Source of the DNA: Lentimicrobiaceae bacterium
Lineage (GTDB): Bacteria; Bacteroidota; Bacteroidia; Bacteroidales; F082
Reading direction: 5' to 3'
Length of the DNA: 64,000 nucleotides
Assembly (NCBI GenBank): GCA_031262365.1
Contig: JAISHW010000052.1
Span: forward strand, 1-64,000
Part shown: one piece after another, positions 1-64,000 of the stretch
Position numbering within the stretch: position 1 is the stretch's first letter
Layout of the letters: each line of letters starts with the position of its first letter
The notes under the pieces: model-generated
What the model saw: only the letters and a program-made list of their open reading frames with translations
Databases searched by the model: none
Told to the model about the DNA's origin: nothing
Program-made: the position numbers and the translations under genes

Positions 1-157
1 AACAGCCGGTTGGTGTTTGATGTCAGCGGAGGGCAGGTTTGGGGCGTGAGCGCGGTAGTTTCATGAAAATTTGGTTTTTATTCTTTGTTAAAAGTTAAAA
101 AACAAGCAAATGTAAAAAAAGTTTTTAATTCAAAATGTAATTTTGAGAAATTAGATT
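1..157. repeat. Long direct repeat, copy 1 (partner at 1201-1357)
   Basis: These 157 bases recur at 1201-1357 with three substitutions (at 20, 35 and 52). The left end is cut by the window edge, so the repeat may be longer. About 60 bases are clearly GC-richer than the surroundings and the rest is AT-rich. Read on the minus strand the unit holds a TACATTTG -7 element (107-114) followed by a 13-codon ORF (23-64). Copy 2 lies just upstream of the T9SS gene at 238-1137. Copy 1 would be upstream of whatever leftward gene lies beyond the window. Confidence 0.9.
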
Positions 158-237
158 GGGCTGGATTTTCTTTTGTGTAGAACGACACTCAAAAAACACA
201 CTAATACAAAATAATTTTTTCATGATAGATTTGTTTT

Positions 238-1137
238 TTAGCGGTTTATTACTACTCGTTTATTCCACACTTTTTGATCGTTTTGTATGCTTACTATATA
301 AATTCCCCCACTCAAACTGTTTAGCGAAACATAATGTTGATTTCCCATAAATATCTCTGTAAGCAGTAAGCGACCGGAAAGGTCATTGACGAAAATCGTA
401 CTGGTTTGAGTCGAATTTTCGGGCAATACAATATTAATACCGGAAGAAGTCGGGTTTGGGTAAATGGAAATTTTATTGAATGACGTTTCTCCTATTCCGG
501 TATCATCAACATCAACGTGAACTTTGTAAAAGTAAAGGAGAGGAGAAGGAAAAGTTTCGCTGCAATTATGTTCGTCTATTGCAGTAAGATGATAAACTGT
601 TGTAGTGGTTGGTTTCGCCCAAAATCCATCTGCGACAAAGCAGTCGCTTACAATGCTTTCACACGGAGACCATGAGAATGTAGAATAGGGATTCAATACA
701 GAAACATTCCCTTGCAAGAAAACGGAATCACCACTATTGATATAATAATCAAATTGCAGATATTGAGGGTCGTTCGAATAATTTATTTGCCGGTCAGACA
801 TTGTGATTAGTACGGAGTCGATGTCAGAATTTCCGGCAGCATCGGTAACCTCAACATAAACGGTACCGTTGCCAAGAAAAATGACAGATGGATTTGAGTT
901 TGTTTCTGACTGTATGTAGTAGTCTTGGTCGGACACTGCCCACCATTGATAGGTATAAGGAGGTTCGCCGCCGATAGCCGTTGGATTTCCACCCAATGTG
1001 GTTTGAATCCAATCTGTTTCAAAACAAAAATGCCGGTCTTCGCCGGCATTGGCTTTCAGCGATTCTTGTGCTTGCGTTTGTTTTGGCATCAGAAACACAA
1101 TGCCAACTATAAAAAACAAGAAACTAATCTTTTTCAT
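238..1137 (-). CDS. T9SS type A sorting domain-containing secreted protein
   Basis: A 299-residue exported protein of unknown specific role. It starts with a clear signal peptide (Lys-Lys, a hydrophobic run, then TQAQ). Residues about 28-115 look like a PKD/SprB-type beta-sandwich repeat, with a GGNPTAIGGEPPYTYQW-type signature. The last ~75 residues form a type A Por-secretion sorting domain, with IYPNPTSSG, a DLSGR turn and a C-terminal GIYIVSIQ...KRVVINR strand pair. By family knowledge such domains send the protein across the outer membrane by the type IX system. No enzymatic motif is visible, so adhesin or matrix protein is the best guess. The gene sits between two copies of a 157-bp repeat, and copy 2 probably supplies its promoter. 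Confidence 0.85.
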   Translation of the reverse strand: MKKISFLFFIVGIVFLMPKQTQAQESLKANAGEDRHFCFETDWIQTTLGGNPTAIGGEPPYTYQWWAVSDQDYYIQSETNSNPSVIFLGNGTVYVEVTDAAGNSDIDSVLITMSDRQINYSNDPQYLQFDYYINSGDSVFLQGNVSVLNPYSTFSWSPCESIVSDCFVADGFWAKPTTTTVYHLTAIDEHNCSETFPSPLLYFYKVHVDVDDTGIGETSFNKISIYPNPTSSGINIVLPENSTQTSTIFVNDLSGRLLLTEIFMGNQHYVSLNSLSGGIYIVSIQNDQKVWNKRVVINR

Positions 1138-1222
1138 GATTTATTTGATTTTTATTAAAAACTATATGAATAACCTTTTTTTTTGTTCCCTCCTTTGCCA
1201 AACAGCCGGTTGGTGTTTGGTG

Positions 1223-1264
1223 TCAGCGGAGGGCGGGTTTGGGGCGTGAGCGGGGTAGTTTCAT
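1223..1264 (-). other. 13-codon ORF inside the repeat (possible leader peptide)
   Basis: The minus strand reads MKLPRSRPKPALR followed by TGA. The same peptide is encoded by the other repeat copy (23-64), and the two substitutions between the copies inside this ORF are both third-position and silent (proline codons). It begins about 43 nt downstream of a TACATTTG -7 element. A leader peptide is an inference. Two silent changes are too few to prove selection, and the ORF may be fortuitous. Confidence 0.3.
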
Positions 1265-1306
1265 GAAAATTTGGTTTTTATTCTTTGTTAAAAGTTAAAA
1301 AACAAG

Positions 1307-1314
1307 CAAATGTA
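1307..1314 (-). promoter_or_regulatory. -7 promoter element TACATTTG within the repeat
   Basis: It matches the Bacteroidota TAnnTTTG -7 consensus on the minus strand and points toward the short ORF and the T9SS gene. An identical element is at 107-114 in copy 1. No good -33 TTG was found at the usual 19-21 bp, so activity is inferred. Confidence 0.4.
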
Positions 1315-1399
1315 AAAAAAGTTTTTAATTCAAAATGTAATTTTGAGAAATTAGATTTTCTGAATAAGAAAAAAGACAAGCAAAACGGTGAATATGTGT

Positions 1400-2992
1400 T
1401 TACGGTTTAAGCATTGTTGCATATTTCTTTTTGCTTCGCAACAATGCTATGGCTTCGATTACAGTAGGGTCTTGATCGGTCGTAATGTGATAATATTGTT
1501 CCGAATCCCAAATATTACGTGCTATTAACGCTTTCACTTGCAGCCAAATAAAATCTTCACTTTTTTCGTATTGCTCTTTGTTCATCTCAACCCCTTCTTT
1601 TTCGGCTCGCGCTAAAAACGCTTCTTTTAGTGATTCTGTAATTTCAAATTTTTTCTTAAAATCTTCGAATTTGTGATATTTTTGTTTGATTTCCATACGA
1701 TTTTCATTTGCAAACTCGACTGTAAAATCGTTGAAAACGCGTTTACGAATCAAATCGGTATAATATTTTGTAAAATGTGTCGTATCGACCGGAACAAAAA
1801 TATCTGGCATAATGCCGCCGCCTCCATAAACAATACGTTTGGCATTGGTAAAATATTTCAGCGAATCGGGAAAATGAATGCTGTCGGCATTGACAAACTC
1901 GCCTTTTTTTTGTCTGTTAATCAAATCTTTATAATAATTTTCGACACCTTCTTCGTATGGTTTCTGAATGCAACGACCTGATGGCGTGTAGTATTCGGCT
2001 GTTGTAAGTCGAATAACGGCACCATCGGGAAGGTTAAACGGACGTTGTACCAATCCTTTTCCAAACGAGCGACGACCAACAAGAATACCGCGGTCCCAAT
2101 CTTGAATGGCTCCCGAAACAATTTCGCTCGCCGAAGCCGAGCCTTCATCGATCAAAACAATCAATTTCCCTTCTTTAAAATTGCCTTTATTAGTTGAGAT
2201 GAATTCTTGGCGCGGACTTTTCAAGCCCTCAGTATACACGATAAGTTTGTCTTTTGTCAGAAATTCGTCCGAAAGTTCGAATGCTACATTCAAATAACCG
2301 CCCGAATTTCCTCGCAAGTCGAGCACAAGACTTTTCATACCAAAGTCAGCAAGTTTTTTGCACGATTCATGAAATTCTTCAATCGTAGTCTTCGAAAAAC
2401 GATTCAGTTTGATGTAGCCGATTTCTTTGTCAAGCATGAATGTAGCATCAATACTATGCAACGGAATCTTGTCGCGAACAATCGTATAATCTGCCAATTC
2501 GGGTTCTTTTGCTCGTTTGATACTCACAATCACTTTCGAGCCTTTTTTGCCGCGCAAGCGATCTTGCACAAATTTATTGTCTACTTTTTTGCCAAAAGCT
2601 ATTTCATCGTCTATTTTTATGATGCGATCTCCGGCTAAAATTCCAGCTCTTTCTGACGGTCCGTCCGGAATAACGCCGATAATTAAAATCGTATCGCGCA
2701 GCAACTGAAAACTTACGCCAATACCTTCGAAACTTCCGATTAAAGGTTCGTTAGCTCGGTCAATTTCTTCTTTAGAAATATATGCCGAATGTGGATCAAG
2801 TTCTTTCAACATGCTCACAATGGCAGTTTCGGTAAGTTTTGGAAGATCGGTGCTGTCGACATAAAAATTTTCGATGTAAAACATTGTTGCAGCAAGTTTT
2901 TGTGTTGTTGCTTTCGGGTCCAATTTGGTCGTTTGCCCAATCGCGAATGAACTAACGATTAAAAAGAGTATAAATAATTGAATTCGTTTCAT
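1400..2992 (-). CDS. S41 family C-terminal processing peptidase
   Basis: A 530-residue periplasmic serine protease of the CtpA/Tsp family, which trims or degrades exported proteins from their C-termini. A signal peptide (MKRIQLFILFLIVSSFAIGQ) is followed by an N-terminal helical part, a PDZ domain at about 85-170 (GIGVSFQ, GDRIIKIDD) and the S41 core. The catalytic serine lies in EGSASASEIVSGA and the lysine in RRSFGKGLVQ, the Ser-Lys dyad of the family. The long C-terminal region after the core is usual for Bacteroidota members. The next gene to the left is separated by the 1201-1357 repeat. Confidence 0.92.
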   Translation of the reverse strand: MKRIQLFILFLIVSSFAIGQTTKLDPKATTQKLAATMFYIENFYVDSTDLPKLTETAIVSMLKELDPHSAYISKEEIDRANEPLIGSFEGIGVSFQLLRDTILIIGVIPDGPSERAGILAGDRIIKIDDEIAFGKKVDNKFVQDRLRGKKGSKVIVSIKRAKEPELADYTIVRDKIPLHSIDATFMLDKEIGYIKLNRFSKTTIEEFHESCKKLADFGMKSLVLDLRGNSGGYLNVAFELSDEFLTKDKLIVYTEGLKSPRQEFISTNKGNFKEGKLIVLIDEGSASASEIVSGAIQDWDRGILVGRRSFGKGLVQRPFNLPDGAVIRLTTAEYYTPSGRCIQKPYEEGVENYYKDLINRQKKGEFVNADSIHFPDSLKYFTNAKRIVYGGGGIMPDIFVPVDTTHFTKYYTDLIRKRVFNDFTVEFANENRMEIKQKYHKFEDFKKKFEITESLKEAFLARAEKEGVEMNKEQYEKSEDFIWLQVKALIARNIWDSEQYYHITTDQDPTVIEAIALLRSKKKYATMLKP

Positions 2993-3023
2993 TTGTGTAT
3001 TTTTTAAGATATAAATTTATTTT

Positions 3024-3596
3024 CTAAGGTCGAATAATTTTATATGAACCATCGATTTCTATTTTGATAATTGTAGATGCTTTTACTTTGTGCAACACAT
3101 CTTGTTCGAGTTCAACAATATAATCGACTTCTTGCTTGATCGTTTCGGATACTTGTTCGAAAATCAGCGGCGATTTTTCGCCCGAAATATTTGCCGAAGT
3201 CGATGTAATCGGTTTGCCGAGCTGACGGATTATTTCCTGACAAAATTTATTCGATGTGATGCGAATGCAAACTGATCCGTTTTCCGGAATAATGTTTTTT
3301 GCAATATTTTTTGCTCCCGGATAGATAATGCTCAACGGATTTTCAACGCTTTCGATCAACTCTTGCGTAAACGGCGGAATTACTTTCACATAATCTCTTA
3401 ACCGATCGAACGAGTCGAGCAAAACAATAAGGCTTTTGCTTTCGGGGCGTTGCTTTATTTTGTATATTTTTTCGATTGCTTTTGCGTTGGTCGCGTCACA
3501 ACCAAGTCCCCAAATGGTATCTGTAGGATACAAAATTGTTTTGCCGTTTTTGAGATTTTTCACGGTTTCGGCGACTATTTCTTTGAATGTTTTCAT
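3024..3596 (-). CDS. L-threonylcarbamoyladenylate synthase (Sua5/YrdC/YciO type)
   Basis: This enzyme makes threonylcarbamoyl-AMP from threonine, bicarbonate and ATP for t6A37 modification of ANN-decoding tRNAs. The 190-residue length is that of the short YrdC/TsaC form without the extra Sua5 domain. The signature ILYPTDTIWGLGCDA is near residue 22 and the threonine/ATP pocket motif STSANISG near 140. The start ATG overlaps the stop of the upstream glycosyltransferase by 4 bp (ATGA), suggesting translational coupling. Confidence 0.93.
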   Translation of the reverse strand: MKTFKEIVAETVKNLKNGKTILYPTDTIWGLGCDATNAKAIEKIYKIKQRPESKSLIVLLDSFDRLRDYVKVIPPFTQELIESVENPLSIIYPGAKNIAKNIIPENGSVCIRITSNKFCQEIIRQLGKPITSTSANISGEKSPLIFEQVSETIKQEVDYIVELEQDVLHKVKASTIIKIEIDGSYKIIRP

Positions 3597-4582
3597 AAAC
3601 GTTGTACGAGTTTATCAATTGAAATACTTTCGGCACAACAAAAATGTTTTTTCGGACACGATTTGAATCCGTGTAATCCGCAAGGACGGCAATTGAGTTT
3701 TTCGTCTGTTTCGACCACAACAGCGTCGTCCGACAACGGACCAAAACCAAAATCGACAACTGTTGAACAAAAGATTGCCGTTGTTGGCGCATTGAGCGAA
3801 CTACACAAATGCATTGGCGATGAGTCGTTTACAAAATTCATTTTTGCATCACGCATTAATGCTGCCGATTCGAGCAACGAAAGTTTTCCGGCTAAATTTT
3901 CTACTTTCGAATGTGCCGATAGCGTTCCGATACGCTCACATAAAGCAATGTCTTCTTTCGATCCTAAAAGATACACATTCAGTGTATCAGGAATTGCTTT
4001 CAGAAAATCAATCCATTTTGTTTCAGGAAATTGTTTGGTAAACCACAACGAAGCCGGTGCTACACAAATATATTTTTTTTGTTTGTAAATTGCTGTTTTT
4101 TCGAACGTTGCAAAATCAGGATACAGTTTTGGTTTTACGCGCGTGTTGTCGGTAATCGAAACAATCAACGACAAATTTCGGTCGATTTCGTGCCGCTTTT
4201 TATCATTGATAAGATGTTTCACTTTTGTTGTAAAAAAACAACTTAATGGATTTTTATCAAATCCTATTTTTTGTTTGGCTCGACTTGCTGCCGTCAAAAA
4301 ACCGGTCGACGCAAAACGTTGCAGATTGACAACCACATCGTAATGTTGTGCGCGAATGTGTCGAAGCAATCGAAACAGATTTTTGTATTTTGACGTTTTT
4401 TTGTCCCAAGTCAGCACCTGATGCAAAAACGGATGATTGGCAAACAAACTTTCATATCCTTTTTTTATCAATATATCGATTTTCGATTCAGGATAAAAAG
4501 CGTACAGTTTTTCGATAAGAGGTGTTGCTAAAATGACATCGCCTATCGAAGCCGTTTGAATAATCAGTATCCGTTTGATCAT
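3593..4582 (-). CDS. Glycosyltransferase family 9 (ADP-heptose:LPS heptosyltransferase-like)
   Basis: A 329-residue GT-B enzyme of the heptosyltransferase family. It probably adds a heptose or related sugar to the lipopolysaccharide inner core at the inner membrane. The N-terminal ILIIQTASIGDVILATPLIE is the family signature, and the C-terminal half has the sugar-nucleotide motif NDSSPMHLCSSL. The C-terminal end carries several cysteines, as in many GT9 members. It is coupled by ATGA overlap to the t6A gene. A -7 element lies 16-23 bp upstream of the start. The exact sugar cannot be told from sequence. Confidence 0.88.
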   Translation of the reverse strand: MIKRILIIQTASIGDVILATPLIEKLYAFYPESKIDILIKKGYESLFANHPFLHQVLTWDKKTSKYKNLFRLLRHIRAQHYDVVVNLQRFASTGFLTAASRAKQKIGFDKNPLSCFFTTKVKHLINDKKRHEIDRNLSLIVSITDNTRVKPKLYPDFATFEKTAIYKQKKYICVAPASLWFTKQFPETKWIDFLKAIPDTLNVYLLGSKEDIALCERIGTLSAHSKVENLAGKLSLLESAALMRDAKMNFVNDSSPMHLCSSLNAPTTAIFCSTVVDFGFGPLSDDAVVVETDEKLNCRPCGLHGFKSCPKKHFCCAESISIDKLVQRL

Positions 4583-4597
4583 GCCTTATACAAAAAG

Positions 4598-4605
4598 GCA
4601 AATTT
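4598..4605 (-). promoter_or_regulatory. -7 element TAAATTTG upstream of the GT9 gene
   Basis: TAnnTTTG match on the minus strand, with its downstream end 16 nt before the GT9 ATG at 4582. It would drive the GT9/t6A pair. Confidence 0.4.
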
Positions 4606-4663
4606 AGTCAAAAAGAACGTGGGCAGAAAACATAAAAGAATTTGACAATTCAACTTTTTTTAA

Positions 4664-6529
4664 TTATCTTGGATTTTGATTTTTTATGTTTTTTATCTGA
4701 CTGTATTTTATAATTTGATTTTGTACCATTGTCGCCAATTCATTTTTGTTGATTGGCTTAGCGATATAATCGTCGAAACCGGCTTCGAGCAGGCGTTCTT
4801 TATCGCCTGCCATTGCGTAAGCGGTTTGTGCAATAAACGGCACTTGCTTGTATTCCGGAAAATCTTCCCGTATTTTTTTCATCAGTTTGATACCGTCCCA
4901 AGGCACCGGCAAGTTGATGTCGAAAAGCATCACTTCGAAAATGTGTCCTTTGTTATAATTTTCGGTGATGACACGCAGGCAATCTTGTCCGTCTTCGACC
5001 ATGGTTATTGTTCCGAGTTTGATCAACATTTTTTTCAAAACCATACGGTTCATTCGGTCGTCTTCGACAATAAAAATATCAAGATTGCCAATTGTCGGAA
5101 CTTTTGCTTTTGGTTTGTTTTCGGTGTTTTCTTCTGTTGCTTTTTTTCCGTCGCAAGAAAAATAGATATCAACTGTTGTGCCGACATTCGGATGACTTGT
5201 AATTTTTATACTGCCGTGCATCAAATCGAGAAGTCGTTTGGCGAGCGGCAACCCGAGTCCTGCACCTTGATACGAACGTCCGTATCCGGAACTTTCTTGA
5301 CGGAATGCTTCGAAAAGGTGATTTTGATATTCTTGATCCATTCCAACGCCGGTATCTTTCACACGAACAAGCACTTGATTTGTTTCTGGAAAGTATTCGG
5401 TGGTGATCGTAACGAATCCTTTTTTGGTGTATTTAATTGCGTTGTCGATGATAATATGAAACACGCGCATGATGTTGTCAACGTCGGCAAGTATTTCGGG
5501 AATATCGTTGAGTTTCGATTTGAAGGCAATGTCTTTTTCGTTGGCGGCAAATACGCAAAGGTCTATCACTCGTTTCAACACATCATTTATCTGACACGGA
5601 TACAGTTCGACTTCGATATCGTTGGCATCAATGCGGCTAATATCGATAATGTTGTTCAGCAAGTTGAGCAACCGCTCGCCACTTTGTTGAATTCCTTTTG
5701 CATATTCGTAAAGTTCGTCGTTTTCGATGAACGAAAGTTCGGTTTCGAGTAAGTTTGAAAATCCGATGATGCCGTTCAAAGGCGTGCGGATTTCGTGACT
5801 CATATTGGCTAAAAATGCATTTTTCAGGTAGTTTGCATCTTCGACTTTCTTTAATGTTTTTTTCAGTTCTAAATCTTTCGAACGGCGTTCTTCGACCTGT
5901 TTATTAAGTTCGGAAGTGCGTTCGAAAATTTCTTGTTCGACATTTTTTTCGATTGTCTTAAGATGGCTTTCTATCTTAATGATGTCATGCGCATTGGCTT
6001 CTTGTTGCTTGCGGTTTTTTGATTTTATCCACGACAGAACAAATAATAAGAGTAAAAAAAGTGTTATGACAAGGCTCATTAAAATGGTTTCCCAGCGTGT
6101 TTTTTGGGGTTCGGGCTTTTGTGGTTGAAGCGTTTCGGTAATTGATTTCACGACAAGAGAGTCGCCTACAAACGAAAGGCTTTTTTGAGTTTCCAATACT
6201 TCGGTAAGAATTTGATTTGCCGAATCAACGAATTGCTGATCCATTAGTATCCGAGCTAAAGCCAATTTCAGCTTTATCTGACTTTCTTTGTTTAAAAGCA
6301 TTGCTTTTTCGTCGAGTGTTTGGTGTAAAATTTCAACAGCTTTTGTCGTATCAAATTTCAGATAAGCATCTGCCAATTTAATGGTTAAATCGGGTACTTG
6401 TAACGAATCGGCTTCTTGAAGAGCCGTCATGAGATTGTCAATCTGTACAATTTCAGTTACCGACTGCGTATAAGCAACAGTGGCTCTACTAATAAAAAAC
6501 ACAAAAAAGAAAACAATAAGTTTCTTCAT
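4664..6529 (-). CDS. Hybrid sensor histidine kinase with receiver domain
   Basis: A 621-residue inner-membrane two-component sensor. In order it has a signal peptide (1-22), a helical TPR-like periplasmic segment (about 25-140), one transmembrane helix (149-168), a coiled coil (175-235), HisKA with phosphoacceptor His245 (SHEIRTPLNG), HATPase (N-box IIIDNAIKYT, DTGVGMD, GAGLGLPLA) and a receiver domain from about 483 with Asp537 (LFDINLP). The open frame runs upstream to 6667. I placed the start at 6529 because MKKLIVFFF begins a signal peptide and a -7 element lies at 6556-6563. No response regulator or HTH gene is adjacent, so the output partner is unknown. Confidence 0.9.
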   Translation of the reverse strand: MKKLIVFFFVFFISRATVAYTQSVTEIVQIDNLMTALQEADSLQVPDLTIKLADAYLKFDTTKAVEILHQTLDEKAMLLNKESQIKLKLALARILMDQQFVDSANQILTEVLETQKSLSFVGDSLVVKSITETLQPQKPEPQKTRWETILMSLVITLFLLLLFVLSWIKSKNRKQQEANAHDIIKIESHLKTIEKNVEQEIFERTSELNKQVEERRSKDLELKKTLKKVEDANYLKNAFLANMSHEIRTPLNGIIGFSNLLETELSFIENDELYEYAKGIQQSGERLLNLLNNIIDISRIDANDIEVELYPCQINDVLKRVIDLCVFAANEKDIAFKSKLNDIPEILADVDNIMRVFHIIIDNAIKYTKKGFVTITTEYFPETNQVLVRVKDTGVGMDQEYQNHLFEAFRQESSGYGRSYQGAGLGLPLAKRLLDLMHGSIKITSHPNVGTTVDIYFSCDGKKATEENTENKPKAKVPTIGNLDIFIVEDDRMNRMVLKKMLIKLGTITMVEDGQDCLRVITENYNKGHIFEVMLFDINLPVPWDGIKLMKKIREDFPEYKQVPFIAQTAYAMAGDKERLLEAGFDDYIAKPINKNELATMVQNQIIKYSQIKNIKNQNPR

Positions 6530-6555
6530 ATCAGGTATCTTAATTCGGAAACGGA

Positions 6556-6563
6556 CAAAGATA
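6556..6563 (-). promoter_or_regulatory. -7 element TATCTTTG upstream of the hybrid kinase
   Basis: TAnnTTTG match on the minus strand, 26 nt before the ATG at 6529. It lies inside the longer open frame and so argues for the inner start. Confidence 0.45.
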
Positions 6564-6718
6564 ATAAAGTTTAAGCAACTTACTAAAAGTAGTTTTTTGT
6601 AATGATTTCTTTGAGACACAGTGCAAAACAATTTTATAAAATGATTTTTTTTACAGCAATAAATCATTGAAATTTTCAGCCTGATTTTTGACCTATATAC
6701 CGAATTTTTAGAAGTCCC

Positions 6719-7060
6719 CTAAAGAGCTTGCTTGGTAAAATCGGTGATAGCGGTCTTGATGACGCTGTTGATCGATGTACCGAACTTCTGCGCAAGACTT
6801 GCCAATTGACCGTGAACCTCCGGTGAGATGCGAATGTTCAACACTCCGGTGTAGGATTTGCGCGGTTCGATCTCGTTTGCCTTACAAGTCGCTAAATAAT
6901 GATCCACCGCTTCTTCGAAGTCGGTCTTCAATTCCTCGATTGTCGTTCCCTCATAAGTAATAGCATCTTTACTCATACCAAGAACTTTACCGAACAAGAC
7001 GTTATCTTCCTCGCTATAATCAACGCTACCGATGTAGCCTTTATACTTCAAATTTCCCAT
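6719..7060 (-). CDS. hicB: HicB-family antitoxin
   Basis: A 113-residue antitoxin expected to bind and neutralise HicA and repress the operon. The N-terminal half has the HicB partial RNase-H fold (YKGYIGSVDYSEEDNVLFGKV... DFEEAVDHYL). The C-terminal half has a ribbon-helix-helix-like segment (LNIRISPEVHGQLASLAQ), typical of HicB DNA-binding tails. It starts 2 nt after the hicA stop. Its 3' end is partly duplicated at 7489-7540. Confidence 0.88.
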   Translation of the reverse strand: MGNLKYKGYIGSVDYSEEDNVLFGKVLGMSKDAITYEGTTIEELKTDFEEAVDHYLATCKANEIEPRKSYTGVLNIRISPEVHGQLASLAQKFGTSINSVIKTAITDFTKQAL

Positions 7061-7062
7061 AA

Positions 7063-7332
7063 CTATTTCTCCTTTTCAATGAATCCGTTTTCAACCATGA
7101 ATTCCAAAACTTGCCTCATAACGTACATCTTGATTGCATTGTCCGGATGCAGACGGTGCATATTGTACGACAAACCTTTTTCGCTGTTTATGAGTGCTAA
7201 CCGCGAACCAGATGTGCCGCCTTTGTTGTCGACCTCGAATCCGAAAGCAGCAAAGAGCCGCATCATCTCCTCGAAGACGAAATCACTCGGCATCGCCCTG
7301 AATCGTTTTATCAGTTTATCTCGCGTACTCAT
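7063..7332 (-). CDS. hicA: HicA-family toxin (mRNA interferase-like)
   Basis: An 89-residue protein of the HicA family, small dsRBD-fold toxins that cleave mRNA. Evidence is the size, the position directly before hicB, and the conserved C-terminal part YNMHRLHPDN...MRQVLEFMVENG. The usual catalytic His in the GSHH-type motif is not there, since the matching segment reads GTSGSRLAL. This resembles the GSR-variant of HicA proteins, so activity cannot be assumed. A palindromic operator and -7 elements lie directly upstream. Confidence 0.82.
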   Translation of the reverse strand: MSTRDKLIKRFRAMPSDFVFEEMMRLFAAFGFEVDNKGGTSGSRLALINSEKGLSYNMHRLHPDNAIKMYVMRQVLEFMVENGFIEKEK

Positions 7333-7353
7333 ACTGTTGTTATTCGTGGCAAA

Positions 7354-7373
7354 TGTAACTATTTTTAGTTACA
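7354..7373. promoter_or_regulatory. Palindromic operator upstream of hicAB
   Basis: A perfect inverted repeat with 8-bp arms and a 4-bp centre (TGTAACTATTTTTAGTTACA), 21 bp before the hicA ATG. It overlaps a minus-strand -7 element TACATTTG at 7350-7357, and a second TATATTTG lies at 7378-7385. A HicB-bound operator giving autorepression is the natural reading. Confidence 0.6.
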
Positions 7374-7488
7374 AATGCAAATATACAACCAACTATAATA
7401 CCCGTTACTAGTGATCATCATTTGGTGCCAAAATTCGGATCAAGTTGTATTTTATCTATGCCCCATTGTAACGCGCCTGGATTAATAT

Positions 7489-7554
7489 GCTTGCTTGGTA
7501 AAATCGGTGATAGCGGTCTTGATGACGCTGTTGATGGATGAGCTAACCGCGAAC
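7489..7554 (-). pseudogene. Fused remnant of a second hicAB copy
   Basis: Bases 7489-7540 copy the last 52 bases of the hicB region (6726-6777) with one mismatch. They run straight into 13 bases (7542-7554) identical to the middle of hicA (7196-7208). A duplicated hicA-hicB pair with an internal deletion explains the order and orientation. The rest of 7374-7567 shows nothing I recognise. Confidence 0.7.
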
Positions 7555-7567
7555 ATTGTGCTTGAGC

Positions 7568-8536
7568 TTATTTGCGGTTGTGCATAGTACTCATTTGACA
7601 ATTCGTTTTTTCAATAATATATAGTGGTCTTTTCAACACATTTTTATTAATTCTGCTAATGTATTCTCCTATCACACCAATTGAAATCAATTGAACGCCA
7701 CCAAAAAACATGGAACTTACAATAAGCGAGGTCCATCCGGTTATGGTTCGATCAAGAACAAAGTGAGAGTAAATAGCATAAAGAATGATTATAAATGAAA
7801 CCAATGATAAGCCAAAACCTAGCTTGGTTACCATTTGCAGAGGTTTGTCTGAAAAACTTGTAATCCCATCCATTGCAAACTTCAGCATTTTTCCGAGAGA
7901 GTAGCCTGTTTTTCCATATTTCCGTTTATCTCTATTGAATAACACCTCCGTTTGCTTAAATCCTAACCATGCTATTTGCCCTCTTAAGAATTTGTTCTGC
8001 TCAGGCATCTGATTGAGGTAATTCACCACTTTTCGATCAATGAGCCTAAAATCGCCTGTATCCAATGGTATATCAATAGCCGTAATTCGTTTTAGGATAC
8101 GGTAAAATAGTTTGGCTGTTACTTTTTTGAACGCACTTTCACCTTTTCTCTTCTCTCGCTTGGCATAAACAACCTCATATCCCTCTTTATATTTTCTGAA
8201 CAAATCAGTGATTAATTCAGGAGGATCTTGTAAATCCCCATCAATTATGACAACAGCTTTCCCATTTGAAGCATCTAAACCTGCTGTAACCGCAATCTGA
8301 TGTCCAAAATTTCGACTAAAATTGATATAGAAAACTCTTGGGTCTTGCTCAGATAACTTCAACAATTCCAGTAGGGAATGGTCTTTACTTCCATCGTTTA
8401 CAAAAATGAACTCATAATTCTCTGAAATTTGAGATACGGTTTTCTGAAGTCGGTCGTATAATTCAGAAATGATTTGCTCCTCATTATAAATTGGAACTAT
8501 TACAGAGATGTCTATATTTTTATTCTTTTCTTCCAT
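7568..8536 (-). CDS. GtrB/DPM1-like glycosyltransferase family 2
   Basis: A 322-residue membrane-anchored GT-A enzyme that most likely moves a sugar from a nucleotide donor to undecaprenyl phosphate at the inner leaflet. The N-terminal catalytic domain has SVIVPIYNEEQII, VNDGSKDHSL and the metal-binding DGDLQDPPE (about residues 98-106). Two C-terminal hydrophobic helices (about 232-258 and 268-292) match the GtrB layout. It overlaps the GT39 gene by 17 bp, and the pair fits a lipid-linked sugar donor and its user. It lies 13 bp from the hicAB remnant in an accessory-looking patch. Confidence 0.9.
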   Translation of the reverse strand: MEEKNKNIDISVIVPIYNEEQIISELYDRLQKTVSQISENYEFIFVNDGSKDHSLLELLKLSEQDPRVFYINFSRNFGHQIAVTAGLDASNGKAVVIIDGDLQDPPELITDLFRKYKEGYEVVYAKREKRKGESAFKKVTAKLFYRILKRITAIDIPLDTGDFRLIDRKVVNYLNQMPEQNKFLRGQIAWLGFKQTEVLFNRDKRKYGKTGYSLGKMLKFAMDGITSFSDKPLQMVTKLGFGLSLVSFIIILYAIYSHFVLDRTITGWTSLIVSSMFFGGVQLISIGVIGEYISRINKNVLKRPLYIIEKTNCQMSTMHNRK

Positions 8537-9992
8537 ATACTTTATACGTTACTACATTTCCTTGTTTGTGAATCACATCATGCTTATAGTGTTTTTCTAC
8601 GTATTGTTTCACTTGATTTTGGTATGCAATAGCAGTGTCCATAGGGCTTAATTTTTTCCAATCCTTAAACGAAATTTGAGAGCCTTTATCATTCAAGATA
8701 TTTAAGTAAAAATGGACATGGGCATTGTATCCGTCATAAAGCAGGTATTGATTGTTAAGGTCGTATTTTCCTTTTATTGCATCTTTGAGAAAATAACCAA
8801 TTTCATAAAAATCTTTGTCCCAGCTATACTCTTTTGGTTCGTATGTTTTTTTTATTATCTTTTGATAAGGGGTAATTCCAATAAGAATAAGAAAAAGAAA
8901 AGGTGTGATATTTACGCTAAGCGTTTGATTAATCCACTTGGAATTTTTTAACAACTCGAACAGATAAAAGATAAAAATTGCGATTAAAATAGCTAAGAAA
9001 GGATACAACGGCACGTCATACCATTCTAATTTCGTTCGAGAGGTAGAAATCACCAAAAAGAAGGTGATAATCATCAAAAACGAAAACAGTGTTATTCGAT
9101 TAATCTTTTTATTTTTAATAACAAAACCCGTAATTAAACCGCAAGGAATCAATAGATACCATGCCGAAATTTGGAACTTAATGAAGTTATTGTAGTAATA
9201 CCAAAATCCACGCTGATGATTTTCAAGAGCATTTAAGTATCTGCCTCCTAACTCATTTTCTTGTACCGCAGCAATATATCCGGTATTGTAAACCTCTCTC
9301 AATAGATAATAGCCAATTACTAGGACAAGAAAAGAAAATAGCCCGATGTAAAAGTGTTTACTCTTTAGCAATGGAATCAGTTGCTTCCGAATGATACTAT
9401 AGATGAACATAGCCGGCAAAAACAACAAGCCTGTAACACCCTTAGTGAGTACGGCTAACGCCGTGAATAGAAAAAACAGATATAGGTACTTGTAGTTTTG
9501 TTTTTCACAGTAGGAAAAGAATAGCAATCCGCTCAGTGTTGTAAATAAGGTAAGTAAAGCATCGTAATCACCTGTTCTTGTGGCGTGTAAATTAATGTAC
9601 CCGTGAGAAGTAATCAAAACGAATACCGCAATAAATCCAAACCAAAAATTATTAATATATCTAAGCGAAAAAATTAGCAATGTAATACAAGTGAAAAAAG
9701 CAGCGATGGCGGAAGGTAAGCGTACGGCTAACTCATTTACTCCTAGTAACTTCATAAAAAAAACCTGAGACCAAATCATAAGAGGAGGTTTCGTATTCCA
9801 CATATCGGGGTTCCCTTTATAATGTGTAACTATAAAATCCCCATTATTATACATCTCGTAGGCGTTAATAGCTAATCTTGCTTCATCCCAAATCCGAATG
9901 GGAAGTGTATCTAAATATCCGAATATGGGTATGTAAATTAAAGCTCCTAATACTAAATACTTAAATAAATGCGTTAGATGTGCATTTTTCAT
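8520..9992 (-). CDS. GT39-type integral membrane glycosyltransferase (ArnT/PMT-like)
   Basis: A 490-residue GT-C enzyme that probably transfers a sugar from polyprenyl phosphate to an acceptor on the periplasmic side. The acidic motif IRIWDEARLA occurs in the first periplasmic loop, followed by YKGNPDMWNTKPPL and about a dozen hydrophobic segments. The open frame extends to 10130, but that extension is a readthrough of the tRNA-Ala gene, so I start at the ATG at 9992 (MKNAHLTHLF). It is coupled by overlap to the GtrB-like gene. The acceptor (lipid A, glycan or protein) is unknown. Confidence 0.85.
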   Translation of the reverse strand: MKNAHLTHLFKYLVLGALIYIPIFGYLDTLPIRIWDEARLAINAYEMYNNGDFIVTHYKGNPDMWNTKPPLMIWSQVFFMKLLGVNELAVRLPSAIAAFFTCITLLIFSLRYINNFWFGFIAVFVLITSHGYINLHATRTGDYDALLTLFTTLSGLLFFSYCEKQNYKYLYLFFLFTALAVLTKGVTGLLFLPAMFIYSIIRKQLIPLLKSKHFYIGLFSFLVLVIGYYLLREVYNTGYIAAVQENELGGRYLNALENHQRGFWYYYNNFIKFQISAWYLLIPCGLITGFVIKNKKINRITLFSFLMIITFFLVISTSRTKLEWYDVPLYPFLAILIAIFIFYLFELLKNSKWINQTLSVNITPFLFLILIGITPYQKIIKKTYEPKEYSWDKDFYEIGYFLKDAIKGKYDLNNQYLLYDGYNAHVHFYLNILNDKGSQISFKDWKKLSPMDTAIAYQNQVKQYVEKHYKHDVIHKQGNVVTYKVYGRKE

Positions 9993-10053
9993 TTGGTAAT
10001 TTTTAATTGTATCACATACAACTACTTTGTTGCGAAACTTTAAAGGAAAGAAG

Positions 10054-10127
10054 TGGAGCATATCGGACTTGAACCGATCACCTTTAGACTGCCAGTCTAA
10101 CGCTCTAGCCAGATGAGCTAATGCCCC
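10054..10127 (-). tRNA. tRNA-Ala(GGC)
   Basis: A 74-nt cloverleaf on the minus strand. The acceptor stem GGGGCAT/ATGCTCC carries the G3-U70 pair that identifies alanine tRNAs. The anticodon stem TTAGA/TCTAA encloses CTGGCAG (anticodon GGC), and the T-stem ATCGG/CCGAT encloses TTCAAGT. CCA is not encoded. It lies at the edge of the accessory patch 6.7-10 kb, with its 3' end facing that patch. Confidence 0.95.
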
Positions 10128-10137
10128 CAATGATGTG

Positions 10138-10145
10138 CAAAAGTA
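10138..10145 (-). promoter_or_regulatory. -7 element TACTTTTG of tRNA-Ala
   Basis: TAnnTTTG match ending 10 nt before the tRNA 5' end, as expected for a short tRNA leader. Confidence 0.55.
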
Positions 10146-10198
10146 GTAATTTTTTTAGTCTATCAAAATCCGAATCAATCGGAATCGGCAAAAATGCC

Positions 10199-10206
10199 TA
10201 CTTTTG
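10199..10206 (+). promoter_or_regulatory. -7 element TACTTTTG of the ROK gene
   Basis: TAnnTTTG match 20 nt before the ROK ATG at 10227. Confidence 0.5.
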
Positions 10207-10226
10207 TCGAAATACCTTATTAAGTA

Positions 10227-11330
10227 ATGCGATCACACCGTTCAAAAACCGTATTTGTACTTGATGCCGGAGGAACCAATTTTAAATTTTCGGCTATGTC
10301 GGATTGGCAAGAAACGATCGAACCTTTCACTTTGCCGGCAGCAAGTGCTACGCTCGACGAAATGATTCAAAAAATCATTACCGGATTCGAAATGGTTCGC
10401 GAAAAAAGCCAACAAAATCCCGATGCGATTAGTTTTTGTTTTCCCGGACCTGCGGATTATGTAAATGGCATCATTGGCGATTTAGAGAATTTGCCGCTTT
10501 GCAGAGGAGGCGTTCCATTGAAAAAAATACTTGAAAACAAATTTCAAGTTCCTGTTTATATCAACAACGATGGCGATTTATTTGCTTATAGTGAAGCACT
10601 TTATGGATTGTTGCCAAAAGTAAACCATTTGCTCGAGCAACAAGGAAATCCAAAACGATATAAAAACCTTTTGGGTATCACTTTAGGAACCGGTTTTGGT
10701 GGTGGTATCGTCATTGACGGTGTTTTGTTACAAGGTGATAATTCTGCCGGAGGCGAAATCAACCGGATGGCAAACGTACTTTATCCACAAACAAGTATCG
10801 AAGATTCGGTAACTATCCGCGCTATCAGACGGGTTTACGCCCGAGAAGCAAATATTGCTTTTGAATGTGCTCCCGAACCATTCGAAATTTACGAAATAGC
10901 AATGAATCGGGCTGTAGGAAACCAAAAAGCGGCACTTGCTGCTTGGGACGAATTTGCTGTTTCGCTTGCCGATGCACTCGTCAATGCCGTTTCGTTGGTT
11001 GATGGTTTAGTAGCTATCGGCGGTGGTTTGTCGGGAGCTTGGCCTGTTTTCTTGGAAAAAATGGTCAATCGCATGAATGAGCCTTATGTCGGTCTGAATG
11101 GAAATCCGTTTACACGCATGGAAGTAAAGGCTTTCAATCTTGAAAGCGAAGCAGATCGCACCTTATTTCTTGAAAAAACAGGCGAAATGATTGCTGTTCC
11201 TTTTTCGAATGATAAAGTTTGGTACAATCCAACCAAAAAAATCGGTATCGGCGTATCACATTTAGGTACCTCATCATCTGTAACAATCGGTGCTTATGCT
11301 TTTGCGCTACACGAGCTCGAAAAAATATAA
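10227..11330 (+). CDS. ROK family sugar kinase-like protein
   Basis: A 367-residue actin-fold protein of the ROK (repressor, ORF, kinase) family without an N-terminal HTH, so a probable cytoplasmic hexose kinase. It has VFVLDAGGTNFKF near the start (ATP phosphate loop), CFPGPADY, the sugar-site NNDGDLFAYSEAL, LGTGFGGGIVIDG and AIGGGLSGAW. The zinc-binding Cys-rich motif of many ROK glucokinases is absent, so substrate is uncertain. It is followed after 21 nt by lipA and might be co-transcribed with it. Confidence 0.82.
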   Translation: MRSHRSKTVFVLDAGGTNFKFSAMSDWQETIEPFTLPAASATLDEMIQKIITGFEMVREKSQQNPDAISFCFPGPADYVNGIIGDLENLPLCRGGVPLKKILENKFQVPVYINNDGDLFAYSEALYGLLPKVNHLLEQQGNPKRYKNLLGITLGTGFGGGIVIDGVLLQGDNSAGGEINRMANVLYPQTSIEDSVTIRAIRRVYAREANIAFECAPEPFEIYEIAMNRAVGNQKAALAAWDEFAVSLADALVNAVSLVDGLVAIGGGLSGAWPVFLEKMVNRMNEPYVGLNGNPFTRMEVKAFNLESEADRTLFLEKTGEMIAVPFSNDKVWYNPTKKIGIGVSHLGTSSSVTIGAYAFALHELEKI

Positions 11331-11351
11331 TTATTTGTTTTTGAATATTTT

Positions 11352-12218
11352 ATGTCGGAAAATTTTCACAAAAAATCCATCTTACGCAAACCTGATTGGC
11401 TCAAAACAAAAGTTCCGATCGGTAAATCCTATATTTCGGTAAAAGACATCGTCGCACACAATCATTTACACACTATTTGCACAAGCGGACATTGCCCAAA
11501 TCAGCACGAATGTTGGAACAGAGGAACGGCTACGTTGATGATTTTAGGGGACGTTTGTACACGTTCATGCAAATTTTGTAATGTAAAAACCGGACGACCG
11601 CTTCCCGTCGATCCGCAAGAACCGGAACGTGTGGCACAATCTGTGAAAAACATGAATCTGAAACATGTAGTACTGACTTCGGTCGATCGCGACGATTTAG
11701 AAGATGCCGGCGCAAACGCTTGGGCAGCAACAATTCGCGCCATAAAAAACTTGTGTCCGAAAACAACAATGGAAACACTTATAGGCGATTTTGATGGAAG
11801 AGAAGAGTTGGTAAAAATTGTGGTTGAAGCCGCTCCCGAAGTGATTTCACACAATCTCGAAACCGTTCGCCGCATCACACCCGAAGTGCGCAGTCGCGCT
11901 AAATACGATACCAGCTTAAATGTATTGCGTATTGTTGCCGAAAACAACATTAGGGCAAAATCAGGAATCATGCTCGGATTGGGCGAAACACAAGAAGAAG
12001 TATTTGAAACATTAAACGATTTGTATCAGGCAGGCGTATCGGTCGTAACAATAGGGCAGTATTTACAACCAACGCGAAAACACCTTGATGTGAAAGCGTA
12101 CATCAATCCGGAAACATTCAAAATGTATGAAGAATACGGATTGAAATTAGGTTTTCGTCATGTCGAAAGCGGTCCGTTAGTTCGTAGTTCGTATCGTGCC
12201 GAAAAACACATTTTGTAA
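11352..12218 (+). CDS. lipA: Lipoyl synthase
   Basis: A radical-SAM enzyme of 288 residues that inserts sulfur at C6 and C8 of protein-bound octanoate. The auxiliary cluster motif CTSGHCPNQHEC (C-x4-C-x5-C), the radical-SAM motif CTRSCKFC (C-x3-C-x2-C) and the C-terminal RSSYRAE serine ligand are all present. Its TAA overlaps the lipB ATG by one base (TAATG), so the two steps of lipoate synthesis are translationally coupled. Confidence 0.97.
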   Translation: MSENFHKKSILRKPDWLKTKVPIGKSYISVKDIVAHNHLHTICTSGHCPNQHECWNRGTATLMILGDVCTRSCKFCNVKTGRPLPVDPQEPERVAQSVKNMNLKHVVLTSVDRDDLEDAGANAWAATIRAIKNLCPKTTMETLIGDFDGREELVKIVVEAAPEVISHNLETVRRITPEVRSRAKYDTSLNVLRIVAENNIRAKSGIMLGLGETQEEVFETLNDLYQAGVSVVTIGQYLQPTRKHLDVKAYINPETFKMYEEYGLKLGFRHVESGPLVRSSYRAEKHIL

Positions 12219-12898
12219 TGCAGCAGATTTTGTTTTCTGACTTAGGAATACTTGATTATCAAGAAACTTGGACGTATCAAGAAAAACTTTTCGACGCGCT
12301 TATTGCTGAAAAAAAAGACATCGAAAAAAACAATTTTGCCGGACACCTGCTTTTTGTCGAACATCCGCATGTATTCACGCTTGGCAAAAGCGGAAAAGAA
12401 AGCAATCTGTTAATCAATGAGTCGTTCATGCGCTCGAAAGGTGCTTCGTTTTATCATAGCAATCGGGGAGGCGATATTACGTATCACGGACCCGGACAAA
12501 TTGTCGGTTATCCGATTCTTGACCTTAATAAAATCGGAATCAGCATTCGTGAATATATTTTTAGAATCGAAGAAAGTGTTATTCGCACATTGAAACATTT
12601 TGGTATCGAATCAAGTCGTTCTGAAGGTGCTTCTGGTGTTTGGCTTGATGCCGACAAACCTGAAATTCGAAAAATTTGTGCTATCGGCGTGCGCGCTAGT
12701 CGTTCGGTTACAATGCATGGTTTTGCTTTGAATAGCAATACCGATTTGAATTTTTACAACTATATCAACCCTTGCGGATTTGTCGACAGAGGCGTTACTT
12801 CTTTAGCAAAAGAACTGAATCAAACAGTTGCCATCGAAGACGTTAAACAAATTTTAAAGCAAGAATTTTTGGAAGTTTTCGGGTTACAAATTGTTTAA
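12218..12898 (+). CDS. lipB: Octanoyltransferase (lipoyl(octanoyl) transferase)
   Basis: A 226-residue enzyme that moves octanoyl from acyl carrier protein to lipoyl domains, supplying the LipA substrate. Visible motifs are RGGDITYHGPGQ, KICAIGV with the active-site lysine, VTMHGFALN, and INPCGFVDRGVTSL with the acyl-carrying cysteine. It ends 2 bp before the convergent stop of radA. Confidence 0.96.
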   Translation: MQQILFSDLGILDYQETWTYQEKLFDALIAEKKDIEKNNFAGHLLFVEHPHVFTLGKSGKESNLLINESFMRSKGASFYHSNRGGDITYHGPGQIVGYPILDLNKIGISIREYIFRIEESVIRTLKHFGIESSRSEGASGVWLDADKPEIRKICAIGVRASRSVTMHGFALNSNTDLNFYNYINPCGFVDRGVTSLAKELNQTVAIEDVKQILKQEFLEVFGLQIV

Positions 12899-12900
12899 TC

Positions 12901-14268
12901 TTATGCAAAAAGTTCGTTATACAAATCGTTTACCGATGCCAGAGCTATAATCTGAATCTTTGTTTTCGATTTATCGATTGCTTTCAGGTTGTATTTCGAA
13001 ATCATTATTTTTTCGAAACCTAGTTTTTCGGCTTCGGCAATACGCACATCAATGCGATTTACAGCTCTAATTTCGCCCGAAAGTCCTACTTCGGCAGCAA
13101 AAGCAATACGCGAACTAATGGGCACATCTTCGTTCGATGACAATATAGAAGCCAGCACCGCCAAATCGATTGCCGGATCGTCGACACGAATGCCGCCGGC
13201 AATATTCAGAAAAACGTCTTTGCTCGACAAACGAAATCCGGCACGTTTTTCGAGAACAGCCAAAAGCATGTTTAAGCGTCTAATATCGAATCCCGTAACC
13301 GAACGTTGCGGTGTGCCGTAAGCGGCAGTACTTACAAGTGCTTGTGTTTCGATCAGCATCGGACGCAAACCTTCTATCATTGAAGCAATTGCCACGCCGC
13401 TAACGGGCTCTTCGCGTTGCGATAAAAATAGTTCGCTCGGATTGCTGATTTCGCGCAAGCCGTTGGATTGCATTTCGAAAATGCCTAGTTCGGAAGTTGA
13501 ACCGAAACGGTTTTTGATGGTACGCAAAATTCGAAAACCATAATGCCTGTCGCCTTCGAATTGAACCACCGTATCGACCATGTGTTCGAGTATTTTCGGA
13601 CCGGCAATGCCGCCATCTTTGGTAATATGTCCGATCAAAAAAATGGGTGTTTGAAAAGTTTTTGCCAACTTATTCATTTCGGCAGCTGTTTCGCGAATTT
13701 GCGAAATGCTCCCTGCTGTTGCCTCGACGTGCGGCGTATGCAAGGTTTGAATCGAATCAATAATAACAATGTCGGGTTGTATTGTTTTGAAATGACGAAC
13801 AATTTCTTGTGTGTCGGTTTCGGTCAAGATGAAACAGTTTTTGTTTTCGATGCCGATGCGGTTGGCGCGCATTTTGATTTGTGTTTGGCTTTCTTCGCCC
13901 GATACGTAAAGTATTTTGTATTGCGGCAAACGAAGTGCTATTTGCAGTAGCAAAGTCGATTTTCCGATTCCGGGTTCGCCACCCACCAAAATCAACGAAC
14001 CGGCAACAAGTCCGCCGCCTAAAACACGGTTCAGTTCCTGATTTCTCAAATCAATCCGTTCTTCTTTTGTGTTGCTGATTTCGGCTATCGAAATGGGTTT
14101 TACAACTTCGTTGCTTGTGATTGTTGTTCGAAGTTTTTGATCTTTTCCGGTTACAACGGTTTCTTCGACATAGGTATTCCATTCGCCGCAACCCGGGCAT
14201 TTTCCAATCCATTTTGGCGATTCGTTGCCACAATTTTTACAGAAAAAAACAGTTTTTGACTTTGCCAT
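12901..14268 (-). CDS. radA: DNA repair protein RadA (Sms)
   Basis: A 455-residue RecA-like helicase that promotes branch migration during recombinational repair. An N-terminal C4 zinc finger (CKNCG...CPGC, residues 10-30) is followed by Walker A GGEPGIGKST near 96, the RadA-specific KNRFGS motif near 255 and a C-terminal Lon-protease-like domain (IRAVNRIDVRIAEAEKLGF). Length and order are typical. Confidence 0.96.
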   Translation of the reverse strand: MAKSKTVFFCKNCGNESPKWIGKCPGCGEWNTYVEETVVTGKDQKLRTTITSNEVVKPISIAEISNTKEERIDLRNQELNRVLGGGLVAGSLILVGGEPGIGKSTLLLQIALRLPQYKILYVSGEESQTQIKMRANRIGIENKNCFILTETDTQEIVRHFKTIQPDIVIIDSIQTLHTPHVEATAGSISQIRETAAEMNKLAKTFQTPIFLIGHITKDGGIAGPKILEHMVDTVVQFEGDRHYGFRILRTIKNRFGSTSELGIFEMQSNGLREISNPSELFLSQREEPVSGVAIASMIEGLRPMLIETQALVSTAAYGTPQRSVTGFDIRRLNMLLAVLEKRAGFRLSSKDVFLNIAGGIRVDDPAIDLAVLASILSSNEDVPISSRIAFAAEVGLSGEIRAVNRIDVRIAEAEKLGFEKIMISKYNLKAIDKSKTKIQIIALASVNDLYNELFA

Positions 14269-14310
14269 GCGTGTCGATTAGTGCTTTAAAATTACATTTT
14301 TCGAATTATT

Positions 14311-16461
14311 TTACTGAACAATTGTCATTTCGTCGATGAGATGCGAGGCTCCTGCAAATTTATCGATAATGAAAAGCACATAACGAATGTCGACCGAAAT
14401 GTTGCGGCAAATGCTTGGATCATACATCAAATCACTCATTGTTCCTTCCCAACAACGATCGAAATTGATACCGATAAGATGTCCTTCGGCATTGAAAAGT
14501 GGGCTCCCTGAGTTGCCGCCTGTTGTGTGATTCGAAGCAATAAAAGCCACATGAACGCTTCCGTCTTTGTCGGCATAACGACCGTAATCTTTTGCTTTGT
14601 ACAATTCTTTTAAACGCTCTTCGACCACATAATCATAAATATCCGGATTTTCTTTTTCCATGATGCCGTCTAAAGTTGTAAAATGCTTGTATGTAACAGC
14701 ATCAGCCGGTTTGAATCCTTCTACTTTTCCGTACGAAACGCGTAATGTAGAATTTGCATCGGGATAAAACCGTTTTTCGGGTTGCATTTCCATTTGCGCA
14801 CGCATATAAACACGGCGCATTTCGTTGATTTCGTCATCAATTGAGTTTATTGTTTCCATTACTTTATTGGTATAAAAATAGGAGATGCTTTTAGCGGCAA
14901 CAAAAGCCGGGTCTTTTTGCAGTTGTTGCGCTTTTTTATAGTTGAAATTATTGAGCATCGCCGCTACTTTTTCGGGTGATGTAAAAATCGATTCGGCAAA
15001 TAAATAAGCCACATAGGCTTTCACGTCGTTTTTGTATTTTGTGTTGATAAGATTTAAAAAATCGGGACGAAAATCGATCGGTTGTTCGTTGTAATAAATG
15101 GCAAGCAACGCTTCGGCAACTTCTTTGTCTAAAGGTAAATGATAATCTTTGAAAAATGATTCGGAACGGCGTTGTGCATCGGCAAGCATTTTTTCGATCG
15201 CTTCTTTTTCGGTTGTTTTATCTATTTTCGATAAGTTTGTAAAAGCTCTTGCAAAATTGATTAATTCGACACCATAACCGGCTTCTATCATGTAATAATA
15301 AGCCAAGTTGTAAGGTAATATACGTTCGTATACTTCGTCGAATTTCGAAATCAGATTTTTGTATTGCACGTTTGAATTTGCCCAGATATTAAATTGTTGT
15401 TCGAATTGTTGTTTCTTTTCGACACCTCTTGCACGACGAACTCCTTTGCTTTCGCCAATCATTTTTTTCCATCCGTTGGCAACACCCGCATGTTTTGAAG
15501 CATATTGAATGCGCACTTTTGGGTCGTTGTTGGTGTATTTCGTAAAAATATCCAATCGTATCTGCCGTATTTTGATGCGTATCGGGTTTGTTATATTCAC
15601 TTGTTGGTCGATAGCAAACGAAGGTAAATATTCATTTGTACGCGCCGGATAACCGAACACAAAAGTGAAATCGTCTTTTTCGGCACCTTTCAACGAGATC
15701 GGCAAATGATAAGCCGGTTTGTAAGGTACATTGTCGTCGCTATAAGATTTTGGTTTGTTGTCGTCGCCCACATAAATGCGAAATACAGCAAAATCGCCCG
15801 TATGACGCGGCCACATCCAATTGTCGGTGTCGCCGCCAAATTTTCCAATATTTGATGGTGGAGCACCAACCAAACGAATGTCTTTAAACACTTGTTCGTA
15901 AATCATAAAGTATTGATTTCCAATAAAAAAATCTTCAATTACAACATGGTATTCCGTATCTTTTTTAGCGGATTCGATAAGTGATTTTTTATTTTCGGTG
16001 ATTTTTTTCGAACGTTCCGATTCGGTCATATTGTCGGAAACACCTTCTAAAACGGCGTTCGTAACGTCTTTCATTTCCATCAACATGGTAGCATTCAAGT
16101 TTTCGTTCGGAAGTTCTTCTTCACGCGACATTGCCCAAAAACCATTTGTCAAATAATCGTTTTCTAAACTGCTATGGCGTTGAATGGCTCCGTAACCACA
16201 ATGATGATTGGTCAACAAAAGTCCTTGATTGCTTACAATTTCGCCTGTGCAACCACCACCAAACATTACAATGGCATCTTTTATGCTCGCTTGGTTGATC
16301 GAATAAATATCTTCGGCGGTAATTTTCATTCCCATTTCACGCATTTCTTTCTCGTTCAGCCGCTCTAAAAGCATCGGAATCCACATTCCCTCACCGGCAA
16401 TCAACAAGCCAAAAGGGAAAAACAATAAAAATGTAAAAAGTAAAAATGTATTTTTCTTCAT
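14311..16461 (-). CDS. S46 family dipeptidyl-peptidase, DPP11-like
   Basis: A 716-residue exported serine peptidase that removes dipeptides from N-termini, feeding peptide uptake in proteolytic Bacteroidota. A signal peptide (1-22) is followed by the chymotrypsin-fold halves with TNHHCGYG (His86/87) and GGNSGSPLFN with catalytic Ser651. The residue 18 positions after the serine is Arg669 (INFDRCWEG). In characterised S46 enzymes Arg at this site gives Asp/Glu P1 preference (DPP11) and Gly gives hydrophobic preference (DPP7), so an acidic-specific enzyme is expected. It stands alone between radA and queA. Confidence 0.92.
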   Translation of the reverse strand: MKKNTFLLFTFLLFFPFGLLIAGEGMWIPMLLERLNEKEMREMGMKITAEDIYSINQASIKDAIVMFGGGCTGEIVSNQGLLLTNHHCGYGAIQRHSSLENDYLTNGFWAMSREEELPNENLNATMLMEMKDVTNAVLEGVSDNMTESERSKKITENKKSLIESAKKDTEYHVVIEDFFIGNQYFMIYEQVFKDIRLVGAPPSNIGKFGGDTDNWMWPRHTGDFAVFRIYVGDDNKPKSYSDDNVPYKPAYHLPISLKGAEKDDFTFVFGYPARTNEYLPSFAIDQQVNITNPIRIKIRQIRLDIFTKYTNNDPKVRIQYASKHAGVANGWKKMIGESKGVRRARGVEKKQQFEQQFNIWANSNVQYKNLISKFDEVYERILPYNLAYYYMIEAGYGVELINFARAFTNLSKIDKTTEKEAIEKMLADAQRRSESFFKDYHLPLDKEVAEALLAIYYNEQPIDFRPDFLNLINTKYKNDVKAYVAYLFAESIFTSPEKVAAMLNNFNYKKAQQLQKDPAFVAAKSISYFYTNKVMETINSIDDEINEMRRVYMRAQMEMQPEKRFYPDANSTLRVSYGKVEGFKPADAVTYKHFTTLDGIMEKENPDIYDYVVEERLKELYKAKDYGRYADKDGSVHVAFIASNHTTGGNSGSPLFNAEGHLIGINFDRCWEGTMSDLMYDPSICRNISVDIRYVLFIIDKFAGASHLIDEMTIVQ

Positions 16462-16513
16462 AAAAGTAAATTTTGGGGTAAAGTTACCGCTTTTTTAGGC
16501 TTCATGTCAACCT

Positions 16514-16590
16514 TGTCTTGTCCTAAAATAGGTTTACACCAAAAAGAGTAAAAATAACTAAAAAGAGTAAACTTATTTCAGGACAAGACA
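16514..16590. mobile_element. 77-bp inverted-repeat element (MITE-like or IS relic)
   Basis: The ends are 24-bp inverted repeats with two mismatches, beginning TGTCTTGTCCT and ending with its complement. The core carries a repeated AAAAAGAGTAAA word. The TGT...ACA termini recall insertion-sequence ends. There is no coding capacity, and I could not define a target-site duplication. It lies between the queA terminator and the S46 peptidase start. Confidence 0.5.
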
Positions 16591-16593
16591 CAA

Positions 16594-16625
16594 ACAAAAA
16601 GAGCCGATCTAATGACCGACTCTTT
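16594..16625 (-). terminator. Rho-independent terminator after queA
   Basis: The minus strand reads AAAGAGTCGG, an 8-nt loop, TCGGCTCTTT, then a T-rich run. It starts 25 nt after the queA stop. Confidence 0.7.
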
Positions 16626-16649
16626 CAAATCCAAATTTATCAATAAAAA

Positions 16650-17699
16650 CTACAAAATCAACATAGCATCGCCAAAAGTAAAGAAGCGGTATTTTTCGGC
16701 TACGGCTTCTTTGTAAGCTTTCATCAGAAAGTCGTATCCGGCAAAAGCTGCTACTTCCATCATCATTGGTGATTTTGGAAGGTGGAAATTGGTTACCATT
16801 GAATTTGCTACGGAAAAATCGTAAGGCGGAAAAATGAATTTATTTGTCCAACCGGCATAAGATTTTACTTTACCTGATATGATTACAGCCGACTCTAAAG
16901 CTTTCATTGTTGTTGTGCCGATGGCGCAAACTGAACTTCTACGAGCATTTGTTTGGTTAATGATTTGTGCGTTTTCTTCATCGATGAACATCTCTTCCGA
17001 ATCCATTTTATGTTTCGTAAGGTCTTCTACTTCAATGGTTCTGAAATTTCCCATTCCGGTATGTAACGTTATTTCGGCAAACGAAACACCAATCAGTTCG
17101 AGGCGTTTCATCAACGATTTGCTGAAATGCAAGCCTGCTGTCGGCGCAGCAATAGCTCCTTCGTTTTTAGCATATATTGTTTGGTAATTTTCTTCGTCTT
17201 CCGGTTCGACCGGTCTATTGTGAATTTTCGGAATCGGTGTTTCGCCAAGTGTTTGAATCGTTTTTTTAAACTCTTCATAAGGTCCGTCGAACAAAAAACG
17301 TAAAGTCCGTCCGCGCGAAGTGGTGTTGTCGATTACTTCGGCGACTAATGAATCGTCTTCGCCGAAATAAAGTTTGTTGCCTATTCTGATTTTACGTGCC
17401 GGATCGACCAATACGTCCCAAAGGCGGCTTTCGTGGTTTAATTCGCGAAGCAAGAATACTTCTATTTTGGCACCTGTTTTTTCTTTTTCGCCATACAAAC
17501 GAGCGGGAAAAACTTTTGTGTTGTTCAAAACAAAGAGGTCGCCATCTTTGAAATATTCCAAAATATCTTTAAATGAGCGGTGTTCGATTGTTTGATCCTT
17601 TCTATTAAGAACCATCAAACGCGATTCGTCGCGATTTTTTGCAGGATGATTTGCGATGAGTTCCGGAGGAAGGTTGTACTTAAATTGTGATAGTTTCAT
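16650..17699 (-). CDS. queA: S-adenosylmethionine:tRNA ribosyltransferase-isomerase
   Basis: A 349-residue enzyme that transfers and isomerises the ribosyl part of SAM onto preQ1-tRNA, making epoxyqueuosine at position 34. It is recognisable from [18 protein letters not shown] at the start, the family blocks [13 protein letters not shown] and [10 protein letters not shown], and the C-terminal [10 protein letters not shown]. Length is typical. The other queuosine genes are not in this window. Confidence 0.96.
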
Positions 17700-17736
17700 T
17701 ATTATTGCTGTTTATACTGTAATTAAACCTCTGGTT

Positions 17737-18810
17737 TTATAGAAGATCTATAATGTTAAAATCAATAAGTTTGTTTGCAATTTCTTCGGGTGTTGGCAAT
17801 ACATTTTTATAATTTTCTGGTAATGTCGAAGATAAACTATATGTAGCAACGCCTATTGGTTTTTTTGAATCTTTTAATGCATATTCTACTGTTGTTCTTT
17901 TCTTTGATTTACAAATAATTATACCTATTGCCTCATTTTCGTGCGGAAGTTTTATACGGTCATTCAAAATATTCAAGTAAAATTCCATTTTTCCTTTGTA
18001 TTCGGGAATAAATTTGCCTATTTTTAACTCAACAGCGACTAAACACTGTAAACGTCTATGAAACAGCAGTAAATCAATAAAATATTCTTCTTCATCTATT
18101 TCTATGCGATACTGATTACCAATAAAAGCAAAATCACCATCAAATTCAATGAGAAATGCTCTAATGTTTTTAATCAACGCTTGTTCTAAATCATATTCTG
18201 AATGTTCGTTTAATAAATTTGTGAAACTAAAATTATATTCATCTTTTACGGCTAATATTGCTTGCTTTTTAATTTTATCCGGCAAAGTTTTGTCAAAATT
18301 TGTTTGTCCAAGTAGATAATTTTCGTATGTTTTTAACTCTACTTTGTTTATAAGAACGTCCTTTGTCCAACCAAATTTTTTAGTCGCTAAAATATAAAAT
18401 TGCCTTTCTTGTAAATCTTTACATTTAGCCATAATAACTAAATGTTTCGACCAACTAATTTCTGCAACTAATGGTTGCAGAATTTCATTTCCTTGATATT
18501 CAGCATAAAATTGTTGCATATACCAAATGTTGCGAGAACTAAAACCCAAAATACCCGGAAATTCTTTTTGTAAATCTTCTGCCAATCTTTCTACAATAGA
18601 TTTTCCCCATCCTAAAATCTGTTGTTTTTCTGTAATATTACGACCAATATCCCAATATAGTTGAATAATTTCATGATTTACAATTTTCGCAATTTCGTAC
18701 CGACTTCTGTGAATACGTTCTTTTATCTCAACTAAAAATTGATGATAATCGTTTGAATTGCTTATGTTTTGAATATTTGGCATACCGACATTTCTAAAAT
18801 GCAAAGACAT
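17737..18810 (-). CDS. PDDEXK nuclease domain protein (YhcG/DUF1016)
   Basis: A 357-residue protein of the YhcG family. The N-terminal DUF1016 half (about 20-175) is helical and contains YWDIGRNI and GFSSRNIWYMQQFY. The C-terminal half is a PD-(D/E)xK nuclease fold with YFIDLLLFHRRL and VAVELK (the D...ExK triad). A second ATG at 18783 (MPNIQNIS) is an alternative start. The family is widespread and often linked to mobile or defence loci. Here it stands alone with no methylase or toxin partner, and its function is unproven. Confidence 0.88.
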   Translation of the reverse strand: MSLHFRNVGMPNIQNISNSNDYHQFLVEIKERIHRSRYEIAKIVNHEIIQLYWDIGRNITEKQQILGWGKSIVERLAEDLQKEFPGILGFSSRNIWYMQQFYAEYQGNEILQPLVAEISWSKHLVIMAKCKDLQERQFYILATKKFGWTKDVLINKVELKTYENYLLGQTNFDKTLPDKIKKQAILAVKDEYNFSFTNLLNEHSEYDLEQALIKNIRAFLIEFDGDFAFIGNQYRIEIDEEEYFIDLLLFHRRLQCLVAVELKIGKFIPEYKGKMEFYLNILNDRIKLPHENEAIGIIICKSKKRTTVEYALKDSKKPIGVATYSLSSTLPENYKNVLPTPEEIANKLIDFNIIDLL

Positions 18811-18999
18811 CGCTTTTTTGAATAATCAAAATAAACATGAAAAATTTTGTTGTGTTTATTTGATACAAATTTATGGGTAGCGATTTGTAAAAATTACTTC
18901 CCGGCTTGTTTTTTTTGGCGTTTCTGCGCATTAACGACAAATACAAAGCCGACTAAGGCTACTAAAATATAAAAAAAATTTTACCATTTTTTAAAAAAT

Positions 19000-19059
19000 T
19001 TCGTTGTGATGTAAAGCATCATTAGAAAAAAAATCTGAACAAATTTACATCATAACGAA
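19000..19059 (-). terminator. Long hairpin downstream of truB
   Basis: Two 16-bp arms (TTCGTTGTGATGTAAA and its complement with one mismatch) are separated by 28 nt. On the minus strand the hairpin is followed by a T-rich tract (TTTTTTAAAAAATGG), so it could end the ftsX-truB transcript. The long loop is unusual for a terminator. The rest of 18811-19083 holds only a TAAATTTG -7-like element at 18866-18873 for the nuclease gene. Confidence 0.45.
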
Positions 19060-19083
19060 GGCTTTGTCAATATAAATTTTTTT

Positions 19084-19815
19084 TTACGTTTCTAACTGCT
19101 TGGAACTGTCGATAATTAATTTTTTTAAATCTTCGATTTTCCACGCATTTTCTATCAAAAAGTCGCCTATTTGCGTTCGTCGAAGTGAGGTCATGCAAGC
19201 ACCGTTTTGTAATGCTTTTCCAAAATCGTGTACCAAGCTGCGAATGTAAGTTCCTTTGCTGCAGTTGACATAAAACGATAATTCGGGAAAATTTGTCGTA
19301 TCAACAGTAAATTCGTTGATGCGTATCGGACGCGGAGTTAGTTTCACATCTTCTTTTTTTCGTGCGTAATCAAAAGCGCGTTTCCCATCGATTTTAATTG
19401 CCGAATAAATCGGCGGAATTTGTTCTATAACGCCTATAAATTGTTTTCTGACTTGCTCGATTCGTTCCGGTGTTATTGTATCGACAAAAAAATGTGCATC
19501 AGGCTTGCTTTCTAAATCGTAAGTTGGCGTTGTAATGCCTAATTGCATGGTTCCTTCATAAATTTTATCCATGCCTTGGTAATTGTCAATTTGTTTGGTT
19601 TGTTTTCCGGTACAAAGAATCAGTAAGCCGGTTGCAAGTGGGTCGAGTGTGCCGGCATGACCTACTTTCAGTTTTCCGATTCCATAAAATCTTTTGATAA
19701 GCGAACGAATAAAATTTACGACATCAAACGAAGTCCAATCGGTTGGTTTATCAATCAAGATGACTTCGCCGACTTGAAAATTCGGTTTTCTATCAGCTGT
19801 TAAAAAATCGGTCAT
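19084..19815 (-). CDS. truB: tRNA pseudouridine(55) synthase
   Basis: A 243-residue enzyme forming pseudouridine 55 in the T-loop of tRNAs. The catalytic motif KVGHAGTLDPLATGLL holds the aspartate. The N-terminal ILIDKPTDWTSFD and the YEGTMQLG block are also seen. The open frame extends to 19872, but the ATG at 19815 fits the family N-terminus and overlaps the uppP stop by one base (TAATG). Confidence 0.95.
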   Translation of the reverse strand: MTDFLTADRKPNFQVGEVILIDKPTDWTSFDVVNFIRSLIKRFYGIGKLKVGHAGTLDPLATGLLILCTGKQTKQIDNYQGMDKIYEGTMQLGITTPTYDLESKPDAHFFVDTITPERIEQVRKQFIGVIEQIPPIYSAIKIDGKRAFDYARKKEDVKLTPRPIRINEFTVDTTNFPELSFYVNCSKGTYIRSLVHDFGKALQNGACMTSLRRTQIGDFLIENAWKIEDLKKLIIDSSKQLET

Positions 19816-20609
19816 TAGCTCAGAAAAATGAGTGAAACCAAACCCATGATGAGGCAATAAACAGCAAACCAAATCAGTTTGCCGCGTTTCACAATATTAA
19901 TCATTACTTTACAAGCAAATAAGCCCGATAAAAACGCCGCTACAAAACCCGAAATCAAAGCTATGGTAGAGATTCCTGATGCTTCAGGTGTAAATTCGCC
20001 TTTGATTAAGCTCAAAAACGATTCACCTAAAATAGGAATCAGAACCATTAAGAACGAAAATTTTGCTATTTCTTCTTTTTTGTCGCCAAGCAATAATCCG
20101 GTCGAAATGGTTGTTCCTGATCGCGATAAACCGGGCAAAACAGCTATCGATTGTGCAATTCCGATAATGAATGCGTCTAAATAAGTTATCGAACGTTTTC
20201 CTGATTTTTTAAAAAAAGATAGTGTCAACAATATGGCTGTTACTAACAACATCATTCCGACCAAAAATACGCCCTCGCCAAAAAGTGCTTCGACTTCGTC
20301 TTTAAAAAACAATCCGACAATCAAAATAGGAATTATTGAAATACCTATTTTCAAAATGTATTGTGTTTCTTCGTTGTATTGAAATTTTAAACCACCTAAT
20401 AGTAGTTTTAGAATTTCTTGACGAAAAACAACTAATGTGCTGAATACCGTGGCGGCATGAACGACTACTTCGAATGTTGTTGCGGCATCTGGATTGATTT
20501 CGACACCAAGAAGTGCTTTTCCGATGATGATATGACCGCTACTGCTTACAGGCAAAAATTCTGTTAGTCCTTGAACGATTCCAAGTATAATTGCTTGAAT
20601 AACATCCAT
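19815..20609 (-). CDS. uppP: Undecaprenyl-diphosphate phosphatase
   Basis: A 264-residue inner-membrane enzyme (BacA family) that recycles undecaprenyl pyrophosphate to the carrier used for cell-wall and LPS glycans. It carries EFLPVSSSGHIIIG and PGLSRSGTTIS, the two catalytic signatures, plus about eight hydrophobic helices. It is the third gene of the ftsX-DUF3098-uppP-truB operon, an arrangement familiar in Bacteroidota. Confidence 0.96.
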   Translation of the reverse strand: MDVIQAIILGIVQGLTEFLPVSSSGHIIIGKALLGVEINPDAATTFEVVVHAATVFSTLVVFRQEILKLLLGGLKFQYNEETQYILKIGISIIPILIVGLFFKDEVEALFGEGVFLVGMMLLVTAILLTLSFFKKSGKRSITYLDAFIIGIAQSIAVLPGLSRSGTTISTGLLLGDKKEEIAKFSFLMVLIPILGESFLSLIKGEFTPEASGISTIALISGFVAAFLSGLFACKVMINIVKRGKLIWFAVYCLIMGLVSLIFLS

Positions 20610-20612
20610 TTT

Positions 20613-20873
20613 TTATTTTTTTGATTTTCTCATTATAGCGTAAATTTCGATGCAAAAACCTAAAAGCACTAATATAGGTGCTAAAGTTATGCGGCGAAAG
20701 TCAAAAATAGCATCGCTAAAAACATCTGGATTGTCAGAACCACCACCGATCATTAAAATAAAACCAAGAGCTACAACGACTAATCCTATAAGTACCCAAA
20801 TATAGTTTTCGCGTGTAAAAACGAATGTTTTTTCATCTGATTTTTTTTCTTTTTGCTGATTCAATTGAGCCAT
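20613..20873 (-). CDS. DUF3098 small membrane protein
   Basis: An 86-residue protein with a charged N-terminus, a short conserved FTRENYIWVLIG stretch and two transmembrane helices (about 27-44 and 65-81). It belongs to the DUF3098 family, usually found between ftsX and uppP in Bacteroidota. The molecular function is unknown. It is 3 bp from uppP and 22 bp from ftsX. Confidence 0.88.
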   Translation of the reverse strand: MAQLNQQKEKKSDEKTFVFTRENYIWVLIGLVVVALGFILMIGGGSDNPDVFSDAIFDFRRITLAPILVLLGFCIEIYAIMRKSKK

Positions 20874-20895
20874 TCTATGTAATTTTTATTGTATT

Positions 20896-21780
20896 TTAAA
20901 TGTGTAATTTATTGGTATCCATTCGCAAATATTTATTCAACGAAAAATACGTACAAATACCTGTAAGCAACATACCTAAAACAATGACACTTACGTAAAT
21001 TATAAGTAATGTTTCGGTATTGTGAAGGAGCATTAATTCAGGAATATTTTTTACTAAAATATACAAAACGCCCGAAAGCATTCCTACGGCTAACAACGCA
21101 CCGATGAGTCCTTGTAAAATTCCTGAAATAATAAAAGGTTTTCTGATGAATGTTTTTGTTGCACCTACAAGTTGCATGCTTCGTATCAACAAACGCTTGG
21201 CGTAAACCGAAAGTCGAATCGTATTATTTATCAAAGCAAGTGCTATGACCAATAGCAAAGAACTCATTCCAAGCAAAACAATTCCTATTCGTCGCACATT
21301 TTGGTTGATTAGATGTACTAATGATTTTTGGTAATATACTTCTTTCACATCGGTATTCATCAAAATTTGTTGTTCTATTTTTGCTAAACTGTCGTTGTTT
21401 GCCCAAGCAGCTTTAAAACGTACATCAATCGAAGGCAATAAAGGATTTTCTTCGTCGCCCAACCATTTGACAAAATCTTCGCCTAAATCGTTGCTAAGCC
21501 GTTTGATGGTTTCTTCTTGCGAAATATATTCGGTCGATTTGACATAAGGCGTTGCGTCTAATGTTTTTTGTAGTTTAACAATACCAGCTTCTTTTACGCC
21601 TTTGTTAATAATGATTTCAAAACCAATGTTTTCTTTAATGTGATTTGATAATATTTGTGCGTGAACAAGTAACACCGAAAATAATCCTAACATAAACAAT
21701 ACCAACATAATACTAATTACAGAAATAAAATACGATCCTGTAATTTGTCGTTGTGTGTATGTATTTTCGTTCGTATTCAT
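20896..21780 (-). CDS. ftsX: Cell division protein FtsX (ABC permease)
   Basis: A 294-residue membrane protein that with FtsE regulates septal peptidoglycan hydrolases. It has an N-terminal transmembrane helix, an extracytoplasmic domain (about 55-160) and three C-terminal helices with the FtsX signature (RLLIRSMQLVGATKTFIRKPF). No ftsE is adjacent. First gene of the operon running to truB. Confidence 0.9.
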   Translation of the reverse strand: MNTNENTYTQRQITGSYFISVISIMLVLFMLGLFSVLLVHAQILSNHIKENIGFEIIINKGVKEAGIVKLQKTLDATPYVKSTEYISQEETIKRLSNDLGEDFVKWLGDEENPLLPSIDVRFKAAWANNDSLAKIEQQILMNTDVKEVYYQKSLVHLINQNVRRIGIVLLGMSSLLLVIALALINNTIRLSVYAKRLLIRSMQLVGATKTFIRKPFIISGILQGLIGALLAVGMLSGVLYILVKNIPELMLLHNTETLLIIYVSVIVLGMLLTGICTYFSLNKYLRMDTNKLHI

Positions 21781-21797
21781 GAAAATGATGAACTATT

Positions 21798-22343
21798 TCA
21801 AAAAGATTCATTGCTTACCTGACGACCTGATGCTGTTCTTGTTTTTTGATCGTATTTTGACACGTCTTCTTTTTGAACTTTCAGATAAATAGGAGTTTTT
21901 TTATTTGCTTCAAAATAAAAGAAAGCAGAATCGTACAGAACACGACCGTAAGGACCATCGAACGCTATTGCCGACAATTCGTATTGTTCAGAATTACGTT
22001 TAAAAATCAATTTTTTATTGTCGTCGTCTTCAAACGAAATATCTAAAGTTGATCCTGTAAGATTGACACAAACACCGGGTGTTTCTTTTTTTATTGTTAT
22101 TATTTCTACTACTTTTCCTTTTTCGAAACTGATTCGTCCATCTTCGATTCGTGTCGAATCGGTACTGCTATTGCGTTGTAATACAATATCTTTCGAATTA
22201 TAAAACTGAATATCTTTTATATCTAATCCGTGTTTTTCAACTTGATTTCGAAGTGTTTGTGTAAACATTATTTTATTCGATGAGCAAGATACAATAAGTA
22301 ATGTAAATACTGAAATGAATAGAATTGATTTTATTGTTTTCAT
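21798..22343 (-). CDS. Putative lipoprotein, unknown function
   Basis: A 181-residue protein with a lipobox (LLIVSC, Cys at about 20) and so probably membrane-anchored in the periplasm. The rest is predicted beta-rich, with no motif I recognise. The stop of nadA is 2 nt upstream, and ftsX is 17 nt beyond on the other side, so it sits in a long leftward transcript nadA to truB. Confidence 0.75.
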   Translation of the reverse strand: MKTIKSILFISVFTLLIVSCSSNKIMFTQTLRNQVEKHGLDIKDIQFYNSKDIVLQRNSSTDSTRIEDGRISFEKGKVVEIITIKKETPGVCVNLTGSTLDISFEDDDNKKLIFKRNSEQYELSAIAFDGPYGRVLYDSAFFYFEANKKTPIYLKVQKEDVSKYDQKTRTASGRQVSNESF

Positions 22344-22345
22344 AT

Positions 22346-23287
22346 TTATTTCTTTATAAGCCCCAAATTTAGAGAAATTTCTAACATTCTTTCAATCGGT
22401 TTGATTGCTTTTTTCATAACCGAATCAGAAAGTTCTATTTTGTATTTTTCATTTTTCATGGCATCGTACAATTTTTCTAACGTAATACGCTTCATATACG
22501 GACAATTATTGCAATTGCATGTAGCATCGGCTGGAACTATAAGAAATATTTTTTCGGGCGATTGTTTTTGCATTTCGTACAAAATTCCCGATTCAGTTGC
22601 CACGATGTATTTTTTAGAGTTGTCGGTTTTTGTAAAATTCAACATGGCAGTCGTCGATCCTACAAAATCAGCCAATTCCAATACTGCCGCTTTACATTCG
22701 GGATGTGCAATCACTTTTGCATCTGGATTTTTTAATTTCAGCTCAATGATGTTTTCTGTTTTTATCAAATCATGTACTTCGCAACTTCCGTCCCACAACA
22801 CCATGTTGCGACCTGTAACGTTATTGATGTAAGCACCTAAATTTTTATCCGGAGCAAAAACTATTTTTTCATCTTTCGGAAACGATTCTACAATTTGAAT
22901 AGCATTTCCCGAAGTACAAATCACGTCGGAAAGCGTTTTTATATCGGCTGTACAATTGATATACGAAATAACTTTATGATCGGGATAATTTCTTAAAAAA
23001 AACTCAAAATCTTTTTTAGGACAACTGTCGGCAAGTGAACATCCGGCTTCGAGATCGGGAATTAAAACAGTTTTTTTAGGATTTAATATTTTAGCTGTTT
23101 CTGCCATGAAATGCACACCTGCAAAAACAATTACATTGGCTTTTGTTTGCGCCGCTTGTTGTGCCAATCCTAAGCTATCACCAATATAATCAGCTATTTG
23201 CTGTATTTCTGCTTCTTGATAAAAATGTGCCAAAATAATTGCATCTTTGTCTTTTCGAAGCCTGTTAATTTCCGTTACAAAATCCAT
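22346..23287 (-). CDS. nadA: Quinolinate synthase
   Basis: A 313-residue [4Fe-4S] enzyme condensing iminoaspartate with dihydroxyacetone phosphate for NAD synthesis. Typical features are AHFYQEAEIQQIADYIGDS, GVHFMAETAKIL, PDLEAGCSLADSC, AHPEC and the C-terminal CNCNNCPYMK. The three cluster cysteines are present. nadB and nadC are not in the window. It borders the AT-rich gene-free region. Confidence 0.96.
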   Translation of the reverse strand: MDFVTEINRLRKDKDAIILAHFYQEAEIQQIADYIGDSLGLAQQAAQTKANVIVFAGVHFMAETAKILNPKKTVLIPDLEAGCSLADSCPKKDFEFFLRNYPDHKVISYINCTADIKTLSDVICTSGNAIQIVESFPKDEKIVFAPDKNLGAYINNVTGRNMVLWDGSCEVHDLIKTENIIELKLKNPDAKVIAHPECKAAVLELADFVGSTTAMLNFTKTDNSKKYIVATESGILYEMQKQSPEKIFLIVPADATCNCNNCPYMKRITLEKLYDAMKNEKYKIELSDSVMKKAIKPIERMLEISLNLGLIKK

Positions 23288-23306
23288 AAACCGTTTTTTT
23301 CAGAAA

Positions 23307-23314
23307 CAAATGTA
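23307..23314 (-). promoter_or_regulatory. -7 element TACATTTG of nadA
   Basis: TAnnTTTG match on the minus strand, 19 nt before the nadA ATG. It would start the nadA to truB transcript. Confidence 0.5.
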
Positions 23315-23974
23315 ACACAAATTCAACATTTAAAAGTGAAAGCCGTTCAAACGCATCGTTATGATATTTTTTTATAAAAAAATATGCTTATTATTATATA
23401 ACAGTTGTTAATATGTGGATATTTTTTATAAAAAAATTTGGATTAAAAAGTTATCATAACTTATTCACAATAATTGATTGAATATTTTTTTTAATGCTTT
23501 GTTTTTCAGATAATTATTAAAAATTATAATTTAGAATCGATTATTAATATAAAAAAAGTAAGTTAGGTTGGTTGTATAAATAGATAACTCATTAATAATA
23601 AAGTACTTTGAATGTTTTTTTATGAATGTTTTGAAACTAAAAAATATATTTTTATTGAAAAATATATTAAAAGTTTTATTTATAGTTGTTGAAAACTTTT
23701 ATTGTTTTAAGGGGTGTTTTTTGTTAATAAAAGGACTTATAAATAACTTAAAAAACGAGGTTTATCAACATAAAAGTTTTTGTTGCGTATAAAAAGTTTG
23801 ATTTGAAAACTTTTTTAAAAAAGAAGTAACAGATAATAAGGCATATTAACATATTTTTTGTTGATAAGTTTTAACAAGCACAAATTCAAAGTGTTTTATT
23901 TGTTTAGAAATTTATGATTCATTCTAAACAACTCATTATTAATACACCTGTGAATATTTTTTTAGTAAAAATAA

Positions 23975-23982
23975 TACCTTTG
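23975..23982 (+). promoter_or_regulatory. -7 element TACCTTTG of rpiB
   Basis: TAnnTTTG match 26 nt before the rpiB ATG at 24009. Confidence 0.5.
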
Positions 23983-24008
23983 TAAAACTTTATAAACAAC
24001 CTTTAAAA

Positions 24009-24446
24009 ATGAAAAAAGTAATACCGATAGCAAGCGACCATGGTGGTTTTGAAATGAAAGAATACATAAAGAATCGCCTTGAAAACGAAGGATTTGAAAT
24101 AATTGATTTTGGAACTTTTTCGAACGAAAGTGTTGATTATCCGGATATGATACATCCGTTGGCGCATGCAATTGCAACCGAACAATACGAACTCGGAATT
24201 ATTCTTTGCGGAAGTGGAAACGGTGTTCAGATGACTGCCAACAAACATCCAAACGTGCGTGCTGCATTGTGCTGGAATATAGAAATAGCAAAATTTGCTC
24301 GCGAACATACCAACGCAAACGTCATTGCGCTTCCCGGACGTTTTATTCCGTTCGATTTAGCTTTCGAAATGGTAAAAATATTTTTAAATACTTCATTTTC
24401 AGGAGGTAGACACGAATTACGTGTAAAAAAAATTGGACTTTTTTAA
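24009..24446 (+). CDS. rpiB: Ribose-5-phosphate isomerase B
   Basis: A 145-residue enzyme of the RpiB/LacAB fold that interconverts ribose 5-phosphate and ribulose 5-phosphate. It has IASDHGGFEMKEYI at the start, the catalytic cysteine in ILCGSGNGVQMTANK, and RAALCW followed by REHTNANV. Full family length. The next gene begins 15 nt after the stop, so the two are likely co-transcribed. Confidence 0.95.
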   Translation: MKKVIPIASDHGGFEMKEYIKNRLENEGFEIIDFGTFSNESVDYPDMIHPLAHAIATEQYELGIILCGSGNGVQMTANKHPNVRAALCWNIEIAKFAREHTNANVIALPGRFIPFDLAFEMVKIFLNTSFSGGRHELRVKKIGLF

Positions 24447-24461
24447 TGCAAAGTTGATAAC

Positions 24462-25832
24462 ATGAGCGAACAATTTTCAGCATACATACGTAACATTGAA
24501 AAAGTAAGTTTTGATAAATCGTTTCAAAAAAAATGGGATTCTAATATCGAAAAGCACGAAAAAAATGTTTTAAAAGCTAAAAACAATTATAACGATGTCA
24601 AATTAGCTCGTTTGCGTGCCGCGTTTATTAGTCAAAAATCACAAAAGCAATTAGATGATTTGCTCATACAATTTGATTCTAACTTCACGCAAAATGGCGG
24701 TAAAGTATTATGGGCGCGAAATTCACGAGAAGCCGTTAGTTTTGTTTTAGATAGTATCGAAAAAGCTGTAAATAAAAAAATAATTTGTTCTAAATCTTTT
24801 TTATACAAAGAGATAGACTTAGAAAATGCTTTTAAAAAGAAAAAAATAACGTGCACAGAAACCAATTTAGACAACTTTATTCTACAAAGCAAAGTAGATA
24901 AATCGCCTGAATGTACGAATGCTTCGTTACATTTATCAAAGTCGGAAATTAACGAAATACTGACGGAAAAATATGGCTTAAAAGAAGACAGTACACCTGA
25001 AGAAATGATTCGTTTTATGTGCAACGAACTTAAAAACGATTTCGATTTGGCAGGTATTTCGCTTACGGGAGCAAACTTTTTACTTGCTGATATAGGTGGT
25101 GTTGTACTTATCGAAAACGAAGGAAACATCTTAAAATCGACCGCTACAACCGATTTGCACATTGTTTTAGCCGGAATCGATAAAATTATTCCTTCGATAG
25201 AAGATTTAGACACTATTTTGCCTTTATTATCGACTTATTCGAGCGGGCAACTGATGACGGCTTTTAGTTCAATAACAACAGGAGCTGCTGGCGACGAAAA
25301 CGGACCGCAGCAAATGATTGTCATTTTGGTAGATAACAACCGTTCCGAATTACTCTCAAGAAGTCAACAACGTGCTGCTTTAGCGTGTATCAAATGCGGT
25401 TCGTGTCAAAATGTTTGTCCGGTTTACCGCACGATAGGAAGTTCGAGCTACGGCGTAACGTATTCGGGTCCGATCGGTATTGTTATCGAACCGATTATGA
25501 AAGGATTCGAAAATTACGGTCATTTGAGTTTCGCGTGTACCATGTGTAAAAAATGCGACGATGTTTGTCCGGTTAATATTCCGTTGAGCAAATTAATCAT
25601 TAAAAACAGGGAAGAAATTTTCGGTCATAAAATAGCTTCTTCACCCAATACTTTCGCGATGAAAAAACTGATAAAATGGTTATTGAGTCGCAGAAAGATG
25701 GATTTATTTGGTGCTGGAGTTAAAAACTATTTACTGAAACATTTTTTTGCTAAACAATGGGGAAATAGAAGACAACTTCCTGTAATTCAAACTAAATCAT
25801 TCAGCCAACAATGGCGCGAAAAAAATAAGTAA
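24462..25832 (+). CDS. lutB: LutB/LldF-family iron-sulfur protein
   Basis: A 456-residue cytoplasmic protein of the LutB family, which takes part in L-lactate oxidation. The N-terminal LUD domain contains TGANFLLADIGGVVLIENEG. Two [4Fe-4S] motifs follow, CIKCGSCQNVCP and CTMCKKCDDVCP. LutA and LutC normally complete the complex, but neither is adjacent. The assignment to lactate use rests on family membership only. Confidence 0.85.
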   Translation: MSEQFSAYIRNIEKVSFDKSFQKKWDSNIEKHEKNVLKAKNNYNDVKLARLRAAFISQKSQKQLDDLLIQFDSNFTQNGGKVLWARNSREAVSFVLDSIEKAVNKKIICSKSFLYKEIDLENAFKKKKITCTETNLDNFILQSKVDKSPECTNASLHLSKSEINEILTEKYGLKEDSTPEEMIRFMCNELKNDFDLAGISLTGANFLLADIGGVVLIENEGNILKSTATTDLHIVLAGIDKIIPSIEDLDTILPLLSTYSSGQLMTAFSSITTGAAGDENGPQQMIVILVDNNRSELLSRSQQRAALACIKCGSCQNVCPVYRTIGSSSYGVTYSGPIGIVIEPIMKGFENYGHLSFACTMCKKCDDVCPVNIPLSKLIIKNREEIFGHKIASSPNTFAMKKLIKWLLSRRKMDLFGAGVKNYLLKHFFAKQWGNRRQLPVIQTKSFSQQWREKNK

Positions 25833-25852
25833 CTTACAACTTACACGTTGAT

Positions 25853-27130
25853 TTATCGAACAATCATTTTAATTACTTCGCTGTAATTGTTCGAATTGGT
25901 GAGTTGTAACAAATAAAATCCGTTTCTTAAATGAGCGGTTTCTATCTGGTAATTTTGAGCTCCGGCATCAAAATAATTTTCATCGGAAAATACTGTTTGT
26001 CCTTGTAAATCAATGATTTCAAAACGAATTTTCCCTGACTTGTTATTTTTAAAACTTAATGTTGTGTTTTCGCGTATCGGATTTGGGTATATGCTTGCGT
26101 AAAGCGATTCTTGCGAAAATTCATTCACGCCAACGTCACGTTTAGCTATCAATTTTAATACAATCGGAAGATGATCCGAATTTTGTTGCAATGCTTCTGC
26201 AACTTCTTGAGAAACAGAATTATTTGTTGGATTTGTAATGCTTTTATTCAAACGAATACCATCTTGCCCGAATGCTTTATACGATTCTTGAACATAAATC
26301 ATCTTACTGGTTCCAAAGCGTATTTCGTCCGAAATCATGATAAAATCGAATCGGTCGTCCATGCCACCGCTCGATGCACAGCCATTTGCTGTGTTGGTCG
26401 ATTGTGTGAAAATTTTTGCATAATCGACGTTATCGTGCCACTCGCCTTCCTGATCGATAGGATCTAACAAACGCGCATCGGCATTGGAATAATTCAACAT
26501 CAATTGGTAAGCGGCTTCCGATGCACTATAAAAATTAAAATCGCCCATAAACATGATATTATCGCTTGGATGATTGGCGGCGATATAACGCATCGTATTT
26601 TCAACCATGACGTTGCGTTTGGTGGCATCGTCAGGAGTATTGCCGGCTTTAAGATGCCCAACGATGCAAACAAACGTAATGGTATCGCCATTTGCTAAAT
26701 CGGGCGTTACGGCATACATTTCGTAAGCATCGATATCGCGTACATAAGTTTGAACAATTTTATGACTTTTTAAGCGCGCTTTTGTTGTATCATAAAAAAT
26801 ACAGTTGATAATATTTGAACCGGCTTGGTTGATTATCGGTGTTGATTTCCATGATTTTACACCATTGATATTCAAATTGTTATTTAAAAAATCGGTTATC
26901 AAATATTCTTTGGCTCCAAATTCATTTACAGTTAAAACATCGGGTTTTGCATCTGCGAGAATGGTCTGCAAATAAGCATTTTTTTGCGTTACGTTGTTAT
27001 TTGTGTTATTGCAAAAACCTACATTTACGCCATAATACAACAAATTATATTGCATTATTTTGAGCGTATCTTGAGCCGAGATAGAAAGAAAAAACAAAAA
27101 GAAAAAACAAAAAAACAGGAATCGTTTCAT
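25853..27130 (-). CDS. Secreted endonuclease/exonuclease/phosphatase with T9SS domain
   Basis: A 425-residue exported protein. A signal peptide (1-19) is followed by an EEP-fold domain (about 21-335) with MQYNLLYYG, VNEFGAKEYL, GHLKAG, MFMGDFNFY and SDHLPIVLKL, the usual metal and catalytic stations of DNase I-like enzymes. Residues about 345-425 are a type A T9SS sorting domain (IYPNPIRENT, DLQGQTV, LRNGFYLLQL). An extracellular nuclease or phosphodiesterase is likely, and the substrate cannot be read. It has its own -7 element. Confidence 0.88.
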   Translation of the reverse strand: MKRFLFFCFFFLFFLSISAQDTLKIMQYNLLYYGVNVGFCNNTNNNVTQKNAYLQTILADAKPDVLTVNEFGAKEYLITDFLNNNLNINGVKSWKSTPIINQAGSNIINCIFYDTTKARLKSHKIVQTYVRDIDAYEMYAVTPDLANGDTITFVCIVGHLKAGNTPDDATKRNVMVENTMRYIAANHPSDNIMFMGDFNFYSASEAAYQLMLNYSNADARLLDPIDQEGEWHDNVDYAKIFTQSTNTANGCASSGGMDDRFDFIMISDEIRFGTSKMIYVQESYKAFGQDGIRLNKSITNPTNNSVSQEVAEALQQNSDHLPIVLKLIAKRDVGVNEFSQESLYASIYPNPIRENTTLSFKNNKSGKIRFEIIDLQGQTVFSDENYFDAGAQNYQIETAHLRNGFYLLQLTNSNNYSEVIKMIVR

Positions 27131-27161
27131 GAAAAAGAGAGATATTAAATATATAAACAGT

Positions 27162-27169
27162 CAAAAGTA
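27162..27169 (-). promoter_or_regulatory. -7 element TACTTTTG of the EEP gene
   Basis: TAnnTTTG match on the minus strand, 31 nt before the ATG at 27130. Confidence 0.5.
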
Positions 27170-27240
27170 CATAAAATCGGCTCGTTTGCTACATTCAACG
27201 CATTTAAATTTTGAAGAGTGCTGTCTTTTCCCTATTTAGG

Positions 27241-27258
27241 AAGACTGTTTTCAGTCTT
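27241..27258. repeat. Small perfect hairpin
   Basis: AAGACTG, TTTT, CAGTCTT. It lies in the gene-free stretch 27170-27386, in which I see nothing else except a GC-rich imperfect inverted repeat at about 27273-27303. Function unknown. Confidence 0.4.
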
Positions 27259-27386
27259 ATGCTCCGAAATCCCGCACGAACGCCAAGCGCAGAAACGTTG
27301 TGCACAATAAAACGAACATCTTTTTTGTACTTTTAAGGTGCATATATCAAGTACTCGTTTTTGTTTTTAACACACTAAAAATAAGC

Positions 27387-27527
27387 ATTATAATTGATAT
27401 ATGCAATTTTTATTTTAGAAGTTTAGGTAATACAGATTCCCAAATAGACCAATTGGCTTACGGGCTTTACGATTTTACGGAAGAAGAAATTGAAATTATT
27501 ACAAAAAGAACCTATCCCAATGGATAA
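27387..27527 (+). pseudogene. Tail fragment resembling a restriction-modification methylase C-terminus
   Basis: The frame ends with NTDSQIDQLAYGLYDFTEE followed by EIEIITK. This resembles the IDxLVYxLYGLTEEEI tail common at the C-termini of Eco57I-like and related DNA methylases. No body of such a protein is present upstream, where the frame is AT-rich and uninformative. I read it as the end of a decayed gene; the left limit is approximate. Confidence 0.4.
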
Positions 27528-27747
27528 TATCAGTATAAATGTCAGTATAAATAACAATGAAAATGTCAGTATAAAAAATAAAATTATTGATATAATGACA
27601 CAAATGCCGTCAATTACCGTCAAAGAATTGGCAAAAATACTGTGTGTAACCGAAAGAACAATAAACAGACAAATTGATATTCTTAAAACAGAAAATAAAG
27701 TTGAGCGTTTAGGTTCAAGAAAAACAGGCTATTGGAAAATCAATTAA
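27520..27747 (+). CDS. Small winged-helix protein, possibly a remnant
   Basis: A 75-residue frame with an Asn/Val/Ser-rich N-terminus (NISINVSINNNENVS) and a winged-helix motif (TVKELAKILCVTERTINRQI, then RLGSRKTGYWKI). The same arrangement forms the C-terminal tail of AlbA_2-type ATP-binding (RecG-related) proteins, so this may be the leftover end of such a gene rather than a free regulator. It is in a different frame from the methylase-like tail it overlaps. ATG at 27520. Confidence 0.5.
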   Translation: MDNISINVSINNNENVSIKNKIIDIMTQMPSITVKELAKILCVTERTINRQIDILKTENKVERLGSRKTGYWKIN

Positions 27748-27838
27748 AGAAAATGAGATTGAAAAAACGACAGATAACACCATGTTAAAAACGGAAATTG
27801 GTTTGTGTTTATATCTTGCAGCCCGTTGCCTTTTTTCT

Positions 27839-27846
27839 TATTTTTG
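27839..27846 (+). promoter_or_regulatory. -7 element TATTTTTG of the M64 gene, with -33 TTG
   Basis: TAnnTTTG match with a TTG at 27816-27818, 20 bp upstream. It lies 27 nt before ATG 27874 and inside the longer open frame, so it supports the inner start. Confidence 0.5.
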
Positions 27847-27873
27847 ACGAAGTCATTTAAAAAATCTCTTGCG

Positions 27874-29148
27874 ATGAAAAAAACCTTGTTTTTTAGTATT
27901 TTTTGGCTGTTGTCGGTAGTTTCTTTGGCACAATACGATCACTTTTTTGAGGCGGCGACACTTCGTATCGATTACATACATGCCGGAACCGACAAAACAG
28001 AATTTTATGCCTTGGAAAATCTGATCAAAGAACCTTACTGGGGCGGTTCGAAAACCAATTTGGTTGACACGTTGCGTTACGGCGATTATTTTTTCGAAGT
28101 ATATGATAACGCAAACCAACAATTGATTTACTCGCGTGGCTATTGCAACCTATTTGGCGAATGGCAAACAACGGAAGAAGCCAAACGTGTACAGCGAAGT
28201 TTCGACGAAAGCATCGTGTTTCCATTTCCGAAACATCCGGTTGATGTTCGTTTTTACAGTCGGAATCACGATAATGGAAATTTTGATTTAAAGTTTCAGA
28301 TTGCTATTGATCCGAAAGATTACTTCATCAAACCGGCAAAGAAATTGCCTTTTGCTATTTTTAATGTTTATGGCGATAAACCAAGCGAACAAGCGGTTGA
28401 CATTGTAATTTTACCTGATGGTTACACAAATACCGAATTAGGAAAGTTCATCATTGATAGCCAAAGTTTTGCAAAAAGTTTGTTTGCTTACGAACCTTTT
28501 AAATCGTATCAAGATAGGTTCAATATCAGAGCTGTTTTAGCATACTCAGATGAGAGTGGTGTGGCGATTCCTGCCGACAGCATTTGGCCACAAACGGTAC
28601 TTTCGTCGAGTTTTTATACTTTCGATTCGGAGCGTTATTGCATGAGTTACGACCACACCGCCATCCGCAATTTAGCCGGACAAATACCTTACGATCAGAT
28701 TTATATCCTTACAAACACCGAAAAATATGGTGGAGGCGGTATTTACAACTTTTACAGCGTGAGTGCTGCCGAAAATTCGAGTTCGGCGAAAATAATCGTA
28801 CACGAGTTCGGACATGCGTTTGCCGGATTAGGTGACGAATATTTTGACTCATCGACCGCTTACGACGGTTTTTATAATCTTGCCTTCGAGCCTTGGGAAC
28901 CGAATTTGACCACTTTAGTCGATTTCGACAAAAAATGGAAGCATCTTGTCGGTAAAAAAACGCCAATTCCGACACCTGTAACCGAAAAAACAATCCATCA
29001 AACAGGCGTTTTCGAAGGAGGTGGTTATTGCGCTAAAGGCATGTATCGTCCGGCTTTTGATTGCTTGATGCACACGTTCAAAGGCGAAGTTTTTTGCGAA
29101 ACATGCTCCGCCGCCATCATCCAAATGATTCATTTTTACAGCGATTAA
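27874..29148 (+). CDS. M64 family metallopeptidase
   Basis: A 424-residue exported zinc peptidase of the IgA-peptidase M64 family. A signal peptide (1-19, ending SLAQ) is followed by an N-terminal M64-type beta domain (about 20-165) and the peptidase domain with VDIVILPDGYT and the zinc motif HEFGHAFAGLGDEY. The open frame begins at 27805, but MKKTLFFSIF at 27874 is a proper signal-peptide start downstream of a -7 element. IgA cleavage is known for one family member only, so the natural substrate here is open. No T9SS domain is seen. Confidence 0.9.
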   Translation: MKKTLFFSIFWLLSVVSLAQYDHFFEAATLRIDYIHAGTDKTEFYALENLIKEPYWGGSKTNLVDTLRYGDYFFEVYDNANQQLIYSRGYCNLFGEWQTTEEAKRVQRSFDESIVFPFPKHPVDVRFYSRNHDNGNFDLKFQIAIDPKDYFIKPAKKLPFAIFNVYGDKPSEQAVDIVILPDGYTNTELGKFIIDSQSFAKSLFAYEPFKSYQDRFNIRAVLAYSDESGVAIPADSIWPQTVLSSSFYTFDSERYCMSYDHTAIRNLAGQIPYDQIYILTNTEKYGGGGIYNFYSVSAAENSSSAKIIVHEFGHAFAGLGDEYFDSSTAYDGFYNLAFEPWEPNLTTLVDFDKKWKHLVGKKTPIPTPVTEKTIHQTGVFEGGGYCAKGMYRPAFDCLMHTFKGEVFCETCSAAIIQMIHFYSD

Positions 29149-29223
29149 CACTTGTTTTTGTATTTCTTTATGAATCAATAAATTGTATTCGGACAGCTAC
29201 TTGATTATTCGGATAAATAGTAC

Positions 29224-29231
29224 TACTTTTG
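29224..29231 (+). promoter_or_regulatory. -33/-7 promoter of ptb-buk
   Basis: TACTTTTG with a TTG at 29201-29203, 20 bp upstream, a good match to the Bacteroidota consensus. It is 46 nt before the ptb ATG. Confidence 0.6.
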
Positions 29232-29277
29232 CACCCGTTTTTAACCTTATTTTTCTTAAACAAAAAAGAATACACCG

Positions 29278-30189
29278 ATGAAAATCACAAAATTGGAGCA
29301 AATGTTCGATGTGCTGCGCAACAGTCCTAAAAAAACCTTAATTGCCGCTTACGCGAACGACGATCATACAATCAGTGCTGTCAATCAGGCAGTTGATATG
29401 GGACTTATTGATGCCATTTTGATTGGCGATCAAGATACGATAGCCAAAGTCTGCAAAGAAGAAAATATCGATATAACAAAATTTCGCGTTGTACACGAAC
29501 CTGACGAAATGAAAGCTACCACAAAAGCCTGCGTGATGATTAACGAAGGCGAAGGAAACATTTTGATGAAAGGACTTGTGAGTACCGATAAATACATGCG
29601 TGCAATTCTGAATAAAGAAACCGGATTGATGAACAAAGGCGCAATTTTGAGTCATGTTACGGTAATGGAAATTCCGTCGTATCATAAATTGCTTGTTGCG
29701 AGCGATGTAGCCATTATTCCGTATCCCGAATTAGCCGAAAAAATAGTGATTACAAACAACGTCATCAATGTTGCAAACGCGCTTGGCATCGAAAAACCGA
29801 AAGTAGCGATTATTGCAGCTACCGAACAGGTTTCGCCACGTATGCAAGCAACTATCGACGGCTGTATCCTTTCGAAAATGGCTGAAAGAGGTCAAATTAA
29901 AGGTGCTTATGTCGATGGACCGTTAGCGCTCGACGTAGCAATTGACAAAGAAAGTGCTAAAATAAAAAAACTGACCGGCGAAGTTGCCGGCGATGCTGAT
30001 TGTTTGGTGTTTCCGAATATTGAATCGGGAAACATTTTATACAAATCGAACTCGAAAATTGCAGGAGGTGAACAAGCCGCTTTCGTTGTAGGAGCTCGCG
30101 TTCCTTGCGTTCTTTCGTCGCGTGGCGACAGCACGCTTACAAAATTATATTCAATCGCTTTGGCTGCACTCACTGCCCCAACAAAATAA
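29278..30189 (+). CDS. ptb: Phosphate butyryltransferase
   Basis: A 303-residue enzyme of the phosphate acetyl/butyryltransferase family, converting butyryl-CoA and phosphate to butyryl phosphate. Recognisable blocks are NILMKGLVSTDKYMRAILNKETGL, LSHVTVMEIPSYHKLL and the C-terminal GARVPCVLSSRGDS. It is followed after 23 nt by the kinase that uses its product, which favours butyryl or branched-chain acyl over acetyl. The exact chain length cannot be told. Confidence 0.9.
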   Translation: MKITKLEQMFDVLRNSPKKTLIAAYANDDHTISAVNQAVDMGLIDAILIGDQDTIAKVCKEENIDITKFRVVHEPDEMKATTKACVMINEGEGNILMKGLVSTDKYMRAILNKETGLMNKGAILSHVTVMEIPSYHKLLVASDVAIIPYPELAEKIVITNNVINVANALGIEKPKVAIIAATEQVSPRMQATIDGCILSKMAERGQIKGAYVDGPLALDVAIDKESAKIKKLTGEVAGDADCLVFPNIESGNILYKSNSKIAGGEQAAFVVGARVPCVLSSRGDSTLTKLYSIALAALTAPTK

Positions 30190-30212
30190 CTTACAAATAG
30201 CACAAAATAATC

Positions 30213-31295
30213 ATGAGTACAATCGAAAACATTCTCATACTGACAATCAATCCGGGATCTACTTCGACAAAATTTGCTGTTTTTGAAAATCACAAACCGC
30301 TGTTCGTAAAAACAATTCGCCATTCAGCTGAAGAACTGGAACAATTTGACAAAATCACCGACCAATTCGAATTTCGTAAAGAATTGATCATGAAAGCACT
30401 CAAAGAAACAGATGTTGATTTGGATAAAATCAGAGTTGTTGTTGGACGCGGCGGCTTGTTGCGACCTATCGAATCGGGGATTTATGAAGTAAACGATAAG
30501 ATGATCAATGACTTATACACGAGTCCGTTTGGCGAACACGCCAGTAACTTGGGTGGTCTGATTGCCGAAAACATCGCAAAATTGCTTCCCAACGCACGGG
30601 CGTTTATCGCCGATCCGGTTGTTGTTGACGAATTGCAAGATTTGGCGCGTTTTTCGGGACATCCAAAGTTTCCGCGCATCTCGATTTTTCATGCTTTGAA
30701 CCAAAAAGCTATTGCGCGTCAACACGCGAAAAATATCCAACGCAACTACGAAGATTTGAACTTGATTGTTGTGCATTTGGGAGGCGGAATTTCGGTTGCA
30801 GCGCATCAAAAAGGTCTTGTAATTGATGTAAACAACGCTCTAAACGGTGACGGACCATTCTCTCCTGAGCGATCGGGCGGCTTACCGACAGCGGCTTTGG
30901 TAAACGCCTGTTTTAGCGGCGAATTTTCGAAAAAGGAAATCACAAAAATGCTTGTTGGCGAAGGTGGTTTGGTTGCCTATTTGGGAACGAATAGCACCAT
31001 CGAGACGAAAGAAAAAATCAGCAATGGCGACAAATTTGCCGAGCTTGTTTACGATGCAATGGGCTATCAAATTGCAAAAGAAATTGGTGCGATGGCAGCG
31101 GTGTTGAGTTTTGATGTGGATTACATTTTGTTTACAGGTGGCATCGCTTACGACAGCACTTTTGTAAATAAAATTTCTACTCGTGTCGAAAAAATTGCTC
31201 CAGTAGCTGTGTATCCGGGCGAAGATGAACTTCAGGCATTAGCAATGAACGGTTTAATGGTACTCATGGGCGAAATAGATCCAAAAGCGTATTAA
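30213..31295 (+). CDS. buk: Butyrate kinase
   Basis: A 360-residue acetokinase-family enzyme that makes ATP from butyryl phosphate (or works in reverse to activate fatty acids). It has LTINPGSTSTKFAVF at the start, VGRGGLLRPIESG, the phosphate loop VVHLGGGISVAAH, DGPFSPERSGGLP and FTGGIAYDS. It forms an operon with ptb and is closed by a strong terminator. An acyl-CoA synthesis pathway is not visible in this window. Confidence 0.93.
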   Translation: MSTIENILILTINPGSTSTKFAVFENHKPLFVKTIRHSAEELEQFDKITDQFEFRKELIMKALKETDVDLDKIRVVVGRGGLLRPIESGIYEVNDKMINDLYTSPFGEHASNLGGLIAENIAKLLPNARAFIADPVVVDELQDLARFSGHPKFPRISIFHALNQKAIARQHAKNIQRNYEDLNLIVVHLGGGISVAAHQKGLVIDVNNALNGDGPFSPERSGGLPTAALVNACFSGEFSKKEITKMLVGEGGLVAYLGTNSTIETKEKISNGDKFAELVYDAMGYQIAKEIGAMAAVLSFDVDYILFTGGIAYDSTFVNKISTRVEKIAPVAVYPGEDELQALAMNGLMVLMGEIDPKAY

Positions 31296-31319
31296 AATTT
31301 TGGTGAAAAAAACATAAAA

Positions 31320-31356
31320 ACAGGGCGGTAAACACAAACGTTTGCCGCCCTGTTTT
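31320..31356 (+). terminator. Rho-independent terminator after buk
   Basis: A 14-bp GC-rich stem with one G-T pair (ACAGGGCGGTAAAC and its complement) and a 6-nt loop, followed by TTTT. It starts 25 nt after the buk stop. Confidence 0.85.
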
Positions 31357-31393
31357 GCAGTAAATCATTGCACACACGTTATTAAAATAAAAT

Positions 31394-31401
31394 TACCTTT
31401 G
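31394..31401 (+). promoter_or_regulatory. -7 element TACCTTTG of the permease gene
   Basis: TAnnTTTG match 23 nt before the TTG start at 31425. It supports that start, since no ATG lies in between. Confidence 0.5.
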
Positions 31402-31424
31402 TTGTTTCAGTAATAAAACCGGTT

Positions 31425-32663
31425 TTGAATACGCCATTTTTCATTGCACGACGCTATTTATTTGCTAAAAAAAGCCATAACCTGATCAACATCATCACGG
31501 CTATTTCGGTGATTGGTGTTGGTGTTGGTGCTTTTGCACTTATTGTGGTGCTTTCGGTATTCAACGGATTCGAATCAGTGATTACAAAAATGGTTAATCA
31601 TTTGACTCCTGAACTGTTAATCGAACCGATAAAAGGCAAAACAATTGATTTGAAACAGTTTCCGATAACTGAAATTTATGATGTTGAAGGTGTTTTAGAA
31701 GTGATTCCTGCAATTACAGAAGACGCGCTTTTTCAGTCGAACGAACGCCAACATATCGGACGCATCAAAGCCGTAGGAAATGCTTATCAGGAATTGGAAC
31801 ATTTGCAAGAAATTTTGGTTCAGGGAGAATTTCTGTTACAGAATCAAAAACATCGTTTTGCCGTACTTGGTGCCGGTGTGGTTTGGTATTTAGGTGTCAA
31901 CGTTAACAGTCCTACGGCACAAATTCAGATTTATTTGCCTAAACGCGGCAATCCGAGTTCGTTTCGTTTCGAAAATACGTTTAGCACTGCTTCAATTACG
32001 CCGGTCGGCGTGTTTGCAACACAACAAGAAATTGATGAACAGCTTGTTATCGTTCCTTTTGATTGGACTTCGGAACAGCTTGGCTTCGATAATGAAGCGA
32101 CTGAAATAGAAATTTTTGTAAAGAAAAACAGTAATGTTAAAAAATTAAAGAAAAACATTCAAACAATTGTTGGCGATTCGTTTACTGTAAAAAATCGTTT
32201 CGAGCAACAAGAAACACTTTATCGTATCATGCGTTCCGAAAAGTGGGCAATTTTCGTGATTCTGACGTTTATTCTGATTATGGCAACGTTCAATGTCGTT
32301 GGTTCGCTCAGTATGTTGATTATTGATAAACAAAAAGACATCAATATTTTAAAAACGATTGGATCAAACAAAAACATGCTTTATCGTTTGTTTATGATAG
32401 AAGGGATGATGATCAATGTATTCGGTGGAATTATCGGCTTGATTTTGGGGATTATTATTGTTTTGTTGCAACAAGAATTTGGCTTGCTCAAATTGGGCGA
32501 CGGATCCGGTTCTTTCATCATAGATGCGTATCCCGTTGCATTAAAATTTATTGATGTACTGATTGTATTGTTTACGGTTGTGTGTATCGGTTGGATTTCG
32601 GCTTTTTTTACGGTAAGACAGGCTTTAAGAAAAATCAAAGAAATTAAATTGACAACACGCTAA
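31425..32663 (+). CDS. LolC/LolE-type ABC transporter permease
   Basis: A 412-residue inner-membrane protein of the FtsX/MacB permease superfamily, in the layout of lipoprotein-releasing LolC/E. It starts FFIARRYLFAKKSHNLINII, has one N-terminal helix, a large periplasmic domain (about 45-270) and three C-terminal helices. The start codon is TTG, because there is no in-frame ATG near the conserved N-terminus. The ATPase partner is not adjacent. The stop overlaps the convergent rsmA stop by 4 bp. Confidence 0.85.
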   Translation: MNTPFFIARRYLFAKKSHNLINIITAISVIGVGVGAFALIVVLSVFNGFESVITKMVNHLTPELLIEPIKGKTIDLKQFPITEIYDVEGVLEVIPAITEDALFQSNERQHIGRIKAVGNAYQELEHLQEILVQGEFLLQNQKHRFAVLGAGVVWYLGVNVNSPTAQIQIYLPKRGNPSSFRFENTFSTASITPVGVFATQQEIDEQLVIVPFDWTSEQLGFDNEATEIEIFVKKNSNVKKLKKNIQTIVGDSFTVKNRFEQQETLYRIMRSEKWAIFVILTFILIMATFNVVGSLSMLIIDKQKDINILKTIGSNKNMLYRLFMIEGMMINVFGGIIGLILGIIIVLLQQEFGLLKLGDGSGSFIIDAYPVALKFIDVLIVLFTVVCIGWISAFFTVRQALRKIKEIKLTTR

Positions 32664-33484
32664 ATTTCTTTTTCGTAAATCAAATTTGTAAGTACGATAA
32701 ATTCATCAACACGCAGTTGTTCGGGACGTTTGTCAAAAATCTTGTTTTCGATGATTTCGGCGTTCAATAGCGGTCGCAACGAATTACGCAGGGTTTTACG
32801 ACGCTGGTTGAACGCTTGTTTGATGATTTTTTTGAACAATATTTCATCGCAATTCAACTTTTTCGTGTTGTTTCGGCGCAACCGAATAACAGCTGATTTT
32901 ACTTTTGGAGGCGGATTGAACACGTTTTCGTTTACCGTAAACAAATATTCGATGTCGTACCAAGCCTGAAGCAGCACGCTCAAAATACCATAAGCTTTCT
33001 TTCCGGGAGGCGAACTCAAGCGTTCGGCAACTTCTTTCTGAACCATACCCACCACTTCGGTTACAATTTCTTTGTAATCAATTATATGAAAAAAAATCTG
33101 ACTGCTGATATTGTACGGGAAATTGCCAATAATACCGATGTTTTCAGCCGAAAAATCTGTCAATTTTGTACGCAAAAAATCGACTTCAATCAAGTTGGTT
33201 CTTAATTCAGGGAAATGCTCGGAAAGATATGCAACCGACTCGCTATCAATTTCAACAACAACTAATTTTTCTTTCAATTCCGGCAGCAAATATTGTGTCA
33301 ACACCCCCATTCCGGCACCGACTTCAATCACTTTGTCGTGATCGGTCGAAAGTTGTTTGACAATTTTTTGCGCAATATTTTGATCGATCAAAAAATGTTG
33401 ACCTAAACTTTTTTTCGGTTTAACCGTTTCCGGAAATCGGTTTAGATGTGATTTATCGAAATTTTTAACCTTGTTGATCCTCAT
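32660..33484 (-). CDS. rsmA: 16S rRNA (adenine1518/1519-N6)-dimethyltransferase
   Basis: A 274-residue KsgA-family enzyme that dimethylates two adenines in helix 45 of 16S rRNA. It carries KKSLGQHFLIDQNIAQKIV, the SAM loop EVGAGMGVLTQYL, NFPYNISSQIFF (catalytic NxPY-type motif) and a C-terminal helical domain. The frame is open to 33598, but the family N-terminus fits the ATG at 33484, which still overlaps the deaminase gene by 20 bp. Confidence 0.94.
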   Translation of the reverse strand: MRINKVKNFDKSHLNRFPETVKPKKSLGQHFLIDQNIAQKIVKQLSTDHDKVIEVGAGMGVLTQYLLPELKEKLVVVEIDSESVAYLSEHFPELRTNLIEVDFLRTKLTDFSAENIGIIGNFPYNISSQIFFHIIDYKEIVTEVVGMVQKEVAERLSSPPGKKAYGILSVLLQAWYDIEYLFTVNENVFNPPPKVKSAVIRLRRNNTKKLNCDEILFKKIIKQAFNQRRKTLRNSLRPLLNAEIIENKIFDKRPEQLRVDEFIVLTNLIYEKEI

Positions 33485-33965
33485 AATGTTGTAATTCGTC
33501 GTGAATGTATTCGATCGACACGCCAGCTTCTGCAAATAGGGCTTCCGATTCAGTACCATCGTGGTATTTTCGTTCACAAACAACGCGCACAATGCCACAA
33601 TTGATAATCAACATGGCGCAGGTCCGACAAGGTGTCATGCGGCAATACAAGGTGCTTTTGTCGAGCGCGATACCGCGGCGTGCCGCTTGTGTAATCGCGT
33701 TTTGTTCGGCATGAACGGTACGCATACAATGTTGTGTAATACGACCATCATCGTGAATCACTTTTTTGAATAAATGACCCACTTCGTCGCAATGCGCCAA
33801 ACCACGCGGCGAGCCAACGTAGCCGGTTACCAAAATTTGTTTATCTTTCACAATCACACAGCCGCTACGACCCCGATTGCACGTAGCTCTGCTCGCTACA
33901 GTATCAGCAAGTTTGATAAAATAGTCGTCCCAACTTGGGCGGTTATAGTTGGAGTTCGTTTCCAT
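33465..33965 (-). CDS. Deoxycytidylate (dCMP) deaminase family protein
   Basis: A 166-residue zinc deaminase likely converting dCMP to dUMP for thymidylate synthesis. The zinc site is TVHAEQNAITQAAR with CRMTPCRTCAMLIINCG, and the N-terminal SRATCNRGRSGCVIVKD is typical of dCMP deaminases. It overlaps the upstream kinase gene by 23 bp and the downstream rsmA by 20 bp, so the three are tightly coupled. Confidence 0.92.
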   Translation of the reverse strand: METNSNYNRPSWDDYFIKLADTVASRATCNRGRSGCVIVKDKQILVTGYVGSPRGLAHCDEVGHLFKKVIHDDGRITQHCMRTVHAEQNAITQAARRGIALDKSTLYCRMTPCRTCAMLIINCGIVRVVCERKYHDGTESEALFAEAGVSIEYIHDELQHYEDQQG

Positions 33966-34518
33966 TGGTTACTTTTTGTAATACGGTTTCGACTTGTTGA
34001 ATTAATTCGAAAATTGTTCCATTGTTTATGAATAAATAATCGGCTTCGCGAATGCAACGTTCCAGATTTTGCTTGTTTGGGTCATCAGAAGTCATTTCGC
34101 GTTTTTCGTTTGCGATAAATGTCTCGAAACTGATTTTATCGGTTTCAGAAGCTCTTTCGGCAATCCGTTTGTAACGGATTTTCGGGTCGGCATCGACTGC
34201 CAGAAGCAAAAAATGTCCTTTCTGGCGCAACGAAGTAATTTCGCCGAACGTGCGAATGCTTTCTATCACAGCAGGTTTCCCTGTTTTTATGGCTCTTTCG
34301 TAAAGTTGATCGATGATATAGCTTGGCGAATGGCTATGGCGCAATTCGTTTGCGACGGTAGTCATGCTGTCGCGATCGACTTTTAGTCCGCGGCGTTCGA
34401 TTTCTTCAATCAAAAAACCACGCGCCGAAAAGTGTATAAATCCTTTTTGTTGCACCAAATAATCAACAATTGTTCCTTTGCCGGCTCCTAAGGTTCCTGT
34501 AATTCCGATGACGTTCAT
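33943..34518 (-). CDS. P-loop nucleotide kinase-like protein
   Basis: A 191-residue P-loop protein with ITGTLGAGKGT at residue 6 and a lid-type region, like adenylate, dephospho-CoA or deoxynucleoside monophosphate kinases. The substrate cannot be assigned from the motif alone. Its overlap with a dCMP deaminase gene suggests a nucleotide-related role, which is inference. It is coupled to the LOG-family gene by an ATGA overlap. Confidence 0.75.
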   Translation of the reverse strand: MNVIGITGTLGAGKGTIVDYLVQQKGFIHFSARGFLIEEIERRGLKVDRDSMTTVANELRHSHSPSYIIDQLYERAIKTGKPAVIESIRTFGEITSLRQKGHFLLLAVDADPKIRYKRIAERASETDKISFETFIANEKREMTSDDPNKQNLERCIREADYLFINNGTIFELIQQVETVLQKVTNGNELQL

Positions 34519-35117
34519 GATGATTTGTTGTTGCTTTCTGTTTTAATGTCGCGAATCCATTGAGTTGTTTCGATCGGTTTGTATGCTTGCAATTCACGAA
34601 GCAAAGTTATGGCATCGCGGGCAACGATAATGTTGTCTCGATGTTCGCGACGTACAAAACCTTCGGTTACACCGTGATCGAAATAGCGGATCAACGAATC
34701 GAAATAGTTGTTTGTGTTGAGCAAACCAAGTGGTTTTTCGATAATGCGTAATTGATTCAAAGTGAGTATTTCCGAAATTTCGTCTAATGTTCCAAAACCA
34801 CCCGGAAGCGCAATAAAAGCATCGGAAAGTTCGACCATAAGTCGTTTGCGTTCGGCCATGCTACTGACTTGGTGCATCAAGTTGATGTTGGGATGTGCAA
34901 TTTCCATTTCGAGTAATTGTGTCGGCATCACGCCAATTACTTCGCCTCCGGCATCGAGCAATGTATCGGCTAAAATTTTCATTAATCCGACATTAGCTCC
35001 GCCATAAACCAACGTAATTTGTTGTTCGGCAAACAATTTGGCTAACGTAGCAGCCGCTTGTTTATAAACGGCGTTTGTTCCCATGCTACTCCCACAGAAT
35101 ACGCAAATTTTTTTCAT
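34515..35117 (-). CDS. LOG-family protein (TIGR00730 Rossmann fold)
   Basis: A 200-residue protein of the LOG family, whose characterised members are nucleotide 5'-monophosphate phosphoribohydrolases. It has ICVFCGSSMGTN at the start and the active-site PGGFGTLDEISEI. I chose the ATG at 35117 over one at 35141 because a -7 element overlaps the latter. First gene of the cluster down to rsmA. Confidence 0.88.
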   Translation of the reverse strand: MKKICVFCGSSMGTNAVYKQAAATLAKLFAEQQITLVYGGANVGLMKILADTLLDAGGEVIGVMPTQLLEMEIAHPNINLMHQVSSMAERKRLMVELSDAFIALPGGFGTLDEISEILTLNQLRIIEKPLGLLNTNNYFDSLIRYFDHGVTEGFVRREHRDNIIVARDAITLLRELQAYKPIETTQWIRDIKTESNNKSS

Positions 35118-35138
35118 TTCGAATTCTTTTCCGTTGTG

Positions 35139-35146
35139 CAAATGTA
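35139..35146 (-). promoter_or_regulatory. -7 element TACATTTG of the LOG-to-rsmA cluster
   Basis: TAnnTTTG match on the minus strand, 21 nt before ATG 35117. It overlaps the alternative start at 35141 and so rules that start out if active. Confidence 0.5.
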
Positions 35147-35192
35147 CCTTTTTCGAAGCACTTATGCGCGTTTCTTCTTTTTGAAAAGCAAA

Positions 35193-36182
35193 TCACAAAA
35201 CCATTTGATTGCAGCCTCGCGCAAGGCTTGAGTCAAATCGTCCTAATACTTCGAAACTGCCATCGGAATGTTTTCGTCCGAGATCTTGCACCGCGATAAA
35301 TGCACAACTGCAATTGTTTGCCAGATCGATCACATTGATGCCGCCACTTTGTCCGTTGTTGACGAGCGTTAACGGATCATTTGTGTTTCGAATAAAAACG
35401 CGCATCCAAGGTGGTGTTTCAAACAAACCGTTACCTTTCGAATAGGCTTGCGAAAGCAGTTCGGTCATGCCATATTCCGAATGAATCGTTTGGCAACCAA
35501 AAGCTTGTTTTAAGGTTTCGTGTAATTCTTCGCGAATCATTTCGCGCCGTTTGCCTTTCATGCCGCCAGTTTCCATCACGATGAGTTCCGGAAAATGAAT
35601 CGGAAAAGCTGCTGCTAAATCAAGCAGAGCATAAGTAACACCGAGCAAAAGTGTTTTTTGATTTTTTTCTTTCAGCGTTTTCAGCTTGCGCGATAAAGCC
35701 TCTAAATCATGTAAATAAAAACCACTATCGCGATGTTTCGAAGCACGAATAAGATGCTCAGTCATATAAACCAACGACGATCCTTTTCGTTCGAGATACG
35801 ATGGCAATAAAGCTAAAATGCAATAATCTTCAATATTTCCATAAAAATGATGAAATCCCCTTTTGAAACTTTGTTCGTAAATTTCGGGATAGGGTATTTC
35901 GTGAAAACTGGTGTTCGAGCCGGTTGTCCCCGAACTGCTAAAAACTAATTTTGCGGATTTTTCGAAACAACTGATGCGTTGTGTCCGAAAAAAATCAATC
36001 GGCAAAAAAGGAATGTCGGTAACAGAAATTACCTTTTCGGGATCAATTTTCAATAATTGACAATAATTTCTATATGGTTTTAACGCATCGTATTGAAACC
36101 GAAAAAGTTCGAGTGCTAACTTTTCGAAATCAGTTTCTGATTCCACATTAAAAATTCGATTCGAAAAAATTCGATGATCCAT
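35193..36182 (-). CDS. LuxE-like acyl-protein synthetase / acyl-activating enzyme
   Basis: A 329-residue protein of the LuxE/AMP-ligase type, which activates an acyl group as adenylate. The phosphate-binding motif is FSSSGTTGSNTSFH (about residue 93), with METGGMKGKRREMIREE and SEYGMTELLSQAY later. The start is ATG 36182 (MDHRIFSNRIF), since a -7 element sits at 36201-36208 inside the longer frame. No acyl carrier or reductase gene is adjacent and light production is not implied. The acyl substrate is unknown. Confidence 0.82.
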   Translation of the reverse strand: MDHRIFSNRIFNVESETDFEKLALELFRFQYDALKPYRNYCQLLKIDPEKVISVTDIPFLPIDFFRTQRISCFEKSAKLVFSSSGTTGSNTSFHEIPYPEIYEQSFKRGFHHFYGNIEDYCILALLPSYLERKGSSLVYMTEHLIRASKHRDSGFYLHDLEALSRKLKTLKEKNQKTLLLGVTYALLDLAAAFPIHFPELIVMETGGMKGKRREMIREELHETLKQAFGCQTIHSEYGMTELLSQAYSKGNGLFETPPWMRVFIRNTNDPLTLVNNGQSGGINVIDLANNCSCAFIAVQDLGRKHSDGSFEVLGRFDSSLARGCNQMVL

Positions 36183-36200
36183 ACATTTGCTACGAACCAA

Positions 36201-36208
36201 CAAAAATA
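36201..36208 (-). promoter_or_regulatory. -7 element TATTTTTG of the LuxE-like gene
   Basis: TAnnTTTG match on the minus strand, 18 nt before ATG 36182. Confidence 0.45.
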
Positions 36209-36339
36209 AATGCTTTTGCGATACAAATAAGCTACAACGGCTTTGATCCTTTGAAAAAGAAACCATTAGTAAAGAAAAGTCATTTTTCGGCTTTTTTTTA
36301 CGTTCTTTGTGTTGTAAATAATAAATCTTTTAGCAACAG

Positions 36340-37248
36340 GTGAACAATTTCTCTATCAATAATTTACGTGAGTTGGAAGCGGAGGCAATTCACATTATTC
36401 GTGAAGTAGCTTCCGAATTCGAAAAGCCCGTCATGCTTTATTCGATCGGAAAAGACTCGTCGGTAATGGTTCGTTTAGCCGAAAAAGCATTTGCGCCGGG
36501 TAAAGTTCCTTTTCCGTTGATGCACATCGACAGTAAATGGAAATTCAGAGAAATGATCGAATTTCGCGATACATACACCAAAGAAAAGGGTTGGGATTTG
36601 ATTGTCGAACACAATGTCGAAGGTTACCAAGCCGGTATTGGACCGTTTACACACGGCAGCAAAGTACATACCGATGTCATGAAAACGCAAGCGTTGTTGA
36701 AAGCACTCGACAAACATCGTTTCGATGCTGCATTTGGAGGTGCGCGCCGCGACGAAGAAAAAAGTCGTGCAAAAGAACGCATTTTCAGTTTTCGCGACCG
36801 TTTTCACCAGTGGGATCCGAAAAATCAACGTCCCGAATTGTGGAGTACTTACAATACGAGAGTAAACAAAGGCGAATCGATACGTGTGTTTCCGATAAGC
36901 AACTGGACAGAATTAGATATTTGGCAATACATCCGCTTAGAAAATATCCCGATTGTTCCGCTGTATTATGCCAAAAAACGCCCCATTGTTGAAATCGACG
37001 GAAATTTGATTCTTGTCGACGATGACCGCATGCCGAAAGAAATGTCCGAAAAAGCAACAATGCGTATGGTACGTTTTCGTACATTAGGTTGCTATCCGCT
37101 TACAGGAGCTATTGAATCGGAAGCCGATACCATCGAAAAAATTGTTGAAGAAATGATGACTGTAAGCAAAAGCGAACGCACTACACGGGTGATCGATTTT
37201 GACCAAGAAGGAAGTATGGAACAGAAAAAAAGGGAAGGATATTTTTAA
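36340..37248 (+). CDS. cysD: Sulfate adenylyltransferase subunit 2
   Basis: A 302-residue PAPS-reductase-fold enzyme that with CysN makes adenosine 5'-phosphosulfate from sulfate and ATP. It carries [14 protein letters not shown], the family block [17 protein letters not shown] and [11 protein letters not shown]. The start codon is GTG at 36340, with no nearer ATG before the conserved helix. Its TAA overlaps the cysN ATG by one base (TAATG), so the two subunits are made together. Confidence 0.95.
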
Positions 37249-39167
37249 TGAAAGAAACGCCGCTTGATATAAAAAGTTTTCTCGATCAGGATCAAAAAAA
37301 AGACTTGCTTCGTTTGCTCACAGCCGGATCGGTCGACGACGGCAAATCGACACTTATTGGTCGGCTACTTTTCGACAGTAAAAAAATATACGAAGACCAA
37401 CTTACTGCTTTGGAACGCGACAGCAAACGCATCGGACATGCAGGCGACAAGATCGATTATGCTTTGTTGCTTGATGGTTTGAAAGCCGAACGTGAACAAG
37501 GAATCACAATCGACGTTGCATACCGTTACTTCAGCACCAACAAACGAAAATTTATCATAGCCGATACACCCGGACACGAGCAATATACACGCAACATGGT
37601 TACAGGAGCAAGTACGGCGAACTTAGCAATCATTTTGATCGATGCGGGTAAAGGCGTTATCACACAAACAAAACGACACACCTTTTTAGTTTCCCTTTTA
37701 GGAATCAAACACATCGTTTTAGCTGTCAATAAAATGGATTTAGTCGGTTACGACGAAAAAGTGTTTAACAAGATATGTTCTGACTATAAAAATTTTACCA
37801 CGTCGCTCTCAATTCCCGATATCGAATTTATTCCGCTTTCGGCACTCAACGGCGACAATGTAGTCGAAACAAGCCGTGCCATGCCTTGGTACAAAGGAAA
37901 AAGTTTGCTCGAACATATTGAAACTGTACCTGTTACTACAGACCGAAATTTTAACGATTTTCGTTTACCGGTTCAATTGGTATTGCGCCCAACTCTTGAT
38001 TTTCGCGGATTTTCCGGAAAAATCGAATCAGGTGTTATTCGTAAAGGCGATACTGTGATGACACTTCCATCGCGCAAAACATCGGTCGTAACAGAAATTA
38101 TTGGAACAGAAGGAACGGTCGAATACGCATTTCCACCACAATCGGTAACAATTACATTAGCCGATGAAATTGATATTTCGCGTGGTGAAATGATCGTTAA
38201 ACCCGATAACCAACCGCAAATCGAACGACAATTTGAAGCAATGTTGGTTTGGATGGACGAAAAGCCAATGGATCCGTTTACGCAGTTTTTTATCAAACAC
38301 GGCACAAACACGACACGTGCGCATATCAATCAGATAAAATACCGCATTGATGTTAACACACTCGAACAACATCCTTGCCCCGCTTTCACGTTGAACGAAA
38401 TCGGTCGTGTCGTTGTTACAACCAACAAACCGCTGTTTTTTGATCCGTATCGTAAAAATCACGGAACAGGCTCGTTCATTTTGATCGATCCGATTACAAA
38501 CAATACAAGCGCGGTAGGAATGATTATCGAAAAGTTGAATCCTTCTAACGCGGACTTGCAGGCGACAGATTCTGAAATACGACACTTGGTCAACAGTGGT
38601 AAAAGCCTGATTACAAGTGAAGAACTTCAAAAACGGTATCATCAAAAAGCCTGTTCGTTGTGGATTACAGGTTTGCATGGAAGTGGGAAAAATATTTTAG
38701 CATATACACTCGAAAAACAACTTTTCGAACAAGGAGCCGTCGTTGTTTTATTAGACGGTAGCACAACACGCAACGGTTTGTCGTGCGAGCTCGACTATTC
38801 GCCTGCAGACCGCGCCGAACATTTACGTCGTGTGGCACATATTTGCCGGATATTGAACGATCAGGGAATTATCACGATTTGCTCATTCATTTCGCCTTAC
38901 GAACAAATGCGTAAACAAGTGAAAGAAATTATTGGTGCCGAACGTTTTGTGCTTATTCACATGGATGCTTCGTTAGATTATTGCCGTAACAACCAATCCG
39001 AATTATACGAAAGAGCCGAACAAGGACAATTGTTTAACCTTCCGGGAGTTGACGAGCCTTTCGAAAAACCGCAACACGCCGATCTGATCCTGAATCCTGA
39101 AGAGACAAAACAAAACATCGAAAAAGTTTCGGATTACTTAGCGGCACGGTCTTTTTTTCCATATTAA
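37248..39167 (+). CDS. cysN: Sulfate adenylyltransferase subunit 1 fused to a divergent adenylylsulfate kinase domain
   Basis: A 639-residue two-part protein. Residues 1-430 are an EF-Tu-like GTPase ([24 protein letters not shown]) that drives APS synthesis with CysD. Residues 468-639 align with APS kinase (CysC/NodQ layout), which makes PAPS. Two key sites differ. The P-loop reads GLHGSGKN (Asn482 where Ser/Thr is usual), and the DGDN motif reads DGST (503-506). FISPY and LYERA blocks remain. The kinase may be altered or inactive. No PAPS reductase or sulfotransferase is adjacent. Confidence 0.92.
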
Positions 39168-39212
39168 AAGAGAAATCATTTAATTTTATCAACATATCAA
39201 AACAGATTGAAC

Positions 39213-40187
39213 ATGAACAAAGGTCCAATTTCACAGTTTATCACACATCATTACCGCCATTTCAATTCGGCATCATTGATTGATGCGGCAAAAGCGTACG
39301 ACGCACACTTGAATCAAGGCGGAAAAATGATGCTTGCTATGGCAGGCGCGATGAGCACCGCCGAACTGGGACTTTCGCTTGCCGAAATGATCCGTCAAGA
39401 CAAAATCCAAATCGTTTCGTGCTCGGCAAACAATTTGGAAGAAGACATCATGAATCTTGTGGCACACACGCACTACAAACGCATTCCGAACTACAGAGAC
39501 CTGACACCGGAGCAAGAAAAAGAGTTGCTCGACAGCCACATGAACCGCGTTACCGACACTTGTATTCCGGAAGAAGAAGCATTTCGCCGATTGGAAAAAC
39601 ATTTGATCGAAGTGTGGGACGATGTCAAAGCAAAAGGCGAGCGTTATTTTGCTTGGGAATTCATGTATAAAATGATTCGAAGCGGTGTTTTGGAACAATA
39701 TTATGAAATTGACCCGAAAGACAGTTGGGTACTTGCCGCTTGCGAAAAAAATATTCCGATACTCGTTCCTGCTTGGGAAGATTGTACAACGGCAAACATC
39801 TTTGCAGCACACTGTATCAAAGGCGAATACGAACCTTCATTGGTAAAAAACGGCATCGAAACCATGATTTTCCTTACAGAATGGTACCGTCAGAACTCAG
39901 GTGGAAAAGGAGTCGGATTTTTCCAAATTGGAGGCGGAACAGCCGGCGATTTTCCAATTTGTGTTGTGCCGATGATGGCGCAAGATCTGGAATGGGAAGA
40001 CGTGCCACTTTGGGCATACTTCTGCCAAATTTCCGATTCTACAACAAGCTACGGATCGTATTCGGGAGCCGTTCCAAACGAAAAAATCACTTGGGGAAAA
40101 TTAGATGTAAACACACCAAAATTTATAATCGAATCAGACGCAACTATTGTCGCACCACTTGTATTCGCTTATGTTTTAGGTTGGTAA
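39213..40187 (+). CDS. Deoxyhypusine synthase-family protein
   Basis: A 324-residue NAD-dependent enzyme homologue of deoxyhypusine synthase. The glycine-rich GGGTAGDF segment and the lysine in ITWGKL (Lys296, matching the active-site lysine of the eukaryotic enzyme) are kept. Bacteria lack eIF5A, so bacterial members are thought to act on free polyamines, for example in homospermidine-type synthesis. That role is inferred here. A TTG at 39207 is a poorer start than ATG 39213. A terminator follows. Confidence 0.88.
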   Translation: MNKGPISQFITHHYRHFNSASLIDAAKAYDAHLNQGGKMMLAMAGAMSTAELGLSLAEMIRQDKIQIVSCSANNLEEDIMNLVAHTHYKRIPNYRDLTPEQEKELLDSHMNRVTDTCIPEEEAFRRLEKHLIEVWDDVKAKGERYFAWEFMYKMIRSGVLEQYYEIDPKDSWVLAACEKNIPILVPAWEDCTTANIFAAHCIKGEYEPSLVKNGIETMIFLTEWYRQNSGGKGVGFFQIGGGTAGDFPICVVPMMAQDLEWEDVPLWAYFCQISDSTTSYGSYSGAVPNEKITWGKLDVNTPKFIIESDATIVAPLVFAYVLGW

Positions 40188-40204
40188 AATAAAATTCATA
40201 ACGA

Positions 40205-40245
40205 AAAAGCCCATTAGAAACCTTTTCTGTTGGGCTTTCTTTTTA
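40205..40245 (+). terminator. Rho-independent terminator after the deoxyhypusine synthase homologue
   Basis: A stem AAAGCCCA/TGGGCTTT with an inner TAGAAA/TTTCTG pairing, followed by CTTTTT. The next ATG is 5 nt downstream, so some readthrough or a separate promoter would be needed. Confidence 0.7.
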
Positions 40246-40249
40246 ATAC

Positions 40250-40813
40250 ATGAACAACAACATCATTTCGGTTACCGAACAATTAAACAAACCACTCGGT
40301 AAAATCCAAGTCAATCAATTCGTTAACGTATTGCTTCAAAAACCGGAGTATATAGATGTTTTTATTACGATTTTAGAAAAAAAGGAGAAACGTCTTTCGA
40401 TGAACACTGCTTGGATTTTGGCTTCGTTGAACGATGAAGATTTCACACTGTTACTTCCTTATTTTCACCGTTTTATTGCTATTAACAAGCAAACAAAAAG
40501 CGATTCGGTTCGGCGAAATACAACCAAAATCATCGGAAAAGCAATGATGCACATTCCTAAAGATGAAATTTTGGAACTGGGCGATTTATACGATTTGTGC
40601 GTTTCGTGGATGGTTTCCGAAAACTTCGCTATTGCTGTGCGTTGCAACGCGATGAGCATTGTAGCAAATTTTTGCCTATTAGAACCCGAATTAATTTCCG
40701 AAACAATCGAACAAATAGAATTTACGAAAGAATATACTTCGACTGGATTCAAATCAAGGTCAACAAAACTAATCAATCAACTACAAAAGTTTCAAAATAA
40801 AAACCTTTTTTGA
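40250..40813 (+). CDS. Helical-repeat (HEAT-like) protein, unknown function
   Basis: A 187-residue, all-helical protein with repeating two-helix units, such as MNTAWILASLNDEDFTLLLPY and AVRCNAMSIVANFCLLEPEL, as in HEAT/ARM scaffolds. No catalytic motif and no signal peptide, so it is probably cytoplasmic and binds a partner. It stands alone between a terminator and the tRNA-Leu gene. I do not recognise it more closely. Confidence 0.7.
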   Translation: MNNNIISVTEQLNKPLGKIQVNQFVNVLLQKPEYIDVFITILEKKEKRLSMNTAWILASLNDEDFTLLLPYFHRFIAINKQTKSDSVRRNTTKIIGKAMMHIPKDEILELGDLYDLCVSWMVSENFAIAVRCNAMSIVANFCLLEPELISETIEQIEFTKEYTSTGFKSRSTKLINQLQKFQNKNLF

Positions 40814-40869
40814 TTTCTGCTAAAAAAAAACAAAACCTCTGCCAATCAAATGATTAACAGAGGTTCTCG

Positions 40870-40953
40870 TACCCGAGGCCGGGATCGAACCGGCACGAGT
40901 GTTACCTCATCGGTTTTTGAGACCGACGCGTCTACCAATTCCGCCACTCGGGC
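40870..40953 (-). tRNA. tRNA-Leu(CAA)
   Basis: An 84-nt class II tRNA with a long variable arm on the minus strand. The acceptor is GCCCGAG/CTCGGGT, the anticodon stem TCGGT/ACCGA encloses CTCAAAA (anticodon CAA), and the T-arm GCCGG-TTCGATC-CCGGC is canonical. CCA is not encoded. Confidence 0.94.
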
Positions 40954-40977
40954 AAACACACAAAGAACATGAGGTTG

Positions 40978-40985
40978 CAAAAGTA
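40978..40985 (-). promoter_or_regulatory. -7 element TACTTTTG of tRNA-Leu
   Basis: TAnnTTTG match on the minus strand, 24 nt before the tRNA 5' end. Confidence 0.5.
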
Positions 40986-41100
40986 ATGATTTTCTCGATT
41001 GAAAAACATCACGGCTTGAAAAACTATTTTTATGGTCAAAAAACATCACGAAGCCAAAAATAAAACACATAATTCATTTTGAGCTATCAAACTAAATAAC

Positions 41101-41108
41101 TACTTTTG
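41101..41108 (+). promoter_or_regulatory. -33/-7 promoter of prs-rplY-pth
   Basis: TACTTTTG with TTTG at 41078-41081, 19 bp upstream, an excellent consensus match. It lies 30 nt before the prs ATG. Confidence 0.65.
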
Positions 41109-41138
41109 CACGCGAATCTTAAAGCTTTTTAAGCCGTT

Positions 41139-42089
41139 ATGTCAGAGCCTATTGTAACCATTTTTAACGGAAGAGCATCCGAATATTTAGCGCAAAAAAT
41201 CGCTGTAAGCTACGGCTCTCCTCTTGGAAAATCAGCGGTAATAGAATTTTCAGATGGAGAAATCCAGCCGTCGTTCGAAGAAAATGTGCGCGGCAGGGAT
41301 GTTTTTTTGGTGCAATCGACTTTTCCACCGGCAGATAATTTGTTCGAACTTCTGTTGATGATTGATGCGGCTCGTCGTGCTTCGGCACGGAAAATAATTG
41401 CCGTAATACCTTACTTTGGCTATGCGCGTCAAGATCGTAAAGACAAACCACGTGTGAGCATTGCGGCAAAATTGGTTGCAAATCTTTTGACCACAGCAGG
41501 AGTAAGCCGTATCATTACAATGGATTTACATGCGGACCAAATTCAAGGATTTTTTGATGTTCCGGTCGACAATTTATATGTTTCGAATATTTTTGTACCT
41601 TATATTCAGTCACTTAACTTGCCCGATCTTACGATGGCTTCGCCTGATACAGGCGGTACACGTCGCGCAGCTTCGTATGGCAAAATGCTTGATACCGGTT
41701 TCGTCATTTGCTACAAACAACGCACAAAACCGAATGCAATCGAAAAAATGCAACTCATTGGCGATGTCGAAGGTAAAAATGTAATTTTGATCGACGATAT
41801 TATCGATACCGGCGGAACGATTACCAAAGCAGGCGAGTTGATTATGGAAAACGGTGCTCAAAGTGTACGTGCGTTTTGTACCCATCCGATTTTTTCGGGA
41901 AACGCAATGGAACGATTCGAAAAATCGCCGTTCTGTGAGATTGTTACAACAGACACGATTCCGATTAATCCTCCGGAGACAATGAAAAATAGAATAAAAG
42001 TATTGACAACAGCCGATCTTTTGGCTGAAGTAATTCGACGTGTTGAAAACTACGAATCCATCAGCTCGCTGTTTGTTCAATCGAAATAA
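41139..42089 (+). CDS. prs: Ribose-phosphate pyrophosphokinase
   Basis: A 316-residue enzyme producing PRPP for nucleotide, His and Trp synthesis. It has FSDGEIQPSFEENVRG, the flexible-loop and metal region YFGYARQDRK, MDLHADQIQGFF and the PRPP loop VILIDDIIDTGGT. Length is standard. It leads the prs-rplY-pth operon, a common arrangement in many bacteria. Confidence 0.97.
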   Translation: MSEPIVTIFNGRASEYLAQKIAVSYGSPLGKSAVIEFSDGEIQPSFEENVRGRDVFLVQSTFPPADNLFELLLMIDAARRASARKIIAVIPYFGYARQDRKDKPRVSIAAKLVANLLTTAGVSRIITMDLHADQIQGFFDVPVDNLYVSNIFVPYIQSLNLPDLTMASPDTGGTRRAASYGKMLDTGFVICYKQRTKPNAIEKMQLIGDVEGKNVILIDDIIDTGGTITKAGELIMENGAQSVRAFCTHPIFSGNAMERFEKSPFCEIVTTDTIPINPPETMKNRIKVLTTADLLAEVIRRVENYESISSLFVQSK

Positions 42090-42117
42090 ATCAAACTCAA
42101 TTTAAAATAATTAAACA

Positions 42118-42702
42118 ATGAAAAAAGTATCAATGAGCGGTTCTCCACGCGAGAACGTAGGGAAAAAAGATGCTAAAGGCTTGCGCAAAGAAGGAATGGT
42201 TCCTTGCGTGCTTTATGGTGGCGAAGATCAAATTCATTTTGCAACAGATGCAGTAAACTTCAAACAAATTTTGTTTACTCCAGAAACTTTCTTGATTGAC
42301 ATCGAAATTGGTGGAAAAACGTATCAGTCTATCCTTCAAGATATTCAATACCATCCACTTACCGATAAAATATTGCATGCCGACTTTTTATTGGTAAAAG
42401 AAAACAAGGAAGTTACGGTAACGATTCCGGTAGCAACAAAAGGAACGTCGCCTGGTGTTATTCGTGGTGGTAAGATGAAAATCAAATTGCCGAAGCTAAA
42501 AGTAAAAGGTTTGGCAAAAAACCTTCCTGAATACATTACAATTGATGTTTCGAATTTGAATGTTGGAGGATCGGTAAAAGTTCGCGACATGAAATTGGAT
42601 AACTTAACCATGATGGATTCGCCAAACTTGGTAATCGTTGATGTGAAAACAGCCCGTGGCGTTGTTTTGAACGCTGAAGAAGAAACAGGAGCGGCTGAAT
42701 AA
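42118..42702 (+). CDS. rplY: 50S ribosomal protein L25/Ctc
   Basis: A 194-residue long-form L25 that binds 5S rRNA. The N-terminal L25 domain (1-92) includes GSPRENVGKKDAKGLRKEG and VPCVLYGG. The C-terminal TL5/CTC beta domain (about 93-185) follows. It is the second gene of the prs operon, 28 nt after the prs stop. Confidence 0.96.
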   Translation: MKKVSMSGSPRENVGKKDAKGLRKEGMVPCVLYGGEDQIHFATDAVNFKQILFTPETFLIDIEIGGKTYQSILQDIQYHPLTDKILHADFLLVKENKEVTVTIPVATKGTSPGVIRGGKMKIKLPKLKVKGLAKNLPEYITIDVSNLNVGGSVKVRDMKLDNLTMMDSPNLVIVDVKTARGVVLNAEEETGAAE

Positions 42703-42720
42703 CTTGTAATAATGACAACG

Positions 42721-42756
42721 AAAAAGGCATAAGGTTTTGGCTTTATGCCTTTTTTA
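42721..42756 (+). terminator. Rho-independent terminator after rplY
   Basis: AAAAAGGCATAA and its complement around a GGTTTTGGC loop, followed by T6. It starts 18 nt after the rplY stop, so pth may be expressed partly by readthrough. Confidence 0.85.
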
Positions 42757-42867
42757 ATCGACTTGTTTTCAGAATAATATGAAACGAAGCATGTTCCTTA
42801 AAACGCCGAAGGCAATGAAAATATCATGCGAGTTCCATACGACCTTTAAAAAACAAATTATTTACGT

Positions 42868-43431
42868 ATGAAATATCTCATTGCTTGTTTGGGAAATATT
42901 GGTGCGGAATACGACAACACGCGCCACAATATTGGTTTTATGATTGCCGACCAGATGGCAAAAGAATCCGAACAACAATTTACAACAAACAGGTTAGCGC
43001 AAACGACTTTGATAAAACACAAAGGAAGAAGTCTTATCGTTATAAAACCAACAACTTACATGAATTTAAGCGGCAAAGCCATTCAATACTGGTTGAAAAA
43101 TGAGAATATTCCTATCGAAAATCTTTTGGTTGTTGTCGATGATATCGCTTTGCCGACAGCGACATTACGCATGAAAAAGAAAGGTAGCGATGCCGGACAT
43201 AACGGCTTGATTCATATCATCGAAACACTAGAAACGAACGAATATGCACGTCTTCGTTTTGGAATTGGCAACAATTTTTCGCGTGGCAGACAAGTCGATT
43301 ATGTGTTGGGAAAATTTACGCCGAGCGAAATGGTCCTTGTTGAACCTAAGATTGATGTAGCCATCGAAATGATTAAAAGTTTCGCCACAATCGGCATCGA
43401 CCGAACAATGAATCTTTACAATAATAAATAA
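42868..43431 (+). CDS. pth: Peptidyl-tRNA hydrolase
   Basis: A 187-residue esterase that frees tRNA from stalled peptidyl-tRNA. It has NTRHNIGF with the catalytic His, PTTYMNLSG, VVDDIALP and KGSDAGHNGL. Family members more often read GGxxGHNGL, a small difference with no obvious effect. Tail-to-tail with cinA, with 6 bp between them. Confidence 0.95.
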   Translation: MKYLIACLGNIGAEYDNTRHNIGFMIADQMAKESEQQFTTNRLAQTTLIKHKGRSLIVIKPTTYMNLSGKAIQYWLKNENIPIENLLVVVDDIALPTATLRMKKKGSDAGHNGLIHIIETLETNEYARLRFGIGNNFSRGRQVDYVLGKFTPSEMVLVEPKIDVAIEMIKSFATIGIDRTMNLYNNK

Positions 43432-43437
43432 TCCGAA

Positions 43438-44691
43438 TCAATTTTCTAAAAGCCATTTGCGCAGCATGTTAAGTGCTGTTATTGAGGCGCGCTTAATTGT
43501 GTTTTCGCGGGTGTTGCCAAAATTATAGCGTTGCGAAAAGGTTTCTTTTGGTGTCGCAACGGCAATCCAAACCGTACCGACAGGTTTTTCGAGTGTGCCG
43601 CCATCAGGTCCTGCAATTCCCGAAGTAGCAACAGCAAAATCAGTTTTCAAAACACGGCAGGCGTTTCGGGCCATAGACTCGACAACTTCCTGACTGACAG
43701 CTCCATGTTTTTCGATCAATTTAGCGTCGACACCTAAAAGATTTTCTTTTGCGCTGTTCGCGTAAGCGACAACACTTCCGTTGAACACCGTTGAACTTCC
43801 CGCGATACCGGTAATCAGGTGCGCAATGTTGCCTCCGGTGCAACTTTCGGCAGTTGCTAATGTTTGTTTCCGTTCTTTTAAAAGCTTGAGAACAATTTCT
43901 TCTAATTTGTCTTCTTCGGTGCCAAAAAAATAAGGCATGATATGCGGCATCAACGTGTTGATCTCTTTTTCAATCGTTTCGTTCAGAAAATCCATATCGG
44001 CATGCCAGCCGCTCAAACGCAAGCGCACGATGCCGTATTGCGGCAAATAAGCTAACGACAAAAAATTGGGAAGTGATTTTTCCCACGATTGGATTTTATC
44101 GGCTAAAAACGATTCGCCGATTCCTGTTACGAGTACGGTTCTTTTGGCGTAATGAATCGTTTCGAAACGTTGTTTTAGACGCGGCAAAATCTCATTTGTA
44201 ACCATATTTTGCATTTCGAACGGTACGCCGGGCATCGAAACATAAATCACGTCGTTTCCCTCGAACCACATTCCGGGAGCTGTTCCTACGGCATTCGGTA
44301 TGTAATTGCACAATTCGGGAAGCATCGCTTGTTCGTAGTTACGCGGTGTAAGTTCCATGCCGCGTTTTTCGAATAATGTTCGAATAACTTCCAAAGCCTC
44401 CTGATTCAGGGTTGTTTTTGTGTTGAAATAGCGACATAGTGCAGCTTTTGTTAGATCGTCGTCTGTTGGCCCTAATCCACCGGTTATCAAAACGATATGA
44501 GCACGTTTGGAAGCGTTTTCGAACGCATCAAGAATTTCCGATTCGTCATCGCCTATTGTCTCGACATGTTTCAGAAAAAAACCATTTTTCTGCAATTCGT
44601 TGCCAAGCCACGATGCATTGGTATTTACTACTTGACCAATCAGAAGTTCATCGCCGATGGTGATTAGTTCAACGACAACTTTGTTTTTCAT
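43438..44691 (-). CDS. cinA: CinA-family protein (MoCF-like domain plus NMN deamidase domain)
   Basis: A 417-residue two-domain protein. The N-terminal molybdopterin-binding-like part (1-170) has TIGDELLIGQVVNTN and LITGGLGPTDDDLTK. The C-terminal PncC part (about 255-417) has TAESCTGGNIAHLITGIAGSS and VATSGIAGPDGGT, the nicotinamide mononucleotide deamidase signature. It probably recycles NMN and hydrolyses ADP-ribose, as characterised CinA proteins do. Confidence 0.95.
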   Translation of the reverse strand: MKNKVVVELITIGDELLIGQVVNTNASWLGNELQKNGFFLKHVETIGDDESEILDAFENASKRAHIVLITGGLGPTDDDLTKAALCRYFNTKTTLNQEALEVIRTLFEKRGMELTPRNYEQAMLPELCNYIPNAVGTAPGMWFEGNDVIYVSMPGVPFEMQNMVTNEILPRLKQRFETIHYAKRTVLVTGIGESFLADKIQSWEKSLPNFLSLAYLPQYGIVRLRLSGWHADMDFLNETIEKEINTLMPHIMPYFFGTEEDKLEEIVLKLLKERKQTLATAESCTGGNIAHLITGIAGSSTVFNGSVVAYANSAKENLLGVDAKLIEKHGAVSQEVVESMARNACRVLKTDFAVATSGIAGPDGGTLEKPVGTVWIAVATPKETFSQRYNFGNTRENTIKRASITALNMLRKWLLEN

Positions 44692-44744
44692 TCTTAAAAT
44701 GGATTAAAAACAACTATTTTGAAACAAAAATGAATGCACTTTGT

Positions 44745-44752
44745 TAACTTTG
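44745..44752 (+). promoter_or_regulatory. -7 element TAACTTTG of the nucleoside phosphorylase gene
   Basis: TAnnTTTG match 36 nt before ATG 44789. A TTTG lies 23 bp upstream, a little wider than consensus. Confidence 0.5.
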
Positions 44753-44788
44753 CAAAAGTACGGATAATCTCATACAACATTTTTTCTT

Positions 44789-45664
44789 ATGAAAGTAATA
44801 CCTACATCACAGCTTCTTGTAAATGACAAAGGAGCTATTTATCATCTCGGATTACGCCCCGATCAGCTTGCCGACAATGTAATACTTGTTGGTGATCCGA
44901 AACGTGTCGAAACGGTTTCTTCCTTTTTCGAAAAAATCGAATACAAAGTAAGTAACCGCGAAATGGTAACACATACCGGTTATTTCAACGGCGAACGTAT
45001 TTCGGTGCTTTCGACCGGAATGGGAACCGACAATCTTGATATTGTTGTAAATGAATTAGATGCATTGGTGAATATTGATTTGAAAAAACGTGTTCCGAAA
45101 GAAAAACATCATGCGTTGAATCTCGTTCGCTTGGGTACTTCGGGTGCTTTACAGCCCGACATTGCTGTCGGCGACTTTGTTGCATCGCGATTTGCTGTGG
45201 GATTAGATGGACTGTTGTATTTTTATGAGAAATATATTGAAGTGCTCGATCGGCAAATGACGGATCGTTTCATAAAACACATGAATTATCCAAAAAATTT
45301 GCCGTGTCCATACGTTGTGGCTTCGTCTGATACGCTTTTCGAGAAACTTTCGGAAGGCTGTCATCACGGCATTACGGCAACTTCGCCGGGGTTTTACGGA
45401 CCTCAAGGTCGTGTGTTGCGTTTGGCTTTGGCGCACGAAAGTATTAATCATGACATCGAAACGTTTGCGTATGACAATTGGAAAGTCTGTAATTTCGAAA
45501 TGGAATCGTCGGCTTTATTTGGTTTGGGGCGTATGCTCGGACACAACACGTTGACGATTTGTGTGGCGATTGCAAACCGCGTTACAGAACAATTTTTAGA
45601 CGATTACCACCCTCAGGTGAAACTGTTGATACAACAAACACTTGAACGTTTGACAGCGAAGTAA
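44789..45664 (+). CDS. Nucleoside phosphorylase (uridine phosphorylase-like)
   Basis: A 291-residue PNP/UDP-family enzyme cleaving a nucleoside with phosphate. It has YHLGLRPDQLADNVILVGDPKRV, STGMGTDNLDIVVNELDAL, VRLGTSGALQ and NFEMESSALFGLGRMLGH (ribose and base site). The overall pattern is closer to uridine phosphorylases than to purine ones, but the base preference is not certain. Confidence 0.88.
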   Translation: MKVIPTSQLLVNDKGAIYHLGLRPDQLADNVILVGDPKRVETVSSFFEKIEYKVSNREMVTHTGYFNGERISVLSTGMGTDNLDIVVNELDALVNIDLKKRVPKEKHHALNLVRLGTSGALQPDIAVGDFVASRFAVGLDGLLYFYEKYIEVLDRQMTDRFIKHMNYPKNLPCPYVVASSDTLFEKLSEGCHHGITATSPGFYGPQGRVLRLALAHESINHDIETFAYDNWKVCNFEMESSALFGLGRMLGHNTLTICVAIANRVTEQFLDDYHPQVKLLIQQTLERLTAK

Positions 45665-45717
45665 AACCATAAAAGGAATGGTCTTGAAGAAGTCTGCTCT
45701 TTGGTTACTTGTCCTTT

Positions 45718-47103
45718 TTACACCATTTTTTCAGGATCAATTGCTTGATCAAAATCTGTAGCCGAAATGTATCCGGTTTTCAAAGCAGCTTCTTTCAGAC
45801 TACAATTTTCTTTATAAGCTAATTTGGCTATTTCGGCGGCTTTTTCGTATCCGATAATTTTGTTGAGTGCCGTAACGAGCATTAACGAACGTTCAAGGTA
45901 GTTATCGACATTTTTTTGATTCACCACAATGCCGTTTACACAATGTTCGACAAACGAAATCGAAGCATCAGCCAATAAGTTTGCCGATTCGATAAAATTT
46001 TTGATAATCAATGGTTTATAAACGTTCAGCTCGAAATGTCCGTTCATAGCACCGATACCGATTGCCGCATCATTTCCAATTATTTGAGCGCAGACCATCG
46101 TAATAGCTTCAATTTGTGTCGGATTGACCTTTCCAGGCATGATAGATGATCCGGGTTCGTTTTCGGGAATGAAAATTTCGGCTAATCCGCAACGAGGTCC
46201 GCTTGCCATAAAACGCAAATCGTTGGCTATTTTCGTAATACTGATTGCCAATTGTTTCAATGTGCTGTGTGTTTCGACAAAAGCATCGTGCGCCGCCAAC
46301 GCTTCAAATTTATTAGGTGCAGGAATGAATGAAATATTGGTTTGTTTTGACAAAATCCGACACACTTTTTTATCGAAATCTTTCGGTGCATTGAGTCCTG
46401 TTCCAACTGCGGTACCGCCTATGGCAAGTTCCGAAAGATGTGAAATCGAATTTTCTAAGGCTTTGATACCGTGTTCCAATTGCGACACATAACCCGAAAA
46501 TTCTTGTCCGAATCGAATGGGTGTCGCATCCATAAAATGTGTGCGTCCGATTTTAATAATGTCGTACAGTTCGGTTGTTTTGTTGGCAAAAGCTGTTTTG
46601 AGTTTGTTTAAAGCAGGAAGTAATTTTTCGATAACCAATTGCATCGCAGCGATATGCATCGCTGTCGGAAAGGTGTCGTTCGACGATTGACTTTTGTTGA
46701 CATCATCGTTCGGATGGAGTAATTTCTCGGAATCGGTCAGTTTGCCTCCTTCAATCACGTGAGCTCTGTTGGTAATCACTTCGTTCACGTTCATGTTGGT
46801 TTGCGTTCCCGAGCCCGTTTGCCAAATTACCAAGGGAAAGTTTCCGTCTAATTCATTTGCTAAAATTTCGTCGCAGACACGCACAATGAGCAGCGCTTTT
46901 TTTTCGGACAACGTACCACATTCGAAATTAGCTATCGCGGCGGCTTTTTTCAGCTGTGCGAAAGCCAGAATCACCTCAACGGGCATGCTGCTTTCGGCAC
47001 CAATTTTGAAATTATTGCGCGAACGTTCGGTTTGAGCTCCCCAATATTTCTCGGCAGGAACTTCGACGGTTCCCATGGTGTCTTTTTCTATTCGAAAACA
47101 CAT
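45718..47103 (-). CDS. fumC: Class II fumarate hydratase
   Basis: A 461-residue TCA-cycle enzyme hydrating fumarate to malate. It contains [21 protein letters not shown]-type [14 protein letters not shown], the block [12 protein letters not shown] and the signature [13 protein letters not shown] with the catalytic serine. Iron-free and of full length. The next gene in the same direction is 29 nt upstream. Confidence 0.96.
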
Positions 47104-47132
47104 GATTTCAGTATTTTAGCACAAAATGATTT

Positions 47133-47486
47133 TTATTTTGCGGTTTTTGCGATGTGCCTGCTTAATTGATTGAATTGCATTCCGATAGAATCTAATGACT
47201 CTTGAAATTTGTCTAAATCGTTTTTCTTGATCAGTCGGAGTTCGTAGCAAACAAGCAAAAGTGTTTCGACTTCGGCGATGGTGGCTTGAGCTTCGTTCAT
47301 TTCCGATTTTTCGTTGATCGCTTTCGCAAAAGCCATTGGAAGATCGACAATTTTGCATCGCAAACGCAGTCCTAATCCGTCGCGTTCTTCGATTGGAAAA
47401 ATGCGTGTAAGTGTGTAAATTTCTTTCACGAACGACATCATTTCATTCCAAATAGGAATAGCCGTTAAGGTATTGACTGATTTCAT
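47133..47486 (-). CDS. Four-helix-bundle protein (S23-related)
   Basis: A 117-residue helical protein of the four-helix-bundle family related to proteins first found in 23S rRNA intervening sequences. It contains the family-like run PIWNEMMSFVKEIYTLT and SEMNEAQATIAEVETLLLVC. Here it is a free-standing gene between fumC and prfB, not inside an rRNA. Function unknown. Confidence 0.75.
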   Translation of the reverse strand: MKSVNTLTAIPIWNEMMSFVKEIYTLTRIFPIEERDGLGLRLRCKIVDLPMAFAKAINEKSEMNEAQATIAEVETLLLVCYELRLIKKNDLDKFQESLDSIGMQFNQLSRHIAKTAK

Positions 47487-47505
47487 GATTTTAATTATTT
47501 GATTG

Positions 47506-48595
47506 TTAATTTCTTGATCCTAAATCCATTAAATATGCTTTGATAAAATCGTTAATTTTGCCGTCCATCACTGCTTGCACGTTTGATGTTTGGAAATTTG
47601 TTCGGTGATCTTTTACGCGGCGGTCGTCGAAAACATAGCTGCGAATTTGTGAACCCCATTCAATTTTTTTCTTCGTTCCTTCGATTTTATCTTTTGCTTC
47701 TTGTTTTTTACGCAGTTCAATTTCATAAAGTTGCGATTTAAGCATTTGCATTGCTTTTTCGCGGTTTTGAAGCTGTGAGCGTGTTTCTTGGCACTCAATT
47801 ACAATACCGCTCGGCGCGTGTCGAAGTCGTACAGCTGTTTCGACTTTGTTTACGTTTTGTCCACCCGGTCCGCTTGACCGAAATGTGTCCCATGAAATAT
47901 CTGACGGATTGACAATGATGTTAATGTTCTCATCAACAATTGGATATACATAAACCGAGGCGAAAGATGTGTGCCGCCGATTTGCCGAATCGAATGGCGA
48001 AAGTCGCACCAAACGATGCACGCCATTTTCGCCTTTTAAATAGCCGAAAGCGTAATCGCCCTCAACTTCGATCGTTACGCTTTTGATGCCTGCGACATCG
48101 CCTTCTTGTATATCAAGTTCTTTCACTTTGTAGCCATTGTCTTCAGCCCACATGATGTACATACGCATGAGCATTTGTGCCCAATCTTGGCTTTCGGTTC
48201 CGCCGGCACCGGAGTTGATGTTGATAATGGCAGAAAGTTTATCTTCTTCGCCACTCAGCATGTTCCAAAATTCTAGTTCTTCTACTTTTTCGAGCGTGTT
48301 GGAATATGCTATATCGATGTCATTTTCAGAAGCTTCTCCTAATTCGAGAAATTCGCGAGCCAATACGATTTCTTCGAAAGCGTTTTCGGCAGCTTGAAAA
48401 GTTTCTGTCCAACGCTTTTTGTCTTTAATACTTTTGAGTAGTTGTTCGGCTTTTTTAGGGTCGTCCCAAAATTCGGGTGCTTGTGTACGTTCTTCTTCTT
48501 CTTCAATTTCCATCAACTTACGGTCGATGTCAAAGATACCTCCTCAAGGCTTCTAGCCTCTTCTGTAGCTCTTTCTGATTTTCGATGGTTATCAT
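47506..48595 (-). CDS. prfB: Peptide chain release factor 2, with programmed +1 frameshift
   Basis: RF2, which reads UGA and UAA stops. Translation starts at ATG 48595 ([10 protein letters not shown]) and meets an in-frame TGA at 48530-48532 after CTT (codon 21). A +1 shift then reads Asp (GAC 48529-48531) and continues to 47506, giving about 362 residues. An AGGAGG at 48539-48544 lies 3 nt before the CTT, the classical autoregulatory site. SPF ([11 protein letters not shown]) and GGQ ([12 protein letters not shown]) motifs confirm RF2. A frame opening at 48516 alone would lack the conserved N-terminus. Confidence 0.95.
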
Positions 48596-48626
48596 CTACG
48601 GTTAATTTGTTTCGTTATTTTCGTTG

Positions 48627-48634
48627 CAAAAGTA
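48627..48634 (-). promoter_or_regulatory. -7 element TACTTTTG of prfB
   Basis: TAnnTTTG match on the minus strand, 31 nt before ATG 48595. It fits the upstream frameshift start rather than the 48516 frame. Confidence 0.55.
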
Positions 48635-48693
48635 CAAAACAAACAGATAGCTTTTAGGTTTGAAAAAAGCACAAAATTTATGTCGATAAATAA

Positions 48694-49155
48694 TTATTTA
48701 TCAGATAAGTTAAGCGTTTTTACAACTTCCCATACAAGACTTGATTCGTAGCCTTTTTGAATGGCGTATCGGGTTAATTTTGCTTGTTTTTTGTAGAGGT
48801 CGGTTTCGTCGATTTTCTTTGTTTGCAGAAGTTTTATCAAGTCATTGCGATAGGCTTCGCAATCGATTTCGGAAAGCACGTTGTTTATTTTTATCGAATC
48901 TATTCCTTTGGTTTGTAATGCGTAACGAATTTTATTAATACCCCATCTTTTGTTGATTTTACTTTTGACGAAAGTCTTCGTAGCGCGTTCTTCGTCCAAA
49001 AAACAGGCTTCTTGGAGTTGCGTAACGATTTGAGCACTTGTTTTTTGGTCGGCACCAAGTGTGTGTAATTTTGTAATCACATCAGAAACAAAACGTTCTT
49101 GGTAACTGCAATAATGTTCGAGTTTTTGAAGTAATTCGTATTGCTTTTCGTCCAT
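48694..49155 (-). CDS. recX: Regulatory protein RecX
   Basis: A 153-residue helical protein that limits RecA filament growth. It shows the RecX tandem three-helix pattern, with LHTLGADQKTSAQIVTQLQ, FVKSKINKRWGINKIRYALQTKGI and a third repeat to the end. recA is not in the window. A -7 element (TATCTTTG at 49180-49187, minus strand) is 24 nt before the start. Confidence 0.85.
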   Translation of the reverse strand: MDEKQYELLQKLEHYCSYQERFVSDVITKLHTLGADQKTSAQIVTQLQEACFLDEERATKTFVKSKINKRWGINKIRYALQTKGIDSIKINNVLSEIDCEAYRNDLIKLLQTKKIDETDLYKKQAKLTRYAIQKGYESSLVWEVVKTLNLSDK

Positions 49156-49179
49156 AAAAAGTGTTGTTTACAGTGCAAC

Positions 49180-49187
49180 CAAAGATA
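49180..49187 (-). promoter_or_regulatory. -7 element TATCTTTG of recX
   Basis: TAnnTTTG match on the minus strand in the short gap between rnc and recX. Confidence 0.45.
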
Positions 49188-49218
49188 GTGAGGAAAATTG
49201 ATGAAAAGAAACAGCGAC

Positions 49219-49962
49219 TTATTTTGAATCATCTGATACTTCGGGATCGCCAAAAAGTATATGCCACGTTTTTTCGGATGCCAACTGCGTAGCACCCTTG
49301 ATAGAAAAATCGGAAGCTTTACCGTAGTCCTTGTTTTCGATTCGAACCTGAACCTCATACAGTCTATTATGGCTTTCGCCGCTTTCAGTTACATTGAAAT
49401 CAACATGTTTCTTTTCTTTTTGCGACCATTCGAGGAGGCGGCTTTTGAAATTGAATTCGGTGTGTTCGAGCGACTCGAGGTTGATGTGGAGTTTGAAAAT
49501 CTGGTTGATGATGATTTTGTAGCTGCGCGCATAACCTTTGTCGAGGTACAACGCGCCAATGAAAGCCTCAAAGGCATCACCTCCGAGTGATTTGTAACGC
49601 ATTCTATGATCAAACGAATATTGCAAAAGCTGCTCGAATCCAAGTTTTTGCGATAATTTATTCAACGAAGCACGGCTCACAATCCGAGCACGCATTTCGG
49701 TCAGAAAGCCTTCGTTTTTAGTCGGAAATTTCTTGAACAGGTAATCGGCTACAACAGCACTTAGAATGGCATCGCCAAGGTATTCGAGGCGTTCGTTGCT
49801 GACTTTAAATTCTTTAATTGTTTGATTCGAAGCCGATTTGTGCCTAAAGGCGAGCTGATATAAAAAAATATTTCCGGGCATAAACCCGAAAATATTTTTT
49901 ATCGATTTTGAAAGTGCTTTATCAGCAGAAAAAAAACTTCTAAATCTATTGATAAGTAACAA
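49219..49962 (-). CDS. rnc: Ribonuclease III
   Basis: A 247-residue dsRNA-specific endonuclease for rRNA and mRNA processing. The RNase III signature NERLEYLGDAILSAVVADYLF is near residue 58, with GGDAFEAFIGALYLDKGY for metal binding and a C-terminal dsRNA-binding domain (about 168-240). Third gene of acpP-fabF-rnc, 11 nt after the fabF stop. Confidence 0.95.
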   Translation of the reverse strand: MLLINRFRSFFSADKALSKSIKNIFGFMPGNIFLYQLAFRHKSASNQTIKEFKVSNERLEYLGDAILSAVVADYLFKKFPTKNEGFLTEMRARIVSRASLNKLSQKLGFEQLLQYSFDHRMRYKSLGGDAFEAFIGALYLDKGYARSYKIIINQIFKLHINLESLEHTEFNFKSRLLEWSQKEKKHVDFNVTESGESHNRLYEVQVRIENKDYGKASDFSIKGATQLASEKTWHILFGDPEVSDDSK

Positions 49963-49973
49963 CTTGTCTGTTT

Positions 49974-51236
49974 TTATCGAACAAATTTCTTGAATATAAT
50001 AGTCGCATTATGTCCTCCGAAACCAAACGTGTTGCTGAGTGCAGCATTGAGTTCTCTTTCTTTTGCTTTGTTGAAAGTGAAATCAAGTTTGCTGTCAATT
50101 TCCGGATCATCCGTAAAGTGGTTGATCGTTGGCGGAATAATGCCATTTTTAACGGCTAAAATAGAAGCAATTGCTTCAATAACGCCTGCTCCACCAAGAA
50201 GGTGTCCTGTCATTGATTTCGTTGAGTTGATGCTCATTTTGTAAGCATGTTCGCCAAATACTTTTATGATCGCCTGTGGTTCAACAATATCTCCTAAAGA
50301 AGTTGATGTTCCGTGCGTGTTTACATGACCGATTTGATCAAGAGCGATGTTTGCATCATCTACAGCTCTTTTCATGCTAAGGTATGCGCCATAACTTTCA
50401 GGATGTGGAGCCGTCATGTGATGAGCATCACCTGAGAGTCCGCCACCGGCAAATTCGGCATAGATTTTTGCTCCTCTTTTGATTGCATGTTCCATTTCTT
50501 CGAGAACGAGACCGCCACCACCTTCGCCAATAACAAAACCGTCGCGGTCTTTGTCGAAAGGTCTGGAAGCTGTTTTTGGGTCATCGTTGCGTGTCGATAA
50601 GGCGTGCATCGCATTAAAACCTCCAACTCCCGGCTGATTGACTGCTGCTTCTGATCCTCCCGAGATAAAAGCAACGGCTTTTCCTAAGCGGATATAGTTG
50701 AAAGCGTCAATCAAGGCGTTTGCCGATGAAGCGCAAGCTGAGACAATTGCAAAATTTGGTCCGCGATATCCGTATTTGATTGAGATATGACCGGCGGTAA
50801 TATCGGAAATCATTTTTGGGATAAAAAATGGGTTAAATCGAGGGGTTTCAGCACCTGTAACGAAGCCTCTAAGTTCTTCAAACAAAGTTGAAATTCCTCC
50901 GATACCCGAAGACCAAATAACACCGACCTGATCCAGATCGGTGTTCTCTGCATTTAAACCTGAATCGGCAATAGCTTCATCTGCCGCCACAATGCCGTAT
51001 TGAGAAAACAAGTCGTATTTACGAACTTCTTTTCGGTCAAAAAAGTTCAAAGGATCGAATCCTTTGACTTCACAAGCAAATTGGGTTTTAAATTTTGAAG
51101 GATCAAATCGGGTAATACCGGCAGCACCACTCACACCGGCTTTCAACGCTTCCCAATAGTCGGAAACATTGTTGCCAATGGGTGTAATGGCACCTAAACC
51201 TGTAACTACTACTCGTTTTAGCTCCATAAAACTCAA
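49974..51236 (-). CDS. fabF: Beta-ketoacyl-ACP synthase II
   Basis: A 420-residue condensing enzyme for fatty acid elongation. The active-site cysteine is in VSACASSANALIDAF, and the two histidines are in VNTHGTSTSLGD and NSTKSMTGHLLGGAG. ATG at 51236 or 51227 (MELKRVVVTG) both fit. It begins 2 nt after the acpP stop, so carrier and enzyme are co-expressed. Confidence 0.97.
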   Translation of the reverse strand: MSFMELKRVVVTGLGAITPIGNNVSDYWEALKAGVSGAAGITRFDPSKFKTQFACEVKGFDPLNFFDRKEVRKYDLFSQYGIVAADEAIADSGLNAENTDLDQVGVIWSSGIGGISTLFEELRGFVTGAETPRFNPFFIPKMISDITAGHISIKYGYRGPNFAIVSACASSANALIDAFNYIRLGKAVAFISGGSEAAVNQPGVGGFNAMHALSTRNDDPKTASRPFDKDRDGFVIGEGGGGLVLEEMEHAIKRGAKIYAEFAGGGLSGDAHHMTAPHPESYGAYLSMKRAVDDANIALDQIGHVNTHGTSTSLGDIVEPQAIIKVFGEHAYKMSINSTKSMTGHLLGGAGVIEAIASILAVKNGIIPPTINHFTDDPEIDSKLDFTFNKAKERELNAALSNTFGFGGHNATIIFKKFVR

Positions 51237-51238
51237 AT

Positions 51239-51475
51239 TTAAGCTTTGTGTTCTTCTATGTACGAGATAGCGTCACCAACTGTGCCGATTTTTTCGGCTT
51301 GATCGTCCGGAATAGCAATGTTGAACTCTTTTTCGAATTCCATGATCAACTCAACGGTGTCAAGTGAATCGGCACCCAAGTCATTAGTGAAGCTCGCTTC
51401 GTTTGTTACTTCTGAAGCTTCTACGCCTAATTTATCAACGATAATTGAAACGATTTTGTCTCTAATTTCTGACAT
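51239..51475 (-). CDS. acpP: Acyl carrier protein
   Basis: A 78-residue acidic four-helix protein that carries growing fatty acyl chains. The phosphopantetheine serine lies in [16 protein letters not shown]. It heads the acpP-fabF-rnc operon, next to an AT-rich divergent promoter region shared with typA. Confidence 0.97.
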
Positions 51476-51842
51476 AGCTTTTATTTTTAGTTAAACGGGT
51501 GCAAAGTAATGCAATTATTGAAAGCAAAACAAAAAAATCTTTTATTACACTGACAATCAGTTTTTTATAATCATAAGAAAAATAAAAAATTGTATTTTTT
51601 TATTCTTTTTCGCGGGAGTGAAAACCTTTTTATGAATAAAAAAATGCGCCATTCTTAGAGCTGTACAAAAGTACAAAAAGCACATTCGAATCATTTTTAT
51701 ACACTTAAATTTTTGTAGTTTTCGATTTAGATGAAAGGGGTTTCCTGAAAAGCCGTCGGAATAAGCATAATACTGTTACGTTTTCCAATTAAAAGTCGTA
51801 ACTTTGCCGCCCATTAATTTTATTACCTTCTAATTTCATAGA
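51476..51842. other. Divergent intergenic region acpP/typA
   Basis: A 367-bp AT-rich spacer with no credible ORF. It holds the typA -7 element at 51799-51806. On the acpP side I see only a weak TTACTTTG-type match near 51500-51511. Nothing else is recognised. Confidence 0.6.
51799..51806 (+). promoter_or_regulatory. -7 element TAACTTTG of typA
   Basis: TAnnTTTG match 36 nt before the typA ATG at 51843. No clear TTG at the -33 position. Confidence 0.5.
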
Positions 51843-53654
51843 ATGCACAATATCAGAAACATCGCTATTATCGCGCATGTCGATCACGGTAAAACAACAC
51901 TTGTCGATCGAATTCTTTATCAGGTAAAACTTTTTAGAGACAATCAAGAACAGAAAGATTTAATACTCGACTCCAATGATCTGGAGCGCGAACGCGGTAT
52001 TACCATTTTATCAAAAAACGTTTCGGTGCGTTATAAAGATGTAAAAATCAATATTATCGATACTCCGGGGCACGCTGATTTTGGTGGCGAAGTCGAACGT
52101 GTGTTGAATATGGCTGATGGCGTATTATTATTGGTTGATGCTTTTGAAGGACCGATGCCACAAACACGTTTTGTGCTTCAGAAAGCTATCGAATTGGGTT
52201 TGAAACCCATTGTGGTTATTAACAAGGTCGACAAGCCCAATTGCCGTCCCGACGAAACACAAGAAGCTGTTTTCGATCTGATGTTTAATCTTGGTGCAAC
52301 AGAAAATCAACTTGATTTTCCGACTGTATTCGGATCATCAAAACAAGGGTGGATGTCGGATCATTGGGAAAATGTAACGGATAACGTGTCGTATCTTCTC
52401 GACGTAATTATCGACACCATTCCACAAGCGCAATACGAAGAAGGAACACCTCAAATGCTAATTACTTCGCTCGATTACAGCTCGTTTGTGGGAAGAATCG
52501 CCGTAGGTCGTTTGTCGCGAGGCATATTGCAAGCAGGCAAAAATGTTTCGTTGGTAAAACGCGATGGAACAATTCGAAAAGCAACAATTAAAGAACTTTA
52601 TACATTTGAGGGACTTGGTAAAGAGCGGACGAAACAACCTGTTTATGCGGGCGACATCATTGCTTTGATGGGTATCGAAGATTTTGAAATTGGCGATACT
52701 GTTGCTGATTTCGAAAACCCGCAAGCATTGCCTCCAATCCGTATCGACGAGCCAACGATGAGCATGTTGTTTACAATCAACACGTCGCCGTTTTTTGGAA
52801 AAGAAGGAAAATATGTAACATCGCGCCATTTACGCGACCGTTTGTATAAAGAAACGGAAAAAAACTTGGCTTTGCGTGTCGAAGAAACGGATTCACCCGA
52901 CTCGCTGATGGTTTTCGGTCGCGGTATTTTGCATTTGAGTATTCTGGTCGAAACGATGCGTCGCGAGGGTTATGAGTTTCAGTTGGGACAACCTCGCGTC
53001 ATCACAAAAATCATCAATGGACAAAAATGCGAACCCGTCGAATCGCTTACGGTTCAAGTTCCCGAAGATTTTTCAGGACGCGTGATAGAGCAAGTCAGCA
53101 TGCGAAAAGGAGAACTGATCGAAATGAATCCAAAAGGCGATCGTATGCACTTGGAATTTCTGATTCCTTCGCGTGGAATTATTGGTTTGCGCAACAATCT
53201 GTTAACGGTTACCGAAGGCGAAGCAATCATGGCACATCGATTCAAAAGTTTTGAACCTTGGAAAGGCGAAATTAGTACCAAAACAAACGGTGCGCTGATT
53301 TCGATGGAAACAGGAACGGCTATTCCGTATGCGATTTGGAAACTTCAAGATCGGGGCAAATTTTTCACCAATCCCAATGAGGAAGTGTATATGGGACAAG
53401 TAATTGGCGAAAATACACGTTCGGGCGATATTGTGCTCAACGTGAATAAAACAAAAAAACTGACTAATGTGCGTGCTTCTGGCACAGACGAAAAAGTGAT
53501 GATTATTCCGGCAGTTCGATTTTCGTTGGAAGAATTTATGGAATATATTCGCGAAGACGAATACCTCGAAGTAACACCGCGAAGTCTCCGCTTGCGAAAG
53601 ATTTTGTTAGACGAAACCGATCGCAAAAGAGCATCAAAACGATCAGACGATTAG
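51843..53654 (+). CDS. typA: Translational GTPase TypA/BipA
   Basis: A 603-residue ribosome-binding GTPase of the EF-G family, involved in 50S assembly and stress or cold adaptation. It has [17 protein letters not shown], the switch [23 protein letters not shown] and [10 protein letters not shown]. The C-terminal TypA-specific domain is present to the usual length. Single gene with its own promoter. Confidence 0.97.
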
Positions 53655-53829
53655 AACCGTTGATATGAAAGCTGAAAAAACTATTTTAGCTTGTTTGGTT
53701 ATCACTTTTTTGATGTAAAACCATAAAAAATCTGTTAGTTACATCTGATTTTAGCATCGCTTTTGTTCGCTTCGCCGAATTATTTGAATTTGAGTTATCT
53801 ATTGAATTAAAACGTATTGGCATTCTTGC

Positions 53830-54543
53830 TTACTCGTCAACATTCGCTTGAATGTAAATTTCGTTCGTCTCGATATTAAAAGCTAACAAATTTCCATAAC
53901 CCGCTTTGTTTGTGTGGTATACGCAGTTGTCGAGGCTGATAAAATGATAATTTGGCGAATTTCTGATGATTTCTATCATTTCCAAACTTACCGGAACGTG
54001 TCCGTGAATGATTTTTTTACCATTAATTTTTTTCGGATCGACAACAAAATCACCTATCCAAAGCATACTAAATGTGTCTTCGAATGGATTTTCGATTTTG
54101 AAATTCATGCCGGCGTGCACTAAAATATAGTTGTCGAGTTCGATATAAAACTTGGTTTTTGCAATCCAATCGATATAGTGTTCGGGAATTTGCTGCGCGA
54201 GTTTTACACCAAAACTTTCGAGTGTTTTCAATCCGCCGACAGCTTCCCATTGACGCTGTTCAGGCGTTTTGTTGAAACTAAAAAACGATTTCTTTTTGTG
54301 AGCCGCTTTCCATGCTTCAAGACAACAATCTTCGTGGTTGCCTCTTAAAACTTGAATGTCGTATCCTTGTTCTTCAAGATGCATCAAATAATCGATTACG
54401 CCTTTGCTGTCGGGTCCGCGATCGATCAAATCGCCCAAGAAGAACAACGTGTCCGATCGACTCGGAACAAGTTGTTCTTCGATGAGTGTTTGCAAAGTTT
54501 TTTTGTAACCATGAATATCAGGTATAACCCATTGTTGATTCAT
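53830..54543 (-). CDS. Metallophosphoesterase (PPP-type phosphatase)
   Basis: A 237-residue phosphatase with the two-metal motifs IPDIHGYKKTL, FLGDLIDRGPDSKG, LRGNHED and a later IIHGHVPV. The layout fits the serine/threonine phosphatase or symmetrical Ap4A hydrolase group. The substrate cannot be decided. It is followed to the right by gpmA in the same direction, separated by about 55 bp. Confidence 0.88.
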   Translation of the reverse strand: MNQQWVIPDIHGYKKTLQTLIEEQLVPSRSDTLFFLGDLIDRGPDSKGVIDYLMHLEEQGYDIQVLRGNHEDCCLEAWKAAHKKKSFFSFNKTPEQRQWEAVGGLKTLESFGVKLAQQIPEHYIDWIAKTKFYIELDNYILVHAGMNFKIENPFEDTFSMLWIGDFVVDPKKINGKKIIHGHVPVSLEMIEIIRNSPNYHFISLDNCVYHTNKAGYGNLLAFNIETNEIYIQANVDE

Positions 54544-54597
54544 ATACGGTTAGATTACAGTTTTATGCGAAAAAACCGCTGATTCGTTTTTCTCTGT

Positions 54598-55362
54598 TTA
54601 TTTTTTTGCTTTTCCTTGGTTTGCCACCTGTGCCATCAAAGTTTTGATTTCTTCAGGATCGCCTATGAAATAGTCTCTGATCAGGTTCATTTGATCGTCA
54701 AATTCAAAAACATACGGAACGGCTGTTGGTATGTTAAAAGCAATGATTTCGGTTTCGCTCATGTTTTTCAAGTGCATCACCAAAGCACGCAAGCTGTTTC
54801 CGTGTGCAGCAATCAAAATTTCGCCGTCGTCAGTCGATTCGAGTTTTTCGACTTCCGGACGAATTTCGTCGTACCAATAAGGAATCATGCGACTTACAAC
54901 GTCTTTCAACGATTCGGTCAACGGAAGCAATTGCGGATCAATGTCATCGTAACGCGGATCGTGAACAGGACTTCTCAAATCGGCTTCTTCTAACGGTGCC
55001 GGAGCTACATCGAAGCTGCGACGCCACAACAAAACCTGTTCATCACCATATTGTTCGGCTGTTTCAGTTTTGTTCAATCCTTGCAATACGCCGTAATGTT
55101 TTTCGTTCAAACACCAGTTTGTAACAACCGGAATATACATTTGATCCATTTCTTCCAAACAAATCCAAAGCGTTTTTATAGCTCGCGAAAGATACGAGGC
55201 GTATGCTTTTTTGAAACGAAAGCCTTCTTTTTTCATCTCTTTTCCGGCACGCGTTGCTTCGGCAATGCCGTGAGTTGATAGCGGGACATCTGTCCATCCG
55301 GTAAAACGATTTTCTTTATTCCAAATGCTTTCTCCGTGGCGGATTAAAACCAATCTTTTCAT
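54598..55362 (-). CDS. gpmA: 2,3-bisphosphoglycerate-dependent phosphoglycerate mutase
   Basis: A 254-residue glycolytic enzyme interconverting 3- and 2-phosphoglycerate. The phosphohistidine motif is LIRHGESIWNKENRFTGW, with EKHYGVLQGLNK and the second histidine in IAAHGNSLRALV. Slightly longer than the E. coli enzyme because of its C-terminal tail. Confidence 0.96.
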   Translation of the reverse strand: MKRLVLIRHGESIWNKENRFTGWTDVPLSTHGIAEATRAGKEMKKEGFRFKKAYASYLSRAIKTLWICLEEMDQMYIPVVTNWCLNEKHYGVLQGLNKTETAEQYGDEQVLLWRRSFDVAPAPLEEADLRSPVHDPRYDDIDPQLLPLTESLKDVVSRMIPYWYDEIRPEVEKLESTDDGEILIAAHGNSLRALVMHLKNMSETEIIAFNIPTAVPYVFEFDDQMNLIRDYFIGDPEEIKTLMAQVANQGKAKK

Positions 55363-55537
55363 GTTTTATTAATTTAAAATAGTGTTAATATTTTTTGTTG
55401 TTTGCATAACGCAAAAAAATAGTATTTTTGATTAAATGACTTAAAAATAAACGTTTAAAAACCTTTTTGGTTCAACGTAACAAAAAAACACGGCAAAAGT
55501 ATGACATTCTTAACGTTTCGCCTTCGAAACTTTGCAT

Positions 55538-55545
55538 TAACTTTG
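55538..55545 (+). promoter_or_regulatory. -7 element TAACTTTG very close to the deacetylase start
   Basis: TAnnTTTG match that ends 2 nt before ATG 55548. With a normal start about 5-7 nt downstream, the transcript would begin at or inside the first codons. Either the mRNA is leaderless (ATG at 55551) or translation begins at ATG 55587. Confidence 0.5.
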
Positions 55546-55547
55546 CA

Positions 55548-56162
55548 ATGATGAAAGCAGTTTCGGTACCGGGTTTTTTCAGGATGTTTTATCCTTCGCT
55601 TTGTTGGCAGGTTCAAGAAGCCGCCGAAACGGCTATTTATCTTACGTTCGACGACGGCCCACATCCCGACATTACGCTTCGAGTGCTTGATATTTTGGAT
55701 ACTTATCAGGCAAAAGCAACATTTTTTTGTGTGGGTGAAAATGTAAGTCGCTATCCGAATGTTTTTTCCGAAATTAAAAAACGCGGTCACCGAGTCGGCA
55801 ATCACACCTATAATCATTTGAACGGTTGGAAAACGCCGCTGAATAAGTATTATGAAAACGTAAATAAATGCCGCGAATGGGTCGATTCCGATTTGTTTCG
55901 TCCGCCTTATGGACGCATTACATCGGCACAAATTCAAACATTGAAAAAAAAATTTACGCTGATTATGTGGTCGGTGTTGAGCTACGATTACGATGCTGAA
56001 ACAACACCGGAAGAATGTTTTGAATATGTGGTAAATAATGCCGAAAGTGGTTCTATTGTGGTGTTTCACGACAGTGTCAAAGCCTCAAAAAACATGTTTT
56101 ATGCTTTACCGAAAATTTTAGCACATTACACATCGTTGGGTTTTACATTCAAACCGCTTTAA
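55548..56162 (+). CDS. Polysaccharide deacetylase (NodB homology domain)
   Basis: A 204-residue metal-dependent carbohydrate esterase family 4 enzyme, probably removing acetyl groups from peptidoglycan or another glycan. The metal triad and catalytic base are in YLTFDDGPHPD, GNHTYNH and FRPPYGRI, with HDSVKAS near the end. There is no clear signal peptide. ATG 55551 or 55587 are alternative starts (see the nearby -7 element). It precedes a lipoprotein gene by 34 nt. Confidence 0.88.
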   Translation: MMKAVSVPGFFRMFYPSLCWQVQEAAETAIYLTFDDGPHPDITLRVLDILDTYQAKATFFCVGENVSRYPNVFSEIKKRGHRVGNHTYNHLNGWKTPLNKYYENVNKCREWVDSDLFRPPYGRITSAQIQTLKKKFTLIMWSVLSYDYDAETTPEECFEYVVNNAESGSIVVFHDSVKASKNMFYALPKILAHYTSLGFTFKPL

Positions 56163-56173
56163 ACACAAGTGAA

Positions 56174-56181
56174 TATTTTTG
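56174..56181 (+). promoter_or_regulatory. -7 element TATTTTTG of the Ig-like lipoprotein gene
   Basis: TAnnTTTG match 15 nt before ATG 56197, and inside the frame that opens at 56179, so it favours the inner start. Confidence 0.4.
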
Positions 56182-56196
56182 CATCTTTGCAACACA

Positions 56197-58044
56197 ATGA
56201 AAAAAGCACTCAAAAATGTTTTTGTATTGTTGATGGCTTTTGTAGCCCTGTTGATGCTTCAGTTTTGTGCGCATCCGGTTATGCCTGCAGGTGGCGAAAA
56301 AGACATTACACCACCGAAAATACTGCAATCGATTCCCGAAAATCAGTCGATAAATTTCGATGGAAAAACCATCACGCTGACTTTTGATGAGTTTGTGAAA
56401 TTAGATAATCCGGAAAAAAAAGTGCTTATATCGCCCCCTGTAATCAAAAATCCGGAATACAAACTAAGAGGAAAAAGTCTGACAATCACACTTAAAGAAG
56501 ACTTATATCCCGAAACGACTTATTTGATTTCGTTTGCCGATGCCATCAAAGATTTGACCGAAGGAAATCCATTAGGCGATTTTGTTTACGTTTTTTCGAC
56601 CGGCAAAGAGCTTGATTCGTTGTCGCTTGCCGGAAACATCAAACAGGCTTTTGATTTGAAACCGGCTGAAGAAGTGTGGGTAATGCTTTATAAAACCGAT
56701 GTTGATACCATTCCGCTCGATTCGTTACCCTATCTGGAACGTCCCTATTATTTAACAAAAACAACGAAAACAGGTAATTTTCGTTTCCAAAATTTGAAAA
56801 ACGAGTCGTTTATGCTTTTTGCGTTGCACGACATGAACTCGAACATGCTTTTCGATATGCCGACCGAGCGCATTGCTTTTTTGGATTCGTTGGTAAGACC
56901 TGTTTTTGTTGCCGAACGAAAACCTGTCGATTCATTAAAATTGCTGCCCGATAGTCTTTCGTATGCTTTTGCCCACACCAATATCGATTCGTTGTTTTTC
57001 GAACCGATGACAGATTCCGCTTTTATACAAACAAACGATTCGATTATCGAAGATTTACAGGCGAAACCTAAAGAAATGAATTTGGAGTTGCATTTATTTT
57101 TGGAAGAAGATTCGGTTCAACGTTTGCTTCGCACCGAAACGGTCCGTGATGGTTTGTTGCGTTTCGATTTTCGTTATCCGGCTAAAAATGTGATTCTTGA
57201 ACCAATAGATCAACTTCCAGACAGTTTCGAAATCATGCCTGTTTACACGCCGAAATACGATACGCTTTTCTGGTATTATACGAAAAATGTGCTTGATAGC
57301 CTGAATGTACACATACATTACGATACGCTTATCAACGATACACTTGAAATTTCGTTGAAAGCACGACAAGTAGCCACGAGACCAACACGGCGAAAAGAAA
57401 AAGAAGAAATAACACCTCGGTTGAAAATAAATACAAACCTGAAAAACTCGAAATTAGCACCCGATACGCCTTTATTACTTTCGTTCGACGAACCAATTGT
57501 CAACGTTATCATGCGCGACACAACTTGGTATATTGCAAAAAAGGACACGATTATTGATACGCTGTACAACCGGCTTCAATTCGAAAAAGCAGACGATTAT
57601 GGTTTTAAATACCGTTTTGTCGATGATTACGACCCTGAAAAAAGCATTTCAATCATCTTTCCCGATTCGACATTTTTTGGATTTAGTGGTTTGACAAACG
57701 ACACAACACACATTAGTTACCGCATAGCAACAATCGAAGAGTACGGAAATTTATACATCAACATTTGGTCTCTTTCAAACTCATATCCTATTCTGATTCA
57801 ACTTTTAACAGATAAAGAAACCCTTATAGAACAACGTGTTTTGAGGCAAGATGAAGAATTGGTTTTCGAAAATCTTGTGCCGGCAAAATACAAACTGAAA
57901 GCAATTTACGACAACAACAACAACAGCCGTTGGGACAGCGGAAATTTCTTGCGAAAAATACAGCCCGAAAAAGTCGTTTATTTTGAAAAAACACTCGAAA
58001 TCAGAGCCAACTGGGACTTCGAAGAAGAATGGGAATTGCCTTAA
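56197..58044 (+). CDS. Ig-like (Big_5/SbsA) domain lipoprotein
   Basis: A 615-residue envelope protein. The N-terminus has a lipoprotein signal with the lipobox LLMLQFC, then an SbsA-type Ig-like domain (about 35-140, PPKILQSIPENQS, ITLTFDEFVKL, YLISFADAIKD). The middle and C-terminus are beta-rich and contain a further Ig-like stretch near 420 (LLLSFDEPI) and a DNNNNSRWDSGNF turn near 585. It is probably anchored to the outer membrane, with no enzyme motif seen. The shared strand with the deacetylase may be coincidental. Confidence 0.82.
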   Translation: MKKALKNVFVLLMAFVALLMLQFCAHPVMPAGGEKDITPPKILQSIPENQSINFDGKTITLTFDEFVKLDNPEKKVLISPPVIKNPEYKLRGKSLTITLKEDLYPETTYLISFADAIKDLTEGNPLGDFVYVFSTGKELDSLSLAGNIKQAFDLKPAEEVWVMLYKTDVDTIPLDSLPYLERPYYLTKTTKTGNFRFQNLKNESFMLFALHDMNSNMLFDMPTERIAFLDSLVRPVFVAERKPVDSLKLLPDSLSYAFAHTNIDSLFFEPMTDSAFIQTNDSIIEDLQAKPKEMNLELHLFLEEDSVQRLLRTETVRDGLLRFDFRYPAKNVILEPIDQLPDSFEIMPVYTPKYDTLFWYYTKNVLDSLNVHIHYDTLINDTLEISLKARQVATRPTRRKEKEEITPRLKINTNLKNSKLAPDTPLLLSFDEPIVNVIMRDTTWYIAKKDTIIDTLYNRLQFEKADDYGFKYRFVDDYDPEKSISIIFPDSTFFGFSGLTNDTTHISYRIATIEEYGNLYINIWSLSNSYPILIQLLTDKETLIEQRVLRQDEELVFENLVPAKYKLKAIYDNNNNSRWDSGNFLRKIQPEKVVYFEKTLEIRANWDFEEEWELP

Positions 58045-58078
58045 AATAGGGTTTTATCATTTAAGGATATTCGGATAA

Positions 58079-58113
58079 AAAAAGACTTTCTCATTTGAGA
58101 AAGTCTTTTTCGT
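58079..58113. terminator. Bidirectional terminator between convergent genes
   Basis: AAAAAGACTTTCTCA, a TTTG-centred loop and the complementary TGAGAAAGTCTTTTT, with A and T runs on both sides. It can serve the Ig-like gene (+) and the head-GIN gene (-). Confidence 0.85.
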
Positions 58114-58138
58114 TTCAACGACCTGTTTTCCAAATATT

Positions 58139-59716
58139 TTAGAGCGAGAACGAAATACCTGCGGCAAAAGGATACACTTCGGGGCCTTTGTCTTTGCTGA
58201 ACAACGGTGTTAACGAATAGTTAAAATAGAGTTTTACAACGCTCCATCCGGCTCTTACGCTGGCATCTAACTTAAAAGCGTTCATGTGGAAACCGTCGTA
58301 TTCTTTTTCGATGTTGCGATAACGTTTTTTCGGTGTTTTTTGTGTTTCACCTACTTGCTCGCCTGTCAAAATATCAGTCAAAATGTACTCTTGTTTCGAA
58401 TCGTCGAAATAAACTTTTGTGTGCGACAAAATACGAAGCCCGCCTATAACACCAGCAGCGAAGAATAAATTATCTCTTTTATTCTGAATTTCAAAAAGTA
58501 ACGGCACGGTAAAATAGGTGTTTACCAATTTCGATTTACGTACTGAAACGCCTTCCATAATGTAACCTACTGTGGATCCCAATTCATCTTTCAATAGGAC
58601 ATCGTTCGAAAAACGGTAATTGTTCCACGAAAAACCCAAACCCGTGTACACTCCGAAGTTTCCTTTTTTGTTCAACGTGAAATTTTGTTCAATCAGATTC
58701 AGATTTACGTTGATACTTTTTTCCATTCGCAAATCCATATATTCCAATCCATCTTTAAAATTCATATCGAAATCAGGTGTCAACCAGCCGTTTATACCAA
58801 GGTCGATACCGCTCCAATGACCGTTAAATTTTCTTTTTTCCGATTTTGGTTTCCGGCTGATGTCAACATAATTGTTGTCGCCAACAACGACTTCCAGTCT
58901 TCCTACCGAAACTTTTGTCGAATCAGCTTTTTCGACCACTTTTATTTTCAAACCGCCCACGTTAACTTGAGTACTATCGCTGTAATCGTAACCACTTGTA
59001 TTATACACCGAATGACATTCCGAATCTCCTTTTTCGATGACACACCGTGGATAGGGCATCGTATTGAATTTTATGTCGGAAGCACCCGAAGAAATGTATG
59101 ATAACAAGTCTGTAGCTTGAACACACGCTTTGCTGGCACCACTTGCCGTAACATATACCTTATCAGCAACAAAATCAGAAGCTCTGAGATCCGAAGCACC
59201 GGAAACCGTATACTTGCATATCTTGCTTGTTCCCGAAATTTTCAAAGTAGAAGCTCCCAAAAGACTTGTTATAAAATTTGTACATTCCAGATTCAATTCG
59301 GCTTTTGAAGCACCGCTTAATTTGATTGTCAGCACGTCTAATTTAAAATTTTCAGGCGCGGTTCTTATTTCTGAAGCACCCGAAGCTTGAAGATGAATAA
59401 TGTCCGGCAACGAAATTGTGGCTTTCATCTGTGTGGCTTTCTGAATGTTTCGCGAACCGATTCGAAGTATGTTGTTGATTTGTTCGACAAAGATGTTGTC
59501 GTCGAACAAATTTTCGTCTGCCGAAATAGCAACAGAATACGTTGTCGACGGAATAAGTGTAACATCCATCGAACCGGAAACTTCGATGTGATTGAAATTT
59601 GAATTGTTGAATCTTTTTTCAACAACATTTCCATTTCCCGAAACGGTTTTTTGTGTAAAAGCGGCGTTTCCAGTAAAAAACAGCGCAATTAATAAGAGTG
59701 ATTTGTACGTTTTCAT
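58139..59716 (-). CDS. Head-GIN domain protein fused to an outer-membrane beta-barrel
   Basis: A 525-residue exported protein. A signal peptide (1-20) is followed by a head-GIN (DUF2807-type) domain (about 25-235). It starts VSGNGNVVEKRF...VSGSMDVTLIP and then repeats SGAS/GAS turns at roughly 15-25-residue spacing, as in a beta-helix. After a linker, residues about 300-525 alternate hydrophobic and polar strands and end in an aromatic-rich YPFAAGISFSL, like small outer-membrane barrels. The two-part layout suggests a barrel with an exposed helix. Function is unknown. Confidence 0.82.
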   Translation of the reverse strand: MKTYKSLLLIALFFTGNAAFTQKTVSGNGNVVEKRFNNSNFNHIEVSGSMDVTLIPSTTYSVAISADENLFDDNIFVEQINNILRIGSRNIQKATQMKATISLPDIIHLQASGASEIRTAPENFKLDVLTIKLSGASKAELNLECTNFITSLLGASTLKISGTSKICKYTVSGASDLRASDFVADKVYVTASGASKACVQATDLLSYISSGASDIKFNTMPYPRCVIEKGDSECHSVYNTSGYDYSDSTQVNVGGLKIKVVEKADSTKVSVGRLEVVVGDNNYVDISRKPKSEKRKFNGHWSGIDLGINGWLTPDFDMNFKDGLEYMDLRMEKSINVNLNLIEQNFTLNKKGNFGVYTGLGFSWNNYRFSNDVLLKDELGSTVGYIMEGVSVRKSKLVNTYFTVPLLFEIQNKRDNLFFAAGVIGGLRILSHTKVYFDDSKQEYILTDILTGEQVGETQKTPKKRYRNIEKEYDGFHMNAFKLDASVRAGWSVVKLYFNYSLTPLFSKDKGPEVYPFAAGISFSL

Positions 59717-59853
59717 GAGTTTAATTTTAAATATTTGTTGCTTATGACGGTTTAATGTTTTGAAAAGTTACAGGCGTGTGTATTTTTTTTGATGGCACTT
59801 TTTTATTTCGAAAAGCGCGGCAAACGACATCAAGAAGCGTTGGCGAAATCTTT

Positions 59854-59861
59854 TAACTTTG
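59854..59861 (+). promoter_or_regulatory. -7 element TAACTTTG of the LptF/G-type gene
   Basis: TAnnTTTG match inside the frame that opens at 59789, and 20 nt before the TTG at 59882. It argues that translation starts at the TTG. Confidence 0.5.
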
Positions 59862-59881
59862 CAAAGCAAAACAGACAAGCA

Positions 59882-61366
59882 TTGAAAAAGTTAAATTGGT
59901 TTATCTTAAAATCGTATGTCGGTCCTTTGGTCATGACATTTTTCATTGCATTGTTCATTCTGTTGATGCAATTTCTTTGGAGATATATTGATGATTTAGT
60001 TGGTAAAGGTCTCGAAATAAACATTATAGCACAATTGCTTTTTTACGCGAGTTTCACGTTTGTTCCAATGGCATTTCCGATTTCGATTTTACTTTCGTCG
60101 ATTATGACATTCGGAAACTTTGGCGAACACTACGAATTAGTCGCCATGAAAGCCTCCGGAATTTCGACTTGGAAAGTGATGCGTCCTTTGGTCATCTTGT
60201 CGGTCTTTATCAGTCTGTTCGCTTTCTATTTTTCGAATAACATGCTTCCGATTGCCAATTTGAAATTTAAAACGACTTTGTACGATGTTCAGAAAAAGAA
60301 ACTGGCTTTTGATATCAGCGAAGGAATTTTTTACGATGGAATCGAAAGTTACGTGATTCGTATCAACTCAAAAGGCCGCGACGGACAAACAATTTATGAC
60401 GTAAAAATTTACGATCATACCGACAACATGGGCAATATAAAAGTAATAACTGCCGAAAAAGGATTTATGGAACTATCTCCAAATCAGCAAAATATTATAT
60501 TCACACTTTACGACGGCTATTCTTATACCGATGTTTACAACGTGCGAAATTACCGCAACGATGTGCCTTTTGAACGCACAAAATTCAAAGAACAGCGTCT
60601 CAAATTTGATTTGTCGGAATTTAATATGTCGCGCTCGCAAGAAGATCTATTCAAAGGTAATTACATGATGTTAAATATCAGTCAATTAAATTATTACATC
60701 GACTCGATTGGTGCGCAAATCGAAACAAAAAAAGAGCAATACAGTCGAAATTTTACCAGACGACTGAGCAATTACGCATCAATCGATACCACAAAAGCGG
60801 CAACGGCAATTGCGTCGATAAAACAACGCGATACGGCACAGCAAGCGGAAGCAACAGATCAACTCCGTTGGCCACTCATAAACAGTTTTATCAGAGCAGA
60901 CCAAATTAAGATTATCGAAAATGCACTCCAAGCAACACGCAATACAAGAGAAAATGTTATTTGGACAAAAAAAGATTTCCAAAAACGCGAAGAAACACTC
61001 AAAAAACATCAGGTTTTCTGGCACAAAAAATTCTCTTTAAGCATTGCTTGCTTTATTCTATTTTTCATTGGCGCACCAATGGGGGCTATTGTTCGCAAAG
61101 GCGGTTTGGGACTTCCGCTTGTTATTGCCGTCGGATTTTTCCTGATATATTATCTTACCAGTATTTTTGGCGAAAAAGCAGCACAAGTGGGCGATTTGAA
61201 CGTATATCTGGGCGTTTGGCTTTCGTCGATTGTCTTGTTTCCAATCGGATTATTTCTCACCTTTAAAGCAACCACCGATGCGCCTCTTTTGGACGGCGAT
61301 AACTGGAAACGGTTGTTTATACGCATGTACCGATTCTTCAACAAAGAGAAAACCGCAACATCATGA
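59882..61366 (+). CDS. LptF/LptG family permease (YjgP/YjgQ)
   Basis: A 494-residue inner-membrane protein of the LPS-transport permease family, which with LptB and LptC extracts lipopolysaccharide. It has transmembrane helices at the N-terminus (about 12-40 and 52-75) and three near the C-terminus (about 395-470), with a periplasmic domain between. The frame is open from 59789, but homologues start near MKKLxW and the -7 element at 59854 lies inside the longer frame, so I start at TTG 59882. It overlaps the next gene by 4 bp (ATGA). Confidence 0.82.
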   Translation: MKKLNWFILKSYVGPLVMTFFIALFILLMQFLWRYIDDLVGKGLEINIIAQLLFYASFTFVPMAFPISILLSSIMTFGNFGEHYELVAMKASGISTWKVMRPLVILSVFISLFAFYFSNNMLPIANLKFKTTLYDVQKKKLAFDISEGIFYDGIESYVIRINSKGRDGQTIYDVKIYDHTDNMGNIKVITAEKGFMELSPNQQNIIFTLYDGYSYTDVYNVRNYRNDVPFERTKFKEQRLKFDLSEFNMSRSQEDLFKGNYMMLNISQLNYYIDSIGAQIETKKEQYSRNFTRRLSNYASIDTTKAATAIASIKQRDTAQQAEATDQLRWPLINSFIRADQIKIIENALQATRNTRENVIWTKKDFQKREETLKKHQVFWHKKFSLSIACFILFFIGAPMGAIVRKGGLGLPLVIAVGFFLIYYLTSIFGEKAAQVGDLNVYLGVWLSSIVLFPIGLFLTFKATTDAPLLDGDNWKRLFIRMYRFFNKEKTATS

Positions 61367-62562
61367 GAGTTTTGTTGTTGTGTAATAAATCGCCGTATCC
61401 GGCACATGAAGGCGGTCCGATGGCAATGAATAGCATTGTAGAGGGATTGCTTCGTTCGGGAAATGAGGTAAAAATTTTGGCTGTCAACAGCGAAAAATAC
61501 AACATCAACATCAACGATATTCCGACTGATTACAAAGCAAAAACACAAATCGAACTCGTTGATGTCGACCTACGCATCAAACCAATTGATGCTTTCCTGA
61601 ATCTGTTTTCGAATCAATCGTATCATGTACAGCGGTTTATATCAAAAGACTTTTCGAGTCGATTGATTTCGATTCTGCAAATAGAAACATTCGATATTGT
61701 GCAACTGGAAACGGTTTTCATGGCTCCTTATATCAATGTTGTGCGCCAATATTCGAAAGCACCGATTGTATTGCGGGCGCATAATATCGAACACTTGATT
61801 TGGGAACGTCTTGTTGTTGAGACAAAAAATCCGTTGAAACGATTTTACTTGAAACACCTAAGTCGTACCCTGAAAAACTATGAACTCAATGCGCTAAATC
61901 AAATCGACGGCATTGCTGCCATTACAAAAAAAGACGCTTCGTTCTTCGAAAATCATTCAAAAAAACCAATTATTACCATTTCGTATGGCATTGATATCGA
62001 AATGTATACGCCAGTTTTTGAAATGAATGGAAAGCCTGATCTTTTTTATATCGGATCGATGAATTGGATTCCTAATCAAGAAGGGATTCAATGGTTTCTG
62101 AAATCGGCATGGAAACAAATTGTAGCGCAAAATCCTGACATTCGATTGTATCTTGCCGGACGTTTTATGCCTGATTGGGTACGAAATTTCGAATCGGAAA
62201 ATCTTATCAATGTAGGCGAAGTTGCCGATGCCAAAAAATTTGTCGCACAACACAACATTGCCATTGTTCCTTTGCTTTCGGGAAGCGGCATCCGCATTAA
62301 AATTATCGAAGCAATGGCAATGGGTAAAACCGTCATTACCACTCCAATAGGAGCCGAAGGAATTGCTTATGCCGAAAACAAAAACATTGTTATTGCAAAA
62401 AACGAAGCGGAATTTGTTCGAGCCATAAGCAACCTATACAATGATCCCGAAATAGTTGCAGAAATAGGTCGTGAAGCCCGTAAACTTATCGAATCGACTT
62501 ACGACAACACCAAAATTATACAACAACTCATCGATTTTTATCACAAAATACTTCGCGAATAA
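61363..62562 (+). CDS. Glycosyltransferase family 4
   Basis: A 399-residue GT-B enzyme, probably in surface polysaccharide or glycolipid synthesis. The N-terminal half has LLCNKSPYPAHEGGPM and LRAHNIEHLIWERL. The C-terminal half has FYIGSMNWIPNQEGI and IVPLLSGSGIRIKIIEAMAMG, the sugar-nucleotide site of GT4 enzymes. Its ATG overlaps the LptF/G stop, which ties it to envelope building. The donor and acceptor are unknown. Confidence 0.88.
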   Translation: MRVLLLCNKSPYPAHEGGPMAMNSIVEGLLRSGNEVKILAVNSEKYNININDIPTDYKAKTQIELVDVDLRIKPIDAFLNLFSNQSYHVQRFISKDFSSRLISILQIETFDIVQLETVFMAPYINVVRQYSKAPIVLRAHNIEHLIWERLVVETKNPLKRFYLKHLSRTLKNYELNALNQIDGIAAITKKDASFFENHSKKPIITISYGIDIEMYTPVFEMNGKPDLFYIGSMNWIPNQEGIQWFLKSAWKQIVAQNPDIRLYLAGRFMPDWVRNFESENLINVGEVADAKKFVAQHNIAIVPLLSGSGIRIKIIEAMAMGKTVITTPIGAEGIAYAENKNIVIAKNEAEFVRAISNLYNDPEIVAEIGREARKLIESTYDNTKIIQQLIDFYHKILRE

Positions 62563-62598
62563 AAACAGCGTCTGACTCAAAATTACAAGTAAAGACCT

Positions 62599-62606
62599 TA
62601 TCTTTG
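62599..62606 (+). promoter_or_regulatory. -7 element TATCTTTG of the second GT4 gene
   Basis: TAnnTTTG match 24 nt before ATG 62631. Confidence 0.45.
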
Positions 62607-62630
62607 CGAAAAAGCCCAGCCCGTATTTGA

Positions 62631-63821
62631 ATGAAACTATTTGTTTTGCTTTCTCGCATTCCTTACCCACTTGAAAAAGGAGATAAACTTCGCGCTTTCA
62701 ATCAAATAAAGCAACTTTCGAAACACAATGAAATTGTACTTTGTGCACTCAACACCAACAAAAAGCTCGACAAACAACAAGCGTTTAAGGCGTTGCAACC
62801 GTATTGCGTTTCGATCAACTTCTTCGATCTTTCGAAAATTGGAATCGGATTGAATGTTTTCAAAGCAGGGCTTAAAGGACTTCCGTTGCAAATAGGATAT
62901 TTTTATAATAGAAAAACAGCAAAAAAAATTCAGGAACTTATCAATCGGCATCAGCCCGATTTGTTGTATGGACAGTTGTTGCGCGTAGCACAATATATTC
63001 GATACAACGAACTTCCGAAAGTAATTGATTATCAAGATGTTTTTTCGGAAGGAATGAAACGGCGCATGAAAACCGATCCGTGGTGGAAAAAACCATTTTT
63101 TTGGATGGAATACAAGCGGCTTCAAAAGCACGAAGTTGCTGTTTTTGACGATTTTGATATCAAAACAATCATCAGCAAACCTGACCGCGATCTGATTGCA
63201 CATCCAAACAGCGACCAAATTTTAATTATTGCAAACGGTGTCGATTACGATTTTTTTCGACCAAAAGAACATGAAAAAATCTACGACCTTGTTTTTACAG
63301 GCAATATGGGCTATCCGCCAAACAGCAATGCCGTTTCATTTCTTGTAAAAGATATTTTGCCGCTTGTTTGGAAAAAACGTCCCGAAACGCGTATTCTCAT
63401 TGCCGGAGCTTCGCCTAATGCTTCTGTACGATGCACCGCGTCTGAAAAAGCAACCGTAAGCGGCTGGATTAAAGATATTCGTGATGCGTACGCGCAAAGT
63501 CGTGTTTTTATTGCGCCGATGCGCATCGGAACCGGACTTCAAAATAAATTATTAGAAGCCATGTCGATGCGTTTGCCGGCAATCACTACTTCGCTTGCAA
63601 ACAGCGCGTTAAAAGCAAAAGAAGACGTTGAAATTCTTGTTGGCGACGATGCCGAAACATTGGCAAAACATATTTTAATGCTTTTAGATAACTCCGAAAA
63701 AGCCGACAAACTGGCGCAAGCCGGATACGAGTTTGTACACAAAAATTACGATTGGTCGGCAACAACAGCCCAACTCGAAAAATCAATGCAACAAGTTGTA
63801 AACGACTCTTTTAAAAAGTAA
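62631..63821 (+). CDS. Glycosyltransferase family 4 (TIGR03087-like)
   Basis: A 396-residue GT-B enzyme with LLSRIPYPLEKGDKLRAFNQI at the start, a form seen in the sugar transferases described with exosortase or EPS systems. It has VIDYQDVFSEGM, VFTGNMGYPPNSNAV and the C-terminal IAPMRIGTGLQNKLLEAMSM. It is a distant paralogue of the gene before it. No exosortase is visible, so only a general glycan role is inferred. Confidence 0.87.
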   Translation: MKLFVLLSRIPYPLEKGDKLRAFNQIKQLSKHNEIVLCALNTNKKLDKQQAFKALQPYCVSINFFDLSKIGIGLNVFKAGLKGLPLQIGYFYNRKTAKKIQELINRHQPDLLYGQLLRVAQYIRYNELPKVIDYQDVFSEGMKRRMKTDPWWKKPFFWMEYKRLQKHEVAVFDDFDIKTIISKPDRDLIAHPNSDQILIIANGVDYDFFRPKEHEKIYDLVFTGNMGYPPNSNAVSFLVKDILPLVWKKRPETRILIAGASPNASVRCTASEKATVSGWIKDIRDAYAQSRVFIAPMRIGTGLQNKLLEAMSMRLPAITTSLANSALKAKEDVEILVGDDAETLAKHILMLLDNSEKADKLAQAGYEFVHKNYDWSATTAQLEKSMQQVVNDSFKK

Positions 63822-63847
63822 TTAATCAAGCAAAAAAAATAATAGCA

Positions 63848-64000
63848 ATGGCAGACGACAATAAAATTATCTTTTCGATGGTAGGTGTGAGTAAAACAAT
63901 TCCTCCTTCGCGACAAATTCTAAAAAACATTTACCTTTCGTTTTTTTATGGTGCAAAAATCGGCATCATCGGTTTGAATGGATCCGGAAAATCAACACTT
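63848..64000 (+). CDS. ettA: ABC-F ATPase EttA, 5' fragment
   Basis: The first 51 codons of an ABC-F protein cut by the window edge. The start reads MADDNKIIFSMVGVSK, followed by a PPSRQILKNIYLSF stretch and the Walker A GLNGSGKSTL. The N-terminus matches EttA, which gates initiating ribosomes according to ATP level. Confidence 0.85.
   Translation, partial: MADDNKIIFSMVGVSKTIPPSRQILKNIYLSFFYGAKIGIIGLNGSGKSTL

Follow-up and report, generated by a model that had tools for sequence, protein, structure and literature searches.

Repeat copies at the end of contig C83

The window, the 64,000-nt stretch of DNA that we analysed, comprises bases 1-64000 of contig C83 in a draft genome of 2.23 Mb and 119 contigs. 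At its beginning, a T9SS cargo gene on the minus strand lies between two direct repeat copies, and the features of this locus are collected in Table 1. The copies are spaced by 1200 bp and are 98% identical, with three mismatches. Thus, the near-identical repeat pair of the preliminary description is real. However, its unit length of 157 bp and its count of two copies do not hold: homology between copy 2 and the copy in contig C108 amounts to 256 bp, and the genome contains at least six copies, four of which are cut by contig ends. These are C83:1-157 (contig end), C83:1201-1357, C112:1-156 (contig end), C108:4860-5042 (complete) and the ends of C107 and C106, the last two forming a second subtype of the repeat.

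Table 1 Features of the repeat locus in the window.
Feature	Position	Strand	Remarks
Repeat copy 1	1..157	-	3' side truncated where contig C83 stops (window base 1)
13-codon ORF, copy 1	23..64	-	Identical to the C108 and C112 ORFs
-7 element TACATTTG, copy 1	107..114	-	Read in the sequence
5' extension of copy 1	158..247	-	Common to ~199 with C112 and C108, to 247 with C107
T9SS cargo gene, 299 aa	238..1137	-	MKKISFLFFI signal peptide, 187-aa mature region, C-terminal Por_Secre_tail
Leader hairpin, copy 2	1188..1233	-	Outer stem CCCUCC/GGAGGG, inner stem CCAAACA/UGUUUGG
Repeat copy 2	1201..1357	-	Homology to C108 covers window 1108-1356
13-codon ORF MKLPRSRPKPALR, copy 2	1223..1264	-	Probably incidental
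G-quadruplex-type motif GGGCGGGTTTGGGGCGTGAGCGGGG	1231..1255	+	Template strand, copy 2 only
-7 element TACATTTG, copy 2	1307..1314	-	Upstream TTG at 1331-1333

Since C83 ends at window base 1, the length of 157 bp reflects the assembly break at one limit and the 5' divergence of copy 2 at the other. The last position at which C83 copy 1 differs from C112 (a T7/T6 run) is exactly 119 bases away from base 1, and the 157 bp consist of these 119 bases and the stretch as far as the divergence of copy 2. The same 119-mer terminates both C83 and C112, and C107 and C106 likewise end in a common 119-mer. Four further pairs of contig ends have 117-119 identical bases in common, and C96 and C107 are joined by an overlap of 119 bases. 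Therefore, the breaks are best read as junctions in the graph of an assembler with k = 119, which is the apparent assembly k-mer. Many contig ends carry T9SS genes (for example, C40/C42, C28/C74, C43/C100, C59/C94 and C96/C107). With 117-119 identical bases common to such ends, the assembly is fragmented at genes for secreted proteins. The ends of further T9SS genes are likewise repeated and interrupt the assembly, so that secreted T9SS proteins may be under-represented in short-read genomes.

On the 5' side, the extension of copy 1 contains a block, GTTCTAYACAAAAGAAAATCCA, which is common to five of the six copies (C83 copy 1, C112, C108, C106 and C107). The extension also has a stretch homologous to the C-terminal coding ends of T9SS genes in C107 and C35. 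An intrinsic-terminator hairpin is present upstream in both C106 and C108, and recurs in C102 without the promoter part.

Putative promoter and genes attached to the repeat

The minus strand of each copy was described as containing a -7 element, and this element is present: TACATTTG matches the Bacteroidota -7 consensus TAHHTTTG, the -33 motif being weak in genome-wide data (PMC6847099). With its AT-rich upstream sequence, the putative promoter resembles the sigma-ABfr promoters of Bacteroidota (TTTG / TAnnTTTG). It differs from them in the short spacing between TTG and TACATTTG. The sole upstream TTG is 16 nt away in copy 2, and the spacing is 15 nt in C108 and C112, which have one T fewer. 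Within 100 bp of T9SS genes in this genome, TAnnTTTG shows sense-strand enrichment (13 versus 4 of 35).

Copy 2 lies upstream of a secreted-protein gene, as the preliminary description stated, and the gene product carries the Por_Secre_tail domain (PF18962 at residues 225-297 of 299 aa, E 3.4e-12). The gene starts with MKKISFLFFIVGIVF, and its signal peptide was judged by eye. For copy 1, the preliminary description placed another gene beyond the window; that position is past the end of contig C83. In the gene downstream of the C108 copy, the sorting domain is likewise above the cut-off. The genome was searched for copies of the repeat and the downstream genes were recorded: among the six copies, only those of C83 copy 2 and C108 can be followed on the 3' side, and both head T9SS cargo genes (2/2). 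In these two copies, a leader of about 165 nt is followed by genes starting with ATGAAAAAGATTAGTTTCTTRTTTTTTATA (MKKISFLFFI). Their nucleotide identity passes the start codon, continues through ~31 nt (~10 codons) of coding sequence and then falls. The two cargo proteins can be aligned solely in the C-terminal sorting domain, and their mature parts are unrelated. For each mature part, separate relatives exist in other genomes (best identities 36-44%); these have different signal peptides, and the leader was not found in their readable upstream regions.

Five of the six copies adjoin a T9SS gene. In addition to the two readable copies, the contig-end copies in C83, C112 and C107 come after T9SS genes; the C106 copy comes after thymidine kinase, and a T9SS gene is not visible there. 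Given that the genome has 65 Por_Secre loci, this adjacency is far above chance; a rough estimate, on the assumption of ~1,900 genes, is ~1e-5, but the copies are not independent if they are tandem duplicates. The idea of a dispersed promoter and leader unit is thus supported by both readable copies. However, the unit does not control the T9SS family at large: a handful of the 65 loci carry or adjoin the repeat, and the orthologues in relatives are without it in the upstream regions that were readable.

Two upstream regions in relatives have features of another kind. At L115 (relative G077:C317), a CT-rich simple-repeat tract (TCTCATC-like), which is possibly phase-variable, lies ~130-215 bp upstream of the start of a cargo homologue. 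At L129 (relative G049:C9), a GC-rich palindromic block, unrelated in sequence to the window leader, lies upstream of a homologue of the C108 cargo gene.

Leader hairpin, C-rich tract and 13-codon ORF

Folding of the C108 leader gave a hairpin with stem arms of 20 nt (-39.6 kcal/mol, z -7.4), and the copy 2 hairpin is a weaker version with an unremarkable z of -1.7. Downstream of the hairpin, the RNA is A-rich and has no U-tract, and the hairpin is not an intrinsic terminator. When the leader was masked in the folding, no convincing alternative or competing stem was exposed at the main start. A search of the genome for the hairpin as a REP element, within 3 mismatches, returned just the two full copies. 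Rfam gave no match for the leader, and two tRNAs were the only hits in the window at the gathering threshold. Among 198 relatives, only weak AT-rich promoter matches were obtained and the leader was not found. In collections that may lack records close to this genome, exact-pattern scans found neither the hairpin nor the ORF in GTDB genome contigs, nor the hairpin in viral contigs.

Across 316 kb of this genome, no other 50-nt segment is as C-rich and G-poor as the ORF region (C-G = 23; C-G = 19 in three other copies). Among the 35 T9SS upstream regions examined, the C-rich tract is absent from all except that of the window gene itself. On the template strand, GGGCGGGTTTGGGGCGTGAGCGGGG is the sole G-quadruplex-type motif within the window, and the bases at which copy 2 departs from the remaining copies extend its runs of G.

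The 13-codon ORF, MKLPRSRPKPALR, is present in both copies, and its two changes (CCG/CCC and CCT/CCC) are silent, as had been noted. From this ORF, it was proposed that a proline- and arginine-rich leader peptide could act by attenuation. Because of the C-rich tract, such control would mostly take a Rho-type form: translation of MKLPRSRPKPALR would cover the C-rich stretch, open the hairpin and prevent Rho-dependent termination or relieve a block, and the untranslated C-rich RNA would be a Rho entry site. In keeping with this, the ORF coincides with the extreme C-rich tract, its stop codon (UGA) sits in the 5' arm of the hairpin, and it is intact in 4/4 readable copies. Leader-peptide attenuation has been reported in flavobacteria and is suspected in B. 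thetaiotaomicron (PMC9723704, PMC7366714), and the short ORF, the stop within a hairpin and the long 5' UTR are features that the leader has in common with such attenuators.

However, three of the four intact ORFs are identical, so that only two sequence variants are compared and little information is gained; the chance that two random ORF changes are both silent is p~0.08. ORFs of at least 13 codons arise in 38% of leader shuffles and comparable ORFs are found upstream of 13/33 other T9SS genes, which places this ORF at chance level. The AUG of the leader ORF has U at -3 and -6, a poor start context, whereas A at these positions favours translation initiation in Bacteroidota (PMC6847099). In contrast to known attenuators, the leader has neither a terminator nor a convincing alternative structure, and the main start, 85-92 nt past the leader stop, is embedded in A/U-rich sequence. 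The attenuation proposal is therefore unsupported, and we regard leader control through MKLPRSRPKPALR as unlikely. The ORF most likely results incidentally from a C-rich stretch behind an AUG, and the peptide is rich in proline and arginine because the C-rich tract encodes such residues. A coding reading of the GC-rich part on the antisense strand was also rejected: by eye, all three copy differences would alter an amino acid.

Probable duplicated 5' module and other repeats

A multi-copy 5' module is common to unrelated T9SS cargo genes and was not found in the sampled relatives. We consider it probable, at roughly 0.6, that this is a lineage-specific duplicated module composed of promoter, structured leader and signal-peptide start, which was recombined before unrelated T9SS cargo and acts as an ordinary promoter and 5' UTR. 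Its parts would be the intergenic upstream block, the sigma-ABfr-type promoter (TACATTTG), the hairpin leader and the first codons of the signal peptide. Recombination or duplication may have spread the module in front of unrelated cargo proteins. Several secreted proteins would then have one transcription start and one mRNA leader in common, and the hairpin probably acts on the stability of the mRNA or on its structure close to where ribosomes land. In the window, the near-identical direct copies may leave the intervening gene open to loop-out and duplication. Several observations weigh against this reading: four of the six copies end at contig ends and only two can be read into a gene, the C106 copy is next to thymidine kinase, the TTG spacing is short, and the z of the copy 2 hairpin is low in magnitude. 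If the 5' module is transferable, it would offer Bacteroidota a simple means of placing new surface proteins behind a promoter and signal peptide that they already have. For control at the mRNA level, the C-rich leader is a concrete and testable candidate.

Alternatively, the repeat could be a mobile element, either a MITE or a mobile promoter, which brings a promoter with it when it inserts upstream of genes. The copies are dispersed with differing upstream flanks, there are genuine MITE-like families in the same genome, and Porphyromonas gingivalis has a promoter-bearing MITE, BrickBuilt (PMC4596501). Like BrickBuilt, the repeat is a dispersed intergenic repeat in a Bacteroidota genome; BrickBuilt has promoter activity, and the promoter here is predicted. 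Unlike BrickBuilt, it has no terminal inverted repeats and its homology carries on into coding sequence. In an inverted-repeat search of the full C108 copy, the only strong pairs were the leader hairpin and the upstream terminator. Precise ends and a target-site duplication were not found: the 5' ends vary among copies, and both full 3' sides enter the coding sequence of the downstream gene. Therefore, the repeat is not one of the MITE-like families, and given also its strong bias toward T9SS genes, a mobile element seems improbable. A stronger version of the duplicated module, in which a transferable T9SS 5' module is recombined onto new mature domains, leader translation tunes Rho termination and the whole set is co-regulated, appears to us quite doubtful.

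In multigene surface-protein families such as mycoplasma vsp/vlp, a shared 5' region with promoter and signal peptide precedes divergent bodies. The conserved 5' flank and signal-peptide start before unrelated mature parts are similar here; the T9SS cargo differs in that it keeps a conserved C-terminal sorting domain. A diversification system, in which the 5' module serves as a recombination cassette and new mature domains are placed behind a single expressed start, possibly with the aid of the G-quadruplex motif, would fit the identical 5' ends before unrelated domains, the repeated C-terminal coding ends (C107/C35) and the position of the G-quadruplex-type motif in copy 2, but it is very unlikely, because all readable promoter copies appear intact, so that there is no single expression site, and the other copies are without the motif.

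Other repeats were observed in this genome, in a survey that covered the T9SS loci and is hence biased to their surroundings. One MITE-like family of ~120 bp has terminal inverted repeats GGGAGCTTCTAAAAAT...ATTTTTAGAAGCTCCC and 11 copies in the sampled loci (C102:1-130, C109:13907-14036, C50:68454-68572, C63, C74, C88, C11, C6, C34, C105 and C90). A second MITE-like element of ~80 bp has the ends TGTCTTGTCCT/AGGACAAGACA; its window copy at 16513-16600, which reads TGTCTTGTCCTAAAATAGG...AGGACAAGACA, lies 3' of the gene at 16650-17699, and further copies are present in C107, C42, C50 and C40. Tandem intergenic repeats of ~104 bp with the palindrome TTCCGACCTTCGTCGGAATGAC are located near T9SS genes, at C86:2427-2815, C28:22632-22966, C42:11053-11371, C66, C101, C80 and C31.
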